Origin: Paenibacillus amylolyticus
GTDB lineage: Bacteria; Bacillota; Bacilli; Paenibacillales; Paenibacillaceae
Direction: 5' to 3'
NCBI RefSeq assembly: GCF_029689945.1
Contig: NZ_CP121451.1
Span: 620,001-684,000, forward strand
Length of the DNA: 64,000 bases
Shown: piece by piece, positions 1 to 64,000 of the stretch
Layout: every line of letters starts with the position of its first letter
How positions within the stretch are numbered: position 1 is the stretch's first letter
The notes under the pieces: model-generated
The model's database searches: none
Told to the model about the DNA's origin: nothing
Seen by the model: only the letters and a program-made list of their open reading frames with translations
Translations under genes and position numbers: made by a program

Positions 1-1154
1 AAGGAAAACGAGATCGCTTCCATCATGATATCTTTCATATATATGCGCTCAATCTGAATATCTTCAACCACCCCGCCGCGTCCACGTGCGCTTTTGAACC
101 GAAGCCCAATGTCCGTACCGATAAACGTACAATCCGACACTCGTACATGCCGTACACCACCGGACATTTCACTGCCAATGACGAACCCGCCGTGACCGTG
201 ATACACCGTGCAATCCCGAATGGTGATGTACTCCGATGGAAGACCCAGTTCACGACCTTCGGCATCTTTGCCTGATTTCAGACAGATCGCATCATCACCG
301 ACATCGAATACACTCTTCTCCACCACCACATGACGGCAGGATTCAATGTCCAGCCCATCTCCGTTCTGTGAGAACCACGGATTCCGCACACTCACGTTAC
401 GAATGGTAACATGCTCGGAAGCCCAGGGATGCAGATTCCATGCAGGCGAGTTCTGGAACGTCGGACCGTCCAACAGTACCCGTTTACATCTGCGCAAGCT
501 GACCATGTTGGGACGTAAAAAGTCTCTAACTTCTTCATAGGCAGCGACATCTCGCACTTGCTCCTGATGCAGACGATTTGCAATCAGACCGCCTTCAAGT
601 GCAGCTGTGGAAGGCCACCAGATTTCTTCATCCCCACCGGATTGCTCGACAACACCACCTGAAGCGATCAATCGATTCCATTGTGAAGTGGTCATTTTGG
701 AGCGTTTCACCGGACGCCAGGCTTCACCGCCTCCATCCCATATTCCCTCACCGGTAATCGCAATATCCTCCAGTTGATCACCATCAATTGGGGATTGGCA
801 ACGAACCACCTGCCAGCCTTCGAAGCTTGATGCAATCAGGGGGTACTGATCAAAATCCCGGCTAAACGTCACCAGTGCCTCTGCTTCCACATGCAGTTCG
901 ATCCGGCTTCGCAATACAATCGGACCTGTGAGCCATACTCCCGCAGGGATCACAATTCGGCCACCGCCCGCTTCGGCACATGCCGCAATGGCAAGCCGAA
1001 ACATCTCTGTGTTATCCGTTACGCCATCTCCAACAGCTCCATAGTCTGTAAGCTGAAAATCCTGAGCAGGAATGACAGGCAAATCGGCTTCATAAGCTCG
1101 AATATCGGAATGGGCACTTGCTCCTGTGGATAATGGGGAGTGATATGTATTCAT
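1..1154 (-). CDS. GH28 polygalacturonase-like pectinase (3' end cut by window)
   Basis: Glycoside hydrolase family 28 right-handed beta-helix enzyme that hydrolyses alpha-1,4-galacturonan (pectin). The frame stays open from the ATG at 1154 to the window edge (about 384 codons), so the C-terminus is missing. Near the start is the family entry motif YGAVGDGVTDNTEMF. GH28 catalytic signatures follow: NGDGLD near residue 264 (family NTDG), GDDAICLKSG near 286 (paired aspartates), GHGGFVIGSEMSGGV (catalytic His region) and RFKSARGRGG (the R-x-K substrate clamp). No signal peptide is visible, so it may act on imported oligogalacturonides, as many exo-type bacterial members do. It is divergent from the amino acid transporter on its right. 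Exo versus endo action cannot be decided. Confidence 0.88.
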   Translation of the reverse strand, partial: MNTYHSPLSTGASAHSDIRAYEADLPVIPAQDFQLTDYGAVGDGVTDNTEMFRLAIAACAEAGGGRIVIPAGVWLTGPIVLRSRIELHVEAEALVTFSRDFDQYPLIASSFEGWQVVRCQSPIDGDQLEDIAITGEGIWDGGGEAWRPVKRSKMTTSQWNRLIASGGVVEQSGGDEEIWWPSTAALEGGLIANRLHQEQVRDVAAYEEVRDFLRPNMVSLRRCKRVLLDGPTFQNSPAWNLHPWASEHVTIRNVSVRNPWFSQNGDGLDIESCRHVVVEKSVFDVGDDAICLKSGKDAEGRELGLPSEYITIRDCTVYHGHGGFVIGSEMSGGVRHVRVSDCTFIGTDIGLRFKSARGRGGVVEDIQIERIYMKDIMMEAISFS

Positions 1155-1581
1155 CGTGCAGAATCATCCTCTCTACCTGTAATGGAATTGTTGTAAGCTC
1201 CATCATATCAATGGCAAGAAGTGCAAGGTTAAGCATTTTTGCCATGTACACGTGGAACTTGATGCTATTTGTTTTTATAATCGAAGCCATAAATCAGTCA
1301 TCAATTTCAGTATACTCTATACAACTATTCCAAAGGCTGGAAAATACCTAGGAGAATAGATTCATTTTTCTGTCAGGATTCGTCACAAGACATTTAATAA
1401 CATGACAGATATATAACACATTTACTGGCTATAGCCCTATAAAACCCATTACTTATGTCATGTTTTATCACAAACCAATTGCCATAAGCAGGATGACTAT
1501 GTATGATTAAATAACTAGTTTCAATTTATTCCTTATTATTCCTTTTCCAAACAGACGTTGCAGAAAGGATGGGGTGTACTC
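1155..1581. other. Divergent intergenic region, no gene recognised
   Basis: About 430 bases separate the GH28 gene from the ABC transporter. The stretch is AT-rich and must hold promoters for both directions. I see no convincing riboswitch, T-box or strong terminator, and short ORFs on both strands lack ribosome binding sites. Confidence 0.5.
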
Positions 1582-2309
1582 TTGATTGAATTTAGGGGTG
1601 TCCAGAAGCATTTCGGTCATTTTCATGTCCTCAAAGATATCCATCTTCACATCGAAGAAGGAGAGGTCGTCGTCATTATCGGGCCTTCCGGCTCCGGCAA
1701 AAGCACGTTACTCCGCTGTATTAATCGCCTGGAGACCATTACCGAAGGTGAACTTGTCGTCAGTGGGATTCCTCTGCATCAAAAAAGGTGGACATCAACC
1801 TCTTCCGCCGTGACATTGGCATGGTATTTCAACACTTCAATCTCTATCCTCACAAAAAAGTCATCGATAACATTACCCTTGCACCCATGAAGGTGCGCAA
1901 ACAACCCAAAGAACAGGCAGCCGCAACGGCAATGAAGTATCTGACCCGGGTGGGCATTGCCGACAAAGCAGACAGTTATCCCTCCCAGTTGTCCGGTGGA
2001 CAACGACAACGGGTAGCCATCGCCAGAGGGCTGGCCATGGAGCCCAAAATCATGCTGTTTGACGAACCTACCTCTGCACTCGATCCCGAGATGATCGGGG
2101 AAGTGCTCGATGTTATGCGCTCCCTTGCCCATAATGGCATGACCATGGTCGTCGTTACCCATGAGATGGGATTCGCCCGCGAAGTTGCGGACCGGGTCAT
2201 CTTCATGGACGAAGGCCGAATTGTAGAAGAGGCCACCGCTGCTGAATTTTTTGACAACCCCAGAGAAGAACGGGCGCAGCAATTCCTGAGCCGTCTGATT
2301 CATCATTGA
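1582..2309 (+). CDS. glnQ: Polar amino acid ABC transporter ATPase (GlnQ-like), frameshifted
   Basis: ATPase of a polar amino acid uptake ABC transporter; it binds the two permeases encoded downstream at the inner face of the membrane. Walker [10 protein letters not shown] lies at residues 34-42, the ABC signature LSGGQRQR near 136, Walker [13 protein letters not shown] near 156, and the switch histidine in VTHEM. The likely start is the TTG at 1582 giving MIEFRGVQ, which fits the family N-terminus. The frame breaks at the A6 run 1781-1786: adding one A restores [11 protein letters not shown] and a normal 242-residue protein. As sequenced, the first part runs out of frame to 1890. First gene of the operon; the exact substrate (Gln, Glu or another) is inferred only from family resemblance. 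Confidence 0.85.
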
Positions 2310-2348
2310 GAATAATCCACTATTCCATTTTGAAAGGGGTCTTTATTC

Positions 2349-3182
2349 ATGAAAAAATTATTGGTATGGCCATCATTTATGCTTGTCCTCATTCTCTCGC
2401 TGGTATTGTCAGGTTGTAGCACAGGTACAGATACACCTTCGGCGAGTGGTGGTGGCGGGGATGCTGAAGCCAAAGGAACCATCGAACAGATTAAGGAGCG
2501 CGGCAAACTTATTGCCGGGGTGAAATATGATACGAAGCTGTTCGGATTGAAAGATCCCGCAAGCGGCAACGTTGAAGGATTCGATATTGATATCGCCAAG
2601 GCACTCGCCAAACAGATCCTTGGAGATGAGACCAAGGTCGAACTGAAAGAAGTCACTTCCAAGACACGTATTCCCATGCTGCAAAATGGAGACATCGACA
2701 TCATCATCGCCACGATGACGATTACGGATGAGCGTAAGGAACAGGTGGATTTCAGTGATGTTTACTTCGAGGCAGGCCAATCCCTGCTGGTGAAAAACGG
2801 CAGTCCGATCACCGGCCTGGAAAGCCTCAGCGGGGTGAAAGTGCTCGCGGTGAAGGGCTCCACATCCGCTCAGAATATTCGTGAGAAAGCCCCGGACGCC
2901 GAGGTGCTTGAATTCGATAACTATCAGGATGCGTTCACTGCTCTCAAAGCAGGTAAAGGCGAAGCGCTGACCACAGATAACATCATCCTCATCGGCATGC
3001 AACAGACGGATAACAGCTTCCAATTGGTTGGCGGCAATTTCACAAGTGAACCTTATGGCATGGCTATTCGCAAAGGCGATACTGCCTTCGTGGAGGAAGT
3101 CAACACCCTGCTCAAAAGCATGAAAGACAGCGGCGAATATGACACATTACATGAGAAATGGCTCGGCTCCAAGCCCGAGTAA
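2349..3182 (+). CDS. Amino acid ABC transporter substrate-binding lipoprotein
   Basis: Extracytoplasmic solute-binding protein (SBP family 3) delivering a polar amino acid, probably glutamate or glutamine, to the adjacent permeases. Residues 1-22 form a lipoprotein signal with the lipobox LSGC. A low-complexity Gly/Ser linker follows. The bilobed binding domain shows GVKYDTKLFGLKDP, GFDIDIAKALAK and PMLQNGDIDIIIATMTIT, all typical of GluB/GlnH proteins, and ends in GEYDTLHEKWLG. Length 277 is normal. The ribosome binding site GAAAGGGG lies just upstream of the ATG, 39 bases after the ATPase stop. Confidence 0.93.
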   Translation: MKKLLVWPSFMLVLILSLVLSGCSTGTDTPSASGGGGDAEAKGTIEQIKERGKLIAGVKYDTKLFGLKDPASGNVEGFDIDIAKALAKQILGDETKVELKEVTSKTRIPMLQNGDIDIIIATMTITDERKEQVDFSDVYFEAGQSLLVKNGSPITGLESLSGVKVLAVKGSTSAQNIREKAPDAEVLEFDNYQDAFTALKAGKGEALTTDNIILIGMQQTDNSFQLVGGNFTSEPYGMAIRKGDTAFVEEVNTLLKSMKDSGEYDTLHEKWLGSKPE

Positions 3183-3283
3183 TCCCGATTAATGATGAGT
3201 AGCGGTGGTTTCGTCTGTTGAATGCGATGCATGAGCAGGCGTAATCGCCGTTTTACCATCTGGAGAACGGAGGCTTCGCTTAT

Positions 3284-4005
3284 ATGGGCACATTGGATTT
3301 CAACGTACTGATGCGACACTCGGATCGTTTTCTGGAAGGATTCCTGAACACGATTCAAGTGAGCATTATGGCTCTGATCGGCAGCTTTATCCTTGGCGCG
3401 ATCCTCGCCATCTTTCGGATATCCCCTGTGAAACCGCTGAATTGGATCGGCACGGCTTTTGTGGAATTTATCCGCAACATCCCTTTGCTGCTGGTTGTGT
3501 TTTTCTTCTATCTTGGATTGCCAGCACTCGGCATTTCGCTGGACGGATTTGTCTCCGGTACGCTGGGTCTGACCATCTACACCGCCGCTTTCATTGCCGA
3601 AGCGATCCGAGCGGGCATTCAGACGGTGCCACGGGGACAATTGGAAGCAGCAAGATCCTCCGGGTTGTCCTATGTACAGGCCATGAACCTGATCATTCTG
3701 CCCCAGGCCATCAAGATTGTGTTGCCGTCCATCGGCAACCAGTTCATCAACCTGGTTAAAACTCATCCATTCTGGCCGTCGTAGCCGGTATGGATCTCAT
3801 GTATTTTGCAGACCTCGTTAACTCGGATACGTTCCAGCCGCTCAGTGTGTACACCATTGTTGCCCTGTTCTATCTGGTGTTAACGCTCCCCCTCAGCTTC
3901 CTGGTGCATTATATGGAGCGCAGGTTCGGACAGAGCGATGCAGAGGCGCGCAGCACCAAGGGCAAACCGAAGAAGAACAAACCGGCAGGTCAGGTTACTA
4001 TGTAA
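3284..4005 (+). CDS. Amino acid ABC transporter permease (first), frameshifted
   Basis: Membrane subunit of a polar amino acid importer (HisM/GlnM type). Hydrophobic helices begin near residue 25; the ATPase-contact EAA loop reads GQLEAARSSGLSYVQAMNLIILPQAIK. The start ATG has GGAGG nine bases upstream. The frame breaks at the A4 run 3758-3761: one extra A gives NLVKNSSILAVVAGMDL and continues to the stop at 4005 with a charged Lys-rich tail. Without correction the protein ends at 3784, losing the last helix. It pairs with the second permease 223 bases downstream to form the heterodimeric pore. Confidence 0.85.
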
Positions 4006-4228
4006 CAGATTGACCTGTACTTGCGCAGATTTTCAGGAAGATAGATTGGCTTGTCCAGGTGGTTTAAATGAGTACTGGATCGTCTGTGCTTTACTGGTAT
4101 TAGTGATCATGTCAAAGTGCATATTGAATTCACTGCTAGGGTGCTTGAATTGCTTTATACACAGTCCATGGTCCATCTCTTGGAGCTTCACTATCCTATT
4201 ACCGCATACAGAAGGAGGCCGATGATAT

Positions 4229-4879
4229 ATGGACTTTACCGGGGCCTATGCTTGGCCCAACCTCCGTTACCTGCTTCAAGGATTCCTGATTACACTACAG
4301 GTCGCAGGGCTATCTATTGTATTCAGCTTTGTGCTTGGCACCGTGCTGGGTACGTTACGGTTTACCCGTATCCCTGTTCTGTCACAGATCGTCGCGGTGA
4401 TCGTGGATACCATTCGCAATCTGCCACTGCTGCTTATCATTTTCTTCATCCACATCGTACTTCCGCAGCTCGGAATTAAAATGTCCGTCTTCTGGTCCAC
4501 CGTCGTTGGACTGAGTCTGTTCGAAGGTGCGATGATCGCGGAGATCGTCCGTAGCGGTCTGAAGTCGGTTGAGCGCGGTCAAGTAGAGGCCGCCCGCTCC
4601 TCGGGCCTAAGCTACATGCAGACCCTTGGTGGCATTATCATGCCACAGGCGCTACGCCGCATGTCCCCGCCAATGGTCAGCCAGTTCATCTCCCTCCTGA
4701 AGGATACTTCACTGGCGATCATCATCTCCCTGCCGGAGCTGATGCACAACGTGCAGATTCTTGGCGGTCAAAGTTTCGATTACATCATCCCGGCTCTATT
4801 GCTCGCAGCCGTATTGTATTTTGTCATCAATTACACGCTGTCCATTGTTGCAAGGCGACTTGAGGCACGCATGAATTGA
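4229..4879 (+). CDS. Amino acid ABC transporter permease (second)
   Basis: Second membrane subunit of the polar amino acid importer, 216 residues, intact. It has several membrane helices and the EAA loop GQVEAARSSGLSYMQTLGGIIMPQALR, closely matching the loop of the preceding permease, followed by LLKDTSLAIIISLPELM, the segment that is broken in the neighbour. AGAAGGAGG sits nine bases before the ATG. Last gene of the operon, followed by a strong terminator hairpin at 5074-5123. The 222-base gap before this gene has no evident ORF of its own. Confidence 0.92.
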   Translation: MDFTGAYAWPNLRYLLQGFLITLQVAGLSIVFSFVLGTVLGTLRFTRIPVLSQIVAVIVDTIRNLPLLLIIFFIHIVLPQLGIKMSVFWSTVVGLSLFEGAMIAEIVRSGLKSVERGQVEAARSSGLSYMQTLGGIIMPQALRRMSPPMVSQFISLLKDTSLAIIISLPELMHNVQILGGQSFDYIIPALLLAAVLYFVINYTLSIVARRLEARMN

Positions 4880-5073
4880 ATGACTGAATAAACGAAGCGC
4901 GGAGAGTAAGACATGGAAACATACGAAACATGAAGGAGCATGACGAAACCGAGACGTATACTACCCATTATCTCGATCGCCCTTGCAGAAACTTCGTGAT
5001 AGATTAGATAGGAAGGAATAGATACGAAGGAAGATATGAAGGAAAGAACCTAATGGATGAAAAGAATAAGAGT

Positions 5074-5123
5074 GCCCAAAGACTCCAAACCCACCCATGC
5101 AGTGGAATTGGAGTCTTTGGGGC
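5074..5123 (+). terminator. Hairpin after amino acid ABC operon
   Basis: A near-perfect inverted repeat, GCCCAAAGACTCCAA pairing with TTGGAGTCTTTGGGGC across a loop of about 20 bases. It lies 195 bases after the second permease and probably ends the operon; the T-tract is weak. Confidence 0.65.
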
Positions 5124-5189
5124 TTAAAGTTATGCCTATAAATGTACAAACTCCCCACCCATTTCTAACGAACTGAGGGGAGCTTATTC

Positions 5190-5370
5190 AGCCATTTTGG
5201 GGACATTTTTTATTCTAACGAATCGTAGCCGCTCTATTCTTCCGATTCCCCTCTCGTGTACCCACTATTTCAGGGTTTTGAGTAAAATAGCTTCACTGAG
5301 ATTCGTTACATTTTTCATCTCAGCTTATAGCCCCCATATTAGACGTCTCAGGTTCGTTAAAACTTACACC
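5190..5370. repeat. Palindromic ATTCGTTA-type intergenic element, copy 1 (divergent)
   Basis: This gene-free stretch carries spaced modules of the window's repeat family: TCTAACGAATCG near 5214, a central AAATAGC...CACTGAGATTCGTTAC near 5285-5309, and CAGGTTCGTTAAAAC near 5348. A GGGGACATTTTTT segment at the left recalls the GGGACATCCTC hairpin arm of the better copies at 27.8 and 60.4 kb. It is the most degraded of the five copies. Confidence 0.5.
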
Positions 5371-5495
5371 ACCGCGAATGAAATAAACTCCCACTCCCAC
5401 TATTACTATTGCTTCGACTATTACTGATTCATCTCGCTCCCACACTAATTCTTCGTGCAATCCGCCCAATTTCGCGCCCACAATCAGCTCATCCG

Positions 5496-6850
5496 CTAGA
5501 TCGCCGCTCCGTTGCGACGTAATTCCGCCTGTAGCAGCTCAATCGGTAGTTCTACCGGGTCCAGCTTCATCTTCACGGTTAGTGCCGCCGCTGTCCCTGC
5601 CGCCTCCCCGGTAGCCATGCAGCTTGGCGTCAGCCTTGTCGTTGCATGCGCTTCATGTGTGGTGGAGATGCAGCGTCCTGCCGCCAGCAGATTACGGATA
5701 TTGCGAGAGATCAGACAGCGATACGGAATATCATACGCCCCGTCTCCCTTTATAAAGGCAGCCACCACACCTTGACCCGAAGGGTCATGGATATCAATCG
5801 GATAACCGCTTCTGGCGATCACATCGTCAAACTTTCGTCCCGCAACCACGTCTGCCTGAGTCAAGGCATAATGTCCGATAATTCGCCTAGATTCACGAAT
5901 CCCAATCTGCGGTGCTACCGCCGAGATCGAAGCCCCTTCGAACCCTGGGACATCACGCTGCAAAAATTCAGCGATCATGAGCACCTGCTTCCGCCCTTCC
6001 TGTTCAGCAGAGGTCAGATCCTCGGCATCTGTCGCATCGAGTCCCTGCACCCGGGTACAATTAATCAGCACTTCATCGTCGGCAGGTCCGGTAAAAAACA
6101 ACACCTGATCGCGATTAATCGCTACCCCCGCTTTTTTCCACTGGGAATAGAAGCCGCTCACCCCGGTTAACGGAATGCTGTCCAGTTCTGCAAAAGGCGT
6201 TTTCACATAAAAATCCTCCGGGTGCTCCTGCATGTATTGCTTCACTAGTCCAAGATCCACACCACGCATGCGGAATTTCATGGTCATTGGCTGAGACTGG
6301 TTATCGCCATCTCTCCCCTTTGCCACCGAAGCACCCGCAAGATAAGCCAGATCCGCATCACCGCTTGCATCCACGAATACGTTCGCTCGGAACTCCTTCC
6401 GTCCAGACTTGTTGGTCACTCGCACCGCTTCCACCCGATCATCCCCAATGACCACTTCATCCACGAAGCTGTGCAATAACAGCCGGACACCAGCCTCCTG
6501 CAACATCTCTGCCGCAACCACCTGAAAGATCGCTGGATGGTACGGCGTGACGGTATGCACAAATCCAACCGTATCGCGCAAATGCCCGGGGGAGCCGCCA
6601 CGTGCCTGCAATCGTTCAACGATCTCCTGCGCAATGCCTTGAATGACCTGCTCCCCACGCTCCGTATGGAAAGTCATCCAGGGATAGACCATAGCGGCAG
6701 TAGACATCCCACCGACAAATCCATATCGCTCCACCAGCACTGTGCGGACCCCCTGTCGTGCAGACGCAATGGCTGCCCTATACCCGCAGGGCCCCCTCCC
6801 ACGATAACGACATCTGCATCTTCCTTTTCCATGCTCATCCGTTCACTCAA
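5496..6850 (-). CDS. FAD-dependent oxidoreductase (FAD_oxidored family), frameshifted
   Basis: Flavoprotein of the FAD_oxidored family, often found in sugar-utilisation clusters; the substrate is unknown. The N-terminal dinucleotide-binding motif reads VVIVGGGPAG, followed after correction by IGAAIASARQGVRTVLVERYGFVGG. Later blocks include FVDASGDADLAYLAG and the C-terminal FAD contact NLLAAGRCISTTHEAHATTR. The start is probably the TTG at 6850, eight bases after AAGGAGG. One G is missing from the CCC run (plus strand) at 6776-6778; adding it joins the two parts into a protein of about 450 residues. Last gene of the minus-strand sugar-transport cluster, 69 bases after the permease. Confidence 0.8.
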
Positions 6851-6919
6851 ATGTTGTCCCTCCTTCCGTTCTATTGCACGTATTGCACGTATTGCTCGCC
6901 TTTGCACATATTTCATGGC

Positions 6920-7774
6920 TCACTCTTTCAGCCCCGTCATGGCAACCCCCTCAATGAAGCGCCGTTGTGCCAGGAAAAAAACAATCAACAGTGGCATAGT
7001 CGCCATGACAGTGGCACTCATCAGATATTGCCAGGCTGTACCCACTTCATCTGTAAACAGGGATAATCCAAGCGGCAGCGTCATTAGATCACGCGAGTTA
7101 ATGAAGATCAACGGATCGAAGAACTCATTCCAGATTGTCACAAACGTGAAGATCGTCAGCGTAGCCATGCCCGGCTTGGCAATGGGCAGCATAATTCGCG
7201 CGTATATTCGAAATCGGTTGCAGCCGTCTATCATCGCTGCTTCCTCCAGTTCGGTTGGCACCGTAATGAAGAACTGCCGCATCACAAAGATGCCAAATAC
7301 ACCGCCCGCGCCAAAGATCGGCAACAATATCAACGGAAGGTGGGTATCAATCCACCCCAGCTGCCGCATGAACAGAAACATCGGAATCGCAGTCACCTCA
7401 TGGGGAATCATCATGGCACTCAGCAGGATGAGAAATACCACATTACGTCCCTTAAACGGAATTTTGGCGAATGCATAACCGGCGAGAGAAGCAAAAAACA
7501 CCGTTCCCAGTACAACCAACGCAGAAATGTAGATACTGTTCCAATAAAAACGATGAAATGGAATCAGTCGAAAGACATCGATGTAGTTCTGGAATTGAAA
7601 CGTATCCGGTATCCACTGCGGTGGATAGGTGAATATGCTCTGGGGCTCCTTCAATGATGTCGATATCATCCAGATAAATGGCACAATCATAATGAGGGAT
7701 ATCAGCGTCAGCAACAAATACGTCCCCAATGTACTTCCTATCTTGCTCCCCGAAGAATTAGGCATCGCCTTCAT
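6920..7774 (-). CDS. Carbohydrate ABC transporter permease (MalG-like)
   Basis: Inner-membrane permease of a CUT1 sugar importer, 284 residues. It has six predicted helices and the EAA loop EEAAMIDGCNRFRIYARIMLP, and ends IEGVAMTGLKE, a classic MalG-type tail. The start ATG at 7774 overlaps the end of the MalF-like gene by 17 bases and has GAGGTGG upstream, implying translational coupling. No ATPase is encoded in the cluster; CUT1 systems of Firmicutes usually share a housekeeping MsmX-type ATPase. The sugar is not identifiable, but the nearby pectinase and lyase genes make an oligosaccharide likely. Confidence 0.93.
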   Translation of the reverse strand: MKAMPNSSGSKIGSTLGTYLLLTLISLIMIVPFIWMISTSLKEPQSIFTYPPQWIPDTFQFQNYIDVFRLIPFHRFYWNSIYISALVVLGTVFFASLAGYAFAKIPFKGRNVVFLILLSAMMIPHEVTAIPMFLFMRQLGWIDTHLPLILLPIFGAGGVFGIFVMRQFFITVPTELEEAAMIDGCNRFRIYARIMLPIAKPGMATLTIFTFVTIWNEFFDPLIFINSRDLMTLPLGLSLFTDEVGTAWQYLMSATVMATMPLLIVFFLAQRRFIEGVAMTGLKE

Positions 7775-8692
7775 TGAACACCCACCTCTTTCGGAGCTGC
7801 CATTGCAGCAGCGTCAGGATCAATACGATGAAGAACAGCACATATGCGAGAGCAGAGGCATAGCCGAACTGAAATAATTTGAATGCTTTTTCCCAGATAT
7901 AATAAACGAGCACCTTGGTGCTGTTACTCGGCCCGCCCTGTGTCATCACATAGATCTGCCCAAATACTTTGAGTGAACCAATCACGGTCATCACCACAGT
8001 CAAGAACACCGTTGGTGTAATCATCGGCAGGGTAACGTGAAAGAAAGTTCCTCTTCTGCCCGCACCATCCAAGGTTGCCGCTTCGTACAGGGAACGCGGT
8101 ACCTGCTGAATGGCTGCAATGAACAGCACCATATTCAGACCTACATTTTTCAGCACACTGGTCACAATCACCGCAGGCATTGCCAAATCTTCATTGTATA
8201 GCCAGGCCGGACCCTTGATGCCCGCCATCAACAGAAGCTGATTAATCAATCCTGACTCTGTTGCATACATCAGCTTCCACACGATAGCCCACACGATCAA
8301 CGAAGTCATGACCGGAACAAAGATCGCTGTTCGGAAAATGCCGATCCCCGCAGATTTCTGGATAGCAGCAACGCAAGCAGCAGGGCGAGCACAATGTTAA
8401 GCGGTACCAACCCCGCTGTGAAATAAACCGTATTGGCAAGCACTTTCCAGAACATGGCGTCTGTCATAATATCCCGGTAATTATCCAGTCCAATAAAATG
8501 ATGATCCCCCAGCAGCGGCCAATCGGTCAGGCTCATGTATAACGCGAGACCCATCGGAAATAGTAGCAGCAGGGTAAACCCAAGCACCATCGGTGATACA
8601 AACAGCCACCCCGCGATCTGGGCCTCTCTCGCGAGCGGGCCCCTTCTTTTACGCTTGTGTGGATGGGTCACAATTAGCCACCCCTTTATCAT
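7758..8692 (-). CDS. Carbohydrate ABC transporter permease (MalF-like), frameshifted
   Basis: Partner permease of the MalG-like protein. The start ATG at 8692 follows GGAGG by seven bases and gives MIKGWLIVTHPHKRKRRG, then a first helix WLFVSPMVLGFTLLLLFP. The EAA loop reads SLYEAATLDGAGRRGTFFHVTLP and the C-terminus has QFGYASALAYVLFFIVLILT. The reading frame breaks at the CCCC run (plus strand) 8346-8349; one more base turns NLRGSAFSEQ into NLRGIGIFRTAIFVPVMTSLIVW, the expected second-helix region. Restored length is about 312 residues, normal for the family. Its upstream region is entirely repeat element copy 2. Confidence 0.85.
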
Positions 8693-8734
8693 CAAATTTC
8701 CTCCGAAGCTGAACTCTGTGACGATTCTATATAA

Positions 8735-9011
8735 GGTGTTGTCTCAAAAGGTATGATCTCCCTCGCTCCAAGCGCTAACGAATCTACTGCATCTTATAAG
8801 GCAGATTTTTAAAGAATGCACCGGGTAACGAATCTCAGTCATGTTATTTCTCTATAAAATGTCGCCAGAACCTTGAAAATCGACCAAATGGACGAAATAA
8901 CGTCTCTCTGATTCCTTAAATTTCAGATACGTACAAATAGACGCAAATAACATGTGCTCGATTCGTTAGAACGACTGGAGCTAACATAGGGTGTCCCCCA
9001 TGATACACGTG
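8735..9011. repeat. Palindromic ATTCGTTA-type intergenic element, copy 2
   Basis: About 275 bases filling the space between the TIM-barrel gene and the MalF-like permease. The left edge GTTGTCTCAAAAGG matches the GGGGCTGTCTCAAAAGG edge of copy 5. Inside are CGCTAACGAATCT, GGTAACGAATCTCAGTCA, GACGAAATAACGTCTCTCTG and ATTCGTTAG in the same order and alternating orientation as copies 3 and 5. The right edge GGGTGTCCCCCATG is a shortened form of the GGATGTCCC hairpin arm. It lies inside an apparent operon, so transcripts would carry it as a large stem-loop. Confidence 0.65.
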
Positions 9012-9022
9012 ACTTTCCCTGA

Positions 9023-9726
9023 TTAGCCCGGACGGTTCAGACTGTCCACCGCATTGCGGAACCCGTTCACAGCCCTTCGCAGCTGTTCCTCCGTGTTGCC
9101 TGTCACAACCGCTCCAAGCATGATCGCTTTGACCCCGCTGTCGCGCAGCACCCGAACATCCTCCGGTACCAGCTTACGCTGGGAAGGAACCAATACCGGG
9201 ACATGGGCCTGCAAGACCAGACGGCGATACTTGAGCACATCCGCGAAGCTGAGCGGTGCACCATATTCTTTTCCAGGTACAATGGATGCCTCCAGAGCAG
9301 TGAAGCCGAAGTGAGCTGCGGATGTTACGAGGGAAGCATCATATTCTTCATTGATCGCAAACGTTGGGTCCAGCCCCAAGTCACTCAGCATGAAGGAAGG
9401 CAAGTGATGTGCATAGATGGAATAGAAGTCAAAACCCATCCCTGACAGCCGCTCTACATGCTCCCTTCGTGCTCCATCTATGCTGCCAGAAGGTACGACC
9501 CCAAGCGGGCCGCCAAACTTACTGCGAATCGCCCGAAACACCTCGGCATACCTGTCCAATGGACCAAAATGATTCCCGCTCGCGCGATGACCGACATTAT
9601 AATGCACCTTCAGTGCATCAGCGCCCTCTTCCATGGCTGCCGAGCCAAAGCAAGATCATTCTCAGGCAGACTGACCACCAGTGATAGTGGTGTCCGCTCA
9701 AGTAATTCTTTGAATTTGCCCATCAT
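9023..9726 (-). CDS. TIM-barrel protein of unknown function, frameshifted
   Basis: About 235 residues once restored. The pattern of beta-strand/helix repeats (LSLVVSLPE, GADALKVHYNVGH, GPLGVVPSGSI, FTALEASIVPG, VPVLVPSQ, VKAIMLGAVVTGN) fits a small TIM barrel of the ribulose-phosphate-binding type, like NanE or KDPG aldolase-like proteins; AIMLGAVVTG could bind a phosphate. I cannot assign a family. Starts at ATG 9726 or 9723, just after GGAGGTGAGC. One G is missing at 9640-9641 (plus strand CC): the restored sequence reads LALARAAMEEGADALKVHYN. It lies between the sugar-binding protein and the permeases, so a role in catabolism of the imported sugar is inferred. Confidence 0.7.
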
Positions 9727-9753
9727 GCTCACCTCCGGTTCTAATCCAATGAT

Positions 9754-11049
9754 TCAGGGTTGCAGCACATTTTGAATCTCTTCCTGCATTTGTTTCAGGT
9801 TATCCTGAGCTGTCGCTGTCCGGGCAAACAGTCGGTCAAATCCCTGCAATACCGCATTGTCGATATCCTGCCAACGGATATGGCCGGGGATTAAGCGCGC
9901 TTTCGGCATTTCATCAATAACCGCCTGTACAATATGCTCTTTGCTCGGGTTATTCGGCTGAAGAATGAATGCGTCTGAATTCAGAACAGAGGTACGCGGA
10001 GGCACAAAGTAGGTGGCTGTCGCCTGAATCCCCTGCTCACTGGCAAAATACTTCAACAGCTTCTTCGTTTCCTCTGGATGTTTGCTGTCGTTGAACATGG
10101 CATATCCAGCCTGCCCCAGCATCGGTACACTGCCTTGTGAACCGGAAGGCATGGGAGCGATGCTCCATTCAAAATCGGTAATCTCCCTTGCTTTGGAAAC
10201 GTAGCTGTAATTATCGAAGAACATGCCCACATTCCCCGCATCAAAGCTGACCTGCTCGCCCGCCTTCGGGTGTGATTCATCGGTGAACATCATGCGCTCC
10301 AGCAATTCAAAGGTCTGCACACCATAGGCATCGTTCCAGGTGAACGTTGTCATGCCTTCGTCGAATGGACCACTTCCATTGGACCATGAGTAAGAAGAGA
10401 GGACCGCCCAGGTCTTCCAGTCACGAAAAAAATTGGCACCATAGACCCGGTTGCTCGCATCCTTGCTGGTAATGGCTTTGGCGGACGCTTCGAACTGTTT
10501 CCACGTCCATTGTCCTTGGGTAGCAAGTGTGTTTGGATCGGTCAGACCAGCCTTGTCGAACAGCGTTTTATTGTAAAACATGACCACCGGAGGTGTAGAA
10601 AAAGGTAGCCCCAGCATTTGATCACCATCACGGAACAGATCAAGCGTACTTGGAATGTAATCATCCAGCTTAAACTGTGCATCATCCTTGAACTCGGAAA
10701 CATCGGCCAGAATGTGATTCGACTTGAATTGTGGCACCATTCGCTCCGATACCCAGGCGAGATCGGGAAGAGAGCCTCCGGCGGCAAGCACCGAAATTTT
10801 TTGCTGGTATTCTGCGAAAGGTACGGATTCCATCGTGACCTTGATGCCTGGATTTTCCTGCGTGAAGTCAGCGATCAGTTTGTTGTATACATCCATATGC
10901 GCCTGATTGCCCCACATCATGAACTTCAGCTCCACCTCTCCATTCTCCCCGCCTGCACTGCCAGGTTCACTGCCAGAATTGGAGCTTGTGCACGCGATTG
11001 AAGCCATCATCATGAGTACTAGCACCAGTATCAGTCCTACTTTTTTCAT
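9754..11049 (-). CDS. Sugar ABC transporter substrate-binding lipoprotein
   Basis: Family 1 extracellular solute-binding protein, 431 residues, that captures an oligosaccharide for the MalF/MalG-like permeases. The signal peptide ends in the lipobox ASIAC near residue 21, so the protein is membrane-anchored. Typical features follow: ELKFMMWGNQAHMDVYNKLI, NPGIKVTMESVPFAEYQQKI, VMFYNKTLFDKAGL and the late PMLGQAGYAMF. Start ATG 11049 follows GGGGG; an upstream in-frame ATG at 11088 lacks a binding site and would bury the signal peptide. It is downstream of the two-component genes, a common inducible arrangement. Confidence 0.94.
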   Translation of the reverse strand: MKKVGLILVLVLMMMASIACTSSNSGSEPGSAGGENGEVELKFMMWGNQAHMDVYNKLIADFTQENPGIKVTMESVPFAEYQQKISVLAAGGSLPDLAWVSERMVPQFKSNHILADVSEFKDDAQFKLDDYIPSTLDLFRDGDQMLGLPFSTPPVVMFYNKTLFDKAGLTDPNTLATQGQWTWKQFEASAKAITSKDASNRVYGANFFRDWKTWAVLSSYSWSNGSGPFDEGMTTFTWNDAYGVQTFELLERMMFTDESHPKAGEQVSFDAGNVGMFFDNYSYVSKAREITDFEWSIAPMPSGSQGSVPMLGQAGYAMFNDSKHPEETKKLLKYFASEQGIQATATYFVPPRTSVLNSDAFILQPNNPSKEHIVQAVIDEMPKARLIPGHIRWQDIDNAVLQGFDRLFARTATAQDNLKQMQEEIQNVLQP

Positions 11050-11152
11050 GAAAATCCCCCTTATGGACGTCGTGGTATACATGTGCAACCAAAGTATAAC
11101 GAAAGCGTCGTTCCCTCATAAATCACGTCAACTTCAGAAATGGTATGGTTTT

Positions 11153-11928
11153 TCAAGAGATACTGAATCGGTCTCGATATTCCCCGCAGTCCATCCCACC
11201 TGCTGCTTGAACACCAGCATGAAGTGTTTGGGGCTCTGGTGCCCGGATAACCGTGCCACATCATAGATTTTGAGACCCGTGTTAATCAGCAACCACTTGG
11301 CCCGCTCCATACGCACCTCCGTGATGTATTCGGAATAATTGATCCCTATTTCGTTCTTGAACAACTGGCTTAAATACGTGGGATTCAAGTTAACGAGATC
11401 TGCGATCGTCTGAAGTCGCAGATCTCCATCCGGATGCTGCTTGATGTGCTCCTTCACATCTCGGATAATCTTCCGTGTATCTCCACCAGTGTGTTCTGCT
11501 TTTCCAGCTGGCTCGGGGATTGAAAGGGTTGAAATACCGTATCTGCGATCCAGCAGCAATTGAATCTTCTGTATGCATAATGCCAGTTCATAGCGATCGA
11601 TTGGCTTCAGCAGGTAGTTCAGCACCCCGAATTCCATCGCTCTGCGTGCATACTCAAACTCGCCATAGCCGCTAATGATGAGCATGAGCAATTCAGGGTA
11701 CATGTCTCTTGCTTTGCTTACCAGAGTTATTCCGTCCATTCCACGCATGCGGATATCCGTGATTAACACATCCGGCACCTCACATCTCAGAAAATCCAGT
11801 GCCTCGGTACCGCTCGACGCTTCACCCGTTACCTGAAACTGGGAAGACACTTGTACGATCAGCTCTCTCAGTCCTTGACGGATGACCGTCTCATCTTCTA
11901 CAAGCAATACTTTATACATGCGCTTCAA
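11153..11928 (-). CDS. YesN-like response regulator with AraC DNA-binding domain, frameshifted near C-terminus
   Basis: Receiver domain at residues 1-120 with phospho-acceptor Asp58 in DVLITDIRMRGMDG, then a C-terminal AraC/XylS domain (LVNLNPTYLSQLFKNEIGINYSEYI and HQSPKHFMLVFKQQVG). It should activate the adjacent sugar transporter when phosphorylated by the neighbouring kinase. As read, the end becomes VGWTAGNIETDS and runs to 11134. One extra G at the CCC run (plus strand) 11195-11197 gives VGMDCGEYRDRFSIS with a stop at 11153, matching the usual family ending. Start overlaps the kinase stop by four bases (ATGA type), indicating a single operon. Confidence 0.88.
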
Positions 11929-13748
11929 TCTCCTTTCGGTAGAAGTTGAATGGATATTGTGACCACCAGGCCCTGCCCGGGACTTCCATCAATGCTTAGG
12001 CTGCCGCCTTCTCCATAGATGAGGCGAAGCCTCTGGGCAATATTGTTAAGCCCCAGGCTGTTTCCGGCATGGCAACGTAATGCCTGAATGGAAGGCTGTA
12101 TCGCTATGGACTCGTTTAACTCGTCAATCTTAGTTTGAGTCATCCCTTTACCGTTGTCTCGGACGCTAATCAGCAGCTCATGGTCGAATCTCAAGGCAGA
12201 TATCCAGATTACTCCTCCATTTTCCTGCCCTTCAATGCCATGGTAGACTGCATTTTCCACCAACGGCTGCAGGATCAGCTTCGGAATCGCACATTCCGTT
12301 ATCTCTTCTTCGATGTCATAGTTAACCTCCAGCTTACCGTTGTAACGTACCTGCTGAATGCGTACATAGGACTGTACAAAAGCCAGTTCTTCCCCAAGCG
12401 GAACCATCCGGTCCACCTTATCAATCGTATAGCGCAGCAGCTTGCCGAGCGCCGTCACCATGTCCGACACCTCAGCATGCTTCTGGCGAATGGCCATCAT
12501 GTTAATGGATTCCAGCGTGTTGTATATAAAATGGGGATTCATCTGGCTTTGCAACGCCGACAACTCTGCCTCCCGCTCTTGAATGCCCAGCAGAAACACC
12601 TCATTAAACAGTCGATGAATCTCTTCCATCATGCGGTTAAAGCCCCGGCTCATCTGCCCGAATTCATCACTGCTGATGTGTGCTGCCCGCTGGCTGAAAT
12701 CACCCTGCTCTACTTGAATCATGTGGTGCTTCAGGCGAATCAGTGGCCGGGTGATACGATAGGATAACAGAACCGCCAGAAGCGATATAGCCACCATACA
12801 CAACACAGCGAACCCTATTGTGAAGGTGAGTGTCTCGCCTGACTCCTTTTGAATCACGGCAATAGGTGTAAGGCTGATCACCGTAAGCCCGGAATAGCTG
12901 GAATGGTGTTGTACGTAGAGATAGGACTGCCCATCCAGAACAACTTTTTGGTTTCCTGCATAGCTTGGAAGCTGTCCATGCTTTAGCAGCTGATCGTACG
13001 CAGACATCCCTCCGGTTGAGACCCGCTCGAACAACAGACGCTGCTTGCTGTCTACAATCATCAGGCTTGCCTCTTGCTCAACATTCAGATTGGATAACAG
13101 TTGGCCGAAAGCTTCCAGACGGATGTCAATCAGGATGTACCCCAATCGCCGGAGCGTACCCGGATCACGAAGCACTCTGCCCACCGATATATATGACTCT
13201 TTCTGTCCGCCCGTGTAATAGCCGGGTTCATGCGGAGGAAGCAGGCGCCATGTGCCTTCCGAGTCTTCGAGCTCTGCAAACCACTCATCCTGCCTGCTGT
13301 CCCATAGCGGCTTGACCGCCAGTGAATCGAGATTGGAGAACAGGATGCCGCTGTTGCTGATCAGATGAATTCCCCGAATTTCAGGTCGGTCATATGCTTG
13401 ACCAGAGGTATACAGCTTCATTTTCAGATAATCCTCAGACCTCGCCCATGCGCCCGACCCCATTGACGCGTTGTATTTATCCAGAATGCCAAGCACCATC
13501 TGATCGTATAGCGGCAAGAGCGACAACCGCTCATAGTCCTTCAGCAGCCGGTTCAGATTGGCGTTAATCTGGCGAACCAGTTCAATGGTGAACTGCTCGG
13601 TCTTGCGATCCATCGTCTGCGAGAAATGCCTGTAGTTCATCACTCCCTGCAAGCTTAGCGGCAGTAACGTCAGCCCCAGAAACAACAGGAGCAACTTGGT
13701 GCGCAGGTTTACACTTTTCCTAAAATAGCCTCGTACCTTGTCCATCAT
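11925..13748 (-). CDS. YesM-like sensor histidine kinase
   Basis: Membrane sensor kinase of the LytS/YesM class, about 607 residues. First helix KLLLLFLGLTLLPLSLQG, an extracellular cache-like sensor to about residue 290, second helix, then HAMP (RITRPLIRLKHHMIQVEQGDF), the His_kinase motif QMNPHFIYNTLESINMM holding the phospho-histidine, and an HATPase domain with LVENAVYHGIE and GNSLGLNNIAQRL. The start is ATG 13748 or 13745 with GGGAGGG upstream. It probably detects extracellular saccharide directly or through the binding protein and phosphorylates the next gene's product. Confidence 0.93.
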   Translation of the reverse strand: MMDKVRGYFRKSVNLRTKLLLLFLGLTLLPLSLQGVMNYRHFSQTMDRKTEQFTIELVRQINANLNRLLKDYERLSLLPLYDQMVLGILDKYNASMGSGAWARSEDYLKMKLYTSGQAYDRPEIRGIHLISNSGILFSNLDSLAVKPLWDSRQDEWFAELEDSEGTWRLLPPHEPGYYTGGQKESYISVGRVLRDPGTLRRLGYILIDIRLEAFGQLLSNLNVEQEASLMIVDSKQRLLFERVSTGGMSAYDQLLKHGQLPSYAGNQKVVLDGQSYLYVQHHSSYSGLTVISLTPIAVIQKESGETLTFTIGFAVLCMVAISLLAVLLSYRITRPLIRLKHHMIQVEQGDFSQRAAHISSDEFGQMSRGFNRMMEEIHRLFNEVFLLGIQEREAELSALQSQMNPHFIYNTLESINMMAIRQKHAEVSDMVTALGKLLRYTIDKVDRMVPLGEELAFVQSYVRIQQVRYNGKLEVNYDIEEEITECAIPKLILQPLVENAVYHGIEGQENGGVIWISALRFDHELLISVRDNGKGMTQTKIDELNESIAIQPSIQALRCHAGNSLGLNNIAQRLRLIYGEGGSLSIDGSPGQGLVVTISIQLLPKGD

Positions 13749-13911
13749 CGCCGTACATCCCTCCCTCTCCCGATCATTGTATGAGCCCCTTTCACAGATC
13801 AATCTGGATATAACTGGGGTCATCATATCCAGTTTTAAGATCATTCGCTATCCTGCCAATCCTGGAATGGGTACGGAATTTCAAGTTATCGGCATAGGTT
13901 TTAGGTTGAAC

Positions 13912-13945
13912 GCAAAAAAAGCCAACTGTATCGCTACAGTCGACT
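13912..13945 (-). terminator. Rho-independent terminator
   Basis: On the minus strand GTCGACTGTA-GCGA-TACAGTTGGC is followed by seven T. It lies between the first Spo0E-like gene and the kinase gene, insulating the sugar operon from the island. Confidence 0.7.
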
Positions 13946-14009
13946 AAGGTATTTCTATAGAACACATTCGCTGCGTTAATCTAGCAAAACAATTCGGTTG
14001 AATTAGACC

Positions 14010-14039
14010 AAAAAACCGACTGCATTATGCAATCGGTTG
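14010..14039 (-). terminator. Terminator overlapping the end of the first Spo0E-like gene
   Basis: On the minus strand AACCGATTGCATAATGCAGTCGGTTTTTT forms a stem with a T-tract; the stem begins within the last codons of the Spo0E-like gene, an economical arrangement seen with small genes. Confidence 0.75.
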
Positions 14040-14213
14040 TCTGTTACCGAGATGGCTTTTATATTTGAATCGATTATATTCATTAATCAGCTCGTCCAGC
14101 ACCATGGATTGTCGGAGGACTTTGTTGTCTTGCATGCCATGATTCTCCGCCAAACGACTCAATTCATGCCTGTTCCGTTCGATTTGGTCTCTGATCTGCT
14201 TCGGTTCACTCAC
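14025..14213 (-). CDS. Spo0E-family aspartyl-phosphate phosphatase, copy 1
   Basis: Small helical hairpin protein of 62 residues. Family members dephosphorylate Spo0A~P and delay sporulation. The family signature SQxxD-like segment appears as RQSMVLDELINEYNRFK, with IRDQIERNRHELSRLA as the first helix. The start is probably GTG 14213, eight bases after AGAGGGGG; longer ATG or GTG starts upstream leave no room for the binding site. It is paralogous to the gene at 16390-16563, and both flank the unknown secreted protein in the AT-rich island. Whether it acts on Spo0A or on another response regulator is not visible. Confidence 0.85.
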   Translation of the reverse strand: MSEPKQIRDQIERNRHELSRLAENHGMQDNKVLRQSMVLDELINEYNRFKYKSHLGNRQPIA

Positions 14214-14480
14214 AGCATGCACCCCCTCTTTTTTAAATATTTTAGGATACATTGCCAAAAAATTAACATTATATTCCTTTGCAAGGTAAAATGCTTATTT
14301 CCATAGAGATACTTTCAACATCAAGCATTTTGCATAGAGATATAAAAACCACTCATCACTACAATATGTGGTGAAAAGATATTGAGAGCATGTCTACATA
14401 TCGTGATCATGTAAGTTTGGCCGAAGAATTTAAGAACTAAAGTTTTATCACTTTATTAAATATCATCTCAATCATTTATT

Positions 14481-14879
14481 TTATTCCATATTACGTATAA
14501 CCTCAGCAGATACTATTTTCCACGTGATGTTACTGCGAGTCATTTTAAAAATTAGAGCGCCCGATTTGATATCTGTGATTTGATTTATGTCGTCATAAAT
14601 AATGATCTCGAAACTGGCAAGCACTTCCTTCGAATTCGAATTACTATGAGTTGTTTTATAAGTGACACTAGGTCTTTGGAGATTGTTAATAGCATGATAA
14701 TTCAGGAATTGAATCACAGAATCAGAATAGGTGTAAGACGTGCTCTCATTCTTGAAAAAATGGGACAGATCATTTTCTATCACTCGCTCGGGTGATTTGA
14801 ATACATATACTCCTCCAATCCCTCCGATTATAGTAACCAGTAAAAGAGCTAATAGAATAATCGTTTTTTTTCTGACCAT
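14481..14879 (-). CDS. Small membrane-anchored or secreted protein, unknown
   Basis: 132 residues with a good start (AGGAGG nine bases before the ATG). An N-terminal hydrophobic segment, IILLALLLVTIIGGIGGVYVF, can act as signal anchor. The rest is polar with beta-rich patterns (VLASFEIIIYDD, SGALIFKMTRSNITWKIVSAEV) recalling small lipocalin- or cystatin-like extracellular folds, but no family is recognised and no lipobox Cys is present. Low GC and AT-rich codons like its island neighbours. It lies downstream of the larger secreted protein, separated by a terminator, so it is probably transcribed alone. Confidence 0.65.
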   Translation of the reverse strand: MVRKKTIILLALLLVTIIGGIGGVYVFKSPERVIENDLSHFFKNESTSYTYSDSVIQFLNYHAINNLQRPSVTYKTTHSNSNSKEVLASFEIIIYDDINQITDIKSGALIFKMTRSNITWKIVSAEVIRNME

Positions 14880-15000
14880 ATGGCTTCCTCCTAAAGTATA
14901 AAATTAGTATATTTATTTGTATGTGTGGTTTGATAAAAGATATATCTAATGTTAAATATTTCATTTTAAAAAACCACACTTTAATGGAAATAATTATGTA

Positions 15001-15045
15001 TAAAAAGCTTAACACAGATAATATTGTCTGTGTTAAGCTTAAATT
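15001..15045 (-). terminator. Terminator after unknown secreted protein
   Basis: A perfect inverted repeat: TAAGCTTAACACAGA pairs with TCTGTGTTAAGCTTA around an 8-base loop, flanked by A- and T-runs on both sides. It can end transcription from the secreted-protein gene and probably works in both directions. Confidence 0.85.
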
Positions 15046-15058
15046 GTTTTTGAGTATA

Positions 15059-16027
15059 TTAATAAGACATTTTTCCTTTAGCCTTCCAATCATTTCTATA
15101 ACCTTCTGATTTAAATATGTCTTTAGCAGGAGTTGAACGATTAGGTTCAACTCTATATTGATGTTGTGCGATCTCAATAATATCTTTATTACTATAGAAA
15201 TATGTTGAATAAACCCAATTTATAGGAAGGTAACCAAAGGCGTCGGGAAGATAGTAAGTGGTAGCAGCATTTTTAATACTACCATTGCTATTGTATGTTA
15301 CTGCTTCATGTTTCCAGTACCATTCTTGTTGGTAGGTTTCAAAATAACTTTTAAAAGAGCCGTTGCGGTAAACCTGACCCGTTTTCTTTGCCAATCTAAA
15401 ATAGCCAGTCGCATCACCACTACCTTCTAAACCTTTAAGCAAATCATTTTGTAATTCCCCTACAAAAAAACCAACAACGTAATTAGAAATAAGTTTTCCT
15501 GATAACAGTGAAAAATACTTTTCATAAGACTTAGCTGCTAGATTAGAGCGTAGATTTTTTTTAACCGAATCAAATTTCGTTTGTTCGACTATAGGTTCAA
15601 AAGATGTGACAATTCGTACGTCTCCTTCATCATTTCTTTCTGCAAAAGGAGTGACAGTATCGTTCCCAGATTTTTTTAAGTTTGCAATTTGTTTTTTCAA
15701 GAAATTTGCATCATTCGTATTTTTGTAACTGAGCTTGTAGTAATCATAGATATATCGGGTCCCATCAGAGCCAATTTCTTCTTCAGTTTTGTATAAAGTC
15801 ATATCATCAACGATATTCCCAAGATATTCAGTATTTATTTTTTCTGGGATATCAATATTGAATTTATTATAAGTTTCTATTACTTGATCATCAGAAAGCT
15901 CACCAATAAATACACCTGGTTCGACTTCTTTGATCTTATTTTCATTTGCAGAAGCGGATACAGTTAGTGATGGAATCAAAAGAACAACTATTAGTAATGT
16001 CGAAATAAAACCTTTAATTTTCTTCAT
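15059..16027 (-). CDS. Secreted protein of unknown function
   Basis: 322 residues. A clear Sec signal peptide (MKKIKGFISTLLIVVLLIPS, cleavage likely after ASA) is followed by a polar domain rich in Tyr, Asn and Lys. Recognisable only as repeated motifs: EVEPGVFIGELSDDQVIETY early and YYLPDAFGYLPINWVYSTYFY late. No catalytic signature, cysteine pair or cell-wall anchor is visible. Start ATG 16027 follows GGAGG by seven bases; the upstream in-frame ATG would disrupt the signal peptide. Strongly AT-rich compared with flanking operons. The neighbourhood of Spo0E-like genes and a peptide-receptor array suggests it may be an output or accessory of that island, but this is only positional. Confidence 0.7.
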   Translation of the reverse strand: MKKIKGFISTLLIVVLLIPSLTVSASANENKIKEVEPGVFIGELSDDQVIETYNKFNIDIPEKINTEYLGNIVDDMTLYKTEEEIGSDGTRYIYDYYKLSYKNTNDANFLKKQIANLKKSGNDTVTPFAERNDEGDVRIVTSFEPIVEQTKFDSVKKNLRSNLAAKSYEKYFSLLSGKLISNYVVGFFVGELQNDLLKGLEGSGDATGYFRLAKKTGQVYRNGSFKSYFETYQQEWYWKHEAVTYNSNGSIKNAATTYYLPDAFGYLPINWVYSTYFYSNKDIIEIAQHQYRVEPNRSTPAKDIFKSEGYRNDWKAKGKMSY

Positions 16028-16389
16028 TGTACGACCTCCATGTAGTTTGTAATATAAATCTGTAATTATATAATCATTTACAACTATAAGAAGTATGATA
16101 TCTTTGAAACTAGAATTTTTTAAAATCATTAATTAAATATATCTGTATCCTACAGAATATGATCACCTCCGTTTTGAAGCAAACTTTAAGCTTTTCATAA
16201 AAACTGAAATATTACTATAATCGGCTTGAATAAACATTATAATATTTTGCAAAATATATCATAATACTCTTTTTATGAATAAAATACCTATAAAGTATCA
16301 AATATTAATCCTCACCGTTCAGATTAGCTAATTAAATCATTTAGAAAACAAAAAAAAATCTATTAAATAAGTTTGGATAACATGCCATT
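16028..16389. other. AT-rich intergenic region
   Basis: About 360 AT-rich bases between the secreted-protein gene and the second Spo0E-like gene. It should contain the promoter of the secreted-protein gene. No ORF with a binding site and no strong hairpin was seen. Confidence 0.45.
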
Positions 16390-16563
16390 TTACTTTTTCA
16401 CATTAATTCCTGAGGTATATCGATTATATTCATTAATTAGCTCATCCAACGCCATCGACTGTTCAAGCACTTTAACACTAGGAATTCCATATTGATCTAC
16501 CAAGCGACTTAACTCTTGCCGACCTTGCTCGATCTGGTCTTTCAAGATACTCCGTTCTCTCAT
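16390..16563 (-). CDS. Spo0E-family aspartyl-phosphate phosphatase, copy 2
   Basis: 57-residue paralogue of the gene at 14025-14213: LKDQIEQGRQELSRLVDQYG then LEQSMALDELINEYNRY, with the family core S-M-x-L-D-E-L-I-N. Start ATG 16563 lies eight bases after AGAGGGG, the same layout as copy 1, which supports the short start in both. The two copies share the sequence just downstream of the start as well, so they arose by duplication. Expected to remove phosphate from a response regulator such as Spo0A. Confidence 0.85.
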   Translation of the reverse strand: MRERSILKDQIEQGRQELSRLVDQYGIPSVKVLEQSMALDELINEYNRYTSGINVKK

Positions 16564-16730
16564 AGCATGTACCCCTCTAGGACATTCTGGAAAAACATTT
16601 AATATGAGTAAGCTAGTAGTTTCGCTAATGACCATAAGTACTTTTTAGAACATAATGTATTTTGCATAATTTTGTAAAAATAATTCTTTAGAAAAGACCT
16701 TCTGCTTTGCATAGTCCTTTCTCAAAATAT

Positions 16731-16764
16731 AAAACAGCCTAACTCAGAAGCAGTAGGCTGTTTT
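16731..16764. terminator. Bidirectional terminator-like hairpin
   Basis: AAAACAGCCTA pairs with TAGGCTGTTTT across a 12-base loop; T-rich tails occur on either strand. Lies between the decayed receptor array and the second Spo0E-like gene. Confidence 0.75.
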
Positions 16765-16977
16765 GCTTTATTATATAATTATCGACTTAAATACTTGAAA
16801 TTACGTCTCGTGCTGAGACAAGTTAGCGTGTTGTTTCTAAGCCCCGTATAAATCTAAACATTTTACTGTCATATGAACGTTATGGTTAAAAGTTGAAAGA
16901 GGTGAGTGTATTAAGTATCTATACCGGTTTAATAAACTTTTAGTCTGCATTTATACTTTACAAGTTCATAATTAAAC

Positions 16978-17037
16978 AACATATATAGAACGTATATTGT
17001 GCATCTTCTTCACCATCCCTTCTCAGATATTTCATTA
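16978..17037 (-). pseudogene. Remnant of a fourth HTH-TPR receptor gene start
   Basis: Directly after the stop of the decayed third receptor, about 60 bases align with the junction between receptors 2 and 3: the spacer TGAAATAT, the GGAAG/GGGAT binding site, the start region GTGAAGAAGATGC and ATACGTT.CTATAT. Translation gives only MHNIRSIYVV before a stop, matching the MMPKIRFYIEN start of receptor 3. This marks an earlier tandem copy that was deleted. Confidence 0.6.
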
Positions 17038-18401
17038 TCAAAAAGTCGGTAAACTTAACTTTTCTATTACATTTTTATACTTTCTGATCTGTGTTTCATT
17101 GGCCTCGCTCCTATACTCCCCGTACAAATCCACACATTTAATACACATCAGGTCATCTTTACTTGAAGAAGAGAGATCCAAACACATAAGTAAGGCATCC
17201 ATTCCAATTGAATAATTACGTTGTTTCATTTGATAACTTGCCAATTCATAGTAAAAATCTTGATACGCGTGGTTTAACATTTGATCGTTATAACTACCTT
17301 TAATATACATGTCAGTATTAAATAAATTGATCTGATCTTTAAATCTGTCTAAAGCATAGTCAATGTTAAAAGAATACTGTTTAGCTGCTTCCAAAATATT
17401 AATGAATCCAGCTAATATTTCTGACGGGTTGTTTTCGATATAATCCAAATAAGAATTGATTACATTTTCTTGACCAAGCATTAATTGGGAAGCATATTGA
17501 TTTCCTTCTCCCCATATTTGGAACAAATCTATTATTTGTTGATCCTCTTGTGTAGGATTCTCAACCTCAACTATTTCCAAGTATTTTTCTATATACTTTA
17601 GGACATTTTCATATTCCTTACGAGCATCATAAACGCTTGATATTAATAAGTTTGCATAGGCTACATATGTAAAAGAGGATAGGCTGTTAGCCTTCTTTTA
17701 CTTTTTCGCCTACGAGATTGAAACTTTAATTGGAATTCTGCTTTCCGTTCCAGTTCCCGTGCCCATACATCGACCTTGTCTCACAAATGTATCGTATTAT
17801 ATACGTTTGCCAAGTCTTTAATTGCATCCAATTGCACTTCTTCATTTAATTTATCAATATACGGTTCGAACTTTACTGCTGCATTGAGATTATCATATTT
17901 ACTCAGTGTTTTCTGAAGCAAGAAAATGCGGTACTGGCAAAGAGCCAACCGCTCCGAGTGTTGATACTTCTCACTGTCAGCTACACATTCATATAAAATG
18001 AGTGCCGCTTCATTCATGTTTTTATTAAAGAGACTCTCTGCCACATCAAATAACTCATCAATATAGGATTGATCATCAGTCACATGAGTAATGACTTGTT
18101 GTATAATATCCAGCTTACCAAGTTCAGCACAACGATATATAAACGGTTCTAATCGCCTCCAATGGGGTGCAGATTCGATAAAACACTCCACACCGTACAT
18201 ATTGTAAAAATATCCCTGATCCAATCCCATTGCAGATGTAATCTGATCGAGTTGGTTCATCGAAATAAGCCTGGTTCCTTTGATAATCGCACTTAATGTA
18301 CCCACATTAATGTCAGCGTTTTCTGAAAATTGCTGTAGTTTATATCCCTTATCCTTTAAGTGATTTTCAATATAGAAACGTATTTTGGGCATCATCTTCA
18401 T
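17038..18401 (-). pseudogene. HTH-TPR peptide receptor 3 (RRNPP/AloR-like), decayed
   Basis: Third member of the receptor array. N-terminal XRE-type helix-turn-helix (LQQFSENADINVGTLSAIIK, then ISMNQLDQITSAMGL), then the TPR-like helical region with YQHSERLALCQYRIFLL shared by all copies. It is broken twice relative to receptor 2: TGG (Trp in INLWDKV) has become TGA at 17781-17783, and the T-run at 17671-17674 (plus strand A4) lacks one base, after which the frame resumes as AYANLLISSVYDARKEYE through to KLSLPTF. The stop is a base substitution, unlike all other lesions in the window, so this copy is probably a real pseudogene. It starts 21 bases after the receptor 2 stop, with GGGAAGG upstream. 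Confidence 0.8.
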
Positions 18402-18422
18402 CGTCCTTCCCCATATATTTCA

Positions 18423-19793
18423 CTATTGAAAAGTTGGTACACTTAATTTATCTATTAGTTTTGTATACTCCTCTTCTTGGGTCTTACTGGCGTGATTTCT
18501 ATACTTTCCGTATAAGTCTATGCATTTGATACACATAAAATCTTCATTACATGAAGAAGAACGTTCTAAACTAGTAATTAGATGTTCTATTCCCTTTTCA
18601 ATTTCGTTCTGTTTCAATCTGTATTTTGCTAGTTCGTAGAACAAGCGTATATATCTAAAATTTGTTGCCTGTTCGTTATATACTCCTTGTACATGGCTTT
18701 CCGCTTTAATTTGATCAAGGTGATTTCGGAATCTATTCAATGTATAGTCAATATTATAAGAATGCTGATTTGCCGCCTGAATAATATACGTGAGTGCTGT
18801 TAAAATTTCAGCATGATTAATATCTAGGTAATCCAAATAACGATTTAAAAATTCGAAATCACCAGATAGTATTTTGTATAAATATCGATTCCCCTCAGCC
18901 CAGCCCTTGAATCGCTCTATCAATTCTTGTTCTTCCTCTGTCGGGTTTTCAATTCCATCCACAATATCCTCATAAACATCTGTATACTTCAAAGCTTGTT
19001 TATATTGCTTACGTTCTTCAGATACATTTGCCATGAGCAGATTAGCATACGCTTTGTAAGTAAATAGAGGATAAGAGGCTACTCTTGGTTTTCTTTTCCG
19101 TCTCATAGATTGAAGTTGAACTTGAAATTCAACTCTTCGAATCAATTCATTAGCCAGCTCAAAAACCTTATCCCATAGATTTATCGCGCCATACAAATTA
19201 GCTAAATCTTTAATCGCATCCAGCTGTACTTCTTCATTCAATTTGTCGATAAAGGGTTCAAACTTTATTGCGGCATTCAAGTTATTAAATTTATTCAGTG
19301 TTTTATGAAGCAGGAAGATGCGGTACTGGCATAAGGCCAACCGCTCGGAGTGCTGATATTTTTCACTGTCTGCAACACATCTGTATAAGATAAGAGCTGC
19401 CTCATTCATTCCTTTACCATAGAGAATCTCTGCAACCCCGTATAATTCTTCTATATAGGATCGATCGTCAGTCACATGAGTAATAACTTGTTGTATACAA
19501 TCCAGCTTACCAAGTTCAGCACACTCGTATAGATATGGTTCCAAACGTCTCCAGTGGGGCGTAGATTCAATGAAAGACTCTACTCCGTAAGTTTCATGAA
19601 AATAACCCTTTTCTAATCCCATTGCAGAAGTGATCTGATTCAGTTGGTTCATAGACATAGGCCTGTTGCCTTTAAGAATAGCGCTAAATGTCCCAACGTT
19701 AATTCCAGTAATATTGGAAAATTGCTGCAACTTGAGATTTTGTTCTCTCATGTATCTTTCAATATGTACTCTTATCGTAGGTAGCGATTCCAC
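18423..19793 (-). CDS. HTH-TPR peptide receptor 2 (RRNPP/AloR-like)
   Basis: 456-residue intact regulator. Residues 1-65 are an XRE helix-turn-helix (LKLQQFSNITGINVGTFSAI then PMSMNQLNQITSAMGL). The remainder is all-helical with degenerate TPR repeats, as in Rap, NprR, AimR and the AloR receptors of Paenibacillus, which bind short imported peptides and so change DNA or protein binding. Conserved landmarks: ESTPHWRRLEPYLYECAELGK, YQHSERLALCQYRIFLLHK and a C-terminal FMCIKCIDLYGKYR. The start is GTG 19793 behind GGAGGTGAG. It has its own promoter (19848-19876) nearly identical to that of receptor 1. No pro-peptide gene follows; it runs straight into receptor 3, so it may be an orphan or listen to the peptide of receptor 1. 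Confidence 0.85.
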   Translation of the reverse strand: MESLPTIRVHIERYMREQNLKLQQFSNITGINVGTFSAILKGNRPMSMNQLNQITSAMGLEKGYFHETYGVESFIESTPHWRRLEPYLYECAELGKLDCIQQVITHVTDDRSYIEELYGVAEILYGKGMNEAALILYRCVADSEKYQHSERLALCQYRIFLLHKTLNKFNNLNAAIKFEPFIDKLNEEVQLDAIKDLANLYGAINLWDKVFELANELIRRVEFQVQLQSMRRKRKPRVASYPLFTYKAYANLLMANVSEERKQYKQALKYTDVYEDIVDGIENPTEEEQELIERFKGWAEGNRYLYKILSGDFEFLNRYLDYLDINHAEILTALTYIIQAANQHSYNIDYTLNRFRNHLDQIKAESHVQGVYNEQATNFRYIRLFYELAKYRLKQNEIEKGIEHLITSLERSSSCNEDFMCIKCIDLYGKYRNHASKTQEEEYTKLIDKLSVPTFQ

Positions 19794-19847
19794 GATCTCA
19801 CCTCCGCCACAAAATCTCTTATAATTCAATTACATATAATAAATGTT

Positions 19848-19876
19848 ATTTTAATCCTGTATTTTACATCGGTCAA
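19848..19876 (-). promoter_or_regulatory. Promoter of receptor 2, shared motif
   Basis: On the minus strand TTGACC and TAAAAT are 17 bases apart, a good sigma-A promoter. The spacer GATGTAAAATACAGGAT matches the receptor 1 spacer at 14 of 17 positions, more conserved than the surrounding sequence, so it may bind a shared regulator, possibly the receptors themselves. Confidence 0.7.
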
Positions 19877-19884
19877 TCTAAGCA

Positions 19885-19926
19885 AATAAAAAAGCGTCCT
19901 ACTTCCAAATAGGAAATAGCACGCTT
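19885..19926 (-). terminator. Terminator after the pro-peptide gene
   Basis: On the minus strand AAGCGTGCTATTTCC and GGAAGTAGGACGCTT form a stem ending in a T6 tract, 26 bases after the pro-peptide stop. It closes the receptor 1/pro-peptide operon before the receptor 2 promoter. Confidence 0.85.
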
Positions 19927-19951
19927 ATCAGCAATATATTCTCTGTCCTTG

Positions 19952-20074
19952 TTAGTATCCACCTAATCCGTGATCAGAAAGTAACCTTATAAAAATATCT
20001 ATACTATCATTAGAACTTTGCAATAGAATAAAAGAACTAAACAGCATTAATACCAATGCTACTTTTTTTTTCAT
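19952..20074 (-). CDS. Secreted signalling pro-peptide (AloP/Phr-like)
   Basis: A 40-codon ORF that overlaps the last 38 bases of receptor 1 in another frame. The product begins MKKKVALVLMLFSSFILL, a compact signal peptide (Lys tract plus hydrophobic core), continues QSSNDSIDIFIRLL and ends SDHGLGGY. This is the architecture of Phr/AimP/AloP precursors: export, then trimming to a C-terminal peptide that is imported and bound by the receptor. From memory, AloP of P. polymyxa matures to SHGRGG, very like DHGLGG here. An AAGGAGG lies 12 bases before this ATG; an in-frame ATG nine bases upstream is closer than usual. A terminator follows. The A9 run at the start makes the frame sensitive to sequencing error. 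Confidence 0.78.
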   Translation of the reverse strand: MKKKVALVLMLFSSFILLQSSNDSIDIFIRLLSDHGLGGY

Positions 20075-21424
20075 ATCGACCATAGACCTCCTTGATAACA
20101 CTTTTATATTGGGACTCTATTGATTCAGAAGCCTGACTTCTGTACTCTTCAAATAAACTGACACAATATATTATAGTAGAGTCATCCTTGATCTTATGGG
20201 CAATCGTTAAACAAATAAGCAAGTTTCTAAATCCTTCCTGGTACCTCCCTTTAGAAAGTTGGTACAGGGCTAGATTCCCCAAAACTTGGTGTGTTGCTTG
20301 TTCTTTATCACTGTACTATAACTACTTTGATAGTTAAGTTCATTAAGTAGTTTGTGAATAAACAGATCAAATCTTCGAAGAGCGTGATCAATATTAATGT
20401 GATACAAATTTGCTGCTTCTATAACTTTAACAAGACCAAGTAGAGTTTCGTTTTCATTAGTTTCTATAAAATCAAGATAGGAATTAAGTGCGTCAATGTC
20501 ACCCATCATTAACTTGCACGAGTAGGTATTCACTTCAGCCCAATCTTTGAATCGCTTTATAAAAGATTGATCTTCTAAAGTAGGTTCTTCAATAACTATA
20601 TTTGAATAAAGAGAAATATACTCTAGTGCCTTCTCATACTCTTTACGTTCACTCCACACCGTAGCCATAATCAAATAAGCATAATATTTATAAGTAAATA
20701 ATGGGTGTTTGGAAATACGATTATTATCTATTCCCTTTTTCTTATATTGTTCCAAAAATTTAACTCGTTGCAACAATTCCTCAGCTAGTTGGAATACTTT
20801 ATCCCAGTAATTTAAGCTTGCATATATATTAGCTAGCTCCCTTATCGCATCCAGTTGCCTCTCTTCATCCAGCCGATTAATATACGGCTCGAAGTGCACG
20901 GCGGCCCGGAGATTCTCGTGTTGGTCCTGACCGAGAGATAACGTGAAGATGCGATACTGGCACAGAGCGAGACGTTCCGAGTGTTGATACTTCTCACACT
21001 CTGCCACACATTCGTACAACATCCGTGCAGCCTTCGTCTGTCCACGTTCCAGCATGCCTTCGGCCATCTCGAACAATTCCGAGATATACGAGCGATCATC
21101 GGTCACTTCCTGAATAATCTTCTGAATACATTCCAGCTTGTCCAATTCAGCACAGCGCTGGAGAAATGGTTCCAGTCTCCTCCAATGGGGTGCCGATTCC
21201 ACGAAACATTCTGCCCCATAGATCTCGTAGAAGTATCCCTCTTCCAGCTTCATGCCCTGGGTAATCAGATCCAGTTGCGCCATAGCGATGGGCCGAGTCC
21301 CCTTAATAATTGCACTAAGCGTTCCGGCGTTAACTCCCGATATATCGGCAAAATACTGCAGGGTATATCCCTGTTTCCTGATGTAGTCCTCAATATATGA
21401 GCGTATCGTAGTTGTAGGTTCCAT
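20037..21424 (-). CDS. HTH-TPR peptide receptor 1 (RRNPP/AloR-like), frameshifted
   Basis: First receptor of the array and partner of the overlapping pro-peptide gene. N-terminal XRE helix-turn-helix (YTLQYFADISGVNAGTLSAI, then PIAMAQLDLITQGMKL), then helical TPR-type repeats with APHWRRLEPFLQRCAELDK and YQHSERLALCQYRIF. Start ATG 21424 follows GGAGG by eight bases. The frame breaks at the TTT run (plus strand) 20304-20306; one more base restores EQATHQVLGNLALYQLSKG, which aligns with EQATNFRYIRLFYELAKYR of receptor 2. Restored length is about 462 residues. The 5' half is less AT-rich than the 3' half and than receptors 2 and 3. Likely a peptide-controlled transcription regulator. Confidence 0.82.
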
Positions 21425-21478
21425 GTATCCCACCTCCACAATGAAAATCCAAAATTTTGAATTTATATGATAAGCACA

Positions 21479-21507
21479 ATTTTAATCCTAAATTTTACAG
21501 CGGTCAA
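21479..21507 (-). promoter_or_regulatory. Promoter of receptor 1, shared motif
   Basis: TTGACC, 17-base spacer GCTGTAAAATTTAGGAT and TAAAAT on the minus strand. Same -35, spacer length, -10 and most of the spacer as the receptor 2 promoter at 19848-19876, followed in both by an AT-rich leader. Confidence 0.72.
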
Positions 21508-21691
21508 TAAAAATCGTGGCAATTTCCTTCAGATCTGTGCAAGGAAGCCTGAATCGAATTTTTGCTTATAGAAAAAATCCATTAGAAGAATCTCCAAGAA
21601 CGTGATACAGTTAATTCAACTTACATATCCTACTATTTCAATAGGATTATACGACACAGATACGAATAACTCAGTTCAAGGAGAAGGTCAG

Positions 21692-22816
21692 ATGAAATTT
21701 GCCTTGTTTAGTCTCATGATGAATCTCCCTAATGCCGTAACCGGGGAAGCTCTGACGACTCAGCAGAAATTCCACAATATATTAGAGCAGGCGAAGCTGG
21801 CTGAACGACTGGGATTCGATGCCTATGGGATCGGTGAACGACACGGTGCACCTTTTCTATCTTCATCGCCACCTGTCGTATTAACCGCAATAGCCGCAGC
21901 AACCACACGCATTCGGTTACTAACCACCGTCACTGTTCTCAGTATACTTGATCCAGTCCGGGTTGCCGAGGATTATGCCACGCTCGATCAATTATCAGGT
22001 GGACGGCTGGAGATGATCATCGGGAAAGGCAATGACCCTCGACATTATCCGCTGTTTGGCATAAGCGAAGAGGAACAATGGGACTCACTCGATGAACGGT
22101 ATCATTTGCTAAGACGGTTGTGGTCTGAAGAGAATGTCACCTGGCAGGGAACGTATCGCCCTCCGCTTGAGGGCGTGACCACGTGGCCCAGACCGCTTCA
22201 GCAGTCCATCCCCATCTGGCATGGTAGCGCGTCCAGCACGGTCTCAACCGAACTCGCTGCCAAATATGGCGAGCCGCTCTTCACGTCGAATTCTTTTCAC
22301 CCTCAGGCCAAATACAAAGCGTTAATCGATCATTATCGGGAGCGTCTCGATTATTATGGTCATGATCCGCAGCAAGCATTGATTGGCTCTGGTGCCGGCA
22401 GTCTGTATCTTGCCAATACGGGTGAAGAAGCCATTCGTCGCTATAAGCCCTATTATGAAGCGTTCCATGCCACCGCCGCCGCACAGCATAACCAGTCGCC
22501 CTTCACCGATCTGGAGGATAACATTGCACGTGGCCCTGCGTTAATAGGCAGTCCGGAACAAGTGATTGAGAAAATTCTGGACTATCATGCCGCTTACGGA
22601 CATCAGGTGCTGAGTATCAGCGTAGATGGATTGACGCATAGCGAGCAGTTGGAGCAAGTGGAGCGTTTTGCCAAGGAAGTAGCCCCTGTATTACGCCGTG
22701 AACTGCCAAGTTCAGTATGGAATGAACCCCCGGTGTTAACCCAGCAATCCTCCTTCCTGTCCTCTAATGCTACAGATACATGGCCCACAGCCATCTCACC
22801 CATATTCCAGGTATAA
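21692..22816 (+). CDS. LLM-class flavin-dependent oxidoreductase
   Basis: Luciferase-like monooxygenase fold, 374 residues, using reduced flavin for oxygenation of an unknown substrate. Family blocks: LAERLGFDAYGIGERHG, TTRIRLLTTVTVLSILDPVRVAEDYATLDQLSGGRLE (split by the usual helix), IGKGNDP and, near the C-terminus, GSPEQVIEKILDYH. ATG 21692 follows AAGGAGAAGG; the longer upstream ORF lacks a binding site. Divergent from the receptor array and separate from the TetR/MFS pair. A C-terminal tail of about 40 residues after the barrel is uncharacterised. Confidence 0.9.
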   Translation: MKFALFSLMMNLPNAVTGEALTTQQKFHNILEQAKLAERLGFDAYGIGERHGAPFLSSSPPVVLTAIAAATTRIRLLTTVTVLSILDPVRVAEDYATLDQLSGGRLEMIIGKGNDPRHYPLFGISEEEQWDSLDERYHLLRRLWSEENVTWQGTYRPPLEGVTTWPRPLQQSIPIWHGSASSTVSTELAAKYGEPLFTSNSFHPQAKYKALIDHYRERLDYYGHDPQQALIGSGAGSLYLANTGEEAIRRYKPYYEAFHATAAAQHNQSPFTDLEDNIARGPALIGSPEQVIEKILDYHAAYGHQVLSISVDGLTHSEQLEQVERFAKEVAPVLRRELPSSVWNEPPVLTQQSSFLSSNATDTWPTAISPIFQV

Positions 22817-22925
22817 GTGTTCTTCCACGCACAATATGCCACACGTCTTCTCTCCAGGGTGATTCCTATGAATCGCCCTCTTCCCTCATTCTCCGCTTCC
22901 GCCCAGTTGTAGCGCCTCTCTCCTT

Positions 22926-23507
22926 CTACTTATTGGACTGAATGCCTTCAAACAATGAACGGAGCAGTACATCTATAAACGTATCATCCATCGCTTCACC
23001 AGTCACCAACATGCGATAGAATACCGGTCCATAGATCAGATCAATGTACAGTCCAATGTCCATCCCACTCTTCAATTCGCCGCGCTCCACACCCTTCTCC
23101 AGAATGCCCCAAGCTTCACGCCGACGTGGTTGGATGTATCTTGTACGGTATTCTTCGGCAAGCCCTTCATCCGATTGCCCTTCTCCGATAATCTGCGTAA
23201 TCACTTTTCCTTCCCGACTGGTCAAAAAACGAACCAGATTACTCGCATGTATGCGTATATCTTCCAATACCGAACCTGTATCCGGTACAGGTAATCTTGC
23301 CGTTGCGGCAGACATATATCCGTCCATGATGACAGCGCCCTTGTTCGGCCACCATTTGTAGATGGTCGCTTTGCTCACCTGTGCACGTTCAGCAATCTTC
23401 TCAATCGTAACCGTCCCGAATCCTTGCTCCAACAACAACTCATAGGATGCTGTAAGAATGGCATTCTGGGTTTCCATGTTACGCGGACGTCCTCTTTTGG
23501 CAGTCAT
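22926..23507 (-). CDS. TetR-family repressor
   Basis: 193 residues. N-terminal DNA-binding domain GFGTVTIEKIAERAQVSKAT then IYKWWPNKGAVIMDGY, the typical TetR helix-turn-helix; the C-terminal ligand domain (TetR_C_11 type by appearance) contains IRIHASNLVRFLTSREGKVI and GPVFYRMLVTGEAMDDTF. Start ATG 23507 with AGGGGG upstream. It is divergent from an MFS exporter, with a perfect palindrome between them, so it most likely represses the exporter and itself until an inducer is bound. Confidence 0.92.
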   Translation of the reverse strand: MTAKRGRPRNMETQNAILTASYELLLEQGFGTVTIEKIAERAQVSKATIYKWWPNKGAVIMDGYMSAATARLPVPDTGSVLEDIRIHASNLVRFLTSREGKVITQIIGEGQSDEGLAEEYRTRYIQPRRREAWGILEKGVERGELKSGMDIGLYIDLIYGPVFYRMLVTGEAMDDTFIDVLLRSLFEGIQSNK

Positions 23508-23662
23508 CTGCACACCCCCTAGTTGAAATCGTATATATCGCAATCTTCCATGATCTTCATAAAAACGATACGTTCATTATACTAAAATGCAATGACTACA
23601 CACAATTCCATCCTTCGCTCGCCTTTTCATCTCCACAAAAATCTCCAATGCCTATTTACAAT

Positions 23663-23676
23663 ACTAAACGTTTAGT
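23663..23676. promoter_or_regulatory. TetR operator palindrome
   Basis: Perfect inverted repeat ACTAAACGTTTAGT in the divergent TetR/MFS intergenic region. A half-site GCGTTTAGTAA recurs at 23705-23714, suggesting a second binding position near the MFS promoter. Such symmetric sites are typical targets of TetR proteins. Confidence 0.75.
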
Positions 23677-23779
23677 TTATTATATGTGTATATTAGTGAA
23701 CACAGCGTTTAGTAATTGACAATTTTTAATATGAACTCTTTATTGCGAATAACATTTAGAACTGTGGAGGATGATGAAG

Positions 23780-24988
23780 ATGGAAACGACACAACAAGTG
23801 AAGAAGGCTCCTGTACCCACCTGGATTATTTTTTTACTGGCTTCCGCTTGTGGCTTAATTGTGGCAAACCTGTATTATGCTCAGACCGTTATCGGACCGA
23901 TCAGCATGACAACAGGACTGTCTTCGGCTGCTGCCGGATTAATTGTAACGTTGACACAGATTGGCTATGTCATTGGTTTGCTGTTTATCGTACCGCTCAG
24001 TGATATTACGGAAAATCGGCGCCTCGTCGTGCTTTTCCTGATTGTACTGGTCGGCGCCCTGATTGCTGCGGCTTTCTCGCCCACGGCTATTGTATTTCTG
24101 ACTGCCTCCCTATTCATCGGTATAGGTTCTGTTGTCGCGCAAATTCTCGTACCCTATGCAACATATCTAACTTCCGAAGAGCAGCGCGGGCAGGTTGTCG
24201 GTAATGTCATGAGCGGTCTGTTGTTGGGCATTATGCTCGCTCGTCCTGTCGCAAGCTTCATCACCAGTCTCTTCGGATGGCAGACGGTATTTGTAATCTC
24301 GGCTGTTGTCATCGCTCTTCTGATGCTGCTTCTATCCCGTGCTCTGCCTGCTCGCCAGCCTGATCCCACCTTGAAATACGGGCAATTAATCGTGTCGTTG
24401 GGCACACTGTTCAGAACAATGCCGCTGCTGCGCCGCCGGGCGTTCTATCAGGCCAGTCTGTTTGGTGCCTTCAGCTTGTTCTGGACCACGGTTCCGCTCA
24501 GGCTCGCTAACGATTTTGGCATGTCACAGCAAGGCATTGCCTGGTTTGCACTGGCTGGTGTCGGAGGTGCCATAGCCGCTCCCATTGCCGGGAGATTGGC
24601 CGATCGCGGACTAACCCGTATACTCACGGGGGCTGCCATGATCATCGCTGCGGCTTCATTTGGTTTGGCTTATGCGTTCCAGAGCCACTCCACGTTTGCA
24701 CTGATCCTGCTTGTGATCGTGGCAATTACACTGGATATGGCTGTCTCGGGTAATCTGGTGCTGGGTCAACGCATCATTTACTCCTTAGGAAATGATGCGA
24801 GAGGACGGGTAAACGGCATATTCATGTCGATCTTTTTTGTCGGCGGTGCGATCGGTTCCTCTCTTGGAAGCTGGTCTTATGCTAACGGAGGTTGGAGTCT
24901 CACTACACTGATTGGCCTGATCATGCCGCTGCTTGCTTTGGTGTATTACTTTACGGAAAAGAAAGCGGTAGTCGTCAGCAACAAATAG
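23780..24988 (+). CDS. MFS transporter, probable efflux pump
   Basis: About 402 residues with 12 predicted membrane helices. MFS loop 2-3 signature appears as IVPLSDITENRRLVVL; helix-rich blocks include PTWIIFLLASACGLIVANLY and GRVNGIFMSIFFVGGAIGSS. It likely exports a small toxic compound using the proton gradient. GGAGG lies nine bases before ATG 23780; in-frame ATGs at 23771 and 23774 are too close to it. Regulated by the divergent TetR repressor. A strong terminator follows at 25018. Confidence 0.9.
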   Translation: METTQQVKKAPVPTWIIFLLASACGLIVANLYYAQTVIGPISMTTGLSSAAAGLIVTLTQIGYVIGLLFIVPLSDITENRRLVVLFLIVLVGALIAAAFSPTAIVFLTASLFIGIGSVVAQILVPYATYLTSEEQRGQVVGNVMSGLLLGIMLARPVASFITSLFGWQTVFVISAVVIALLMLLLSRALPARQPDPTLKYGQLIVSLGTLFRTMPLLRRRAFYQASLFGAFSLFWTTVPLRLANDFGMSQQGIAWFALAGVGGAIAAPIAGRLADRGLTRILTGAAMIIAAASFGLAYAFQSHSTFALILLVIVAITLDMAVSGNLVLGQRIIYSLGNDARGRVNGIFMSIFFVGGAIGSSLGSWSYANGGWSLTTLIGLIMPLLALVYYFTEKKAVVVSNK

Positions 24989-25017
24989 ATTGATCTGTCT
25001 TTGAATCCAAACGACGG

Positions 25018-25060
25018 AATAAGGGCAAAGCTAATCATCAAGATTAGCTCTGCCCTTATT
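25018..25060. terminator. Bidirectional terminator
   Basis: AATAAGGGCAAAGCTAATC pairs with GATTAGCTCTGCCCTTATT around a short loop. Placed between the converging MFS and VOC genes, it can serve both. Confidence 0.85.
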
Positions 25061-25134
25061 GTTGTCATTGTCACTTGGCTCTCTGTGACAGCGAAAGTTA
25101 TTCCTAATATTAAGATGGATACATTCTTCTTATA

Positions 25135-25503
25135 TTAAGCTTTACTGTGAAGCGTAACCTGGTACCCGTCCGGGTCGGCAAATGTAAAAGTTCTTCCGAA
25201 TGGTCCATCTATCGGTGCAGATGTAATCTTAACGCCTGCTGCCACAAGCTTGTCGTGAATATCTTGCGTATCCGGTGCATGAAGCCACAGGGCGATACCA
25301 AGCCCCGGCTGAGCACCTGAACCGAGTTCGGTTCCTGGCAATAGGTCACGTAGAGCAAATGCAATAGGCTTGGTATCAAAGACCACCGCATGAGGTGGCC
25401 CCGCCTGTGAGCGTACCAGTCCAAGATAATTCTGATAAAATTCGGCAGAGCTTTCAAGATTGCTGACTTGAAGTGAAATGAAATCCGGTCCGATTACTGA
25501 CAT
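25135..25503 (-). CDS. VOC-superfamily (glyoxalase/bleomycin resistance-like) protein
   Basis: 122 residues, one vicinal-oxygen-chelate domain with paired beta-alpha-beta modules: ISLQVSNLESSAEFYQNYLG at the N-terminus and FGRTFTFADPDGYQVTLH at the C-terminus. Potential metal ligands are poorly conserved (Gln11, Glu17-type positions), so catalysis is not certain. Family members include dioxygenases, glyoxalases and drug-binding proteins. ATG 25503 with AAAGGAG upstream. Confidence 0.88.
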   Translation of the reverse strand: MSVIGPDFISLQVSNLESSAEFYQNYLGLVRSQAGPPHAVVFDTKPIAFALRDLLPGTELGSGAQPGLGIALWLHAPDTQDIHDKLVAAGVKITSAPIDGPFGRTFTFADPDGYQVTLHSKA

Positions 25504-25627
25504 AATATAATGTTCTCCTTTGTATATGGGATTGTTTATATCTTGATCATACAAGCCCGCTCTTGCCAACAGTATGTCAGTAGTGTTCTTTCCTTTTTTC
25601 AATTTTTTCTCTTACTCGGTTTTCTCT

Positions 25628-26688
25628 TTATACCAACACGGGCAGATGCGTTGCTGCATCATACTCGGCCAATTGCTCACCAGTATGCAATCTACGCACC
25701 AGATCGGGGTTGGAGATAAACGGTCTGCCGAACGCCGCCAGATCTATGCTTCCCTTGCCAATCGCGTGCTCTGCGGTCTGAACATCCAGATTCCCCACAC
25801 CAATGATGATGCCATCCCACTGACTTCGAATCCGCTCGTGAAAGGATTGCCCACCATCCCATGCTTTTGCATAATGATCTGTCGAGGGATGCAGGATCGT
25901 AATGCCCGTCTCGCGGAACAAGTTCAGATATGCATCGATCATTGCAGCTTTGTCTGTCCATGCATAGGATGCATCATCATCCTTTTTTTCGGAGAATCGT
26001 ATCGATATGCGATCTGCACAGATCTCTTTTTCACAGCCACAATAATATCCCGCAGGAACCGCAATCTGCCCGCCATATCTCCTCCGTATTCGTCTGTTCT
26101 ATGGTTGGTCTTCTCATTGATAAACTGGTCGATCAGATACCCATGCGCAGCATGAAGTTCGATCCCGTCAAACCCTGCCAGAACCGCATGGCGGGCTGCC
26201 GTCTGAAAATGCTGAATCGTATCCGCTATATCCTGTGCGCTCATCGTTTGGGGAACCTGATATGGCTTATGCAGCTTATGCACTCTTCCCTCTGCCGCAA
26301 GGCTGGAAGGTGCCAGTGGAGCGGTTCCGATCAGATCAGAATGGGACAATCTGCCGACATGCCACAGCTGAGCAATAATGGTGCCGCCATGTCTGTGCAC
26401 AGCATCCGTTACCCTTTTCCAAGACGTCGTCTGTTCATCTGTATATAAGCCGGGAATGCCATAAGTGCCTTTGCCTGCCAGGTTGGGGTTAATGCCCTCA
26501 GTGATGATCAGGCCCACGCCATCTCGTGCACGCTGCTCATAATACGCCACTATCTCATCTGTCACCGTGCCCTTCTGATCATCCGCAAATCCCCGGGTCA
26601 TTGGAGCCATGACAATTCGGTTTCTTAACTGCCATTGATGAATCGTCACCGGGCTTAATAATGTTGAACGTGTATTCATGTTATCCAT
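25628..26688 (-). CDS. Old Yellow Enzyme family NADH:flavin oxidoreductase, frameshifted
   Basis: FMN-dependent ene-reductase, about 353 residues once restored. N-terminal barrel LRNRIVMAPMTRGFAD, then the active-site region FDGIELHAAHGYLIDQFIN with the catalytic His pair, and C-terminal phosphate-binding AFGRPFISNPDLVRRL. The frame breaks at the T7 run 25983-25989 (A7 on the coding strand): with one more base SPKKK continues as DDDASYAWTDKAAMIDAYLN into the second part. It is divergent from a LysR regulator, a common pairing. Probably reduces electrophilic alkenes such as maleimides or quinones. Confidence 0.87.
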
Positions 26689-26769
26689 GTTCTATCCCTA
26701 CTCTCTTCGTCAGTAAGGATATTGTAAGGCGATCCCGATATATCGTAAAATGATTGAAATATATAGTTA

Positions 26770-26786
26770 TATCTCTAAGAGAGATA
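26770..26786. promoter_or_regulatory. Putative LysR binding palindrome
   Basis: TATCTCT-AAG-AGAGATA, an inverted repeat of seven bases with a three-base centre, fits the T-N11-A layout of LysR sites and lies between the divergent OYE and lysR genes. Confidence 0.55.
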
Positions 26787-26844
26787 CCTGACATCACTAT
26801 CTGCGGAAGCAATATAACCTAATCCAGGTTCAGGAGGATACCGC

Positions 26845-27708
26845 ATGGAACTTTCCGATATCGATATTATTCTCGCGGTGGCCCGTTCAGGCAAAATCTC
26901 ACAGGCTGCCAAAGAACTGAATTACGCACAATCCAATGTCACGACGCGCATCAAAAAATTGGAGCAGGAATATCAGATCCAATTGTTCAACCGATTTCCC
27001 AAAGGGGTTGTGCTGACCTCCAAAGGAGAACAGTTTGTTGAATACGCCTCACGCATTCACAACCTTTTGCACGATTTGAAAATGGATATGACAGATCCCG
27101 GTGAGCCTTCCGGCACGCTAAAAATCGGCATTGTGGAAACGGCGGCATCCAGCCGCTTTATGGAGATTCTGAATGAATATCAGATAACCTACCCGAAGGT
27201 ATCCATCTCACTCGTTAACGCCACTTCCCCCAAAGTACTGCGCAAGAAAATACAGGATTATGAGATTGACGGTGCTTTTATCAGCGGGGCTTGTGTGAAG
27301 GAAGGTCTGAAGGTGGAATACGAGATGCAGGACACGGTTCATATCATCTCCAAAAAGACAGACGCACCACCTGAGAGCCTGTGCCAGGTATCGTGGGTCG
27401 TTTTCCCCGAAGGCTGTCCGTATCGTGAGATGACCGAACAATTTTTGCAGGAAGAAGGACTATCCGCTCGCAATATGATCGAAGTGAGTACGATGGAGAA
27501 CCTGCTTAGCTGTGTGGAGTCTGGAATTGCTTTTACCATTATGCCTTGCAGTGTTGTTCACAAAAAACCAACTGATTTCTCCGTATTTGATCTCGCAGAT
27601 CGTTATACTCATACCACGACAACCTTTGTTCGCGGTGAGGATCGTTATGTCAGCAGTGCGCTGGATCAATTCATGAAGCTGCTGAACCAGAAAAGTATTA
27701 CTTTTTAA
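26845..27708 (+). CDS. LysR-family transcription regulator
   Basis: 287 residues. N-terminal winged helix-turn-helix ISQAAKELNYAQSNVTTRIK followed by the linker helix and a periplasmic-binding-like effector domain (GTLKIGIVETAASSRFMEIL). The C-terminal part has several cysteines. ATG 26845 behind CAGGAGG. It should control the divergent Old Yellow Enzyme gene and itself, probably in response to an electrophile. Confidence 0.92.
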   Translation: MELSDIDIILAVARSGKISQAAKELNYAQSNVTTRIKKLEQEYQIQLFNRFPKGVVLTSKGEQFVEYASRIHNLLHDLKMDMTDPGEPSGTLKIGIVETAASSRFMEILNEYQITYPKVSISLVNATSPKVLRKKIQDYEIDGAFISGACVKEGLKVEYEMQDTVHIISKKTDAPPESLCQVSWVVFPEGCPYREMTEQFLQEEGLSARNMIEVSTMENLLSCVESGIAFTIMPCSVVHKKPTDFSVFDLADRYTHTTTTFVRGEDRYVSSALDQFMKLLNQKSITF

Positions 27709-27802
27709 AGATGCCGACTATGCCACAACATCACAACACCGCATCACACGGAACATTGGCTTATTCAGGCATTACTTGGATAGGGACAATAGCGCTGGGT
27801 GC

Positions 27803-28100
27803 AAAGGGGCTATCTCAGAAGGAATACCGCCTCGCTCCACGTGCTAACGAACCTGCCGCACCTTAAAAGGCGGATCATCAACGGTTGCAAGATTTAACGA
27901 ATCTCACTAACGCTATTTCGTCATAATAGGGCTTTCAAACCTAAACAAACCAGTGAATCGACGAAATAGCGTCTCTGTGATTCGTTAGTTCTCAGATCTG
28001 GGCAAATGGGAGCGAATAGCGTGTGTCAGGTTCATTAAAACAAAAATCAAACTTAATGAGGATGTCCCTCGTCATATTCATGACTTATGGGACATCCTCG
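27803..28100. repeat. Palindromic ATTCGTTA-type intergenic element, copy 3
   Basis: About 300 bases between converging lysR and the chemoreceptor. Left edge GGGGCTATCTCAGAAGG; modules CTAACGAACCTGCC, TTAACGAATCTCAC, the central arm pair ACGCTATTTCGTC / GACGAAATAGCGT, then GATTCGTTAG and GGTTCATTAA; right edge is a 42-base hairpin (GAGGATGTCCC / GGGACATCCTC, 28058-28100) that ends 38 bases from the chemoreceptor stop. It matches copy 5 in reverse orientation over nearly its full length. The hairpin likely terminates the chemoreceptor transcript. Confidence 0.75.
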
Positions 28101-28138
28101 TCGTTACTTTTTCTCTCTAAACCATTCTCAATTAACGC

Positions 28139-30236
28139 TTACTCTACCTTGAATCTTGCAGCCGATTCGGCCAGCTTTTGCGTCAATTCATCGATCGTAT
28201 CGACCATGTTCGCCAACTGCTGCACCGTCGAAGACTGCTCCATCATGGTTGCTGTTACTTCCTCAACCGAAGCAGATACCTGTTCTCCTGAAGCCGACAA
28301 GCTATGGGCTGACTCCAGTACGTCATCCTTGTTCTGCAACATCTCTTGCATCTGTCCTGCCATCGTGGCGATCTGCTGGTTGATGACCGTCACCTTCTCC
28401 AATATCATATCAAATGCCTGACGAGTCTGAATGACAAGCTCATCCTGCCTGGACGAGATGGTGTGAATTTCGGCAACACTTTGGTTGTTCTCGGCGACAT
28501 CAGCCAGATTCTGCTCGATAATGCTGGAGATTTCCTTGGACTGGCGGGAACTCTGCTCTGCCAGATTACGAATCTCTTCGGCCACAACCGCAAATCCTCG
28601 GCCATGCTCTCCAGCCCGCGATGCTTCAATTGAAGCATTCAATGCAAGCAGATTGGTCTGCTTCGCAATCTGGCTGATGGCTTCCGTGATCTGACTAATA
28701 CTGCCCGAACTGGTGTGAAGTTTGACGGTAATCTCCGAGATTTTTTCCACTTCCCGCTCGTTCACCTCATTGATACGCATCAGTTCATTAACAACTTCAC
28801 TCCCATTGTGGAATACCGATTCGATCTCATCCGCTTTTGCCTTCACATCCTGTGCACTGCTGTTCATGGCAGCCACTTTATCACCAAAGCTGTTGAATTT
28901 GCCTGCAATCTGCTCGGTATCTTCGGATTGAGCCTCCATCGCCTTCGCAATGCCCATGGACGTCGCTGATGTTTCATCAATCGATCTGGCCGTCTGTTTG
29001 GAGGTCTCCTCCAATTCCTGAGTGCTGGCCTGGAGGACATGGATCGAACTATTCATATCTGTAATCAGGTTCCGGTTCTGCTCCACCATGCCATTGAAGC
29101 TCTCCGCCAGATCCTTGAATTCACTGTTATATCTGCCATTGGCCTTAATGGTCAGATTGCCTTGAGCAAGCTGTTGGAACAGCCCGATCAGACGAATGAT
29201 GGGTCTCGTAATACTGCGAGAAATCAGCCATCCCACGCCAATCGCCAGAGCAACTCCGATCAAGGTCACGATAAGCATCTGGCGCTGTATATCCTCTATT
29301 GGACGTTTGATATCATCATAATCGTCAATAATGACCACGGAAAGATCTGCACCTGGGATCTGATTGATCCGATAGTAGATATCATCTCGATCCATCGAAG
29401 TGATCTTCACTTTGTCGGTGGCTCTGGCCTCGATAAGTTCCATCGCTTCCTTGTCCTCTTCCAATGTTTGCCCCACGATGAAAGGGTCCAATGAATCATA
29501 CATAATGATGCCGCTCCGGCTCACTACTTCAGCTCTGCCTTGACCATTAATCTGGATGTCTCCGAGTTGGCCCAGGAAAAGCTGCTGTCCACCGACATGG
29601 CGAACACCCCCAGAACATTGCCCTCTTCATCCATGATGGGCTCCGAGAATACTATAATGAGCTTCTTGCTATTCTTTGAGACGATCGCATCACTGATGAA
29701 GGATTTCCCCTGTATGGACTCCTTGAAATATTCACGGTCTCCCCGTGGCTGTCCGATTACTTCCGGCATGGTTCCCGCCACCATGGTTCCTTCCTTGTCA
29801 AACACGAACAGGTCCGGCTTGGTACCTATCGTGTCGGATATACTCTCGGCGAGAACGGTATTTGCTCTGTTGAAATATGGATTCTCATCTGTGAAAAAGT
29901 CTCATCTGTCATTTCATTCGTATCACGCAACTTCAAGAGTTCTTTAAAAGTACTATGTACAGACATCGCATGACTCATCTGTTGCTGAAGCTGCATCGCT
30001 GTCCAGAGCCCTTCCCCAAGGCGGTCAGCCATTACATTAATCTCATCCTTACTTTTCCTGACCACAACATCAGATGAAATCATATAACTTGTGGTCGTTG
30101 CACCAAGCAGCACCAGAACAACCAATACACTGATCATGAACGGCAGCTTGATTTTAAGGGACATATGTTTGATCCTATGCCCTACCCCTTTTCTTTCCCC
30201 ATTTTCAATTCTCCCCATTTCCTGGACCATCTCCAT
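28139..30236 (-). CDS. Methyl-accepting chemotaxis protein, two frameshifts
   Basis: Membrane chemoreceptor, about 700 residues once restored. First helix [19 protein letters not shown], an extracellular double-cache sensor, second helix, HAMP ([20 protein letters not shown]), then the signalling coiled coil with the conserved hairpin [20 protein letters not shown]. One base is missing at the A5 run 29894-29898 (restoring [18 protein letters not shown]) and one at the A4 run 29577-29580 (restoring [20 protein letters not shown]). The start is uncertain: the first ATG (30236) lacks a clear binding site and internal ATGs near 30218 and 30164 are possible. Passes ligand information to CheA/CheW at the cell pole. 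Confidence 0.85.
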
Positions 30237-30339
30237 CTGTACGATGTATATACATTATCGGAAGAAGACATGGTTGAATTGATCGATTAGGGAGATATTG
30301 CCACTGTTTTTCATTTTTATTTCTGATAACAACATAACA

Positions 30340-30406
30340 AAACGGCCTGTTAAATCGACACTATCCATCGTTGGAATGGATGTTGCCGTTACCTGACAGA
30401 CCGTTT
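30340..30406 (-). terminator. Probable terminator of the leucine dehydrogenase gene
   Basis: Complementary arms AAACGGCCTGT and ACAG.CCGTTT (plus strand) enclose a second small hairpin (CATCC/GGATG). On the minus strand the structure lies 35 bases after the stop and runs into T-rich sequence. Confidence 0.5.
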
Positions 30407-30440
30407 ACAGACCTAATATATAATATGATTCAATGACGTT

Positions 30441-31547
30441 TTACTTGCGTAATCTCCGGGAACTCAGTGCATGGTGGCCATTTTGCAGAAATGTACTGCG
30501 TGTATTCTTCATCTGTTCAATCCGTCGCTCAGCCAGACGATCTGCGGCAACATAAGTAGCGATGCCCTCGGTACGTGAGCTTTCAAAAATGTTCTCCAAC
30601 GTGGAATAGATATCTCCAATCTTGCTCCACGCCCGATCCGCATTATATCCGTTAAGCTCATCCGCAATGTTAATTACGCCACCTGCGTTGATGACATAGT
30701 CAGGCGCGTATACGATACCCATATCATACAGCTGATCCCCATGACGGGTCTCCAGCAGCTGATTATTGGCACAGCCCGCTACAACCTTCGCCTTGAGCGT
30801 CTTGAGCGTATCGTCATTAATCGTGCCGCCCAGTGCACATGGTGCATAGATATCGCAATCCACACTCGTAATGTCTGCGGGATCAACAGCTGTCGCGCCG
30901 AAGCGATCCACAGCTTGTTTCACCGAATCCTTATGGATATCCGTAACAATCAGATGTGCACCTTCCTCATACAGATATTTGCACAGATGCATCGCCACAT
31001 TGCCGACACCTTGGACCGCTATCGTTTTCCCTTCCAGCAGATCGGTACCAAATGCTTCTTTGGCTGCTGCCTTAATCCCCCGATATACACCCCAAGCGGT
31101 TGCGGGTGATGGGTTACCGGATGAACCATAGCTTGCCGAGATGCCTGTCACATAATCCGTTTCCTGATAGATCAGGTTCATATCCTCTTCCGTTGTTCCC
31201 ACATCTTCGGCTGTGATGTAACGTCCGTTCAATCCTTGAATATATCGTCCAAATGCCCGAAACATCGCTTCGTTCTTGTCACGCCGCGGATCACCGATAA
31301 TAACGGTTTTGCCACCGCCCAGATTCAGGCCGGAGATCGCATTCTTATATGTCATACCGCGGGCAAGGCGCAGGGCATCCTCAATGGCTGCTTCTTCTGA
31401 AGCATAAGTCCACATCCGAGTGCCTCCCAGCGCGGGGCCGAGTGTTGTGTCATGTATGGCGATGATTGCTTTTAACCCTGAATTTCGATCCTGGCACAGA
31501 ACCAGTTCCTCATAATCGTGATGCTCCATTGCTTCAAACCAACTCAT
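30441..31547 (-). CDS. Leucine dehydrogenase
   Basis: NAD-dependent oxidative deamination of leucine and other branched-chain amino acids to 2-oxo acids, feeding branched fatty acid synthesis. 368 residues. The dehydrogenase dimerisation domain has [10 protein letters not shown] and the catalytic lysine in [15 protein letters not shown]; the Rossmann domain has [15 protein letters not shown] and the substrate region [16 protein letters not shown]. Upstream binding site region is weak, but the N-terminus [17 protein letters not shown] matches the family. It is alone; no branched-chain oxoacid dehydrogenase genes are adjacent. ELFV family members acting on Val or Phe cannot be fully excluded. 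Confidence 0.92.
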
Positions 31548-31712
31548 GTGTTAACCGTCTCCTCCAACCATTTTTGCGATCCATTCGCATTGTTCTCTAC
31601 TCAATGACCATCCTCTATTGTACCCATGAATACCCAGTTTGTGCAAAATCACATCGCAATGTTAGAGAAGCATCCGTATCATTGCCTGGAGGCATTGCAT
31701 GTATGACTCACA

Positions 31713-32342
31713 TTAAGAGAGCGTTTCGACCACATTAATTGGATGCAGATCGCCCCCAACGGCGAATGACGCCTGTCCCGTCTCCTCGGAAACGACCAAC
31801 ACAACCGCATCCGTCAACTCACTGAGTCCCAGTGCAGCCCGATGACGAGTGCCTATTTTTCGTTCATGCACTTCCGCTTGCGATAACGGCAGCACATTCC
31901 CTGCCGATACAATCTGATTGCCACGAATCAACACAGCCCCGTCATGCAATGGTGCACCGGGAATGAACAGGGATTCCAGCAGCGCATGTGTCACGCTGGC
32001 ATCCACCGCCACGCCTGAATGAATAATCGAATCCAATGAAATCTCCCGTTCAATCACGATCAACGCCCCGTATCTCCGGTCAGACAGATGCTGTACGCTC
32101 AACGTTAATTCGGCAAACTTCTCCGTAAAGGGCGACAGATAACAATCCAGATAAAACGAAGAGGCGAGCACCTCGATCTGCTTGATCTCCGCTCGAATCT
32201 CTGCAAATTGCCCCAGCAGACAGGCACTATCATTGTCAAACCGGGATAACGTCAGATTCATACGTTCTGCTACACGATGGAGGTCTGCCTTAAGCCTCTG
32301 CCTCATCGAGGAACTGTCACAGTCTGCTTGCCGGTTCATCAT
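31713..32342 (-). CDS. cdaS: Diadenylate cyclase, CdaS-like (sporulation type)
   Basis: Makes cyclic di-AMP from two ATP. The DAC domain has the catalytic motifs LHDGAVLI and GTRHRAALGLSE. About 70 residues of helical sequence precede it, matching the autoinhibitory N-terminus of B. subtilis CdaS (YojJ), and there is no membrane helix, unlike CdaA. Start ATG 32342 or 32339 behind GGAGGAGG; the longer ORF reading upstream is out of character and crosses the preceding terminator. In Bacillus, CdaS is made in the forespore and affects germination. Confidence 0.88.
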   Translation of the reverse strand: MMNRQADCDSSSMRQRLKADLHRVAERMNLTLSRFDNDSACLLGQFAEIRAEIKQIEVLASSFYLDCYLSPFTEKFAELTLSVQHLSDRRYGALIVIEREISLDSIIHSGVAVDASVTHALLESLFIPGAPLHDGAVLIRGNQIVSAGNVLPLSQAEVHERKIGTRHRAALGLSELTDAVVLVVSEETGQASFAVGGDLHPINVVETLS

Positions 32343-32429
32343 ACGCCGCCTCCTCCTTTGGTTTGAGTATCGCCTCGCACATATCCTGAATACCCATACC
32401 TTCCCCTCAGGCGCGTGTATATATGCAAG

Positions 32430-32475
32430 CAAAAAGAGTCTGTCCGCGAACGAACTTCCACGGTCAGACCCTATT
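32430..32475 (-). terminator. Terminator of the secreted OB-fold protein gene
   Basis: On the minus strand AGGGTCTGACCG and CGGACAGACTC pair imperfectly, followed by T5. Lies 28 bases after the restored stop. Confidence 0.7.
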
Positions 32476-32502
32476 CGCATGATGATATAAAGTCTATTTC
32501 AC

Positions 32503-34069
32503 TTATTGTGCTTTTCCGTATGAACCTGCCTTAAATGTAGTCGGATCATACCATTTGTATCCCGCCGCAGGTGCAGCCCCATGGCTCAAGTTGCGGCTCC
32601 GTTGATGCAGCCGGAGCTTCCATGGGAAGCAGGCTTGTAGCTGTATCCAATGTCAGTCCTGGCACTTGTGCCAGACTCGTATAACTCTCTTTGACCGCGA
32701 GCCATTTCACGGTATTCACAAGGAACGTTGCATCGTCCACTTCTTTGAATCCATCGTAAGTCTTCTTGGTCGCACCGGTCTCTTCACGCAAATACTTCGG
32801 AGTAGCGTCTTCCACGGGTGATGAATCTCCGATAAATGCGGCTTTGCCCGCACCAACCTTGGCAATGGCGGCGTAAGCCCCTTCGGCTCGTCCACCACCG
32901 TTATATACGCCCTGATCGACAGCATTGCCCCACTTGGACACACCACTTGGTACATACACCAAGCCTTTGGCCTTGTTAGGATCTATAATCGCAATAGTCG
33001 ATCCCGCATGCATCGCTACAGCATTAACACCAGCCGTAATGCCGAAGGATTGTGCAGGTGCAACGATATCCGATGCATTGACATCTCCAAGGGCATTATA
33101 ACGGAAACGAACACCAAAGTTCGTTGCCAGCCAGTCTGAACTCGTCACACTCTGCATCGCTGGTGATTCAGCTTCAGCCGAAGACATGCCTTTGGCCGGA
33201 TTCAGGAAGGCACCGCGGCGATATCCGTTGAATACTTCGGAGGAATCCCAGCGGTTTTTGTTACGGTCTGCATTATAGTGGTCGGAGATGAAAAAGACAC
33301 TGCCTCCGTTCTGCACGTACTGCACCAGCGCAGCCTGCTCTGTCGCTTTGAACGGCACGTTGGCTTCGCCAATGACAAAGACGTCGTAATCTTTCAATTT
33401 ATTATAGGTGATGGCTTGCTCACCGAATGTATACGGAATACTGCGTTCCAGCTGATTCACGACAAAGCCTGCGTTGCGCAAACCATTGGCAAAATCCGAA
33501 AATGCTCCGTCAATAATCCAGTCCGCAGCACCTGCTGTCTGGGCATGGGTATTATCAAACAATACTTTTTTGCCGGTACCATCCGGTAATGTTGTGCCTG
33601 GGTTCGGTTCTGGATCAGGGTTCGTTGTTCCGGAGGAAAATGTAATGGACGTTGGGTTTTTGACTCCTGCGTAGCTGTTGTAGGCACCGAGGGTTCCGGT
33701 TACGATGATCTTTTTGCCTACCAGACCGGGATTGGTAGCCAGTCCATATTGCGAACGTAAAGAGGCGGGAATCTGCACATCCAATAATCTGGCATTGGTT
33801 CGCTCTGACGCTGAATCGGCAATCAGAACATTAAAATCATTGGCATACGGAGATGTAAACTTTGCGGTAAGTGACCCGGTAGCATGTCCAACAATGATTC
33901 CTTCAACCGTCGCTGTTCCTCCACCGCTCTGGGCAGCGATGGCCTGAGATACCGTAAGGGGTGCTGCAGCTTGTACCGGACTTTGCGAACCCGGCCCCAG
34001 CAGTGCGGTTGCCATCATGATAAAGACCAGGAATGCCCCGATCCAGTGCTGCCATAACGCCTTCTTCAT
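32503..34069 (-). CDS. Secreted protein with OB-fold and GATase-like domain, frameshifted near the end
   Basis: About 522 residues. Signal peptide MKKALWQHWIGAFLVFIMMA with likely cleavage at VQA-AA. Residues 35-135 (VSQAIAAQSGGGTATVEGIIVGH, VGKKIIVTGTLGAYNSYAGV) form the DUF6359/YhcR-type OB-fold of Gram-positive exonucleases. A Pro/Asn linker follows, then a class I glutamine amidotransferase-like fold (KKVLFDNTHAQTAG, YDVFVIGEANVPF, GGSVFFISDHYNAD) as in DUF4350 proteins; no catalytic Cys is seen. One base is missing in the CCCC run (plus) 32577-32580: restored C-terminus is GAAPAAGYKWYDPTTFKAGS ending at 32503. Start ATG 34069 follows GGAGGAGG. Perhaps binds nucleic acid or carbohydrate outside the cell; activity unknown. 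Confidence 0.75.
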
Positions 34070-34241
34070 ATTCCCTTTCTCCTCCTCCAAATTACCTGAT
34101 AATGGGTTATCCTCCTTTATTTTAATTGTTCATATGATGAATTCCTCTTTCTTTTTGTAAAATTGAGAAAAAAGTTTTGAGATGCGATCCATCTGCCCAT
34201 ACTGATTACATTAGAATTCCATTTTCCGAAGGAGTAAAACA

Positions 34242-34535
34242 ATGATGAAATTGGTGTTTTTGATACTCTTGCTGATTGTTCCGCTAGTTATGGTTTATAT
34301 TGCACTTCGTTCAAGGCTGGTTACACGACTGTTTCATATCCTTGCGCTGATCTGCTTCTACAGTGCCGCAACCGTCATCGCTGGTGATGTGTATGCGACG
34401 AATGCTCATATGACCACGTTCACCACCGAGATTCACCATTTCCTGCTGAATGGCTGGTTCCTGTATCCGTCTGCATATCTCGGCGTATACATTCCCTATG
34501 CGATGTGGAGAAGCCTATTTTTAGAAAAAAGTTAA
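34242..34535 (+). CDS. Small membrane protein, unknown
   Basis: 97 residues with three hydrophobic stretches (LVFLILLLIVPLVMVYIAL, FHILALICFYSAATVIAG and LYPSAYLGVYIPYAMW) separated by short polar loops with two conserved-looking histidines (EIHHFLL). AAGGAG precedes ATG by seven bases, so it is very likely translated. No family recognised. Divergent from the secreted OB-fold protein. Confidence 0.75.
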   Translation: MMKLVFLILLLIVPLVMVYIALRSRLVTRLFHILALICFYSAATVIAGDVYATNAHMTTFTTEIHHFLLNGWFLYPSAYLGVYIPYAMWRSLFLEKS

Positions 34536-34597
34536 ATTCGTTGCGGACTTGGGATTGCATTTTGCCAGCGTTCATTGCATAATGAGTATATAAACGT

Positions 34598-34615
34598 GAT
34601 AATGATTATCATTCT
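34598..34615. promoter_or_regulatory. Fur box
   Basis: GATAATGATTATCATTCT matches the classic Fur consensus GATAATGATAATCATTATC at 15 of the first 16 positions. It lies about 75 bases before a 51-codon ORF, overlapping where its promoter should be, so iron-dependent repression of that ORF is expected. Confidence 0.72.
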
Positions 34616-34688
34616 TGAACTTGTCTCTATGTAGCTTGCTACTGCATATGATTAACCGATTTTATAGATAAAGGGGAACGAACATCGA

Positions 34689-34844
34689 ATGAATACAACT
34701 CTGCAAAAGGCTGATCTGCAGCTTGACGATTATTTGGATCTTCTGAACCTGGCAACCAATCTGGGTGATATGAGATGGCAAAAGGAAATTATCCGCAAGC
34801 TGGCTTATACTTATCCCGCAGTTCAATGTAAACAACCACAATAG
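34689..34844 (+). CDS. Small 51-residue protein, probably Fur-regulated
   Basis: Short ORF beginning MNTTLQKADLQLDDYLDLLN, continuing LATNLGDMRWQKEIIRKLA and ending in a short basic tail. It looks like two amphipathic helices, acidic then basic, with one Cys near the end. AAAGGGGAACG lies about 11 bases upstream. Below the size cut-off of standard gene callers. The Fur box upstream suggests an iron-sparing or siderophore-linked role comparable in size to B. subtilis FbpA/FbpB, but no sequence similarity to these is claimed. Confidence 0.6.
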   Translation: MNTTLQKADLQLDDYLDLLNLATNLGDMRWQKEIIRKLAYTYPAVQCKQPQ

Positions 34845-34992
34845 CATTCCATATATATCATAGACTACATTATGGCTCATGACCGATTCATTCGTTGAAT
34901 CTGTTACGGGCTATTTTTGTTGTACAATATAATGGATCTAAACATTTACACGAGAAATATTCTTTAGTTCAATTTATATAGGGGGAAAAACG

Positions 34993-35541
34993 ATGCAACT
35001 GGAGACGGAGAGACTGATGATCCGGGAGATTCGGGAGACCGATTGGGAGAGGATTCACGCCTACACTTCCATGCCGGAAGTTACACAACATACCGCATGG
35101 GGGCCGAATACCGAAGAGGATACACGAGAATATGTACAGTTTGTGTTGGACATGCAGCAGACACAACCACGAGAAGGCTATGAACTGGCGATATGTTTGA
35201 AAAGTGACGGGACTCTGCTTGGCGGAGTAGGCATTCACTTGACGGAGAAAACCAATGCAGAGATTGGTTACGTCCTTAATCCCGCCTACCAAGGCAAAGG
35301 TTATGCCGCCGAAGCAGCCAGCGCTCTGTTAGGTTTTGGTTTCAATGAACTCGGCATTCACCGGATTTACGCCAAGTGTCGCCCACACAACACGGCTTCG
35401 GAGAAGGTTATGAAGAAAATCGGTATGCAGCGTGAAGGGCTTTTGCGAGAGCACTGGTTCTACAAAGGTTGCTTTCATGACTCCTTGCTCTATTCGATTC
35501 TGGCCAGGGAATATGGGCCCCAGCCCATGAAGACCGAATGA
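34993..35541 (+). CDS. GNAT acetyltransferase, RimJ/RimL-like
   Basis: 182 residues. Transfers an acetyl group from acetyl-CoA to an amine, probably a protein N-terminus or a small molecule. Starts MQLETERLMIREIRETDWER, a classic Acetyltransf_3 entry, with the acetyl-CoA loop LNPAYQGKGYAAEAASALLG and the late HNTASEKVMKKIGMQREG. ATG 34993 follows AGGGGG. A strong terminator follows at 35584. Confidence 0.92.
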   Translation: MQLETERLMIREIRETDWERIHAYTSMPEVTQHTAWGPNTEEDTREYVQFVLDMQQTQPREGYELAICLKSDGTLLGGVGIHLTEKTNAEIGYVLNPAYQGKGYAAEAASALLGFGFNELGIHRIYAKCRPHNTASEKVMKKIGMQREGLLREHWFYKGCFHDSLLYSILAREYGPQPMKTE

Positions 35542-35583
35542 TACATATATCATTTTCCGTATTCACCATATCCGTAATACACC

Positions 35584-35623
35584 AAAAGGCTGACACCGAT
35601 GATACGGATGTCAGCCCTTTTTG
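35584..35623 (+). terminator. Terminator after GNAT gene
   Basis: AAAGGCTGACA pairs with TGTCAGCCCTTTTT across a 13-base loop containing a smaller CCG/CGG pairing; T-tract present. Confidence 0.85.
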
Positions 35624-35680
35624 TTATTCTCCGTAACGACCCCAATCGCCAATGGAGGTAAAGCTTTGGATCAATCTCCG

Positions 35681-36457
35681 TTACAATCGGCACAGCTCTG
35701 CGGGACAGCTTGGGAATGTCGGACATCCACACATGTAGCGCAACGCTGCCAGATCCCGAATCATCAATTTGCCGTCCATCATATCCAGCGTCCCTTGTTC
35801 CTTCCATGCCCCCAGCATCCGCGTTACGCTCTCCCGGGTAGCTCCAATCATCTCGGCGAGCTCGGTATGGTTCAGCTTCATGTCCAGCACAATGCCATCC
35901 GGTGTAGCCTTGCCATACGAATTGCTGGCACGGATCAGTGTCGAAGCGAGCGCACCCGCCTTGCCATAGAGCAGCAAATCACGGAATCTCGACTGGGTGA
36001 TCCGCTGCGACAATGCCATCCATTGCAAGAATTTCAAGGCAAGGTCGCCATGTTTGCTGAGTATACTTTCCAGATCGCCAAGCGAGATAATCGCCAGTTC
36101 CCCTTTTTCCGCCATCTCTGCACTGTAGCTATGATTCAGTCCACCAATGCCGCCGAATTCACCGATGAGATCGCCGCTTTGCTGGATGGATAAAATAATT
36201 TCCTTACCATCCTCCGTCGACTTGGTCATTTTCACTCGTCCCGAACGAATGTAGTACAGATATCCGGCTTCATCGCCTTCGAGAAAGAGACTATATCCCG
36301 ACTTCACCCGTTTGGGTTGCATTCTAGCTTCAATCAGGTCCCATTGCTCAGGTGTAACGAACGAAAGGATTCCGCCTGTTTCCCGTGTCATTTTGCCCGC
36401 CTCCGTTTGTTTCTGCTCTGTTCTCTGGGTTGTTCTTTCTACAAATACTGTACCCAT
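35681..36457 (-). CDS. fnr: Fnr-type oxygen-responsive regulator (CRP/FNR family)
   Basis: 258 residues. Cyclic-nucleotide-like sensor domain (SGYSLFLEGDEAGYLYYIRSG shortened here to its core GDEAGYLYYIRSGRVKM), dimerisation helix, and a winged helix-turn-helix with NHTELAEMIGATRESVTRML. The C-terminus carries four cysteines at about 243, 245, 251 and 256 (CGCPTFPSCPAELC), the position where Bacillus Fnr binds its 4Fe-4S cluster, in contrast to the N-terminal cluster of E. coli FNR. It should activate anaerobic genes when oxygen is absent. Faces the nreABC-like operon with a perfect FNR box between them. GAGGGG lies before ATG 36457. Confidence 0.9.
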   Translation of the reverse strand: MGTVFVERTTQRTEQKQTEAGKMTRETGGILSFVTPEQWDLIEARMQPKRVKSGYSLFLEGDEAGYLYYIRSGRVKMTKSTEDGKEIILSIQQSGDLIGEFGGIGGLNHSYSAEMAEKGELAIISLGDLESILSKHGDLALKFLQWMALSQRITQSRFRDLLLYGKAGALASTLIRASNSYGKATPDGIVLDMKLNHTELAEMIGATRESVTRMLGAWKEQGTLDMMDGKLMIRDLAALRYMCGCPTFPSCPAELCRL

Positions 36458-36564
36458 AACCTTCGTCCCCTCGGTGATTCCTTATGTATACATCATATCG
36501 CGAAAGTGGCTTCAGGGTTATCGGGGGATTACCTGATCCTTGACGAGAAACTCCCTGAATTTGC

Positions 36565-36580
36565 TGTGAGAAAAGTCACA
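36565..36580. promoter_or_regulatory. FNR box
   Basis: TGTGA-GAAAAG-TCACA is a perfect TGTGA-N6-TCACA palindrome between divergent fnr (start 36457) and the nreA-like gene (start 36835). Fnr probably controls itself, the sensing operon or both from here. Confidence 0.85.
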
Positions 36581-36834
36581 TTTCACGGATGTGCCTCATC
36601 CATCGCATCCCTTCAATTCCTTGGTGTACCTGATTCAGAAGACCTTCCCTGCCCAGGTTCAGTAAATTCTAGAACGGAAATAGGGGTTTTCCCTGAATTA
36701 CAATGACCGATAAAGGGTCTACAATAGAACTACCATCGTAATACCCTTACTTTAAGATGATCCTGTTCGAAGGTTAATGATAATAATCTCAACGTTATGT
36801 ACGTTATATTCCGACAAAAAGGAAGTGGCCTCTC

Positions 36835-37274
36835 ATGCATGATGAACTGCCATCCGGCATTCAGGAGATGATCGACGGCCTGCGCCTGAGCACATCCAGT
36901 GACTTCTGTGGACTCGCCTGTCTGAACGGGACAATGCTGCGCTGGAAGTATACCTCTGGGGCCAGTAATGAACGGGTGAAACGCATGGAAATGCGCCCGG
37001 ACAAGATCTGGTAGGCACAGCCCTGCGGACTGGACGCACAGCCCGATCTGATGCACAATTCACCGGAGATCATATACCCGGTCGTTGCCCGCTAATGCTT
37101 GCTGAGCGGCTGGTAAGTGCCATAGCAGTACCTGTATTCCAGGAAGGAAGCGTGCCTGGCGCCGTACTGCTCGTTGGCAGCAGACTGCCCTGCACCTTTT
37201 CACCGAACATGGTCCTACAGACCGAGCAGGTCGCTCTGCATCTTCAGCCGAAGGTGTTTGGAACCAAGGTTTGA
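36835..37274 (+). CDS. nreA: NreA-like GAF-domain nitrate sensor, frameshifted
   Basis: About 146 residues after restoration. As sequenced, the frame from ATG 36835 stops at 37013 after RPDKIW. One extra G at 36999-37000 gives RPGQDLVGTALRTGRTARSD, and then LMLAERLVSAIAVPVFQEGS and GAVLLVGSR, a typical GAF domain ending at 37274. In staphylococci NreA binds nitrate and keeps kinase NreB inactive until nitrate is present. Position directly upstream of a kinase/regulator pair fits that role. GGAAG precedes the start by about nine bases. Confidence 0.78.
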
Positions 37275-37373
37275 ACGCAAGAATGAGAGAAGCTATTCGG
37301 AGATTAAAGCTCTGAATGGCTTCTTTTTTGTTATGATATAGATAGAACTGAGGAAGCGGACAGGGGAAATCAT

Positions 37374-38024
37374 GTGATTCAACTATTAGTTGTAGACGAC
37401 CATGTTGTCGTGCGATCCGGGCTGATTGCTTTACTTGAAGGAAAGAATGACATACATATCGTTGGGGATGCCGCAGATGGCGATGAAGCCATCGCCAAAG
37501 CTCAAGCATTAAAACCGGACGTGGTCTTGATGGATTTCAGCATGCCACCAGGCAAAGACGGTCTGACCGCTACCGCTGAATTGAAGAAATTGATGCCAGA
37601 TGTCTCCATTTTGATACTGACCATGCATGACGATGAAGAATATCTGTTCCGTGCCATTCACGCGGGAGCATCCGGTTATATTCTCAAAAGTGCGCCGCAT
37701 GAGGAATTGCTTGCCGCAATCCGTTCCGTAGCAGAGGGCAGCGCCTATCTGTATCCCAGTGCGACCAAACGGCTGATGAGTGAGTACCTCGACAAAGCCA
37801 AACAGGAAAACGCCGGACCATATGACACGTTATCCGAGCGGGAGAAAGAGATTCTGTCCTGGATTGCCAAAGGTTACGCCAACAAGGAAATTGCCGAACA
37901 TCTAATTATCAGTGTCAAAACGGTCGAATCCCACAAAAGTAATCTGATGGAGAAACTGGGCCTGCGTACACGACCGGAACTGGTGAAGTTCGCCATGAAA
38001 AAGGGGTTGCTGAACTTTGAGTAG
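37374..38024 (+). CDS. nreC: NreC-like LuxR-type response regulator
   Basis: 216 residues. Receiver domain with phospho-acceptor Asp54 in VVLMDFSMPPGKDG, then a LuxR/NarL helix-turn-helix LSEREKEILSWIAKGYANKE and ISVKTVESHKSNLMEKLGL. Starts with GTG 37374 after AGGGGAA. In the Nre system it activates nitrate and nitrite reductase genes and nitrate import. The gene order nreA-nreC-nreB differs from the staphylococcal nreA-nreB-nreC. Overlaps the kinase gene by eight bases. Confidence 0.9.
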   Translation: MIQLLVVDDHVVVRSGLIALLEGKNDIHIVGDAADGDEAIAKAQALKPDVVLMDFSMPPGKDGLTATAELKKLMPDVSILILTMHDDEEYLFRAIHAGASGYILKSAPHEELLAAIRSVAEGSAYLYPSATKRLMSEYLDKAKQENAGPYDTLSEREKEILSWIAKGYANKEIAEHLIISVKTVESHKSNLMEKLGLRTRPELVKFAMKKGLLNFE

Positions 38025-39132
38025 TGCTCGCAAGAACAGATTAAGTGGACTCGCAGACCAGCCCGTACGTTCCCTGCTGAACGAAATCGATAATCACATT
38101 ACGGATAATGAATTTCGCAGCAGGTTGAAGGGTTCCCTGCATCAACTGAGTGATCTGAAATTTGCTCTGGATGAGTCCTCCATTGTAGCCTTAACGGACC
38201 GCAAGGGGAAAATCCAGTATGTGAATGATAAATTCTGTGAGATCTCGCAGTATGAGCGCGAGGAACTGATCGGCAAGGATCATCGGATCATTAATTCCGG
38301 ATACCATGGCAAAAGCTTTATGAAAAATCTGTGGGACACGATATCCTCAGGCAAGGTATGGAACGGGGAAATTCGCGATCGCGCCAGAGATGGCAGTTAT
38401 TATTGGGTCAACACCACCATCGTTCCTTTCCTTGATAACGACGGCGAGCCATATCAATATCTGGCTGTACGTAGTGAGGTCACCAAGCTGAAATCCGTCG
38501 AAGGTGAATTGCAGAAGATGATGTCCCAGGTGATGAATATTCAGGAAGAGGAACGACGCCGGATCTCACGTGAACTGCATGACGGAATTGGGCAAAGTCT
38601 CTTCTCTCTGGTGATTCAGATGGACCGACTGTTGGCAGACCAGCCTCACCCCGGAGTTGAAGCCCTTCGCAAGCAGGTCACGGGTATTATGGAAGATGTG
38701 CGCGGTATGGCATGGGAACTGAGACCATCCGTTCTGGATGACCTGGGTGTTGTTCCAGCGATTCGTACGTATATTGAGAATTACACTCGTCATTATGGAA
38801 TTGAAGTTGATCTGGAATGTAATCTGCGCCAACGACTGGAGATGAACCGGGAGATCGCCATCTACCGGATTATTCAGGAAGCCTTAACCAATGTTGCGAA
38901 ATATGCCGATGTTGCCGAGGCCCGTGTTACGATAGAAGACGCTGAGGACATGACGATGGTTATCATTGAAGACCATGGTGCCGGATTCAGCAAAGCAACT
39001 GCTGGCAATGGTGTTGGATTGTTCAGCATGGAAGAGCGTGCGCGTGGTGCAGGAGGAATGTTAAGAATGTCTTCCGAGCCTGGCGAAGGCACTACGGTTA
39101 CCCTTTTACTGCCCAAGACAGTTGAAGCATAA
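38017..39132 (+). CDS. nreB: NreB-like PAS sensor histidine kinase
   Basis: 371-residue cytoplasmic kinase. PAS domain at about residues 50-165 (IVALTDRKGKIQYVNDKFCE, YYWVNTTIVPF), HisKA_3 dimerisation box ERRRISRELHDGIGQSL with phospho-His188, and an HATPase domain ending NGVGLFSMEERARGAGG. Staphylococcal NreB holds an oxygen-sensitive iron-sulfur cluster on four PAS cysteines; here the PAS domain has a single cysteine, so oxygen sensing by that mechanism is unlikely and Fnr may supply it. TTG start at 38017 inside the end of nreC; AAGGGG is 11 bases upstream. Confidence 0.88.
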   Translation: MSSARKNRLSGLADQPVRSLLNEIDNHITDNEFRSRLKGSLHQLSDLKFALDESSIVALTDRKGKIQYVNDKFCEISQYEREELIGKDHRIINSGYHGKSFMKNLWDTISSGKVWNGEIRDRARDGSYYWVNTTIVPFLDNDGEPYQYLAVRSEVTKLKSVEGELQKMMSQVMNIQEEERRRISRELHDGIGQSLFSLVIQMDRLLADQPHPGVEALRKQVTGIMEDVRGMAWELRPSVLDDLGVVPAIRTYIENYTRHYGIEVDLECNLRQRLEMNREIAIYRIIQEALTNVAKYADVAEARVTIEDAEDMTMVIIEDHGAGFSKATAGNGVGLFSMEERARGAGGMLRMSSEPGEGTTVTLLLPKTVEA

Positions 39133-39185
39133 TCGGATCTCTTCATGCCGTGCCATGCGTATTACTTCACCTCTATCTATTCACC

Positions 39186-39222
39186 GGCTGCTCGCGATTG
39201 GACTGTGCGAGTGGCCTTTTTC
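39186..39222 (+). terminator. Terminator after nreB-like gene
   Basis: GGCTGCTCGC pairs with GCGAGTGGCC (with wobble) and is followed by T5. Confidence 0.75.
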
Positions 39223-39398
39223 TTTTGATTGGTCGAAATGACAAAATGAAGGATCGAAATCAGTTAAATTCAATAATTACGACAAATAGATTGACGCCAG
39301 TTACGATTCGTCATTAAACTATGAATGCCACATACACATTGTATGTTTAGTAAAATTTCATTGTTCATTTCATATAGCGAGAGAAAAGGATGGTCAAC

Positions 39399-39893
39399 AT
39401 GTCAGAGAAACGCTCCTCCAAGGGAGGAGAAATTCCACAAATGTACAATCTCGACGAGATGGATCGCAAAATCATCGCCGCACTTCACAAGAACAGCCGG
39501 ATATCCTATACGGATCTGGGTACACAGATCGGGTTGTCACGTGTCGCTGTCCAGGCGCGCATTAATGCGTTATCCGAAAAAGGCATCATCGAACGCTTCA
39601 CCGTGGTGATCAATCCTGGCAAGGTTGGACTTCAGGTCTCAGCCTTTTTCAATGTCGATGTCGAACCGCCCTTCCTGGATGAAGTCGCTGAGAAACTGGA
39701 CGAAGAGCCTGCCGTTACCAGCCTTTATCATATGACAGGCCCGAGTACCCTGCATATGCACGGTATTTTTGCAGATATGGAAGAGATGGAGCAGTTCTTG
39801 CTGGAGAAGCTCTATAAGATGCCAGGCATCGTCAAAGTGGAATCACAGCTGTTGTTGAAACGTTATAAAAGCCGGATGGGCATGAGACTCTAG
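39399..39893 (+). CDS. Lrp/AsnC-family regulator of the chromate transporter pair
   Basis: 164 residues. N-terminal helix-turn-helix ([20 protein letters not shown] then [20 protein letters not shown]) and a C-terminal RAM ligand domain ([21 protein letters not shown]). AAAGGA lies eight bases before ATG 39399; the ATG at 39390 is too close. It precedes two short ChrA-type genes with a 12-base gap, the same arrangement as ywrC-ywrB-ywrA of B. subtilis, where the regulator represses chromate efflux. Confidence 0.9.
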
Positions 39894-39905
39894 GAGGAAA
39901 TCAAC

Positions 39906-40493
39906 ATGGGTTGGAAAGAACACAGCGGTCTCGTCATCGGAATGGTACGAACCGGAATTCTCGGATATGGCGGTGGCCCTTCGGTTATTCCGCTGATCCG
40001 TTATGAAGCCGTTACACGTTACAAATGGGTCAGTGATGAGGAGTTCGGCGAGATTTTGGCTATCGCCAACGCCCTGCCGGGTCCGATCGCAACCAAGATG
40101 GCCGCCTATCTTGGATATAAAACCAAAGGTGTATTGGGCGCGATTGTGTCCGTACTCGCTCATATTTTGCCGACAAGCATTGCCATTATTGCGCTGCTCG
40201 GTTCCATGTACGCGCTGCGCGAATCGAAGGTCGTCGCAGGCATGGTAGCCGCCGTGCGGCCGGTCATTTTTGTCATGCTGGGCATGATGGCATATGAATT
40301 CGCCATGAAAGCCTGGAAGGGACTTGGCAAAGTTTTTGCCGCTCTGTTCGGCGTCATTGCCTTTGTACTGTTACAATTGCTCAATATTCATCCGGGGATT
40401 GTGATTGCGGTTTTCCTGGGATATGGTGTCTTCCATCTGGATCTGGTCCAGCGCTTCAAGTCCAAAGGCAAGTCCGATAAGGGGGTGTCCTAA
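39906..40493 (+). CDS. Short-chain chromate transporter, N-half protein
   Basis: 195 residues, six or so membrane helices. Family CHR signature FGEILAIANALPGPIATKMAAYLGY, with ILGYGGGPSVIPLI in the first helix. Short CHR proteins work as a pair with opposite membrane orientation, together equal to one long ChrA. AGGAGG precedes ATG 39906. Exports chromate, probably in exchange for sulfate-like anions, or moves another oxyanion. Confidence 0.92.
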   Translation: MGWKEHSGLVIGMVRTGILGYGGGPSVIPLIRYEAVTRYKWVSDEEFGEILAIANALPGPIATKMAAYLGYKTKGVLGAIVSVLAHILPTSIAIIALLGSMYALRESKVVAGMVAAVRPVIFVMLGMMAYEFAMKAWKGLGKVFAALFGVIAFVLLQLLNIHPGIVIAVFLGYGVFHLDLVQRFKSKGKSDKGVS

Positions 40494-40495
40494 GG

Positions 40496-41041
40496 ATGCT
40501 CCAGACATGGTGGGAATTATTTTGGGGATTTTTCGTAGCTAACATCTTGGGATATGGGGGCGGCCCGGCATCCATTCCGCTAATGCAGGAAGAGATTGTG
40601 AACCATTACCAATGGATGACCACAGAGCAATTCGGCGATGTCCTGGCGATCGGCAACGCCCTTCCCGGCCCGATTGCAACCAAAATTGCTGCGTTCGTCG
40701 GGTATCATGTGGCAGGCTGGTTTGGGGCGTTTATCGCAACTTTTGCCACAATCGTGCCTTCGGCAGCCGCATTGATTTTATTACTTCGTCTATTGAACAA
40801 ACATCGCACGTCACCGAAAGTCAAAGGCATGACCTTACTCGTGCAGCCTGTTATCGCTGTGCTCATGATTCTGCTCACATGGGAATTCGGGCAGCTATCC
40901 ACCGACTCCATCGGCATCTGGCAGACATTGATCATTGCCGGCATCTCGCTCTGGGTCATGACCAAGACGAAGCTGCATCCAGCCATTCTGATCGTGATCG
41001 CTTTTGCCTATGGTGCACTGGTGCTGTCTCATACGATGTAG
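40496..41041 (+). CDS. Short-chain chromate transporter, C-half protein
   Basis: 181 residues, partner of the preceding gene (two bases after its stop). Same duplicated motif FGDVLAIGNALPGPIATKIAAFVGY and LGYGGGPASIPLM, showing that the two arose by gene duplication. Several helices; the C-terminus ends LIVIAFAYGALVLSH. A terminator-like hairpin follows. Start ATG 40496 with GGGGGTG and AAGG just upstream. Confidence 0.92.
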   Translation: MLQTWWELFWGFFVANILGYGGGPASIPLMQEEIVNHYQWMTTEQFGDVLAIGNALPGPIATKIAAFVGYHVAGWFGAFIATFATIVPSAAALILLLRLLNKHRTSPKVKGMTLLVQPVIAVLMILLTWEFGQLSTDSIGIWQTLIIAGISLWVMTKTKLHPAILIVIAFAYGALVLSHTM

Positions 41042-41059
41042 TTATAGAAATATATAGGG

Positions 41060-41125
41060 AACGTCATAGAATCTCTTGCTTATACATCTGCAAAGGGTGT
41101 ATGCAGGGGTTCTGGGCGTTTTTTT
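41060..41125 (+). terminator. Terminator after the chromate transporter operon
   Basis: ATAGAATCTCTTGCTTATACA faces TGTATGCAGGGGTTCTGGGCG with several wobble pairs, followed by T7. Confidence 0.6.
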
Positions 41126-41283
41126 ATATTAGGGTCTGTCTTCCAACGAACGAGGACAAGCTGTACGAGGATGGATGGTAGTGTATAGAAAGAAAATTCT
41201 TGAGATTCATAATGGGTAATGGGTAATGGGTAACTTTGGCTAATGGCTAGACTAAACTATTTTCACTTTCATTTTTCATTTTT

Positions 41284-41484
41284 CTAAGGAACTGAGGACG
41301 TCTTATTTGCCCTTAAAGCCCTCTTTTTAAAATGTAAGGAACATCAGACACGTTATATACCCAAATCTCCTGAGAAAAGCGCTATAAAAGACTGTACTTG
41401 CCGATATAGCGTGTCTCAGATTCCTTAGATTTCTAGAAATGCTCCAACTTCTTGAATAAGACGTTTCAGATTCGTTAACGCAGA
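41284..41484. repeat. Palindromic ATTCGTTA-type intergenic element, copy 4 (divergent)
   Basis: Same order of modules as the other copies but with CTAAGGAA replacing CTAACGAA in places: TCTAAGGAACTGAGGACGTC, GTAAGGAACATCAGACACGTTATA, then ATAGCGTGTCTCAGATTCCTTAG and GACGTTTCAGATTCGTTAACG. The two halves are inverted repeats around a centre near 41385. Shortly before it (41209-41230) the 9-base unit TAATGGGTA is repeated in tandem. The remaining sequence to 41717 shows no gene. Confidence 0.55.
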
Positions 41485-41717
41485 CATCCCCTGTTTCAAT
41501 CGTACACGATATGACGACACACTGGATCATGCTGGAGTCGATCAAATCCTAGTGTAAAGGGAAACACTCTGTTATGGCATATCCATCTTCGGAGACTCTC
41601 TTCGCTTTACTCGCATATTTTAGGATATAGCGCACACGCCTGCTCAGAATACGTTCAAACAGGTCTGCTCCAGCTTTTAGCGACATTGAAGAAGCGCTCC
41701 AGTTTATATACAGAAAA

Positions 41718-41756
41718 AACGGTGATTCCAGCTATTAAGCTGGGATCACCGTTTCC
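41718..41756 (-). terminator. Terminator of the Ig-like protein gene
   Basis: On the minus strand AACGGTGATCCCAGCTTAATAGCTGGAATCACCGTTTTTT is a long stem with a T6 tail, about 50 bases after the stop codon. Confidence 0.9.
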
Positions 41757-41803
41757 GTTTTATTATACTAGTGCGTTTCACGCTCACACATTGGGAAAAG
41801 AAA

Positions 41804-44174
41804 TTACTTCGCTTCAACCACTACGGTTACTTTGGTTTTCACACCCGCAAATGTCACCGTAATCGTTGCTTTACCTTTGCCGTTCGCCTGGATCACGCCA
41901 TCTTTCACCGATGCTGTTGCAATACGGGAAGATTTCCAGAGAGCCGGTTTGGATACATTGGCTTCACTGCCATCAGCATACGTTGCAGTAGCCACTACAG
42001 TTGCCTTATCGCCAGGTTTCATGGTCAACGTTACTTTATCCGTCTGCAAATACTTCAGTGTATCCACATCGACCGCAATCGTGACAGATTTACTGCCGTA
42101 CTTGGCAGTAATTTTGGCTTTACCACTACCTGCTGCCTTCACTTTGCCTTTGGTTACTTGAGCAACCGTGTACTTGTTCGTTTTCCACTCTGCTTTGTCC
42201 GTTACATCACGCTCGCTACCATCACTTAAGAAAGCAGTTACCGTCAGATCAGCTGTATCACCTGATTTCAGGGAAAGAGCCGGCTCGGAAGCTTCAATCC
42301 GTGAGATAACATCCACTTCAACCTGGATCGTCACTTTTTTGGAGCCGTATTCTGCTGTGATGTTGGCTTTACCACTGCTGTTACCTGTGATCACGCCTTT
42401 TTCACATCTGCTACACGCGCATTGCTGGATTTCCAGGTTGCTTCGGATGTAACATCCAGTGTATTGCCGTCCTCATCCGTACCTGTTAGAAGGATGGTCT
42501 GTGTTTCTTTGGCAGACAATACAACGAAGTTCACATCGGCTTCCAGACCACTAGCCATGCCAACCTCAACAGGCAGAGTCAGCGTTTTGCCCTCAATTTT
42601 CGCAGTAATCGTTACTTTACCTGTGGCAACACCTGTGATAACCCCTTTGCTATCTACCTCAGCGATTTTATCGCTGCTGCTGCTCCAGGTTGCATCTTCC
42701 GATACATCTTTGGATGTTTCACCATACAACGCCAGTACTTTGGCAGAAGTCGTTCCACCAACAGCTACGGATGCTTTCTTTTTGTCCATCTCATACTTGT
42801 CCGGAACGTCAACATTTACGGTGAACTTGGCTGTTTTACCGCCATAAGCTACAGTGATCGTTGCTGTACCGGATTTGTATGCGATCAGATCGCCGTTTGA
42901 TACATAGACAACATCTGCATTGCTTGAAGTCCATGTTGCTTTGGAAGTTACAACTTCAGTGCTTCCATCAATATACTCTGCATTGGCTACCAATGTTTTG
43001 GACTTGTTATCACCCGTAACACTCATGGCGAGCTTATCATTTACATCTTTGATATCCAGATATCTTGCTGTATCTACATCCACAGCAACTTCTACCGTTT
43101 TACCACTATAGGTTGCCTTGATCGTTGTTGAACCTGCGCTAATGGCTGTAACTTGTCCCTTGAATACCGTAGCCACCTTCTCATTGCTCGATGTCCAAGT
43201 CGCTTGATCCGTTACATTCACGTCGCTGCTATTTGGATATGAAGCCGTAAGAACGATATTAGCCGTTTTGGTTGTCTCGCTCAAACGGAAGAAAATACTT
43301 TGATTTACCACACTCAGTTTGCTAGTCAGATCTACATCCACGTCAATGGATACGGATTTCGTACCATATTTGGCTGTGATCTTGGCAGAACCTGCCGAGT
43401 ATCCTGTAATTTCGCCTTTGAGAACATCTGCAACTTTTTCATTGCTGGAAGTCCACTCCGCCAGATCGGTTACATCTTTGGTTGTACCATCTGGATACGT
43501 AGCTGTTACTTTTACATTTTCACTTTTGTTCAACAGCAAGTTAACTTGTTGTTTATTTACATCTACACGCTTAACCACTTCAACGTTAACATCCACCGTC
43601 ACACTTTGGCTGCCGACTTTGGCTGTGATCACAGCTGTACCCGCGCTTTGTCCAGTTACTTTACCGTTCACAACGGTAGCAACCTTTTCATCACTGGTAG
43701 ACCATTCTGCGGTACTTGCTGCTGCGCTGTTTGTTTCATTGTCACTATACGTTGCTGTCAAAATAATTTCTTTTGTGTCTCCCGTACGCAAGTCCAGACT
43801 CTGTACGTTTTTTGAGAGGGCTTTGACCTTCTTCGTTACTTTCACTTGTACGGTCTGACTTTGACCCTGGTAAGCTGCGGTAATCGTAGCTGTACCTTCT
43901 TTTTGGCTGTAATTGAACCATTATATACAGTTGCTATCGAAGTATCACTGGTACTCCAGGATGAGCTGATTGTTACATTTGCCGACGTATTATCAGAGTA
44001 TACCCCTGTAACCGTAACAGAACTGGAATCACCAACTTCGAGCGACATTTCATTCTTGGAAACCACAATTTTGGACAGTTCTTTGTCTGCCGCAGCGGCC
44101 AAGCCTACGTTGGATATACTCAGTATCAACACCAGCATCATCACCATGTACTTGGTCAATCTTGGCTTTAACAT
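41804..44174 (-). CDS. Secreted protein with nine bacterial Ig-like (Big_2) repeats, two frameshifts
   Basis: About 790 residues. Signal peptide with hydrophobic core YMVMMLVLILSISNVGLA and AAA cleavage. The rest is nine tandem repeats of roughly 85 residues, each with a VTATYPDGTTKDVTD-like strand, AEWTSSNEKVADV-like motif and GSAKITAKYGTKSVSIDVDV-like end. No S-layer homology, sortase or catalytic domain is seen, so it may be a spacer-like adhesin or form part of an extracellular complex. Two bases are missing: T5 at 43900-43904 (restores TAKKEGTATITAAYQGQS) and T5 at 42398-42402 (restores VADVKKGVITGNSSG). Start ATG 44174 follows GGGGG. Confidence 0.85.
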
Positions 44175-44385
44175 CATTTCCCCCGATTATCATCATTTTT
44201 TTTCCTTATGTTTAATGTCGGCAAGTCCTTTCCAGATGTTTAGACTTTCAGGAAATTTTCAGGGATTCTATGGAAAATTAATTTATCATCCATTCCTGTC
44301 TCATCCATTCATACCTGCGAATAACGCGCATATCCTATGTATATTGACTGCCTTGAATTTCTTTTAACAGAATTGGAGGAAACCT

Positions 44386-44991
44386 ATGCGTCAGCCTTTT
44401 GATTACATCGGATATTGGGAGAAAACATATCGTTCAGGTAAAACTTCCGGGAGGGGTTCATACGGGGTATTGGCTGAATTCAAGGCCGAAGTCGTGAATG
44501 GACTGATTCAACGTGAAGGTATTCATCGTGTCATTGAGTTTGGATGTGGGGATGGCAACCAGTTGCAATATATGAATTATGAGGACTACCTGGGCGTTGA
44601 CGTCGCTGCTTCTTCGATAAAACGCTGTGCTTCCCAGTTTACCAAAGATCCGTCCAAGAGCTTTATGTTATACACACCAGGCCTGTGGATTAACCAAGGT
44701 TTCCTGCAAGCCGATCTGACGGTCTGTCTGGATGTGTTATATCACATTACGGATGAAACCGATTTTCGCAATACCCTCCATGATGTTCTGCACGCTTCAA
44801 CAGCATGGGTAGTGCTTTACACGCGTCTGAAAGGGAACGGCAACCCGGGGATCGATACAATCCAGGACCGTAATCTGTTCGATTATCTCTTCGATTACCC
44901 TGATTTCAAAGTGCATGAGATTATTCCGCAGCGATACCCGGATCAGTCTTCTGCCGACTTTGTTATTCTGAGACGCACACCTGCCAAGTGA
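44386..44991 (+). CDS. Class I SAM-dependent methyltransferase
   Basis: 201 residues. Motif I VIEFGCGDGNQLQYM, followed by YLGVDVAASSIKRCAS and the post-motif strand ADLTVCLDVLYHITDE. Substrate unknown. TTGGAGG lies seven bases before the ATG. Monocistronic; convergent with the GH88 gene. Confidence 0.88.
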   Translation: MRQPFDYIGYWEKTYRSGKTSGRGSYGVLAEFKAEVVNGLIQREGIHRVIEFGCGDGNQLQYMNYEDYLGVDVAASSIKRCASQFTKDPSKSFMLYTPGLWINQGFLQADLTVCLDVLYHITDETDFRNTLHDVLHASTAWVVLYTRLKGNGNPGIDTIQDRNLFDYLFDYPDFKVHEIIPQRYPDQSSADFVILRRTPAK

Positions 44992-45019
44992 GACGAATTC
45001 TTCTCCATATGAACATCTA

Positions 45020-45092
45020 ACACATCATCTGCCTGTCCGCGGCCGATATCATGCGTTCCTCTTATTGGATACAACGTGAAGCGGACAGGTGA
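45020..45092. terminator. Long hairpin between converging genes
   Basis: CCTGTCCGC and GCGGACAGG pair around a 50-base loop, with T-rich sequence on the plus-strand side. Probably stops both the methyltransferase and the GH88 transcripts. Confidence 0.5.
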
Positions 45093-45108
45093 TGATGGTT
45101 TGTTATTT

Positions 45109-46245
45109 TTAAAATAACCCCGCATGTCCACGCAGCTTCGCCAACGCTTCCATATAGAAATAATCGCCGTATATAATCGGCACATTCAACCCTCGCCCTT
45201 CCGGGTAATGCACCGTTCCCTGCATAATCAGCCCTTCTTCCGCTGCCGAGTCGCCGGAGCTATAGTTCTCATGCAAGCCGCGGACGATGCGTTCTCCCGC
45301 GGCGGCATAGGTTTCCCCGCGTGGCGACAGCTTCGCCAGCTCCAGCAACCCGCTCGCGGCAATCGCCGCAGCGGATGAGTCCCACGCCACCTGATGCTCC
45401 GCAGGTGCGCGGAAATCCCACACCGGCACGATCTCTTCGCCAAGCATGGCGAGGAAGAAATCGGCCGCACGCTCCGCTGTCTCCAGATATCGGGCTTCGC
45501 CCGTATACCGGAAAGACAGCGCAAACCCGTGCAACGCCCAGGCGGTGCCCCGCGCCCAGGCGGAACCTGGAGCATGGCCCTGTCCGCCATGCTCTCGCAC
45601 CTTCTGCCCCGTGTGTGGATCGAACTCCACCACGTGGCAGATGGACCCGTCCGCGCGGATGAATTCGCGCGCTACGGTGTCCGCATGCGCTTCCGCCAGC
45701 CAGCGGAAGCGAGGATCGCCGCTCTGCTCGGATGCCCAGTAGAGCAGCGGCAGGTTCATCATGCTGTCAATGATGGCTACGCCGCGCGTATCCATTGCTG
45801 ACGAGCTGAAGTTCCAGGCGCGGATGAACTCACCGCGCACATGGAACCGGGCAGCGAGCAGGTTGGCGGCGAGCATGCCGCGCCGCCGTCCATCCGTGCT
45901 GCCCGTCTGGCGGTAGTTGGCTACGCCACTAAGCAGCCAGATGAACCCCAGATCGTGATCCACCGATTCGGGATCACGCAGACAACCTTCCAGTTGCCGC
46001 TCACAGCTTTCGGCAATGCGATGCAGCGGAGCGACCGCTTCACTTTCCGGCGCATTCCCATAGACCAGCCATAACAATCCTGGCCAGAAACCTGCTGTCC
46101 ACCATTCCGGATCATTCCGGTCATACATCCCTTGCGGGGCAATGTGTGGAAATGTATCCTTGATCCGCTTGGCATTCCGAATGGTTTTGGCAGCGCCTTG
46201 TTGCCACGCTTCCTCCAACCATTTTACCGATGTTGATGTATCCAT
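45109..46245 (-). CDS. GH88 unsaturated glucuronyl hydrolase
   Basis: Cleaves the 4,5-unsaturated uronic acid from oligosaccharides made by polysaccharide lyases, in the cytoplasm. 378 residues, (alpha/alpha)6 barrel. The two catalytic aspartates of the family are visible: Asp98 in DHDLGF and Asp160 in VAIIDSMMNLPLL. Other landmarks are WWTAGFWPGLLWLVY and GSAWARGTAWALHGFAL. ATG 46245 has GGAGG ten bases upstream; ATG 46251 is too close. It is GC-richer than its neighbours. Downstream of a heparinase-like lyase, the two enzymes would act in series on an acidic polysaccharide. Confidence 0.92.
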   Translation of the reverse strand: MDTSTSVKWLEEAWQQGAAKTIRNAKRIKDTFPHIAPQGMYDRNDPEWWTAGFWPGLLWLVYGNAPESEAVAPLHRIAESCERQLEGCLRDPESVDHDLGFIWLLSGVANYRQTGSTDGRRRGMLAANLLAARFHVRGEFIRAWNFSSSAMDTRGVAIIDSMMNLPLLYWASEQSGDPRFRWLAEAHADTVAREFIRADGSICHVVEFDPHTGQKVREHGGQGHAPGSAWARGTAWALHGFALSFRYTGEARYLETAERAADFFLAMLGEEIVPVWDFRAPAEHQVAWDSSAAAIAASGLLELAKLSPRGETYAAAGERIVRGLHENYSSGDSAAEEGLIMQGTVHYPEGRGLNVPIIYGDYFYMEALAKLRGHAGLF

Positions 46246-46284
46246 GAACATTATCCCTCCTCGATTCAATACCAGAGACCTTTG

Positions 46285-46517
46285 CTATATAAGTTGAGCT
46301 AACGATTATTTACACTGACACTACGATGACAGAATAACCTTCCAATCGCTGTTATCCCCAGATTTTTTTGATTCCCTTTTCCTAAAGGGAAAATCCGGTG
46401 ATAGCGTATGCTTCCGATGCAGCTTTCTTTCAGAAAGCTTTTAGGCGACCGCTTCGCTTTTTCAGGTTTTTTCTGTCCTCTCCGTTATCGTGCAAATGAT
46501 TAATTCAACTTATATAG
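46285..46517. repeat. MITE-like element, copy 1
   Basis: About 233 bases with terminal inverted repeats: CTATATAAGTTGAGCTAACG at the left and its near-complement ending CAACTTATATAG at the right. Inside are CACTACGATGACAGAATAACC, a strong hairpin (TTATCCCCAGATTTT / AAAATCCGG.GATA) and GGTTTTTTCTGTCCTCTCCG. A second copy in the same orientation is at 55030-55198. No ORF. Sits between two genes of the polysaccharide cluster. Confidence 0.7.
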
Positions 46518-46532
46518 ATGCTCCAGTTCAAG

Positions 46533-48496
46533 CTAAACGCTCTCTTCGGTGACCTTGCCCAATCGGATCGTAAAGGACAGACGACGGGCACCACCAATTT
46601 CAATCCGTGCTTCTTTCAGCAACCCATTACGGGAAGCCACGGCCTGTTCCTCCAGATGAATAGTAGCCTCCTGATCCATTGCTGTAGACTCTACATACGC
46701 CCCCGATACTCCGTTCGTACACTATGATCCGTATGGGTAATCACCGCCTGTTCACGACCATCATGGAACATTATCGGAATGAGTGCACCTGCCGCCGCAA
46801 TCTCACCTTCGAATTCATACGTTATGGTCAGCAAGTCTGCCTGTTGCACATAATGGGTACGCAAAGCACTAATTCCAGGCAAGGGACCAACCCATGTCAC
46901 GGCAAAAGCGTTCTCCACGGCATTTTCGCCATCTTCTGCGACCCTTTCCGCAAGATGCTTCTCCACTTGATTCCGCGTATCATGATCCACTTTCTCATAC
47001 ACGATGGACCCACCTCCCTGGGCAGGGTCTAATCCAACATCCCGATCATATGCACCACCGGATGGAATTCCTTCTGCAAGGCTATGCCATACTCCATCTG
47101 GGGTCTTCCAGGCAGGACAGTAGCTGAGTGGACGGACCATCCCTTCGGCGAATTCCGTGAACCCGGCCTGCACATGACTGGCAGCGGAAGGACCGATCAG
47201 CCCAGGCAACTCCGTCTGCTGAATCCGCACCAAACCAGGGATTGTATATGGATCATTCATCGCCGTATGCAATACCAGCTGTTGACCTGGTACGGAAGCA
47301 ACCACCGTTTCGAACCACCCATCGGTCTGCAGAACTCGACCACCCACCTCGGAAGGAAGGTACACTTGGCTCACATCTTCTCCCGGATCACTGAGACAGG
47401 CATGGGCAAGGGCAGCTGCCGTCCACAGGTTGTAACAGGTATGATTGGTATAGATCTCGTACCCGTGCCGATCTTCTGGCGCATATTCGTTACGCACGAT
47501 TTTCAGGCGCCCATCCTCCATTTTCCAGCGCTCCACAGCAGCAAAACATTGATTAGCCGCACGTGCAAAAGCACCCGCCATCACCGGATCTCCCGCCTCC
47601 AGAGCCTGCGTTGCATGTGTAGAACATACATAAGCGGCGGCCGCTTCATTCCACTGGTGCTGAGAGCTGCGACCCCGCGGTGGAATCTCCCCTAGCGGTG
47701 ATAGCGTCAGTAGCGAGCTGTAGGCACCATGGCGCAGCTGCTCACGTAACCTGTCGGCAGCGGCTCCCTCGTAACCCGCTTCAAGCATCACCCCAAGATG
47801 ATAACGGGTGGCAATATCATAGGAAAATGGACAATTCGGACGGTCCAGCGGTCCATCCTGATACAATCCGAGCGCCGTGAATCGGGGGATCTGATAGGCC
47901 TCCAGATAACGATCCATCCACGCTGTATCCTCACTCGCCAGCTGTTCACGCCACCGCAGATATTCGCCAGAGATCATAATGGCGTTCCAGTTAATCATGC
48001 GATTGGGATTGTTCATGTTGCTCATCGTAAATACATAATCTTGTTCAGGATCAATCGTTTTGAGTGCTTCAGCCCAGATCTTCGCTTGTTCAGGCAGATG
48101 TGACTTCAACAACATGTAAGCTCTCATCATGAGTACCGGATAAAAATCAGGGTGATTGTCAGGTGCGCTACGTTTGACCACGGCATCAATGCTCTGTGAC
48201 AGGGCCGCCGCGGCAGAATCCAGCAGATCCGTACGCCCCGCGTCAACCAGAACTGACGCAGCCATCGCATAGGCTGGGGTAGAATAATATCTCTCCACAC
48301 CCGAGAACGGATCAATAATTGCACCATTGCTGTCCTGATAGGATGTGTAAGCGCGCACAATACGCTCGACGAGTGCCAGCTTGCGATCCTGATTCCAGCC
48401 GTCTGCCGGAGCGGGGCCTGCTTGTTCTGCCAACGTACGGTAACGGTCAAGTTCATCTTTCCATGGATATGTGGACGCAGATATATACTTATTCAC
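46533..48496 (-). CDS. Large protein of unknown function in polysaccharide cluster, frameshifted
   Basis: About 654 residues once restored. No signal peptide. The first 380 residues are helical with many aromatic and charged positions (FSGVERYYSTPAYAMAASVL, NMNNPNRMINWNAIMISGEY, NCPFSYDIATRYHLG), as in (alpha/alpha) toroid lyases or hydrolases; the C-terminal 250 residues look like beta-sandwich (FETVVASVPGQQLVLHTAMN). I do not recognise the family; a lyase or hydrolase role is inferred only from the fold pattern and neighbours. GTG start 48496 overlaps the lyase gene by eight bases. One base is missing from the C5 run 46700-46704; the restored end is RGAYVESTAMDQEA through LGKVTEESV. Confidence 0.7.
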
Positions 48497-50488
48497 ACTG
48501 GCTCACCTCGATTTCTCCCATTTTCGGCTCAATGATGAAGCGTACCTCACATACCGTTTCAAGCGTCTCCGGGTGTTCATTCCGAACATCCCTCTCATCG
48601 ATTACACCTGTCCAGGATAGTGATGTCCGATAGAATGTGACTGGGTTATTGTCATGATCCACTGTGTCCACTGCCTCCGTAAAGACTTGCCAATGGTCCG
48701 CATCATACGCCATATGCACCGTTCCATGTACACCTTGCCAGCGAAGATTACCGCTTTTCACCACCTCAGGCCGCACTCTGCTCATCCATCGCTCCACAAC
48801 GCTTGAATAGCCTGCATCTGAATCATCCACCGGAGAAAATGGTTCTGCCGAAGACACCAGCCTGCGTTTCCATCGAAAACGGTCAATCAGTCGTAATTCT
48901 GCTCTATCTCTACTACCGTCAGGAGCCATTTCCCAATGGAATTGACGTGTATAACGAGCCAGTGAAGCAACAGGATATGCCGAAGATAGATCCAAAGTTG
49001 TATCCAGTTCACCGCCATCCTCTGCCAGCTTTGCCTCCAACACATGGGCTTGCGCTTGCCGGCCTGAGCTTTGCTCCTGGCCCTCAATAAGCGGAACGCT
49101 ATGCCCGGATGATGAGATGTGGAACAACTGCTCCCTGCCTGGTGCAAAATACGCTTGGGTATACAACCCTGCTCCTGGATCACACAAAATATTCTCGCCA
49201 CCGCAATGAATAATGAACTGACCCAGATCATTATGATTGTGAGGTTCATCGTTATGCCCGCCTTTAACGGAAACCGCCACATGAAGAGGTGTTCCATTCG
49301 TATGGTTTTTATTGGGAGAATCGAGCACTCCCTTTGCAATCATCCAGCCCAGATTTTGAAAAATAAATCCTCGCTCAGCCCCTGCATAGGCACCGTCATC
49401 CCCATAGACTGCCGGATCACTCCACATCACGTTCCGCAACAGATGAGCCCAGCGATGACAGGGATCATCGGTGAACCGTGGAATGTGAAGCGGCAGCTCC
49501 ACCTGCATCCCAATTCGGGAAGCCAGTCGAGAAAATAATCCGGAAGGAATCTCTTCCTGCTCGGCACTGTCCGAATAATTCACATAGGTACCGCCCGACA
49601 GATGAACCCGCAGCGGGAAGGCTGCGATGGTTGCTATTTTGGAACCTGTCAACAGATCCAGTTCGCCCTCACTATACTCGCGGAGCAATTCGGCATAATA
49701 GGTGAAATAACCGAAGCCATATACCCAATATCCAATGCCTTCGGCACAACCGCCATCCTCGCCATATCCGCTCAGGAATGCATTCATGCAGTTGACCGTA
49801 TGGGAGATTGATTCCCGTAGTGTGGATTCATCCTGAAGCAGCAACAATGCGGCCATACCACAGCAGCCCCGCAGACGGCTGACCAGTTATGATCCGCTGT
49901 CTGCCAGTGGAACTTCCGCTGATCCCGGTAAAGCGGGGTGAAGATTCGCCGCTCTGCTTCGAACCTGATTCGCTCTATGACCAGGTAGTCCAGCCGCTCG
50001 GCGTGAATCGTCACAATCTCAGCCAGCATATGTACCGTCTCTGCGGCGAACAGATCAATGTTGCCTTTCACCTGGTTGACCTCACCTGTACCCAGATGTG
50101 CAGGCAAACACCACGTATACTCACCACACACCTCCCACAACATTTCTTCCAGCGTTTGCAGTGCATCCAGCCTCGCCGTGTCCAATGCGAGCATCGCTAC
50201 AGCAGCCAGCCTGCCCCTTCGATCGAAATAAGCCTGCTCGTAGGCTTGCCGCTCACCCGTATCACTGAACTGGCGATACAGACGGAACGATAAGGAAGGC
50301 AGGGGTTCCTCCAAGGCGCGTTCAGCATAAGCCTTCAAATCCGTGTATAACGTAGCCAATTCAGGCCGGAGCAACTTCTCTAAGAGTTTATCAGCGCTTA
50401 GGGAACTCGCTGCTTTGCTCTCATTATCACGTTGGTTTATATGTTCATGTCCGACTTTGTGAATGGAATCTTCCACTGGATTCACCAC
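48489..50488 (-). CDS. Heparinase II/III-like polysaccharide lyase, frameshifted
   Basis: About 666 residues. The N-terminal (alpha/alpha) toroid includes HWQTADHNWSAVCGAAVGMA after correction and YGEDGGCAEGIGYWVYGFGY. The C-terminal beta domain carries the family core HNHNDLGQFIIHCGGENILC. The enzyme eliminates at uronic acid residues of an acidic polysaccharide; the exact polymer is unknown. No signal peptide, so it likely acts on imported oligosaccharides. One base is missing at CC 49858-49859: GAAVVW becomes GAAVGMAALLLLQDE. The start is uncertain: GTG 50488 has only a weak binding site. A cre site lies 34-48 bases upstream. First gene of the three-gene cluster. Confidence 0.82.
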
Positions 50489-50521
50489 TCTTCGTTAATG
50501 GATTGTCATCATCATATTATC

Positions 50522-50536
50522 ATGTAATCGATTTCA
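50522..50536. promoter_or_regulatory. CcpA cre site
   Basis: ATGTAATCGATTTCA is a complete match to the cre consensus WTGNAANCGNWNNCA, just upstream of the lyase start. It should place the polysaccharide cluster under carbon catabolite repression. Confidence 0.7.
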
Positions 50537-50615
50537 TTTTACCGGATAGGATCGTACTTTTGAAGAATTATCCATTAGAACCTTTTCCACCACTTTACGT
50601 CCTTCTCCTTCCCAA

Positions 50616-50651
50616 CCAAAAAAACGAAGAACCTTTGTCAGGTCCTCCGTT
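50616..50651 (-). terminator. Terminator after the SGNH esterase gene
   Basis: On the minus strand ACGGAGGACC and GGTTCTTCGT pair (with G-U pairs) before T7; about 120 bases after the esterase stop. Confidence 0.75.
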
Positions 50652-50773
50652 GCATCCTGCCTGTCACCACAGGCTTTGTATGGCTATCTCATATTCTTAA
50701 GTATCTTATATCCTCAACTAATCCTGAACACCTTTAATGCTGCTGCCCATATCGCAACTGTCCGCTGTTGTTA

Positions 50774-51429
50774 TTACACAAGCGCAAGCGGAGAATTCTG
50801 TACAACGGACAACCATTGGCGTGCAATCAGCTCATGACCTGCTGCAGTTGGATGTACGCCATCCCATAACCAGTACGCTGCATCCGCCTGTTTCAGAGCG
50901 TCATTAAACGTCTGCTGCAATGGCACCCACACCGCTCCGAATTCTTCAGCAAGACCTTGAGCCAGTTTCTGATATTGACCGATATACGCTTCCCAGGCTT
51001 CCCATTTGTCCGCAGTCGCCCCGGTATTCAGGATAAACGGTTCCATCAAAACCAGCCCCGTATCCGGCATCACTTCCCGTGTTTCTTCAAGCAAATGGCG
51101 ATACGCTCGTGCGAAACGATCCGTTACCCCGCTAGGTTCATTATTCATTGTGCGCCATGCATCGTTAACCCCGATTAGAATGCTGATCAGATCAGGTTTC
51201 AGACTAATGGTATCCTCATTCCAACGTGCGTACAGATCGGATGCCCGATCCCCGCTGATGCCTCTGTTATAGAACGTCTTATGCTTGCCCGCCAGTTCCA
51301 TACCCAGTTTGCTGGAGATCAGATACGCGTATCCGTGTCCGAGAAAATGATTCGGATCATCATTGCGTGATCTTCCCCATCTGTAATCGAGTCTCCCTGA
51401 AATAATATAACGGATGGACTTGTACTCAT
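50774..51429 (-). CDS. SGNH/GDSL esterase, frameshifted near the start
   Basis: About 218 residues. Restored N-terminus from ATG 51429 is MSTSPSVILFQGDSITDGGR, the GDS nucleophile block; later SGNH blocks are FYNRGISGD (Gly), ISILIGVNDAW (Asn) and the catalytic Asp-His pair in LWDGVHPTAAGHELIA. One G is missing in the CCCC run (plus strand) 51375-51378; uncorrected, the nucleophile serine would be lost. Probably a carbohydrate esterase (acetyl-xylan or rhamnogalacturonan type), consistent with the polysaccharide genes beside it. Confidence 0.88.
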
Positions 51430-51546
51430 GATTGAAATCGTTCCTTCCTCTTGTGCAAAATGGAAACACTGAACACCTCAGTCTCCATTTTATCCCTTTC
51501 GGTTACATTAGAAAATAGCGTTTTCATCATTATATCTTTAGTTTAA

Positions 51547-51876
51547 CTATCCCATCCAATATCGCAAAATCATCATAGCCACAATACCGACCAGTACGGT
51601 TCCAAGCAGACTGCGTGTCCAGATCGCTACTGCAATCGTCGGCAGGGAGGCCCACAGAGCTGCATTATGCGTGATCGGCACCAACTGATTGTCCGACATG
51701 AACAGCTCCTGACCAATCATTGCTGCCATGACCGCTACCGGTACATACTCCAGCCAACGCAACAACCACATGGGGATCTGTATTTTGCTGAACAGCATCA
51801 GTGGCAGTACACGCGGAATAAATGTCAACAGCGCCGACCCCATAATAATCCAGAATACATCCCATCTTACTTCCAT
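51547..51876 (-). CDS. azlD: AzlD-like branched-chain amino acid export subunit
   Basis: 109 residues with about four membrane helices (FIPRVLPLMLFSKIQIPMWL, WLEYVPVAVMAAMIGQELF, ILRYWMG end). It pairs with AzlC to export branched-chain amino acids or analogues. Its start overlaps the azlC stop by ten bases. Confidence 0.88.
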   Translation of the reverse strand: MEVRWDVFWIIMGSALLTFIPRVLPLMLFSKIQIPMWLLRWLEYVPVAVMAAMIGQELFMSDNQLVPITHNAALWASLPTIAVAIWTRSLLGTVLVGIVAMMILRYWMG

Positions 51877-52610
51877 CGTTCCAAGAACACTCCCATCGTT
51901 GCCGCAATGACCGCAGCCACAATGACACTCATGCTGCCAAGTGAAGCCATGCTGGCGAAGATTACACAGACAACAGCGATAATCGCCACATGAATGTGTA
52001 TTTTTTTGTTTTTCCGATGTACCAACTGGAGTACGACCAGGCCAATAAACATCGCAGGCAGGGCATAATCCAGACCCAGTCGTTCCGGATTGGTGATCCA
52101 GCGTCCAAAGTACGCTCCCGCCATATTAGCCGCGAACCAGTTCAGATATGCAGTAATATTCAGACCGTGCATCCACCGTTCACTGAGTCTTTCCTTGCCA
52201 ATCGCACGTGTCATCGCTACGCCGAAAGACTCATCCGTAAGTAATGAACCAATCCACATATTCTTAAGCGGGGTCAGGTGACGAAAATACGGTGATACAG
52301 CTGCACTGAGCAGCAAATGACGAAGATTCACAAAAAATATGGTGAACATGATGGCTAGTGCTGATCCATTCGATGCAAGCATGCCTGCTGCAATGAACTG
52401 AGCCGATCCTGCATATAAAATCAGGCTGAGCAGAGCCGTTTCCACCAGACTCAGACCTGCGGTCATTTCAATGACACCCGCTGCAAAGCCAATACTCAAA
52501 TAACCAAGCAGGGTTGGGATACAATCTTTGACCCCCTGCATGAATGTAGCCTGATCCTGAGTCTCTTCTGTGTTCTCCTGTCCAGATAGTTGTAGTGTAC
52601 TTTGGTCCAA
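51867..52610 (-). CDS. azlC: AzlC-like branched-chain amino acid exporter
   Basis: About 247 residues with multiple helices and the family motif LSLILYAGSAQFIAAGMLAS and VNLRHLLLSAAVSPYF. Forms the exporter with AzlD. The start is probably TTG 52610, ten bases after GGAGAGGGG; the ORF is open further upstream but that part is polar and lacks a binding site. Confidence 0.88.
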   Translation of the reverse strand: MDQSTLQLSGQENTEETQDQATFMQGVKDCIPTLLGYLSIGFAAGVIEMTAGLSLVETALLSLILYAGSAQFIAAGMLASNGSALAIMFTIFFVNLRHLLLSAAVSPYFRHLTPLKNMWIGSLLTDESFGVAMTRAIGKERLSERWMHGLNITAYLNWFAANMAGAYFGRWITNPERLGLDYALPAMFIGLVVLQLVHRKNKKIHIHVAIIAVVCVIFASMASLGSMSVIVAAVIAATMGVFLERWK

Positions 52611-53010
52611 ATGCGGTGCAACCCCTCTCCAATTTTGGTCTCCATCAACCGATATATTATGGATGTAGATCCATCCAGATCCACTCTCCATGAAAACAAC
52701 TTCTTCGTGTATTTAACATGACCAGGCACATGCCATATTTATTGCAAAATTTATTTCACATTAATTCAGAAATATACCACAAGATGTGCACTAAGAGTGA
52801 GACAGATTACTTTTTATAGACCAGATGTGATCCTAAATACCTACAAAGCCCAAAAATATTTTCGTGAAACGCATAATTTATGTTGAATAAACTCGAATTT
52901 TGTCATACGATAGCACCAGAAACATCTGGAAATGATGGAATGAACTATCTTTTACCAGATTGACTTGTCCACCAGACATAGGGATGGGTTTACATGGAGG
53001 GGGAATGTGT
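52611..53010. other. Divergent intergenic region
   Basis: About 400 bases between azlC and the chemoreceptor gene. Both promoters should lie here. No conserved hairpin, repeat module or binding motif that I can name. Confidence 0.45.
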
Positions 53011-55011
53011 ATGAAGAAGATGAATAAACAAAGGGCCAGGAGAACGCTGCAGATGAGAGAGAAACTGATTCTGTCATTTGCCATTGTTCTACTCATTCCC
53101 ACAATCAGTCTGGGCATTATCTCGTTCCAAACAGCCGAGGCCAAGGTCGAAGAGAAAATGTATGAGAACGCCATCAGCAATGTTACTGTGCTCAATCAGA
53201 CCATTGATCAGATCATTGGCGCAACACGCAAGAATGTGGATTTCCTGGCAAGTCAGCTGGATGCAGGCAATGTTGGACCGAACCAAGGTGATGAGACGGA
53301 TACCATTCGTACCTTGCTTGACGCGTATAAGGAAACCCATGATGACGTGGAACTTGCCTCCATCGGCACGGATCAAGGCGTGTATATTAACTCCCCTGTA
53401 ACGGCTGTGAACAAAGAAGGATACGACCCGCGCGAACGCCCGTGGTATCAGGCTGCTACGCAGAACAAAGATGTCCCTACCGTAATCACTCCCTACATAT
53501 CAAGCAATACCGGCAATGTTGTTGCTTCGGTAGCACAGACCTCGGCAGATGGACATGGTGTTGTCTCTGTAAGTCTTTCGCTTGAGGCCCTCTCCCAGAC
53601 GGTTAATTCCACAAAGATTGGTGAGAAGGGTTATGTCTATATCATTGATAATGCGAACAAAATCATTGTACATCCTACCGAAAAACCGGGAACCGAAGGA
53701 ACCATGGAACCCTATAAAGATATTTTTGCACAGAAGAATGGAAGTCTGACTTATACGCTAAATGGAAACCAGGAACATGCCTTTTTCGCCACCAATGAAA
53801 CGACAGGCTGGACCGTGGTCGGTGTCATTGATAGTGGTGAAGTAACGGCATCTGTCCGGCCTATCCTGTACACCACACTTATTGTTATTGCGATTGCGAT
53901 CGCTGTAAGCTCCATCATCATTTTCTGGATTGTACGCTCCATCACCAAACCGCTGAACCGTTTGGTGAAGGCATCTGACGAAATTAGTAATGGTAATCTG
54001 ACCATCGAGGTTGCTGTATTGGGACAGGATGAATTCGGCAAGCTGAGCACCAGCTTCAATAAAATGAGTGAATCCTTGCGAACCGTTATTCAGGACGTGC
54101 GACACACGGCTGACGAGTTAACCACCTCTTCCACACAGTTGGCAGTCAATTCATCCGAGACAACCAAAGCAACAGAGCAAGTTGCCCTGATCACGGAAGA
54201 ATCTGCAGCTGGACTTGAGAAACAAACCAGCAGCCTGAAGCATACGGCACAGCAGATGAATGAGCTTGCTGGAGGTGTAGGACAGGTAACGAATAGCACC
54301 CAGCAAGTATCTGAAGCTGCCATGCAAGCCAGTGAGCTTGCAGATAAAGGAAATGCCACCATACAGACGGCCGTATCCGAGATGGATTCCGTCAGTCGCT
54401 TCGTGCAAGGTATGGCCGATACTGCTGGACGACTTGAACAGCATTCCACATCCATTGGCGAGATGGTTTCGGTTATTACAGACATCGCTGCACAGACCAA
54501 TCTGCTTGCGCTTAATGCTTCGATTGAAGCAGCTCGTGCAGGTGAGCATGGACGTGGCTTCTCCGTTGTGGCCAGCGAAGTCCGCAAGCTTGCGGAACAA
54601 TCCAGCCTGTCCGGTCAGAAGATCGTAGAGATGGTCGGAGCGATTCAACAGGAGATTGCAATGGCTAATCACAATGTACAGATCGGGCAACAGGATGTAA
54701 GCAACGGCATTCGCGCCGTTCAGTTTGCAGATGAAGCTTTTGCCCAGATTAGTCAGGCTGTCGGGGTCGTCAATCATCAGCTAGAGAACATTGCAGCCGC
54801 CTCGCAGCAGATGTCTGCAAGTACAGCAGAAGTCGTGCAATCCATTGATCAGATCCACACGATATCGGAAACGAATGCCGATGGAACAGAGAACATCTCC
54901 GCTGCTACGGAGGAGCAGGTGGCTTCCATGCAGGAGATATCTTCCTCTGCTGATTCCCTTGCCCATCTGGCTCACAAGCTGCAGAAGCTGGTGGAGCAAT
55001 TCAAGCTGTAA
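53011..55011 (+). CDS. Methyl-accepting chemotaxis protein
   Basis: Intact 666-residue chemoreceptor. First helix [20 protein letters not shown], extracellular double-cache domain ([32 protein letters not shown]) of the kind that binds amino acids or carboxylates, second helix near residue 290, HAMP ([20 protein letters not shown]) and the signalling hairpin [23 protein letters not shown] 53011 follows GGAGGGGG. Monocistronic. Confidence 0.94.
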
Positions 55012-55029
55012 TCGTTGCACTAAAGATGG

Positions 55030-55198
55030 TTTACACGATCACTACGATGACAGAATAACCTTTCAATCGCTGTTATCCCCAGATTTTTTGATTCCCTTTC
55101 TAAAGGGGAAAATCCGGGGATAAAGGCGAACGCTTCGCTTTTTCAGGTTTTTTCTGTCCTCTCCGTTATCGTGTAAAAGATTAGTTCAACTTATATAA
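55030..55198. repeat. MITE-like element, copy 2
   Basis: Begins 19 bases after the chemoreceptor stop. It shares CACTACGATGACAGAATAACC, the internal hairpin (TTATCCCCAGATTTT / AAAATCCGGGGATAA, better paired than in copy 1), CGCTTCGCTTTTTCAGG and the right end CAACTTATAT with copy 1 at 46285-46517. About 60 bases of copy 1's centre are missing. Its inner terminal arms are TTTACACGAT and ATCGTGTAAA. Confidence 0.7.
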
Positions 55199-55214
55199 TA
55201 ATAAGTAGTCTGTA

Positions 55215-55262
55215 ACACCCAAAGCCCCTTTGCCATCCTATTGGCAAAGGGGCTTTGGGTTA
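55215..55262. terminator. Strong bidirectional terminator
   Basis: ACCCAAAGCCCCTTTGCCA pairs perfectly with TGGCAAAGGGGCTTTGGGT around a six-base loop, between the converging chemoreceptor and GIY-YIG genes. Confidence 0.9.
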
Positions 55263-55299
55263 TAATAGGTCAGGCATTTCAGAGAGAAGCATGTCCCGC

Positions 55300-56496
55300 T
55301 TATTCAGCAGATGGCTTTTTATCTCCGTGGTACCCTTGATCTCCATAGGGCTCTAACTGTTCAAACCAGCGGTTCAGACATTTGGCGAGTGCATCTTTGG
55401 GATCGTAATACGGATTATCATCAGGCTTCAATGTCTCCAGCACTTCAATTACGAAGGCATTCTCCCCATATTCATTCCATTCAGCCTGCAATCTCCGATT
55501 CAGATGGCTGCCCATCTGTAACATAAACCGTTGTCCGTTAATGGTTTTCAAGTTAAGCGTGCTGTCGATATAGACTTTGTTATTACGTTCATTCCGAATT
55601 TGATAGACGCCTGCTTCCGTTTTGACTTCCTTCGCCTGTTCCTGCAATTCTTTGCGACGATTCATCTTCTCCTGCTCCCCCTTTTCTTTGCGTTCCTGTT
55701 TTCCATCTGTGACGCTCTGTTGATCTGCACGCCCTCCCCGCCAATACTGACTGCCGTCTGGCTCACGTTCGAGCAGACCATAGTCGATGAGATACCTCCG
55801 TATTTCCACGTAATCCTCATTAACTTCCTTCAGCAGGTCATTGACCTGTTTTTCGGAATATTGGCGCTCTGCGTCGAATCGTTTGGCTATCTCGGTGAGC
55901 ACGATATATTTATGCTTTTGCTGCATATGAAACGTCGTCAGTGGACCGCCAGTACCCTCCGGAAAATATTTATTCAGCACCTTCTGCCGATCCTGTTCTG
56001 TAATATCAAATGAGCCAGGATGGATCGTATGCCCATGTCTTGTCACAGGTGGCACCCATTCCGCTGGAGCCTGGGTATCCTTACTCTTGAGGAGCTCCAT
56101 TAATGCCAGGAATATCTTGGCCTGCCGTTCTTTCTCCTTCAATACAAACCGATGATTCCGGATTGTGGAGGCACTCCCAATACCAAGAGCTTTCTGTACT
56201 TCAGCATCCTTCTTCCCTTCATGAAACTGGGCCAACAAGCCACGCTGGACATCAGACAATCCGGTTACGCTTTTATCCAGCTCCAGCAAGTACTCAAATA
56301 CTGACCCATGTACCTTTTCAATATGCACACGCATATAACGGGCTGCCTCATAGAGCACCCCTTCTTCAGGGTAGATAATCCCCGCTTCCGTCCTGTATCC
56401 ACAGCAGACGCATACATAGGCGGGACCTTCCTCCAGATAACCACGCTTGATCTCTTCCAATGAAGCGGTTTGCAGCCAGCTTTCCGATGATTTCAT
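55300..56496 (-). CDS. Four-domain protein: zinc-finger-like, HTH, DUF2087 and GIY-YIG
   Basis: 398 residues. An N-terminal CVCCGY ... HIEKVH segment looks like a C2H2 zinc site; LSDVQRGLLAQFHEGKKDAE and GSASTIRNHRFVL form a LuxR-like helix-turn-helix; LNKYFPEGTGGPLTTF through YGLLEREPDGSQYWR is DUF2087; after a charged coiled-coil linker, EAGVYQIRNERNNKVYIDS begins a GIY-YIG nuclease-like domain. The GIY and YIG motifs are altered to GVY and YID, so nuclease activity is doubtful. Such proteins are usually called DUF2087 proteins; the role is unknown, possibly a DNA-binding regulator. Confidence 0.82.
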   Translation of the reverse strand: MKSSESWLQTASLEEIKRGYLEEGPAYVCVCCGYRTEAGIIYPEEGVLYEAARYMRVHIEKVHGSVFEYLLELDKSVTGLSDVQRGLLAQFHEGKKDAEVQKALGIGSASTIRNHRFVLKEKERQAKIFLALMELLKSKDTQAPAEWVPPVTRHGHTIHPGSFDITEQDRQKVLNKYFPEGTGGPLTTFHMQQKHKYIVLTEIAKRFDAERQYSEKQVNDLLKEVNEDYVEIRRYLIDYGLLEREPDGSQYWRGGRADQQSVTDGKQERKEKGEQEKMNRRKELQEQAKEVKTEAGVYQIRNERNNKVYIDSTLNLKTINGQRFMLQMGSHLNRRLQAEWNEYGENAFVIEVLETLKPDDNPYYDPKDALAKCLNRWFEQLEPYGDQGYHGDKKPSAE

Positions 56497-56659
56497 GGTA
56501 AAGCTCCTTTTATTGTTATGGTCATTTCAACCGAATGCTAATTAACTTTCACAAAATATGTTTGTTTATTTATAGACATTTTATAATTTTGTTTATAATA
56601 TGTCAACGCAACTGTAAAGAAAGCTGTGTTTGAGGACACAACAACTGCCCCTATTCAAC

Positions 56660-56695
56660 AAAAAAGACCGCAGGGTCGCAACCCTGCAGTCTCAT
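56660..56695 (-). terminator. Terminator of the third chemoreceptor gene
   Basis: On the minus strand AGACTGCAGGGTTGCGACCCTGCGGTCTTTTTT is a compact stem with a T6 tail, about 68 bases after the stop. Confidence 0.9.
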
Positions 56696-56762
56696 CGCAG
56701 AAAGGGCATCTCAGCTCCTTCTTACACATGTATCTTCACTTATGGTCCCACTACAATCACGA

Positions 56763-58735
56763 TTACAACTTAAACCGTTCAATCATGCTTTGCAGATCTT
56801 CAGCCATACGTGACAATGCTGCCGAAGATGCTGCGACCTCTTCCATGGTGGCCAGTTGCTCTTGAGCCGCCGCCGATCCATCTTCCGTTCCAGAGGCAAT
56901 TCTGTCTGACAGAACCATTGTATCACTTACTGCCTTGTTGATATGACTCATGCCGCCATCAATCTGACGGGAAGCCGCGGATACTTCTCCAGCTTGTGCA
57001 GCCACCAACTGTACCGCAGTACGAATGTTCTGGAATGCTTCGCCCGCTTCGGTAACCATCTGCGAACTCTTGACCATACCTTCTCCCGTACGGGCAAAGG
57101 TCGATCGTACCGCATTGGTTTTCTCCTGCATCTCATGCATAAGCTCATTAATGCGTTCTGCTGAAGTCCCTGAACTATTAGCCAGTGACTTCACTTCGTT
57201 GGCTACAACAGCGAATCCACGCCCCTGTTCACCAGCTCTGGAAGCTTCAATGGACGCATTCAATGCGAGGATGTTTGTCTGCTTGGCAATGGCCGTAATC
57301 TCGGCCACGATCACCAGAATCTCTTCATTTTTTGCGCGCAGATCCTCAATGACCACAGACATGGCCTTGCTCTCGTCATTCACCTGCTGAATATGTGTAA
57401 CCGCTTCTTCCACGGTAACCATACCCGCTTCCGACTTGGTGGAAGCATCAAGAGCGATACGAGCGGTGTCTTCAGCACTGGATGAGATCTCTTTGACGCC
57501 AATGGACATTTCGCCCACGAGTTGGCCTGTAGCAGCGAGACTATTATTCTGCAAAGTTGTTCCTGCAGCTGCATCCTGCATCAGTTCGGCCACCTGCTCT
57601 GTAGCTTTGGATGTCTGCTCGGAACTTGCCATCAGCTCTTCCGAAGATGCTGCCAGCTGGCTTGAAGTATCATGCACCTCTCCAAGCACACTGCGCAGTG
57701 AAGTCGTCATCATATCGAAGCTTTCGCCAAGCTGTCCGAACTCATCCTTGCGCTGCAAGCCTACACGCACGGTTAGATCACCTGCACTAACTTGGGATGC
57801 TGCCTGTGTTAATTGCAGTAATGGCCGATGAATGCTGCGGATAATGAAAACAAGCAGAATCAATCCAATCACCATAGCAGATGCCACGATCGTAATTGCA
57901 CGGATTAGAATAGGCATGACGGCTTCAGTGGCTTCCGAAGGAACCATCTCACCAACAATTTTCCAACCTGTCGCCGGATTGGTGTAATACACTGCTTCCA
58001 CTTCATGACCATCATAGGTATACTTCACGGTACCACTTTCCTGCGTGTACATCTCATTAATGTAGCTTTCATCCGATTGTGTTCCGGATTCAATATTGTA
58101 GTGGAACAGGAATTTACCCCCGTTATCCAGCATGTACAGTTTTCCCTCTTTACCAATGCGAATCTGATCAACGGATTCTTTCAGATGGTTGAGACTGACA
58201 TTGGCTCCGAATACCCCTTTGCCGTCAGCCAGCTTGACTGCTGCGGTCACAACCCATTCGCCCGTTGAAGCCGACTGGAACGTATCCGAGATTACTGGTT
58301 CATCCTGAGACATGCCCATCTTATACCATGAACGTTCACGAGGATCATAATTCTGTTCTTCGGATTGCGGGGATTTCATCCAGCTGCCATCTTCCGCACC
58401 TGCGGTGAGCACACCCAGTTCCTTATGATTCTGAGACATCCGATCCATCTGCCTTTGCAGCGCAGGGGATTTGTTAATAATATCGTTTGAAGTCATCCCG
58501 CAGCCATCTGTGCCGCGTTGTCCTTCTCCATTTCAAGCATTTCATTTATCTGTAAACTGAGCATCTCTGTTTTGGCCTGTGCGGAACGAATTATTTCCTG
58601 CTCAACCTGATCAGCAGCCTTTTGATAAGACAACCAACCGACGGTAATGCTCGGTACAATCAGGAACAGGAGTAATGCAGCGATCAGGCGTTTTTTTACG
58701 GTTAAAGTAAACCAGTTTCGAATCCTTTTCTTCAT
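56763..58735 (-). CDS. Methyl-accepting chemotaxis protein, frameshifted
   Basis: Third chemoreceptor of the window, about 657 residues after restoration. First helix RLIALLL-type ([20 protein letters not shown]), double-cache sensor ([20 protein letters not shown]), HAMP ([20 protein letters not shown]) and signalling hairpin [20 protein letters not shown]. One G is missing at CCC 58497-58499: QMAAG then continues [16 protein letters not shown]. Uncorrected, the receptor would lose its first membrane helix. ATG 58735 with GGGGGA upstream. Confidence 0.88.
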
Positions 58736-58968
58736 TTAACTATCCCCCATCATAATCTTCACCCATCCTTTTATCGGACAATCGCTGTAAAAATATTATG
58801 TATAAATACTAAAATGGTACAAATTTAATACGAATGCTCCGATCAGGTAATATGGATTATATCTCCTAATCGTTTTGACCCTCCAAGCGAGATCGTTTAC
58901 AATGCTCATAAGTTGTCTATTCATGAAACGATTGGAAGGAGAGGATTCACATCTTACGTAAGTCACAC

Positions 58969-60396
58969 GTGCAGCAACCTGTTTCGAGGGTATATTCATC
59001 CTTATTCCGTATCCTGTTAGCGTTCATCCTGTGTGCAGGCCCGATTATGGGACAAGCAGGTATCACGGCATCCGCAGCACAGGCAACGCAAGCAGTTCAC
59101 ATTGAAGTGAATGGTGAGCAGCAGTCCTGGAAGAACGCACCACTTATCATCAAAGGTTCAACGTTTGTTCCACTGCGGGATGTAGTCACATCCGTTAAAG
59201 GCACGTTGAAATGGGATAATCGCACCAAGACGGCGACCATTACCGTTGGCAGAGACAAGCTGGTCCATCAGGCTGGCAGCAATTCCATTAAGGTAAACCA
59301 AGTGGATCTGGCTACAGGTGTGAACTCACGGACTGTTAACGGTACATTGATGGTACCTGTTCGGGCCATGGCTAATGCAATCAAGGCCGACATCAAGGTC
59401 CAACGTACGATTACAGGACAGATGAGCGTGAATATGGTCACGGATCAGGTCAGTCTGCTGAACAGCGAAGTTGCCAGCGTAGATGCGTATTTGCGCGAGA
59501 TCAACTATCCAGGTATGGCGCTGATTGCCCGCGATGGTGAGGTTCTGCTAAGACAAGGCTACGGACTTGCCGATGAACAGACGCTGAATCGCCCGGATCA
59601 GAAGACCCGAATCGCATCACTGAGCAAATCCTTCACGGCCGCTTCCATTCTGAGTCTCGTGGAGGATGGTAAGATTCAGGTGCAAGATCCCATCTCCAAG
59701 TATATCTCGGGTATACCGAAGGGAGATCAGATTACACTGCATATGCTGTTATCCCAGACTTCAGGTCTGCCATCCGCATTTGGCCGGGGTGAAGGAACTT
59801 CCATGGAAGAGACTGTGGAAGAGATTCGCCACAAAACGCTGAAGTTTGAACCGGGGAGTGCGTACCTATACAGCAACAGCGGGTATGTTTTACTTGCCTA
59901 CGTCGTTGAACAGGTATCCGGCATGAGTTATGCCGATTATGTGCAGCAGGCGATACTGAAGCCACTTGGCATGAAAAATTCAGGAGAGGCTTCCCGTAAA
60001 GTGCATACGATTAGTGGTTTTGTTCAGAAAGATAACGCTTGGGTAACTGCCCCTTATTATGTATCCCAATCCGGATCAGGCACCATCTATTCCACGGTAG
60101 ACGACATGCTGAAATGGGATCGTGCACTGTATACGGACAAGATTCTAAGCCAGGATACGATTGAACAGATGTATGAGCCCTACTCCGATAAAAACTATGG
60201 TTACGCCTGGATTCTCAAAGAGAAGGGTACCAACCGTACCGTCTTCCACAACGGTAGTGGTGGCGGGTTCGCCACAGCCTTTTCACGTAATCTGTCTGAT
60301 GATATCACCATTATCCTGCTCGGCAACCACGCAGGTATGGATATGACTTCACTTTTGGATGAAGTGGAGGCCAAGACAGCCCAAGCATTGCAATAA
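58969..60396 (+). CDS. Secreted beta-lactamase-family serine hydrolase with copper amine oxidase-like N-domain
   Basis: About 475 residues. Signal peptide region SLFRILLAFILCAGP. Residues 45-160 form a Cu_amine_oxidN-like domain (PLIIKGSTFVPLRDVVTSVK, GTLMVPVRAMANAI), typical of Paenibacillus surface proteins. The C-terminal class C beta-lactamase fold has Ser217-Leu-Ser-Lys220, the tyrosine motif YSNSGY and the third box HNGSGGGF. Function may be peptidase or esterase on cell-wall fragments. GTG 58969 has no close binding site; AAGGAGAGG is six bases before the codon ATC at 58951, giving ILRKSHVQQP in frame, so the true start may be non-canonical or misread. Confidence 0.82.
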   Translation: MQQPVSRVYSSLFRILLAFILCAGPIMGQAGITASAAQATQAVHIEVNGEQQSWKNAPLIIKGSTFVPLRDVVTSVKGTLKWDNRTKTATITVGRDKLVHQAGSNSIKVNQVDLATGVNSRTVNGTLMVPVRAMANAIKADIKVQRTITGQMSVNMVTDQVSLLNSEVASVDAYLREINYPGMALIARDGEVLLRQGYGLADEQTLNRPDQKTRIASLSKSFTAASILSLVEDGKIQVQDPISKYISGIPKGDQITLHMLLSQTSGLPSAFGRGEGTSMEETVEEIRHKTLKFEPGSAYLYSNSGYVLLAYVVEQVSGMSYADYVQQAILKPLGMKNSGEASRKVHTISGFVQKDNAWVTAPYYVSQSGSGTIYSTVDDMLKWDRALYTDKILSQDTIEQMYEPYSDKNYGYAWILKEKGTNRTVFHNGSGGGFATAFSRNLSDDITIILLGNHAGMDMTSLLDEVEAKTAQALQ

Positions 60397-60417
60397 TTAT
60401 CGTATATACAGAACAAA

Positions 60418-60711
60418 GAGGATGTCCCATAAGTCATAAATATGACGGGGACATCCTCTTTTAGTGTTATTGTGTTTTAATGAACCTGACACACGCTATT
60501 CGCTCCCATTTGCCCAGATCTGAGAACTAACGAATCTCAGAGACGTTATTTCGTCGATTTAGTTGATTTTTAGGTTTTGAAGCCCTTTTATGACGTAATA
60601 GCGTTACTGAGGTTCGTTAAATCTTGCAACCTTTGATGATCTGCCTTTTAAGGTGCGGCAGGTTCATTAGCGCTTGGAGCGAAGCAGAGTTCCTTTTGAG
60701 ACAGCCCCTTT
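60418..60711. repeat. Palindromic ATTCGTTA-type intergenic element, copy 5
   Basis: The best-preserved copy together with copy 3, in opposite orientation. It begins with the hairpin GAGGATGTCCC / GGGGACATCCTC, 22 bases after the serine hydrolase stop, where it can end that transcript. Then follow TTAATGAACCTGACACACGC, CTAACGAATCTCAGAGACGT, GACGTAATAGCGTTACTGAG, GTTCGTTAAATCTTGC and the far edge TTTTGAGACAGCCCC. Confidence 0.75.
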
Positions 60712-60835
60712 GCATTTTTATTTTAACGACGCATACTTCCACTTCACTCAACCGATCTCTTATGCATTCTGCAAAAGGCAGAGTAATGCATATTCACATC
60801 ACTGCCTGGCAACCGTCCGTTCTTTCATCATCCGT

Positions 60836-62521
60836 CTACATTGTCACAGGAAGTTTCCCCGCAAAGGGAATGCGCCCCATCAGCGCCTTAGCGACGCTAT
60901 CCATGGCAAGTGGCCGGCTCTCGTAAGCCGCTACATAGACTTGGACATCTGGAATCGCGAGCAGATCATAGGGGCTTCGCAGTGCTACAACAGCCAGCGG
61001 TTTGCCCAATTGCTGTATCCAACCAATCAGCCTGCACTGCGGATCGCCCGAGGGGCTTCCCGCATTATAGGTCCCTACCACGATCTGCCGAATGTCAGCC
61101 TCTTCTGCTGCCTGAAGCAGACGTGCAGAACGAATGGCGACTTCCTCGGGCGTGACCGTCAGATCAACAACATCCAGACCATAATTGGATAAGGCTGAGC
61201 CCAAGGTGAACGTGTGGTTCAGCTGTTCATCGGCAATGGTCGTCACAGACGTGGCAACCGTTATCACCAGCGTGCGTTCCTGCTTCAACGGCAACATATT
61301 CAGCTGATCGCGTACCCGTGTGATACTATTCTCGCTAATACGGCGGGCAACCTCTTGGTGTAATGAACTGTTGCGCTGAGACCGGCTGGAATATGAGTAA
61401 TCCCTTGATGTCTCTGGGGAGGACATATTGGAGAATATGCTATTCACCTCATCATCTCCTGCAACGTGCATTCCATTCTCCAGCAAACCATGTTTCGCCT
61501 TGTACATCAGCAATCGGGTTACTGATTCATCGATACGACTCTCGCTAATTCGTCCGCTCGCCACAGCTGCCAGCAACGCTTCAAATGCCTCTGCCTGAAG
61601 TTTGGCCGTATGGCTAATTAAGACCAGATCCGCTCCGGCCTCCACCGCCATCACAGCTGCATCGACCGTGCCATAGTTCACCGCAATGGCATCCATCTCC
61701 ATGCAATCGGTCACGATCATGCCCTCATAACCCAGTTCCTCGCGAAGCAGACCGCTTAATACAGTATGCGATAGCGTTACGGGCAGACGTTCTGGCTCCA
61801 GTGCAGGGAAATAAATATGCGCCGACATCATGGCATCGACCCCTTCGGCGATGGCGGCTCGAAATGGAATCAACTCCAGGCGCTCTACCCGCTCCCGATC
61901 ATGAGTAATGATCGGGAGGTCCAGATGAGAATCGGTATCCGTATCCCCATGTCCCGGGAAATGCTTGGCTGTCGCTGCAATCCCAGCATCCTGTATCCCC
62001 GCAATGGTTCTCGCCCCATATTCTGCAACAGATTGTGGAGATTCGCCGAATGATCGTACTCCGATGACCGGATTCGCCGCGTTATTGTTCACATCCAGTA
62101 CCGGAGCAAAGTTCATGTTAATGCCCATGGACTTCAGTTCCACCCCACTGATATATGCCGCCTGATACGCATCGTCTATGGAGCCAGCAGCCGCAATGGC
62201 CATTGGTCCAGGCATCAGAGCCATTCCTTCGGTAACTCGGGCAACCATGCCGCCCTCCTGATCAATGGATATCCAGAGCGGCACATTGCCACTGCTTTTG
62301 GCGATTTGTTGCAGCCCTGAAGATAACCGCTCCACCTGCTCTGGCGACTCCACGTTGCGTGCAAAATAGATCACCCCACCAATGGGATACTTTCGTAGAA
62401 AGGTCTCAACATCGCCAGCAGCTTCAGTGCCATGGAAACCGCAAAGCAGCATTTGCCCAACTTTCTCGCGCAAGGTCATCTGTTTCAGATGAGACTGGTA
62501 TAACTCGTTTTGCCCACTCAT
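60836..62521 (-). CDS. nagZ: GH3 beta-N-acetylhexosaminidase NagZ
   Basis: Removes terminal N-acetylglucosamine from muropeptides during peptidoglycan recycling. 561 residues. GH3 catalytic domain with TAKHFPGHGDTDTDSHLDLP (general acid His/Asp region) and the nucleophile Asp in EGMIVTDCMEMDAI; a C-terminal alpha/beta domain ends GRIPFAGKLPVTM. Two-domain form as in B. subtilis NagZ. No signal peptide. ATG 62521 follows GGAGGGAGG, 31 bases after the restored namZ stop; the longer reading upstream overlaps namZ out of frame. Confidence 0.92.
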   Translation of the reverse strand: MSGQNELYQSHLKQMTLREKVGQMLLCGFHGTEAAGDVETFLRKYPIGGVIYFARNVESPEQVERLSSGLQQIAKSSGNVPLWISIDQEGGMVARVTEGMALMPGPMAIAAAGSIDDAYQAAYISGVELKSMGINMNFAPVLDVNNNAANPVIGVRSFGESPQSVAEYGARTIAGIQDAGIAATAKHFPGHGDTDTDSHLDLPIITHDRERVERLELIPFRAAIAEGVDAMMSAHIYFPALEPERLPVTLSHTVLSGLLREELGYEGMIVTDCMEMDAIAVNYGTVDAAVMAVEAGADLVLISHTAKLQAEAFEALLAAVASGRISESRIDESVTRLLMYKAKHGLLENGMHVAGDDEVNSIFSNMSSPETSRDYSYSSRSQRNSSLHQEVARRISENSITRVRDQLNMLPLKQERTLVITVATSVTTIADEQLNHTFTLGSALSNYGLDVVDLTVTPEEVAIRSARLLQAAEEADIRQIVVGTYNAGSPSGDPQCRLIGWIQQLGKPLAVVALRSPYDLLAIPDVQVYVAAYESRPLAMDSVAKALMGRIPFAGKLPVTM

Positions 62522-62552
62522 TTCATACCTCCCTCCGATGACAAACATCCAT

Positions 62553-63748
62553 TCATGAATATAACAAAAATGGCTTTCGCCGCTCTTTCCATTCCGCTGC
62601 CTGTACATTCCATGCTTCCATTAAACGAACGAATTCCTTCCGGTCATGAATGGTTTCCCTGACGGCCTTCCCCCTGCCAGCAGATCAATAAAGTACCTCG
62701 AACCCGGCAATGGTGGCTCCAACCAGCAGAATTGCTCGGGATAAAGGGTCACCAGTTCATGCAAAAGCACTAGCCCTGTCTCGACCGCCCGGAATTTCCT
62801 AGTGTCCGTTACAAAAATCCTTACACCACCACACAGCTCACCTGCATGTTTGGAGAATGTGGGAGACATGTACACTGGATGCACATGCACGCCTTCCAGC
62901 TTGTATTCCCGAAATCGTTCCGCCAAACGCTCCCCCTCCACCCAGGGTGCTCCAATCCACTCGAATGGGCGGGTCGTGCCCCTGCCCTCCGATACATTCG
63001 TGCCTTCGAACAGGCACGTACCCGCATATACTCGCACACTGTCCAGCGTGGGCATATTGGGAGAGGGTAGCATCCAGGGAAGCCCACAATCTGCAAACTC
63101 CATGGCGCGCTGCCATCCTTCCATGGCAACCACGTCCAATTCGCAAGGTACATCCATCTCGCCGTTGACCATCAGGGCGAGTTCACCTACCGTCAATCCC
63201 GTACGCACAGGTATACGCCAAGCACCAACGAGGGATTCATACCCCGCGTTCAGCACACCGCCTTCCACAACGTTTCCGCCCAGCGGATTGGGACGGTCCA
63301 GAATCAGCATGCGTTTGCCTGCTCCAGCACAGGCCTCCATCATATGGAACAAGGTTGAGGCATACGTGTAATAACGGACACCCACATCCTGTATGTCGAA
63401 CAGGACCGTATCGACTCCAGCCAGCATTGCAGGTGTAGGTTTCTTGTGATCTCCATACAGACTGAACACCGGAATGTCCAGACGCGGATGAAGCATATCT
63501 CCGAATCTGACTCCTGCCTGAAGCTCTCCTTCCAGTCCGTGCTCACAGGCATAAAGCGCTGTAAGCTCGGCAGTACTCATTCCGGCGCACACATCTATTG
63601 TCGATACAAAATCCGCTGTAATCCCCGTCGGATTGGTCATTAGACCGATTCGATTACCCGTAATCCATGGATGGGATAACCCTCCGGACAGAAGATCAGC
63701 TCCCGTTTGTACTGCCGGCAACTGCTCGGTTCCATTCAACCGGCCCAT
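62553..63748 (-). CDS. namZ: Exo-beta-N-acetylmuramidase NamZ (GH171, DUF1343), frameshifted near the end
   Basis: Releases N-acetylmuramic acid from the non-reducing end of glycan fragments; works with NagZ, encoded next. About 398 residues. Family blocks: RIGLMTNPTGI, ACEHGLEGELQAG, FDIQDVGVRYYTY, ILDRPNPLGG, LPSPNMPTLDS and LFEGTNVSEGRGTTRPFE. As read it stops at 62621; one extra G at CCC (plus) 62657-62659 gives GETIHDRKEFVRLMEAW and ends RRKPFLLYS, the usual family end. ATG 63748 overlaps the upstream gene stop (TGATG). Confidence 0.9.
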
Positions 63749-64000
63749 CACACATTCCCCTGGCTGATCCACCCTGTATGCTGGTGATCATTACCGCCTG
63801 CTACGACAGGTTCCTCTTCAGGCTCCAGCACATTTTGAGCCACCTTATGCTGATAGATGGCAAACATACCTCCAAACAGCGCTCCGAAACCAACAACAGT
63901 CAGCATCAGCAAAGCCGTCAGGCACATGGCCTGAAAACAAGCGCTCATCGTATACCCCGGGTGACGGAAGAACAGCTTCACACTTTCCCCCATCGCCTGA
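63748..64000 (-). CDS. Membrane protein C-terminus (gene cut by window edge)
   Basis: At least 81 residues with a hydrophobic helix MCLTALLMLTVVGFGALFGG and a polar acidic tail (LEPEEEPVVAGG). The frame is open to the window edge, so the start may lie outside. It is translationally coupled to namZ (TGATG) and is probably a component of the same wall-recycling operon, but no family is recognisable from this end. Confidence 0.6.
   Translation of the reverse strand, partial: QAMGESVKLFFRHPGYTMSACFQAMCLTALLMLTVVGFGALFGGMFAIYQHKVAQNVLEPEEEPVVAGGNDHQHTGWISQGNV

Follow-up and report, generated by a model that had tools for sequence, protein, structure and literature searches.

Does the small open reading frame (ORF) that overlaps the end of a receptor gene in Paenibacillus amylolyticus encode the signal of that receptor, and what would such a pair do? 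The window, by which we mean the whole stretch of 64,000 nucleotides analysed here, was described in an initial annotation as carrying a quorum-sensing pair of the RRNPP type, composed of an HTH-TPR receptor and a 40-codon pro-peptide gene with SDHGLGGY as its candidate signal. Judging from comparisons with related genomes, we consider it probable that the locus (Table 1) encodes an Alo-type (RRNPP) pair, with HGLGGY as the predicted secreted signal, which would likely bind the receptor and alter its action at two boxes, and with a cassette that is exchanged between Paenibacillus. The tiny gene in question occurs in many Paenibacillus genomes and is largely missing from protein databases.

Among 75 genomes of the genus, 66 (the present one included) hold a receptor homologue at E 1e-60, and in 48, again counting that of the window, the best match is a close receptor. 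Of the 47 relatives so defined, 46 were fetched and analysed; the remaining one, G032, stands outside the 46-locus analyses, and its receptor, box and peptide were checked singly.

Table 1. Features of the locus, in window coordinates
Feature	Position	Strand	Remark
Promoter box 1 (TTGACC-17-TAAAAT, spacer conserved), 54 nt upstream of the receptor A ATG	21479..21507	(-)	exact match
Receptor A (aloR-like), first 384 codons: HTH and most of the TPR superhelix	20270..21424	(-)	frame broken near 20280
Receptor A, conserved half with the HTH and the initial TPR helices (about codons 1-197)	20834..21424	(-)	pN 0.02-0.04
Receptor A, last 80 residues, other frame	20037..20282	(-)	matches the C-terminus of intact P0002 in 80/80 residues
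Candidate exchangeable cassette: receptor sensor half and pro-peptide gene	19952..20833	(-)	inferred from relatives
aloP-like pro-peptide gene, 40 codons	19952..20074	(-)	ORF scan and conservation in relatives
Predicted mature signal HGLGGY (C-terminal hexapeptide)	19955..19972	(-)	conserved block in 46/46 peptides
Terminator-like hairpin 3' of aloP; stem longer in RNA fold	19899..19919	(-)	
Promoter box 2, 54 nt upstream of the receptor B start codon (GTG)	19848..19876	(-)	exact match
Accessory receptor B, intact	18423..19793	(-)	ORF listed from TTG at 19829; GTG at 19793 follows GGAGGTGAGATC
Accessory receptor C, first piece (206 codons)	17781..18401	(-)	
Accessory receptor C, last piece (180 codons)	17038..17580	(-)	
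Spo0E-like gene at the array end, behind a terminator-like hairpin	16390..16635	(-)	PF09388, E 9.7e-12

The receptor and the small gene at its end

An HTH-TPR receptor does lie upstream of the small ORF on the same strand, with its end overlapped by the latter, as initially described. It does not, however, form a single open frame from 20037 to 21424, a point that the initial annotation overlooked: read from its ATG at 21424, the frame reaches a stop at 20270 after 384 codons, and the final 80 residues are read in another frame at 20037-20282. An intact relative, P0002 (464 residues, labelled Paenibacillus polysaccharolyticus), is 95% identical over the first receptor piece. Its structure model (pLDDT 87.5) displays the helices of an HTH followed by an all-helical TPR-like superhelix, and the HTH of receptor A matches PF01381 with an E value of 1.8e-4 (21.9 bits, just below the cut-off of 23). 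The best fold matches are TPR proteins including NprR, RapI, RapF and PlcR, with generic TPR proteins such as LGN scoring equally, so that the fold by itself cannot prove the family; it supports a TPR-like C-terminal domain, for which peptide binding is predicted. The receptor profile, when compared by sequence with solved structures, gave no match at E 0.01, and NCBIfam gave none for the four proteins submitted.

In BLASTP, P0002 is 33.7% identical to AloR13 over 457 aa (E 1e-89), the reference having been taken from L179, a locus that encodes the exact AloP13 sequence printed in PMC7425212, and it is 35-45% identical to the polymyxa-group AloRs of genome G012. The order of the genes, their overlap, the size and hydrophobic core of the pro-peptide and its Gly-rich end likewise match Alo systems, which bears out the RRNPP reading, and at the level of sequence the locus thus falls within the Alo family of the RRNPP systems. 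When 42 receptors were placed in a tree, the peptide-bearing ones of this locus formed a single clade, whose sister group consists of the accessory receptors from these arrays; AloR13/14 and the closest polymyxa-group receptors stand apart from it. Since AloR13/14 lie across a fully supported branch, membership in the Alo13 clade of P. polymyxa was rejected. Rap-Phr systems are defined by a TPR receptor lacking a DNA-binding HTH, and were set aside given that receptor A carries one.

The small ORF itself is present as announced, running from its ATG through MKKK to SDHGLGGY with an A9 run after the start codon. That run had been a cause for concern, because a different length would close the frame; as it stands it keeps the pro-peptide frame, relatives starting with MRKK or MIKK are in frame on both sides of it, and a predicted protein of 40 residues, encoded on another contig, agrees with it in 39 of 40 positions, the MKKK start included. 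The proposed terminator 3' of the ORF corresponds to a hairpin of -21 kcal/mol (z -4.8), which none of 200 shuffles equalled.

A lack of conservation beside homologous receptors had been named as one observation that would speak against the gene. We find that the ORF is kept, overlapping the receptor stop, in 46 of the 47 relatives with a close receptor. A position-based search places it in 45 of the 46 loci analysed first, with lengths of 38-52 codons and starts 32-71 nt before the receptor stop, 38 nt being the commonest distance; the sole locus without it, L093, is a broken assembly in which SHGTGGY followed by a stop is legible in another frame. G032, the 47th relative, has a pro-peptide ORF too, starting 38 nt before the receptor stop and ending in HGNGGV. 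In the window, the ATG lies 38 nt before the stop of the second receptor piece, and a further in-frame ATG is found at 47 nt.

The N-terminus of the pro-peptide forms a hydrophobic helix or core, considered a signal peptide from hydropathy alone. At the other end, all 46 peptides (45 relatives and the window) terminate in six residues counted from a His, HGx[G/A]x[Y/L/I/V], that is, an invariant His and Gly, any residue, Gly or Ala, any residue, and Tyr, Leu, Ile or Val; 22 distinct hexapeptides occur among them. The residue before the His is one of the most variable positions (3.1 bits), whereas the His, the Gly, the fourth and the last positions are constrained. Because the conserved block begins at the His and the preceding residue varies so much, we regard the hexapeptide HGLGGY as the best candidate for the signal, with cleavage presumably occurring before the His. 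The Gly-rich C-terminal end of the originally proposed SDHGLGGY is thereby retained but its length is not; as the mature form the octapeptide is disfavoured by the variable residue before the His, with 7- and 8-mers still conceivable. Nor would the sequence represent a new signal type, as had been suggested, HGLGGY being instead a new member of a known signal family.

Could the pair nevertheless be without function, either because the small ORF is a mere by-product of the receptor end read in another frame, with no used product, or because the receptor is dead in this strain? The former idea can draw on the overlap with the receptor frame and on the near absence of the ORF from protein databases: a protein search with the peptide returns a single predicted protein (E 0.01), in line with the expectation that the gene is unannotated and has been overlooked, and the same kind of search in the 75 genomes returns only 10 matches, that of its own genome included, since the middle of the pro-peptide diverges. 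Yet it is precisely the start, the hydrophobic core and the six-residue end that are conserved while the middle varies, about 27 of the 40 codons lie beyond the receptor stop (as calculated from the coordinates), and the culture medium of P. polymyxa held fragments of nine AloP peptides (PMC7425212). We therefore give this idea practically no credence and take the small ORF to be a conserved gene, as its pattern of conservation argues. The latter idea, in which the pair is real as a family and a true frameshift removed the last 80 residues of the receptor in this strain, has in its favour that the break stands in the given sequence and that accessory receptors of the family are broken or short in several relatives. 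It is improbable in our view, given that genes are split between frames in 8 of 43 cases in the window (those with a single-contig orthologue in the near relative G073) as against 4 splits among the 206 gene alignments of the 45 control loci, and in 2 of 10 when the window is examined with the query set of the controls; that two of the four control splits fall in the poorly assembled L093 and the other two (L062, L079) concern receptor queries at loci with broken accessory receptors; that the genome is 95.84% complete despite lying in 3 contigs; that the 80 residues past the break are identical to those of the intact relative; and that just one locus of the 46 relatives likewise has a broken first receptor, in a genome that is 89% complete. 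The split rates, together with the existence of an intact receptor of 95% identity, make it likely that the break is an assembly indel.

The eight splits of the window lie near 1785, 3760, 8347, 20280, 26000, 36997, 49850 and 58480, and a run of at least four equal bases is found near seven of them, a raw count with no chance baseline. At 25628-26688, for example, two frames divided near 26000 correspond to a single 361-residue ORF in a relative. The assembly of the window thus seems rich in small indels, which calls for caution with regard to its other "pseudogenes".

Apparent exchange of the sensor half and the signal gene

The two halves of the receptor have evolved very differently. In codons 1-200 pN is 0.02-0.04, in codons 201-464 it rises to 0.32-0.37, and pS is 0.54-0.81 throughout (14 hand-picked loci, 91 pairs). 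Individual pairs of loci show where the change sets in: L059 and L085 are mostly 99-100% identical up to receptor base 600 and about 50% identical past it, and L075 and L077 drop to 37-64% from base 675 to the end of aloP and then return to 91-100%. In 99 close pairs, drawn from the 41 loci used for edge mapping, the left edge falls between codons 147 and 224 (median 197); the right edge could be located in 38 of these pairs, at -5 to 350 nt after the aloP stop, and was not found in the other 61.

Of the 703 pairs formed by 38 loci, 160 have a flank pS below 0.35, and in 132 of these 160 the sensor pS exceeds 0.6; the hexapeptide differs in every one of the 132, although, the pairs being non-independent, such numbers are not a count of exchange events. 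In the same 38 loci the sensor half rejects the flank tree by 4791 and the front-half tree by 4121 log units, whereas the flank and front-half trees reject each other far more weakly (delta lnL 191 and 154). Sorting the sensor halves of the window and 45 relatives at pN <0.12 yields 14 groups, with the window joining five relatives (peptide ends HG[A/I]GGY). Identical hexapeptides are seen in 38 of 114 same-group pairs as against 13 of 876 different-group pairs, and several hexapeptides occur within one sensor group; the cassette variety seen thus comprises 14 sensor groups and at least 22 hexapeptides. The thresholds (pN <0.12 for the groups, a flank identity of 0.93 and the pS cut-offs) are of our own choosing, and those locus sets that were not hand-picked are limited to loci with a readable flank gene or start motif.

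The high pN of the sensor half would also be expected if this half diverged fast in place under positive selection, without recombination. Such a scenario is very improbable, in that, among relatives whose flanks are close, synonymous divergence jumps too (from about 0-0.3 up to 0.6-0.9), identity is regained at once after aloP in some pairs, and a common history is rejected by the tree tests. The fact that pairs with near-identical upstream DNA and front halves carry unrelated sensor halves goes beyond what fast evolution would produce. It seems that related Paenibacillus exchange the sensor half together with the signal gene, as a single cassette.

The same genome carries another complete Alo pair (alo2; C1:1229098-1230447, L094), which served as a control; its pro-peptide ends in DHGFGT and is followed by a Spo0E-like gene. 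Unlike the variable signal of the window locus, that of alo2 reads DHG[FL]G[TS] in 13 of 13 genomes fetched, and its sensor pN is only 0.08-0.11. Among 12 hand-picked genomes with both loci, all eight pairs that are close at the alo2 sensor diverge at the window locus; with a front-half pS below 0.35, the sensor pS exceeds 0.6 in 17 of 18 pairs at the window locus as against 4 of 20 at alo2. With those 4 of 20 pairs, alo2 displays a weaker version of the cassette pattern.

Two promoter boxes and the remainder of the array

Boxes 1 and 2 share the highest promoter-like score in the region (10 of 12), and with up to 3 mismatches this 29-bp sequence has exactly two copies in the 6.8 Mb genome, namely those before receptors A and B. 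With up to 1 mismatch it is found in 48 of the 75 genus genomes, the same 48 that bear the close receptor, with two copies in 26 and one in 22 of them; the reversed pattern occurs in none of the 75, and the box is absent, at up to 1 mismatch, from alo2 and from the polymyxa group. In four genomes (L091, L092, L173 and L174) the second box precedes a two-gene ABC transporter, lying 5.5 and 10.4 kb from the first box in two of the four, and in L058 it precedes an apparent receptor remnant, as read by eye. The transporter pair consists of a putative membrane protein (264 residues, no Pfam match, in L174) and a 235-residue ATPase.

We infer that the receptors act at this box. A strong constitutive promoter that was merely copied by receptor duplication, and contains no receptor binding site, is a possible alternative which we hold to be rather unlikely. 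It would account for the sigma-A fit with its 17-bp spacing and for the sister relationship between receptor A and the accessory clade; moreover, the bases up- and downstream of promoter 1 are conserved too, over a stretch from about -18 to +60 of the box, and as this stretch runs beyond the box, conservation at promoter 1 is not operator-specific. What it would explain less readily is that the spacer is conserved almost as well as the hexamers (0.97 vs 1.00) and is largely common to both copies, though the receptors behind them are only about 50% identical; that whole genomes are without a further copy; that the box is kept before an ABC operon containing no receptor, at a distance of kilobases in two genomes; and that the copies co-vary, the same AAATAAGG variant being present in both copies of G033, G034 and G037, and in box 2, and nearly in box 1, of G064. 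We thus favor receptor action at the box.

Downstream of the pair, the array continues with an intact receptor B, a fragmented receptor C and a Spo0E-like gene. Receptors A and B have most of the HTH recognition region in common, and no peptide gene was found for receptor B at the locus. Intact accessory receptors, 35 in total, are present in 25 of 47 loci, and none of the 35 is accompanied by an HG-type peptide gene; other short hydrophobic ORFs near five of them (three of the five starting with TTG more than 100 nt away) were discounted as signals because the HG end is absent. A terminator-like hairpin lies between box 2 and spo0E in the window and in larger arrays, so that control of spo0E by the pair would be a matter of analogy; the sequence upstream of the spo0E genes differs, and no common operator was detected there by eye. 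A second Spo0E-like gene (PF09388) is found in the window at 14025-14258 (minus strand), and similar genes occur downstream of many related loci, apparently off the array. Between the two Spo0E-like genes, at 15059-16129 (minus strand), lies an ORF of 356 residues that matches nothing in Pfam and has, close to its start, a stretch resembling a signal peptide.

A possible circuit and its relation to known systems

The following sequence of events would be compatible with these observations. The pro-peptide would be exported by the Sec pathway, cleavage before the His would free HGLGGY, and the hexapeptide would be re-imported, a step that other RRNPP systems carry out with an Opp-type importer, and bind the TPR groove in the sensor half of the receptor. 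The HTH of the receptor would recognise the boxes and so control its own operon via box 1 and a second unit via box 2 (the accessory receptors here, the ABC transporter in four relatives), with the hexapeptide switching the control of both units. Repression would be as compatible as activation, as the box overlaps the core promoter. If Alo13 is a guide, the control may extend to the spo0E-like gene that closes the array, which in the window need not be transcribed from box 2, given the hairpin in between.

We lean towards a broader view of the locus as a cassette port, in which a frozen DNA-binding half and its private operator would stay fixed while sensor-signal cassettes recombine between species, the tandem peptide-less receptors would share the signal of the array, and the output of the second operator could be swapped. 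With a fixed DNA-binding half and box and a changing cassette, every group would respond to a peptide of its own and produce the same output, i.e. the groups would be pherotypes. If this is true, lineages change their language with the message left unchanged, each group having a private channel, and natural orthogonal peptide channels would be at hand. Why bacteria retain numerous variants of a signalling system, each responding mainly to a signal of its own, has been studied in agr, comQXP and PlcR. At the present locus, evolution would have divided one cytoplasmic receptor, at about codon 200, into an output half that stays fixed and an input half that can be exchanged. Its natural alleles number in the dozens, and along with the candidate operator and the predicted signal of six residues they would allow specificity to be tested by comparing one allele with another.

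The Alo family and the pherotypes of PlcR are already known; searches of the open literature gave no account of this locus, of its box or of an exchange of the sensor-signal segment in an RRNPP receptor, and the census in PMC7425212 may list some of the receptors. The AloR-AloP systems, Alo13 in particular, come closest: as at our locus, an HTH-TPR receptor is overlapped by, or adjacent to, a pro-peptide of 32-50 residues, and Alo13 shares the Gly-rich C-terminus (SHGRGG), a peptide-less neighbour receptor and a spo0E-like gene nearby (PMC7425212). P. polymyxa likewise has receptors without peptides, the published AloP13 signal consists of six residues, and Alo13 activates a spo0E target that its peptide shuts off (PMC7425212). 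The window receptor, in contrast, is only 34% identical to AloR13 and belongs to a separate clade, HGLGGY has one extra residue after HGxGG, and the array opens with the receptor that bears the peptide; the available text of PMC7425212 describes neither a pair of dedicated boxes nor an exchange of cassettes such as that proposed here.

In the polymyxa group, the closest relative (L101-L111) has a receptor about 45% identical by BLAST and a SHG[LM]GGW pro-peptide in 11 of 11 loci. There, unlike in the window, the motif is internal and a C-terminal tail follows it, so that maturation may differ, an arrangement that suggests two cleavages. These loci also differ from the window in that their genomes carry no 29-bp box at up to 1 mismatch, and in that the tree groups their receptor with other polymyxa-group AloRs, outside the clade formed by receptor A and the accessory receptors.

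In agr (AgrB-D-C), signal and sensor co-vary at one locus, and both agr and comQXP employ membrane kinases and modified peptides. Signal and sensor also vary together at the single comQXP locus (PMC4408185), in which respect it resembles ours. PlcR-PapR of the Bacillus cereus group, itself an RRNPP system, shares with our locus a conserved HTH, a variable signal-binding region and several pherotypes (PMC7267880); the word "recombination" is absent from the main text of that article, whereas at the window locus the exchange edges have been mapped, the front half is fixed and the 14 sensor groups cross species. Taken together, signal and sensor co-vary beside conserved parts at the window locus, as would be expected of a pherotype polymorphism, and they appear to do so, in contrast to agr and comQXP, by way of a division inside a single cytoplasmic receptor, one half of which is fixed and the other exchanged.
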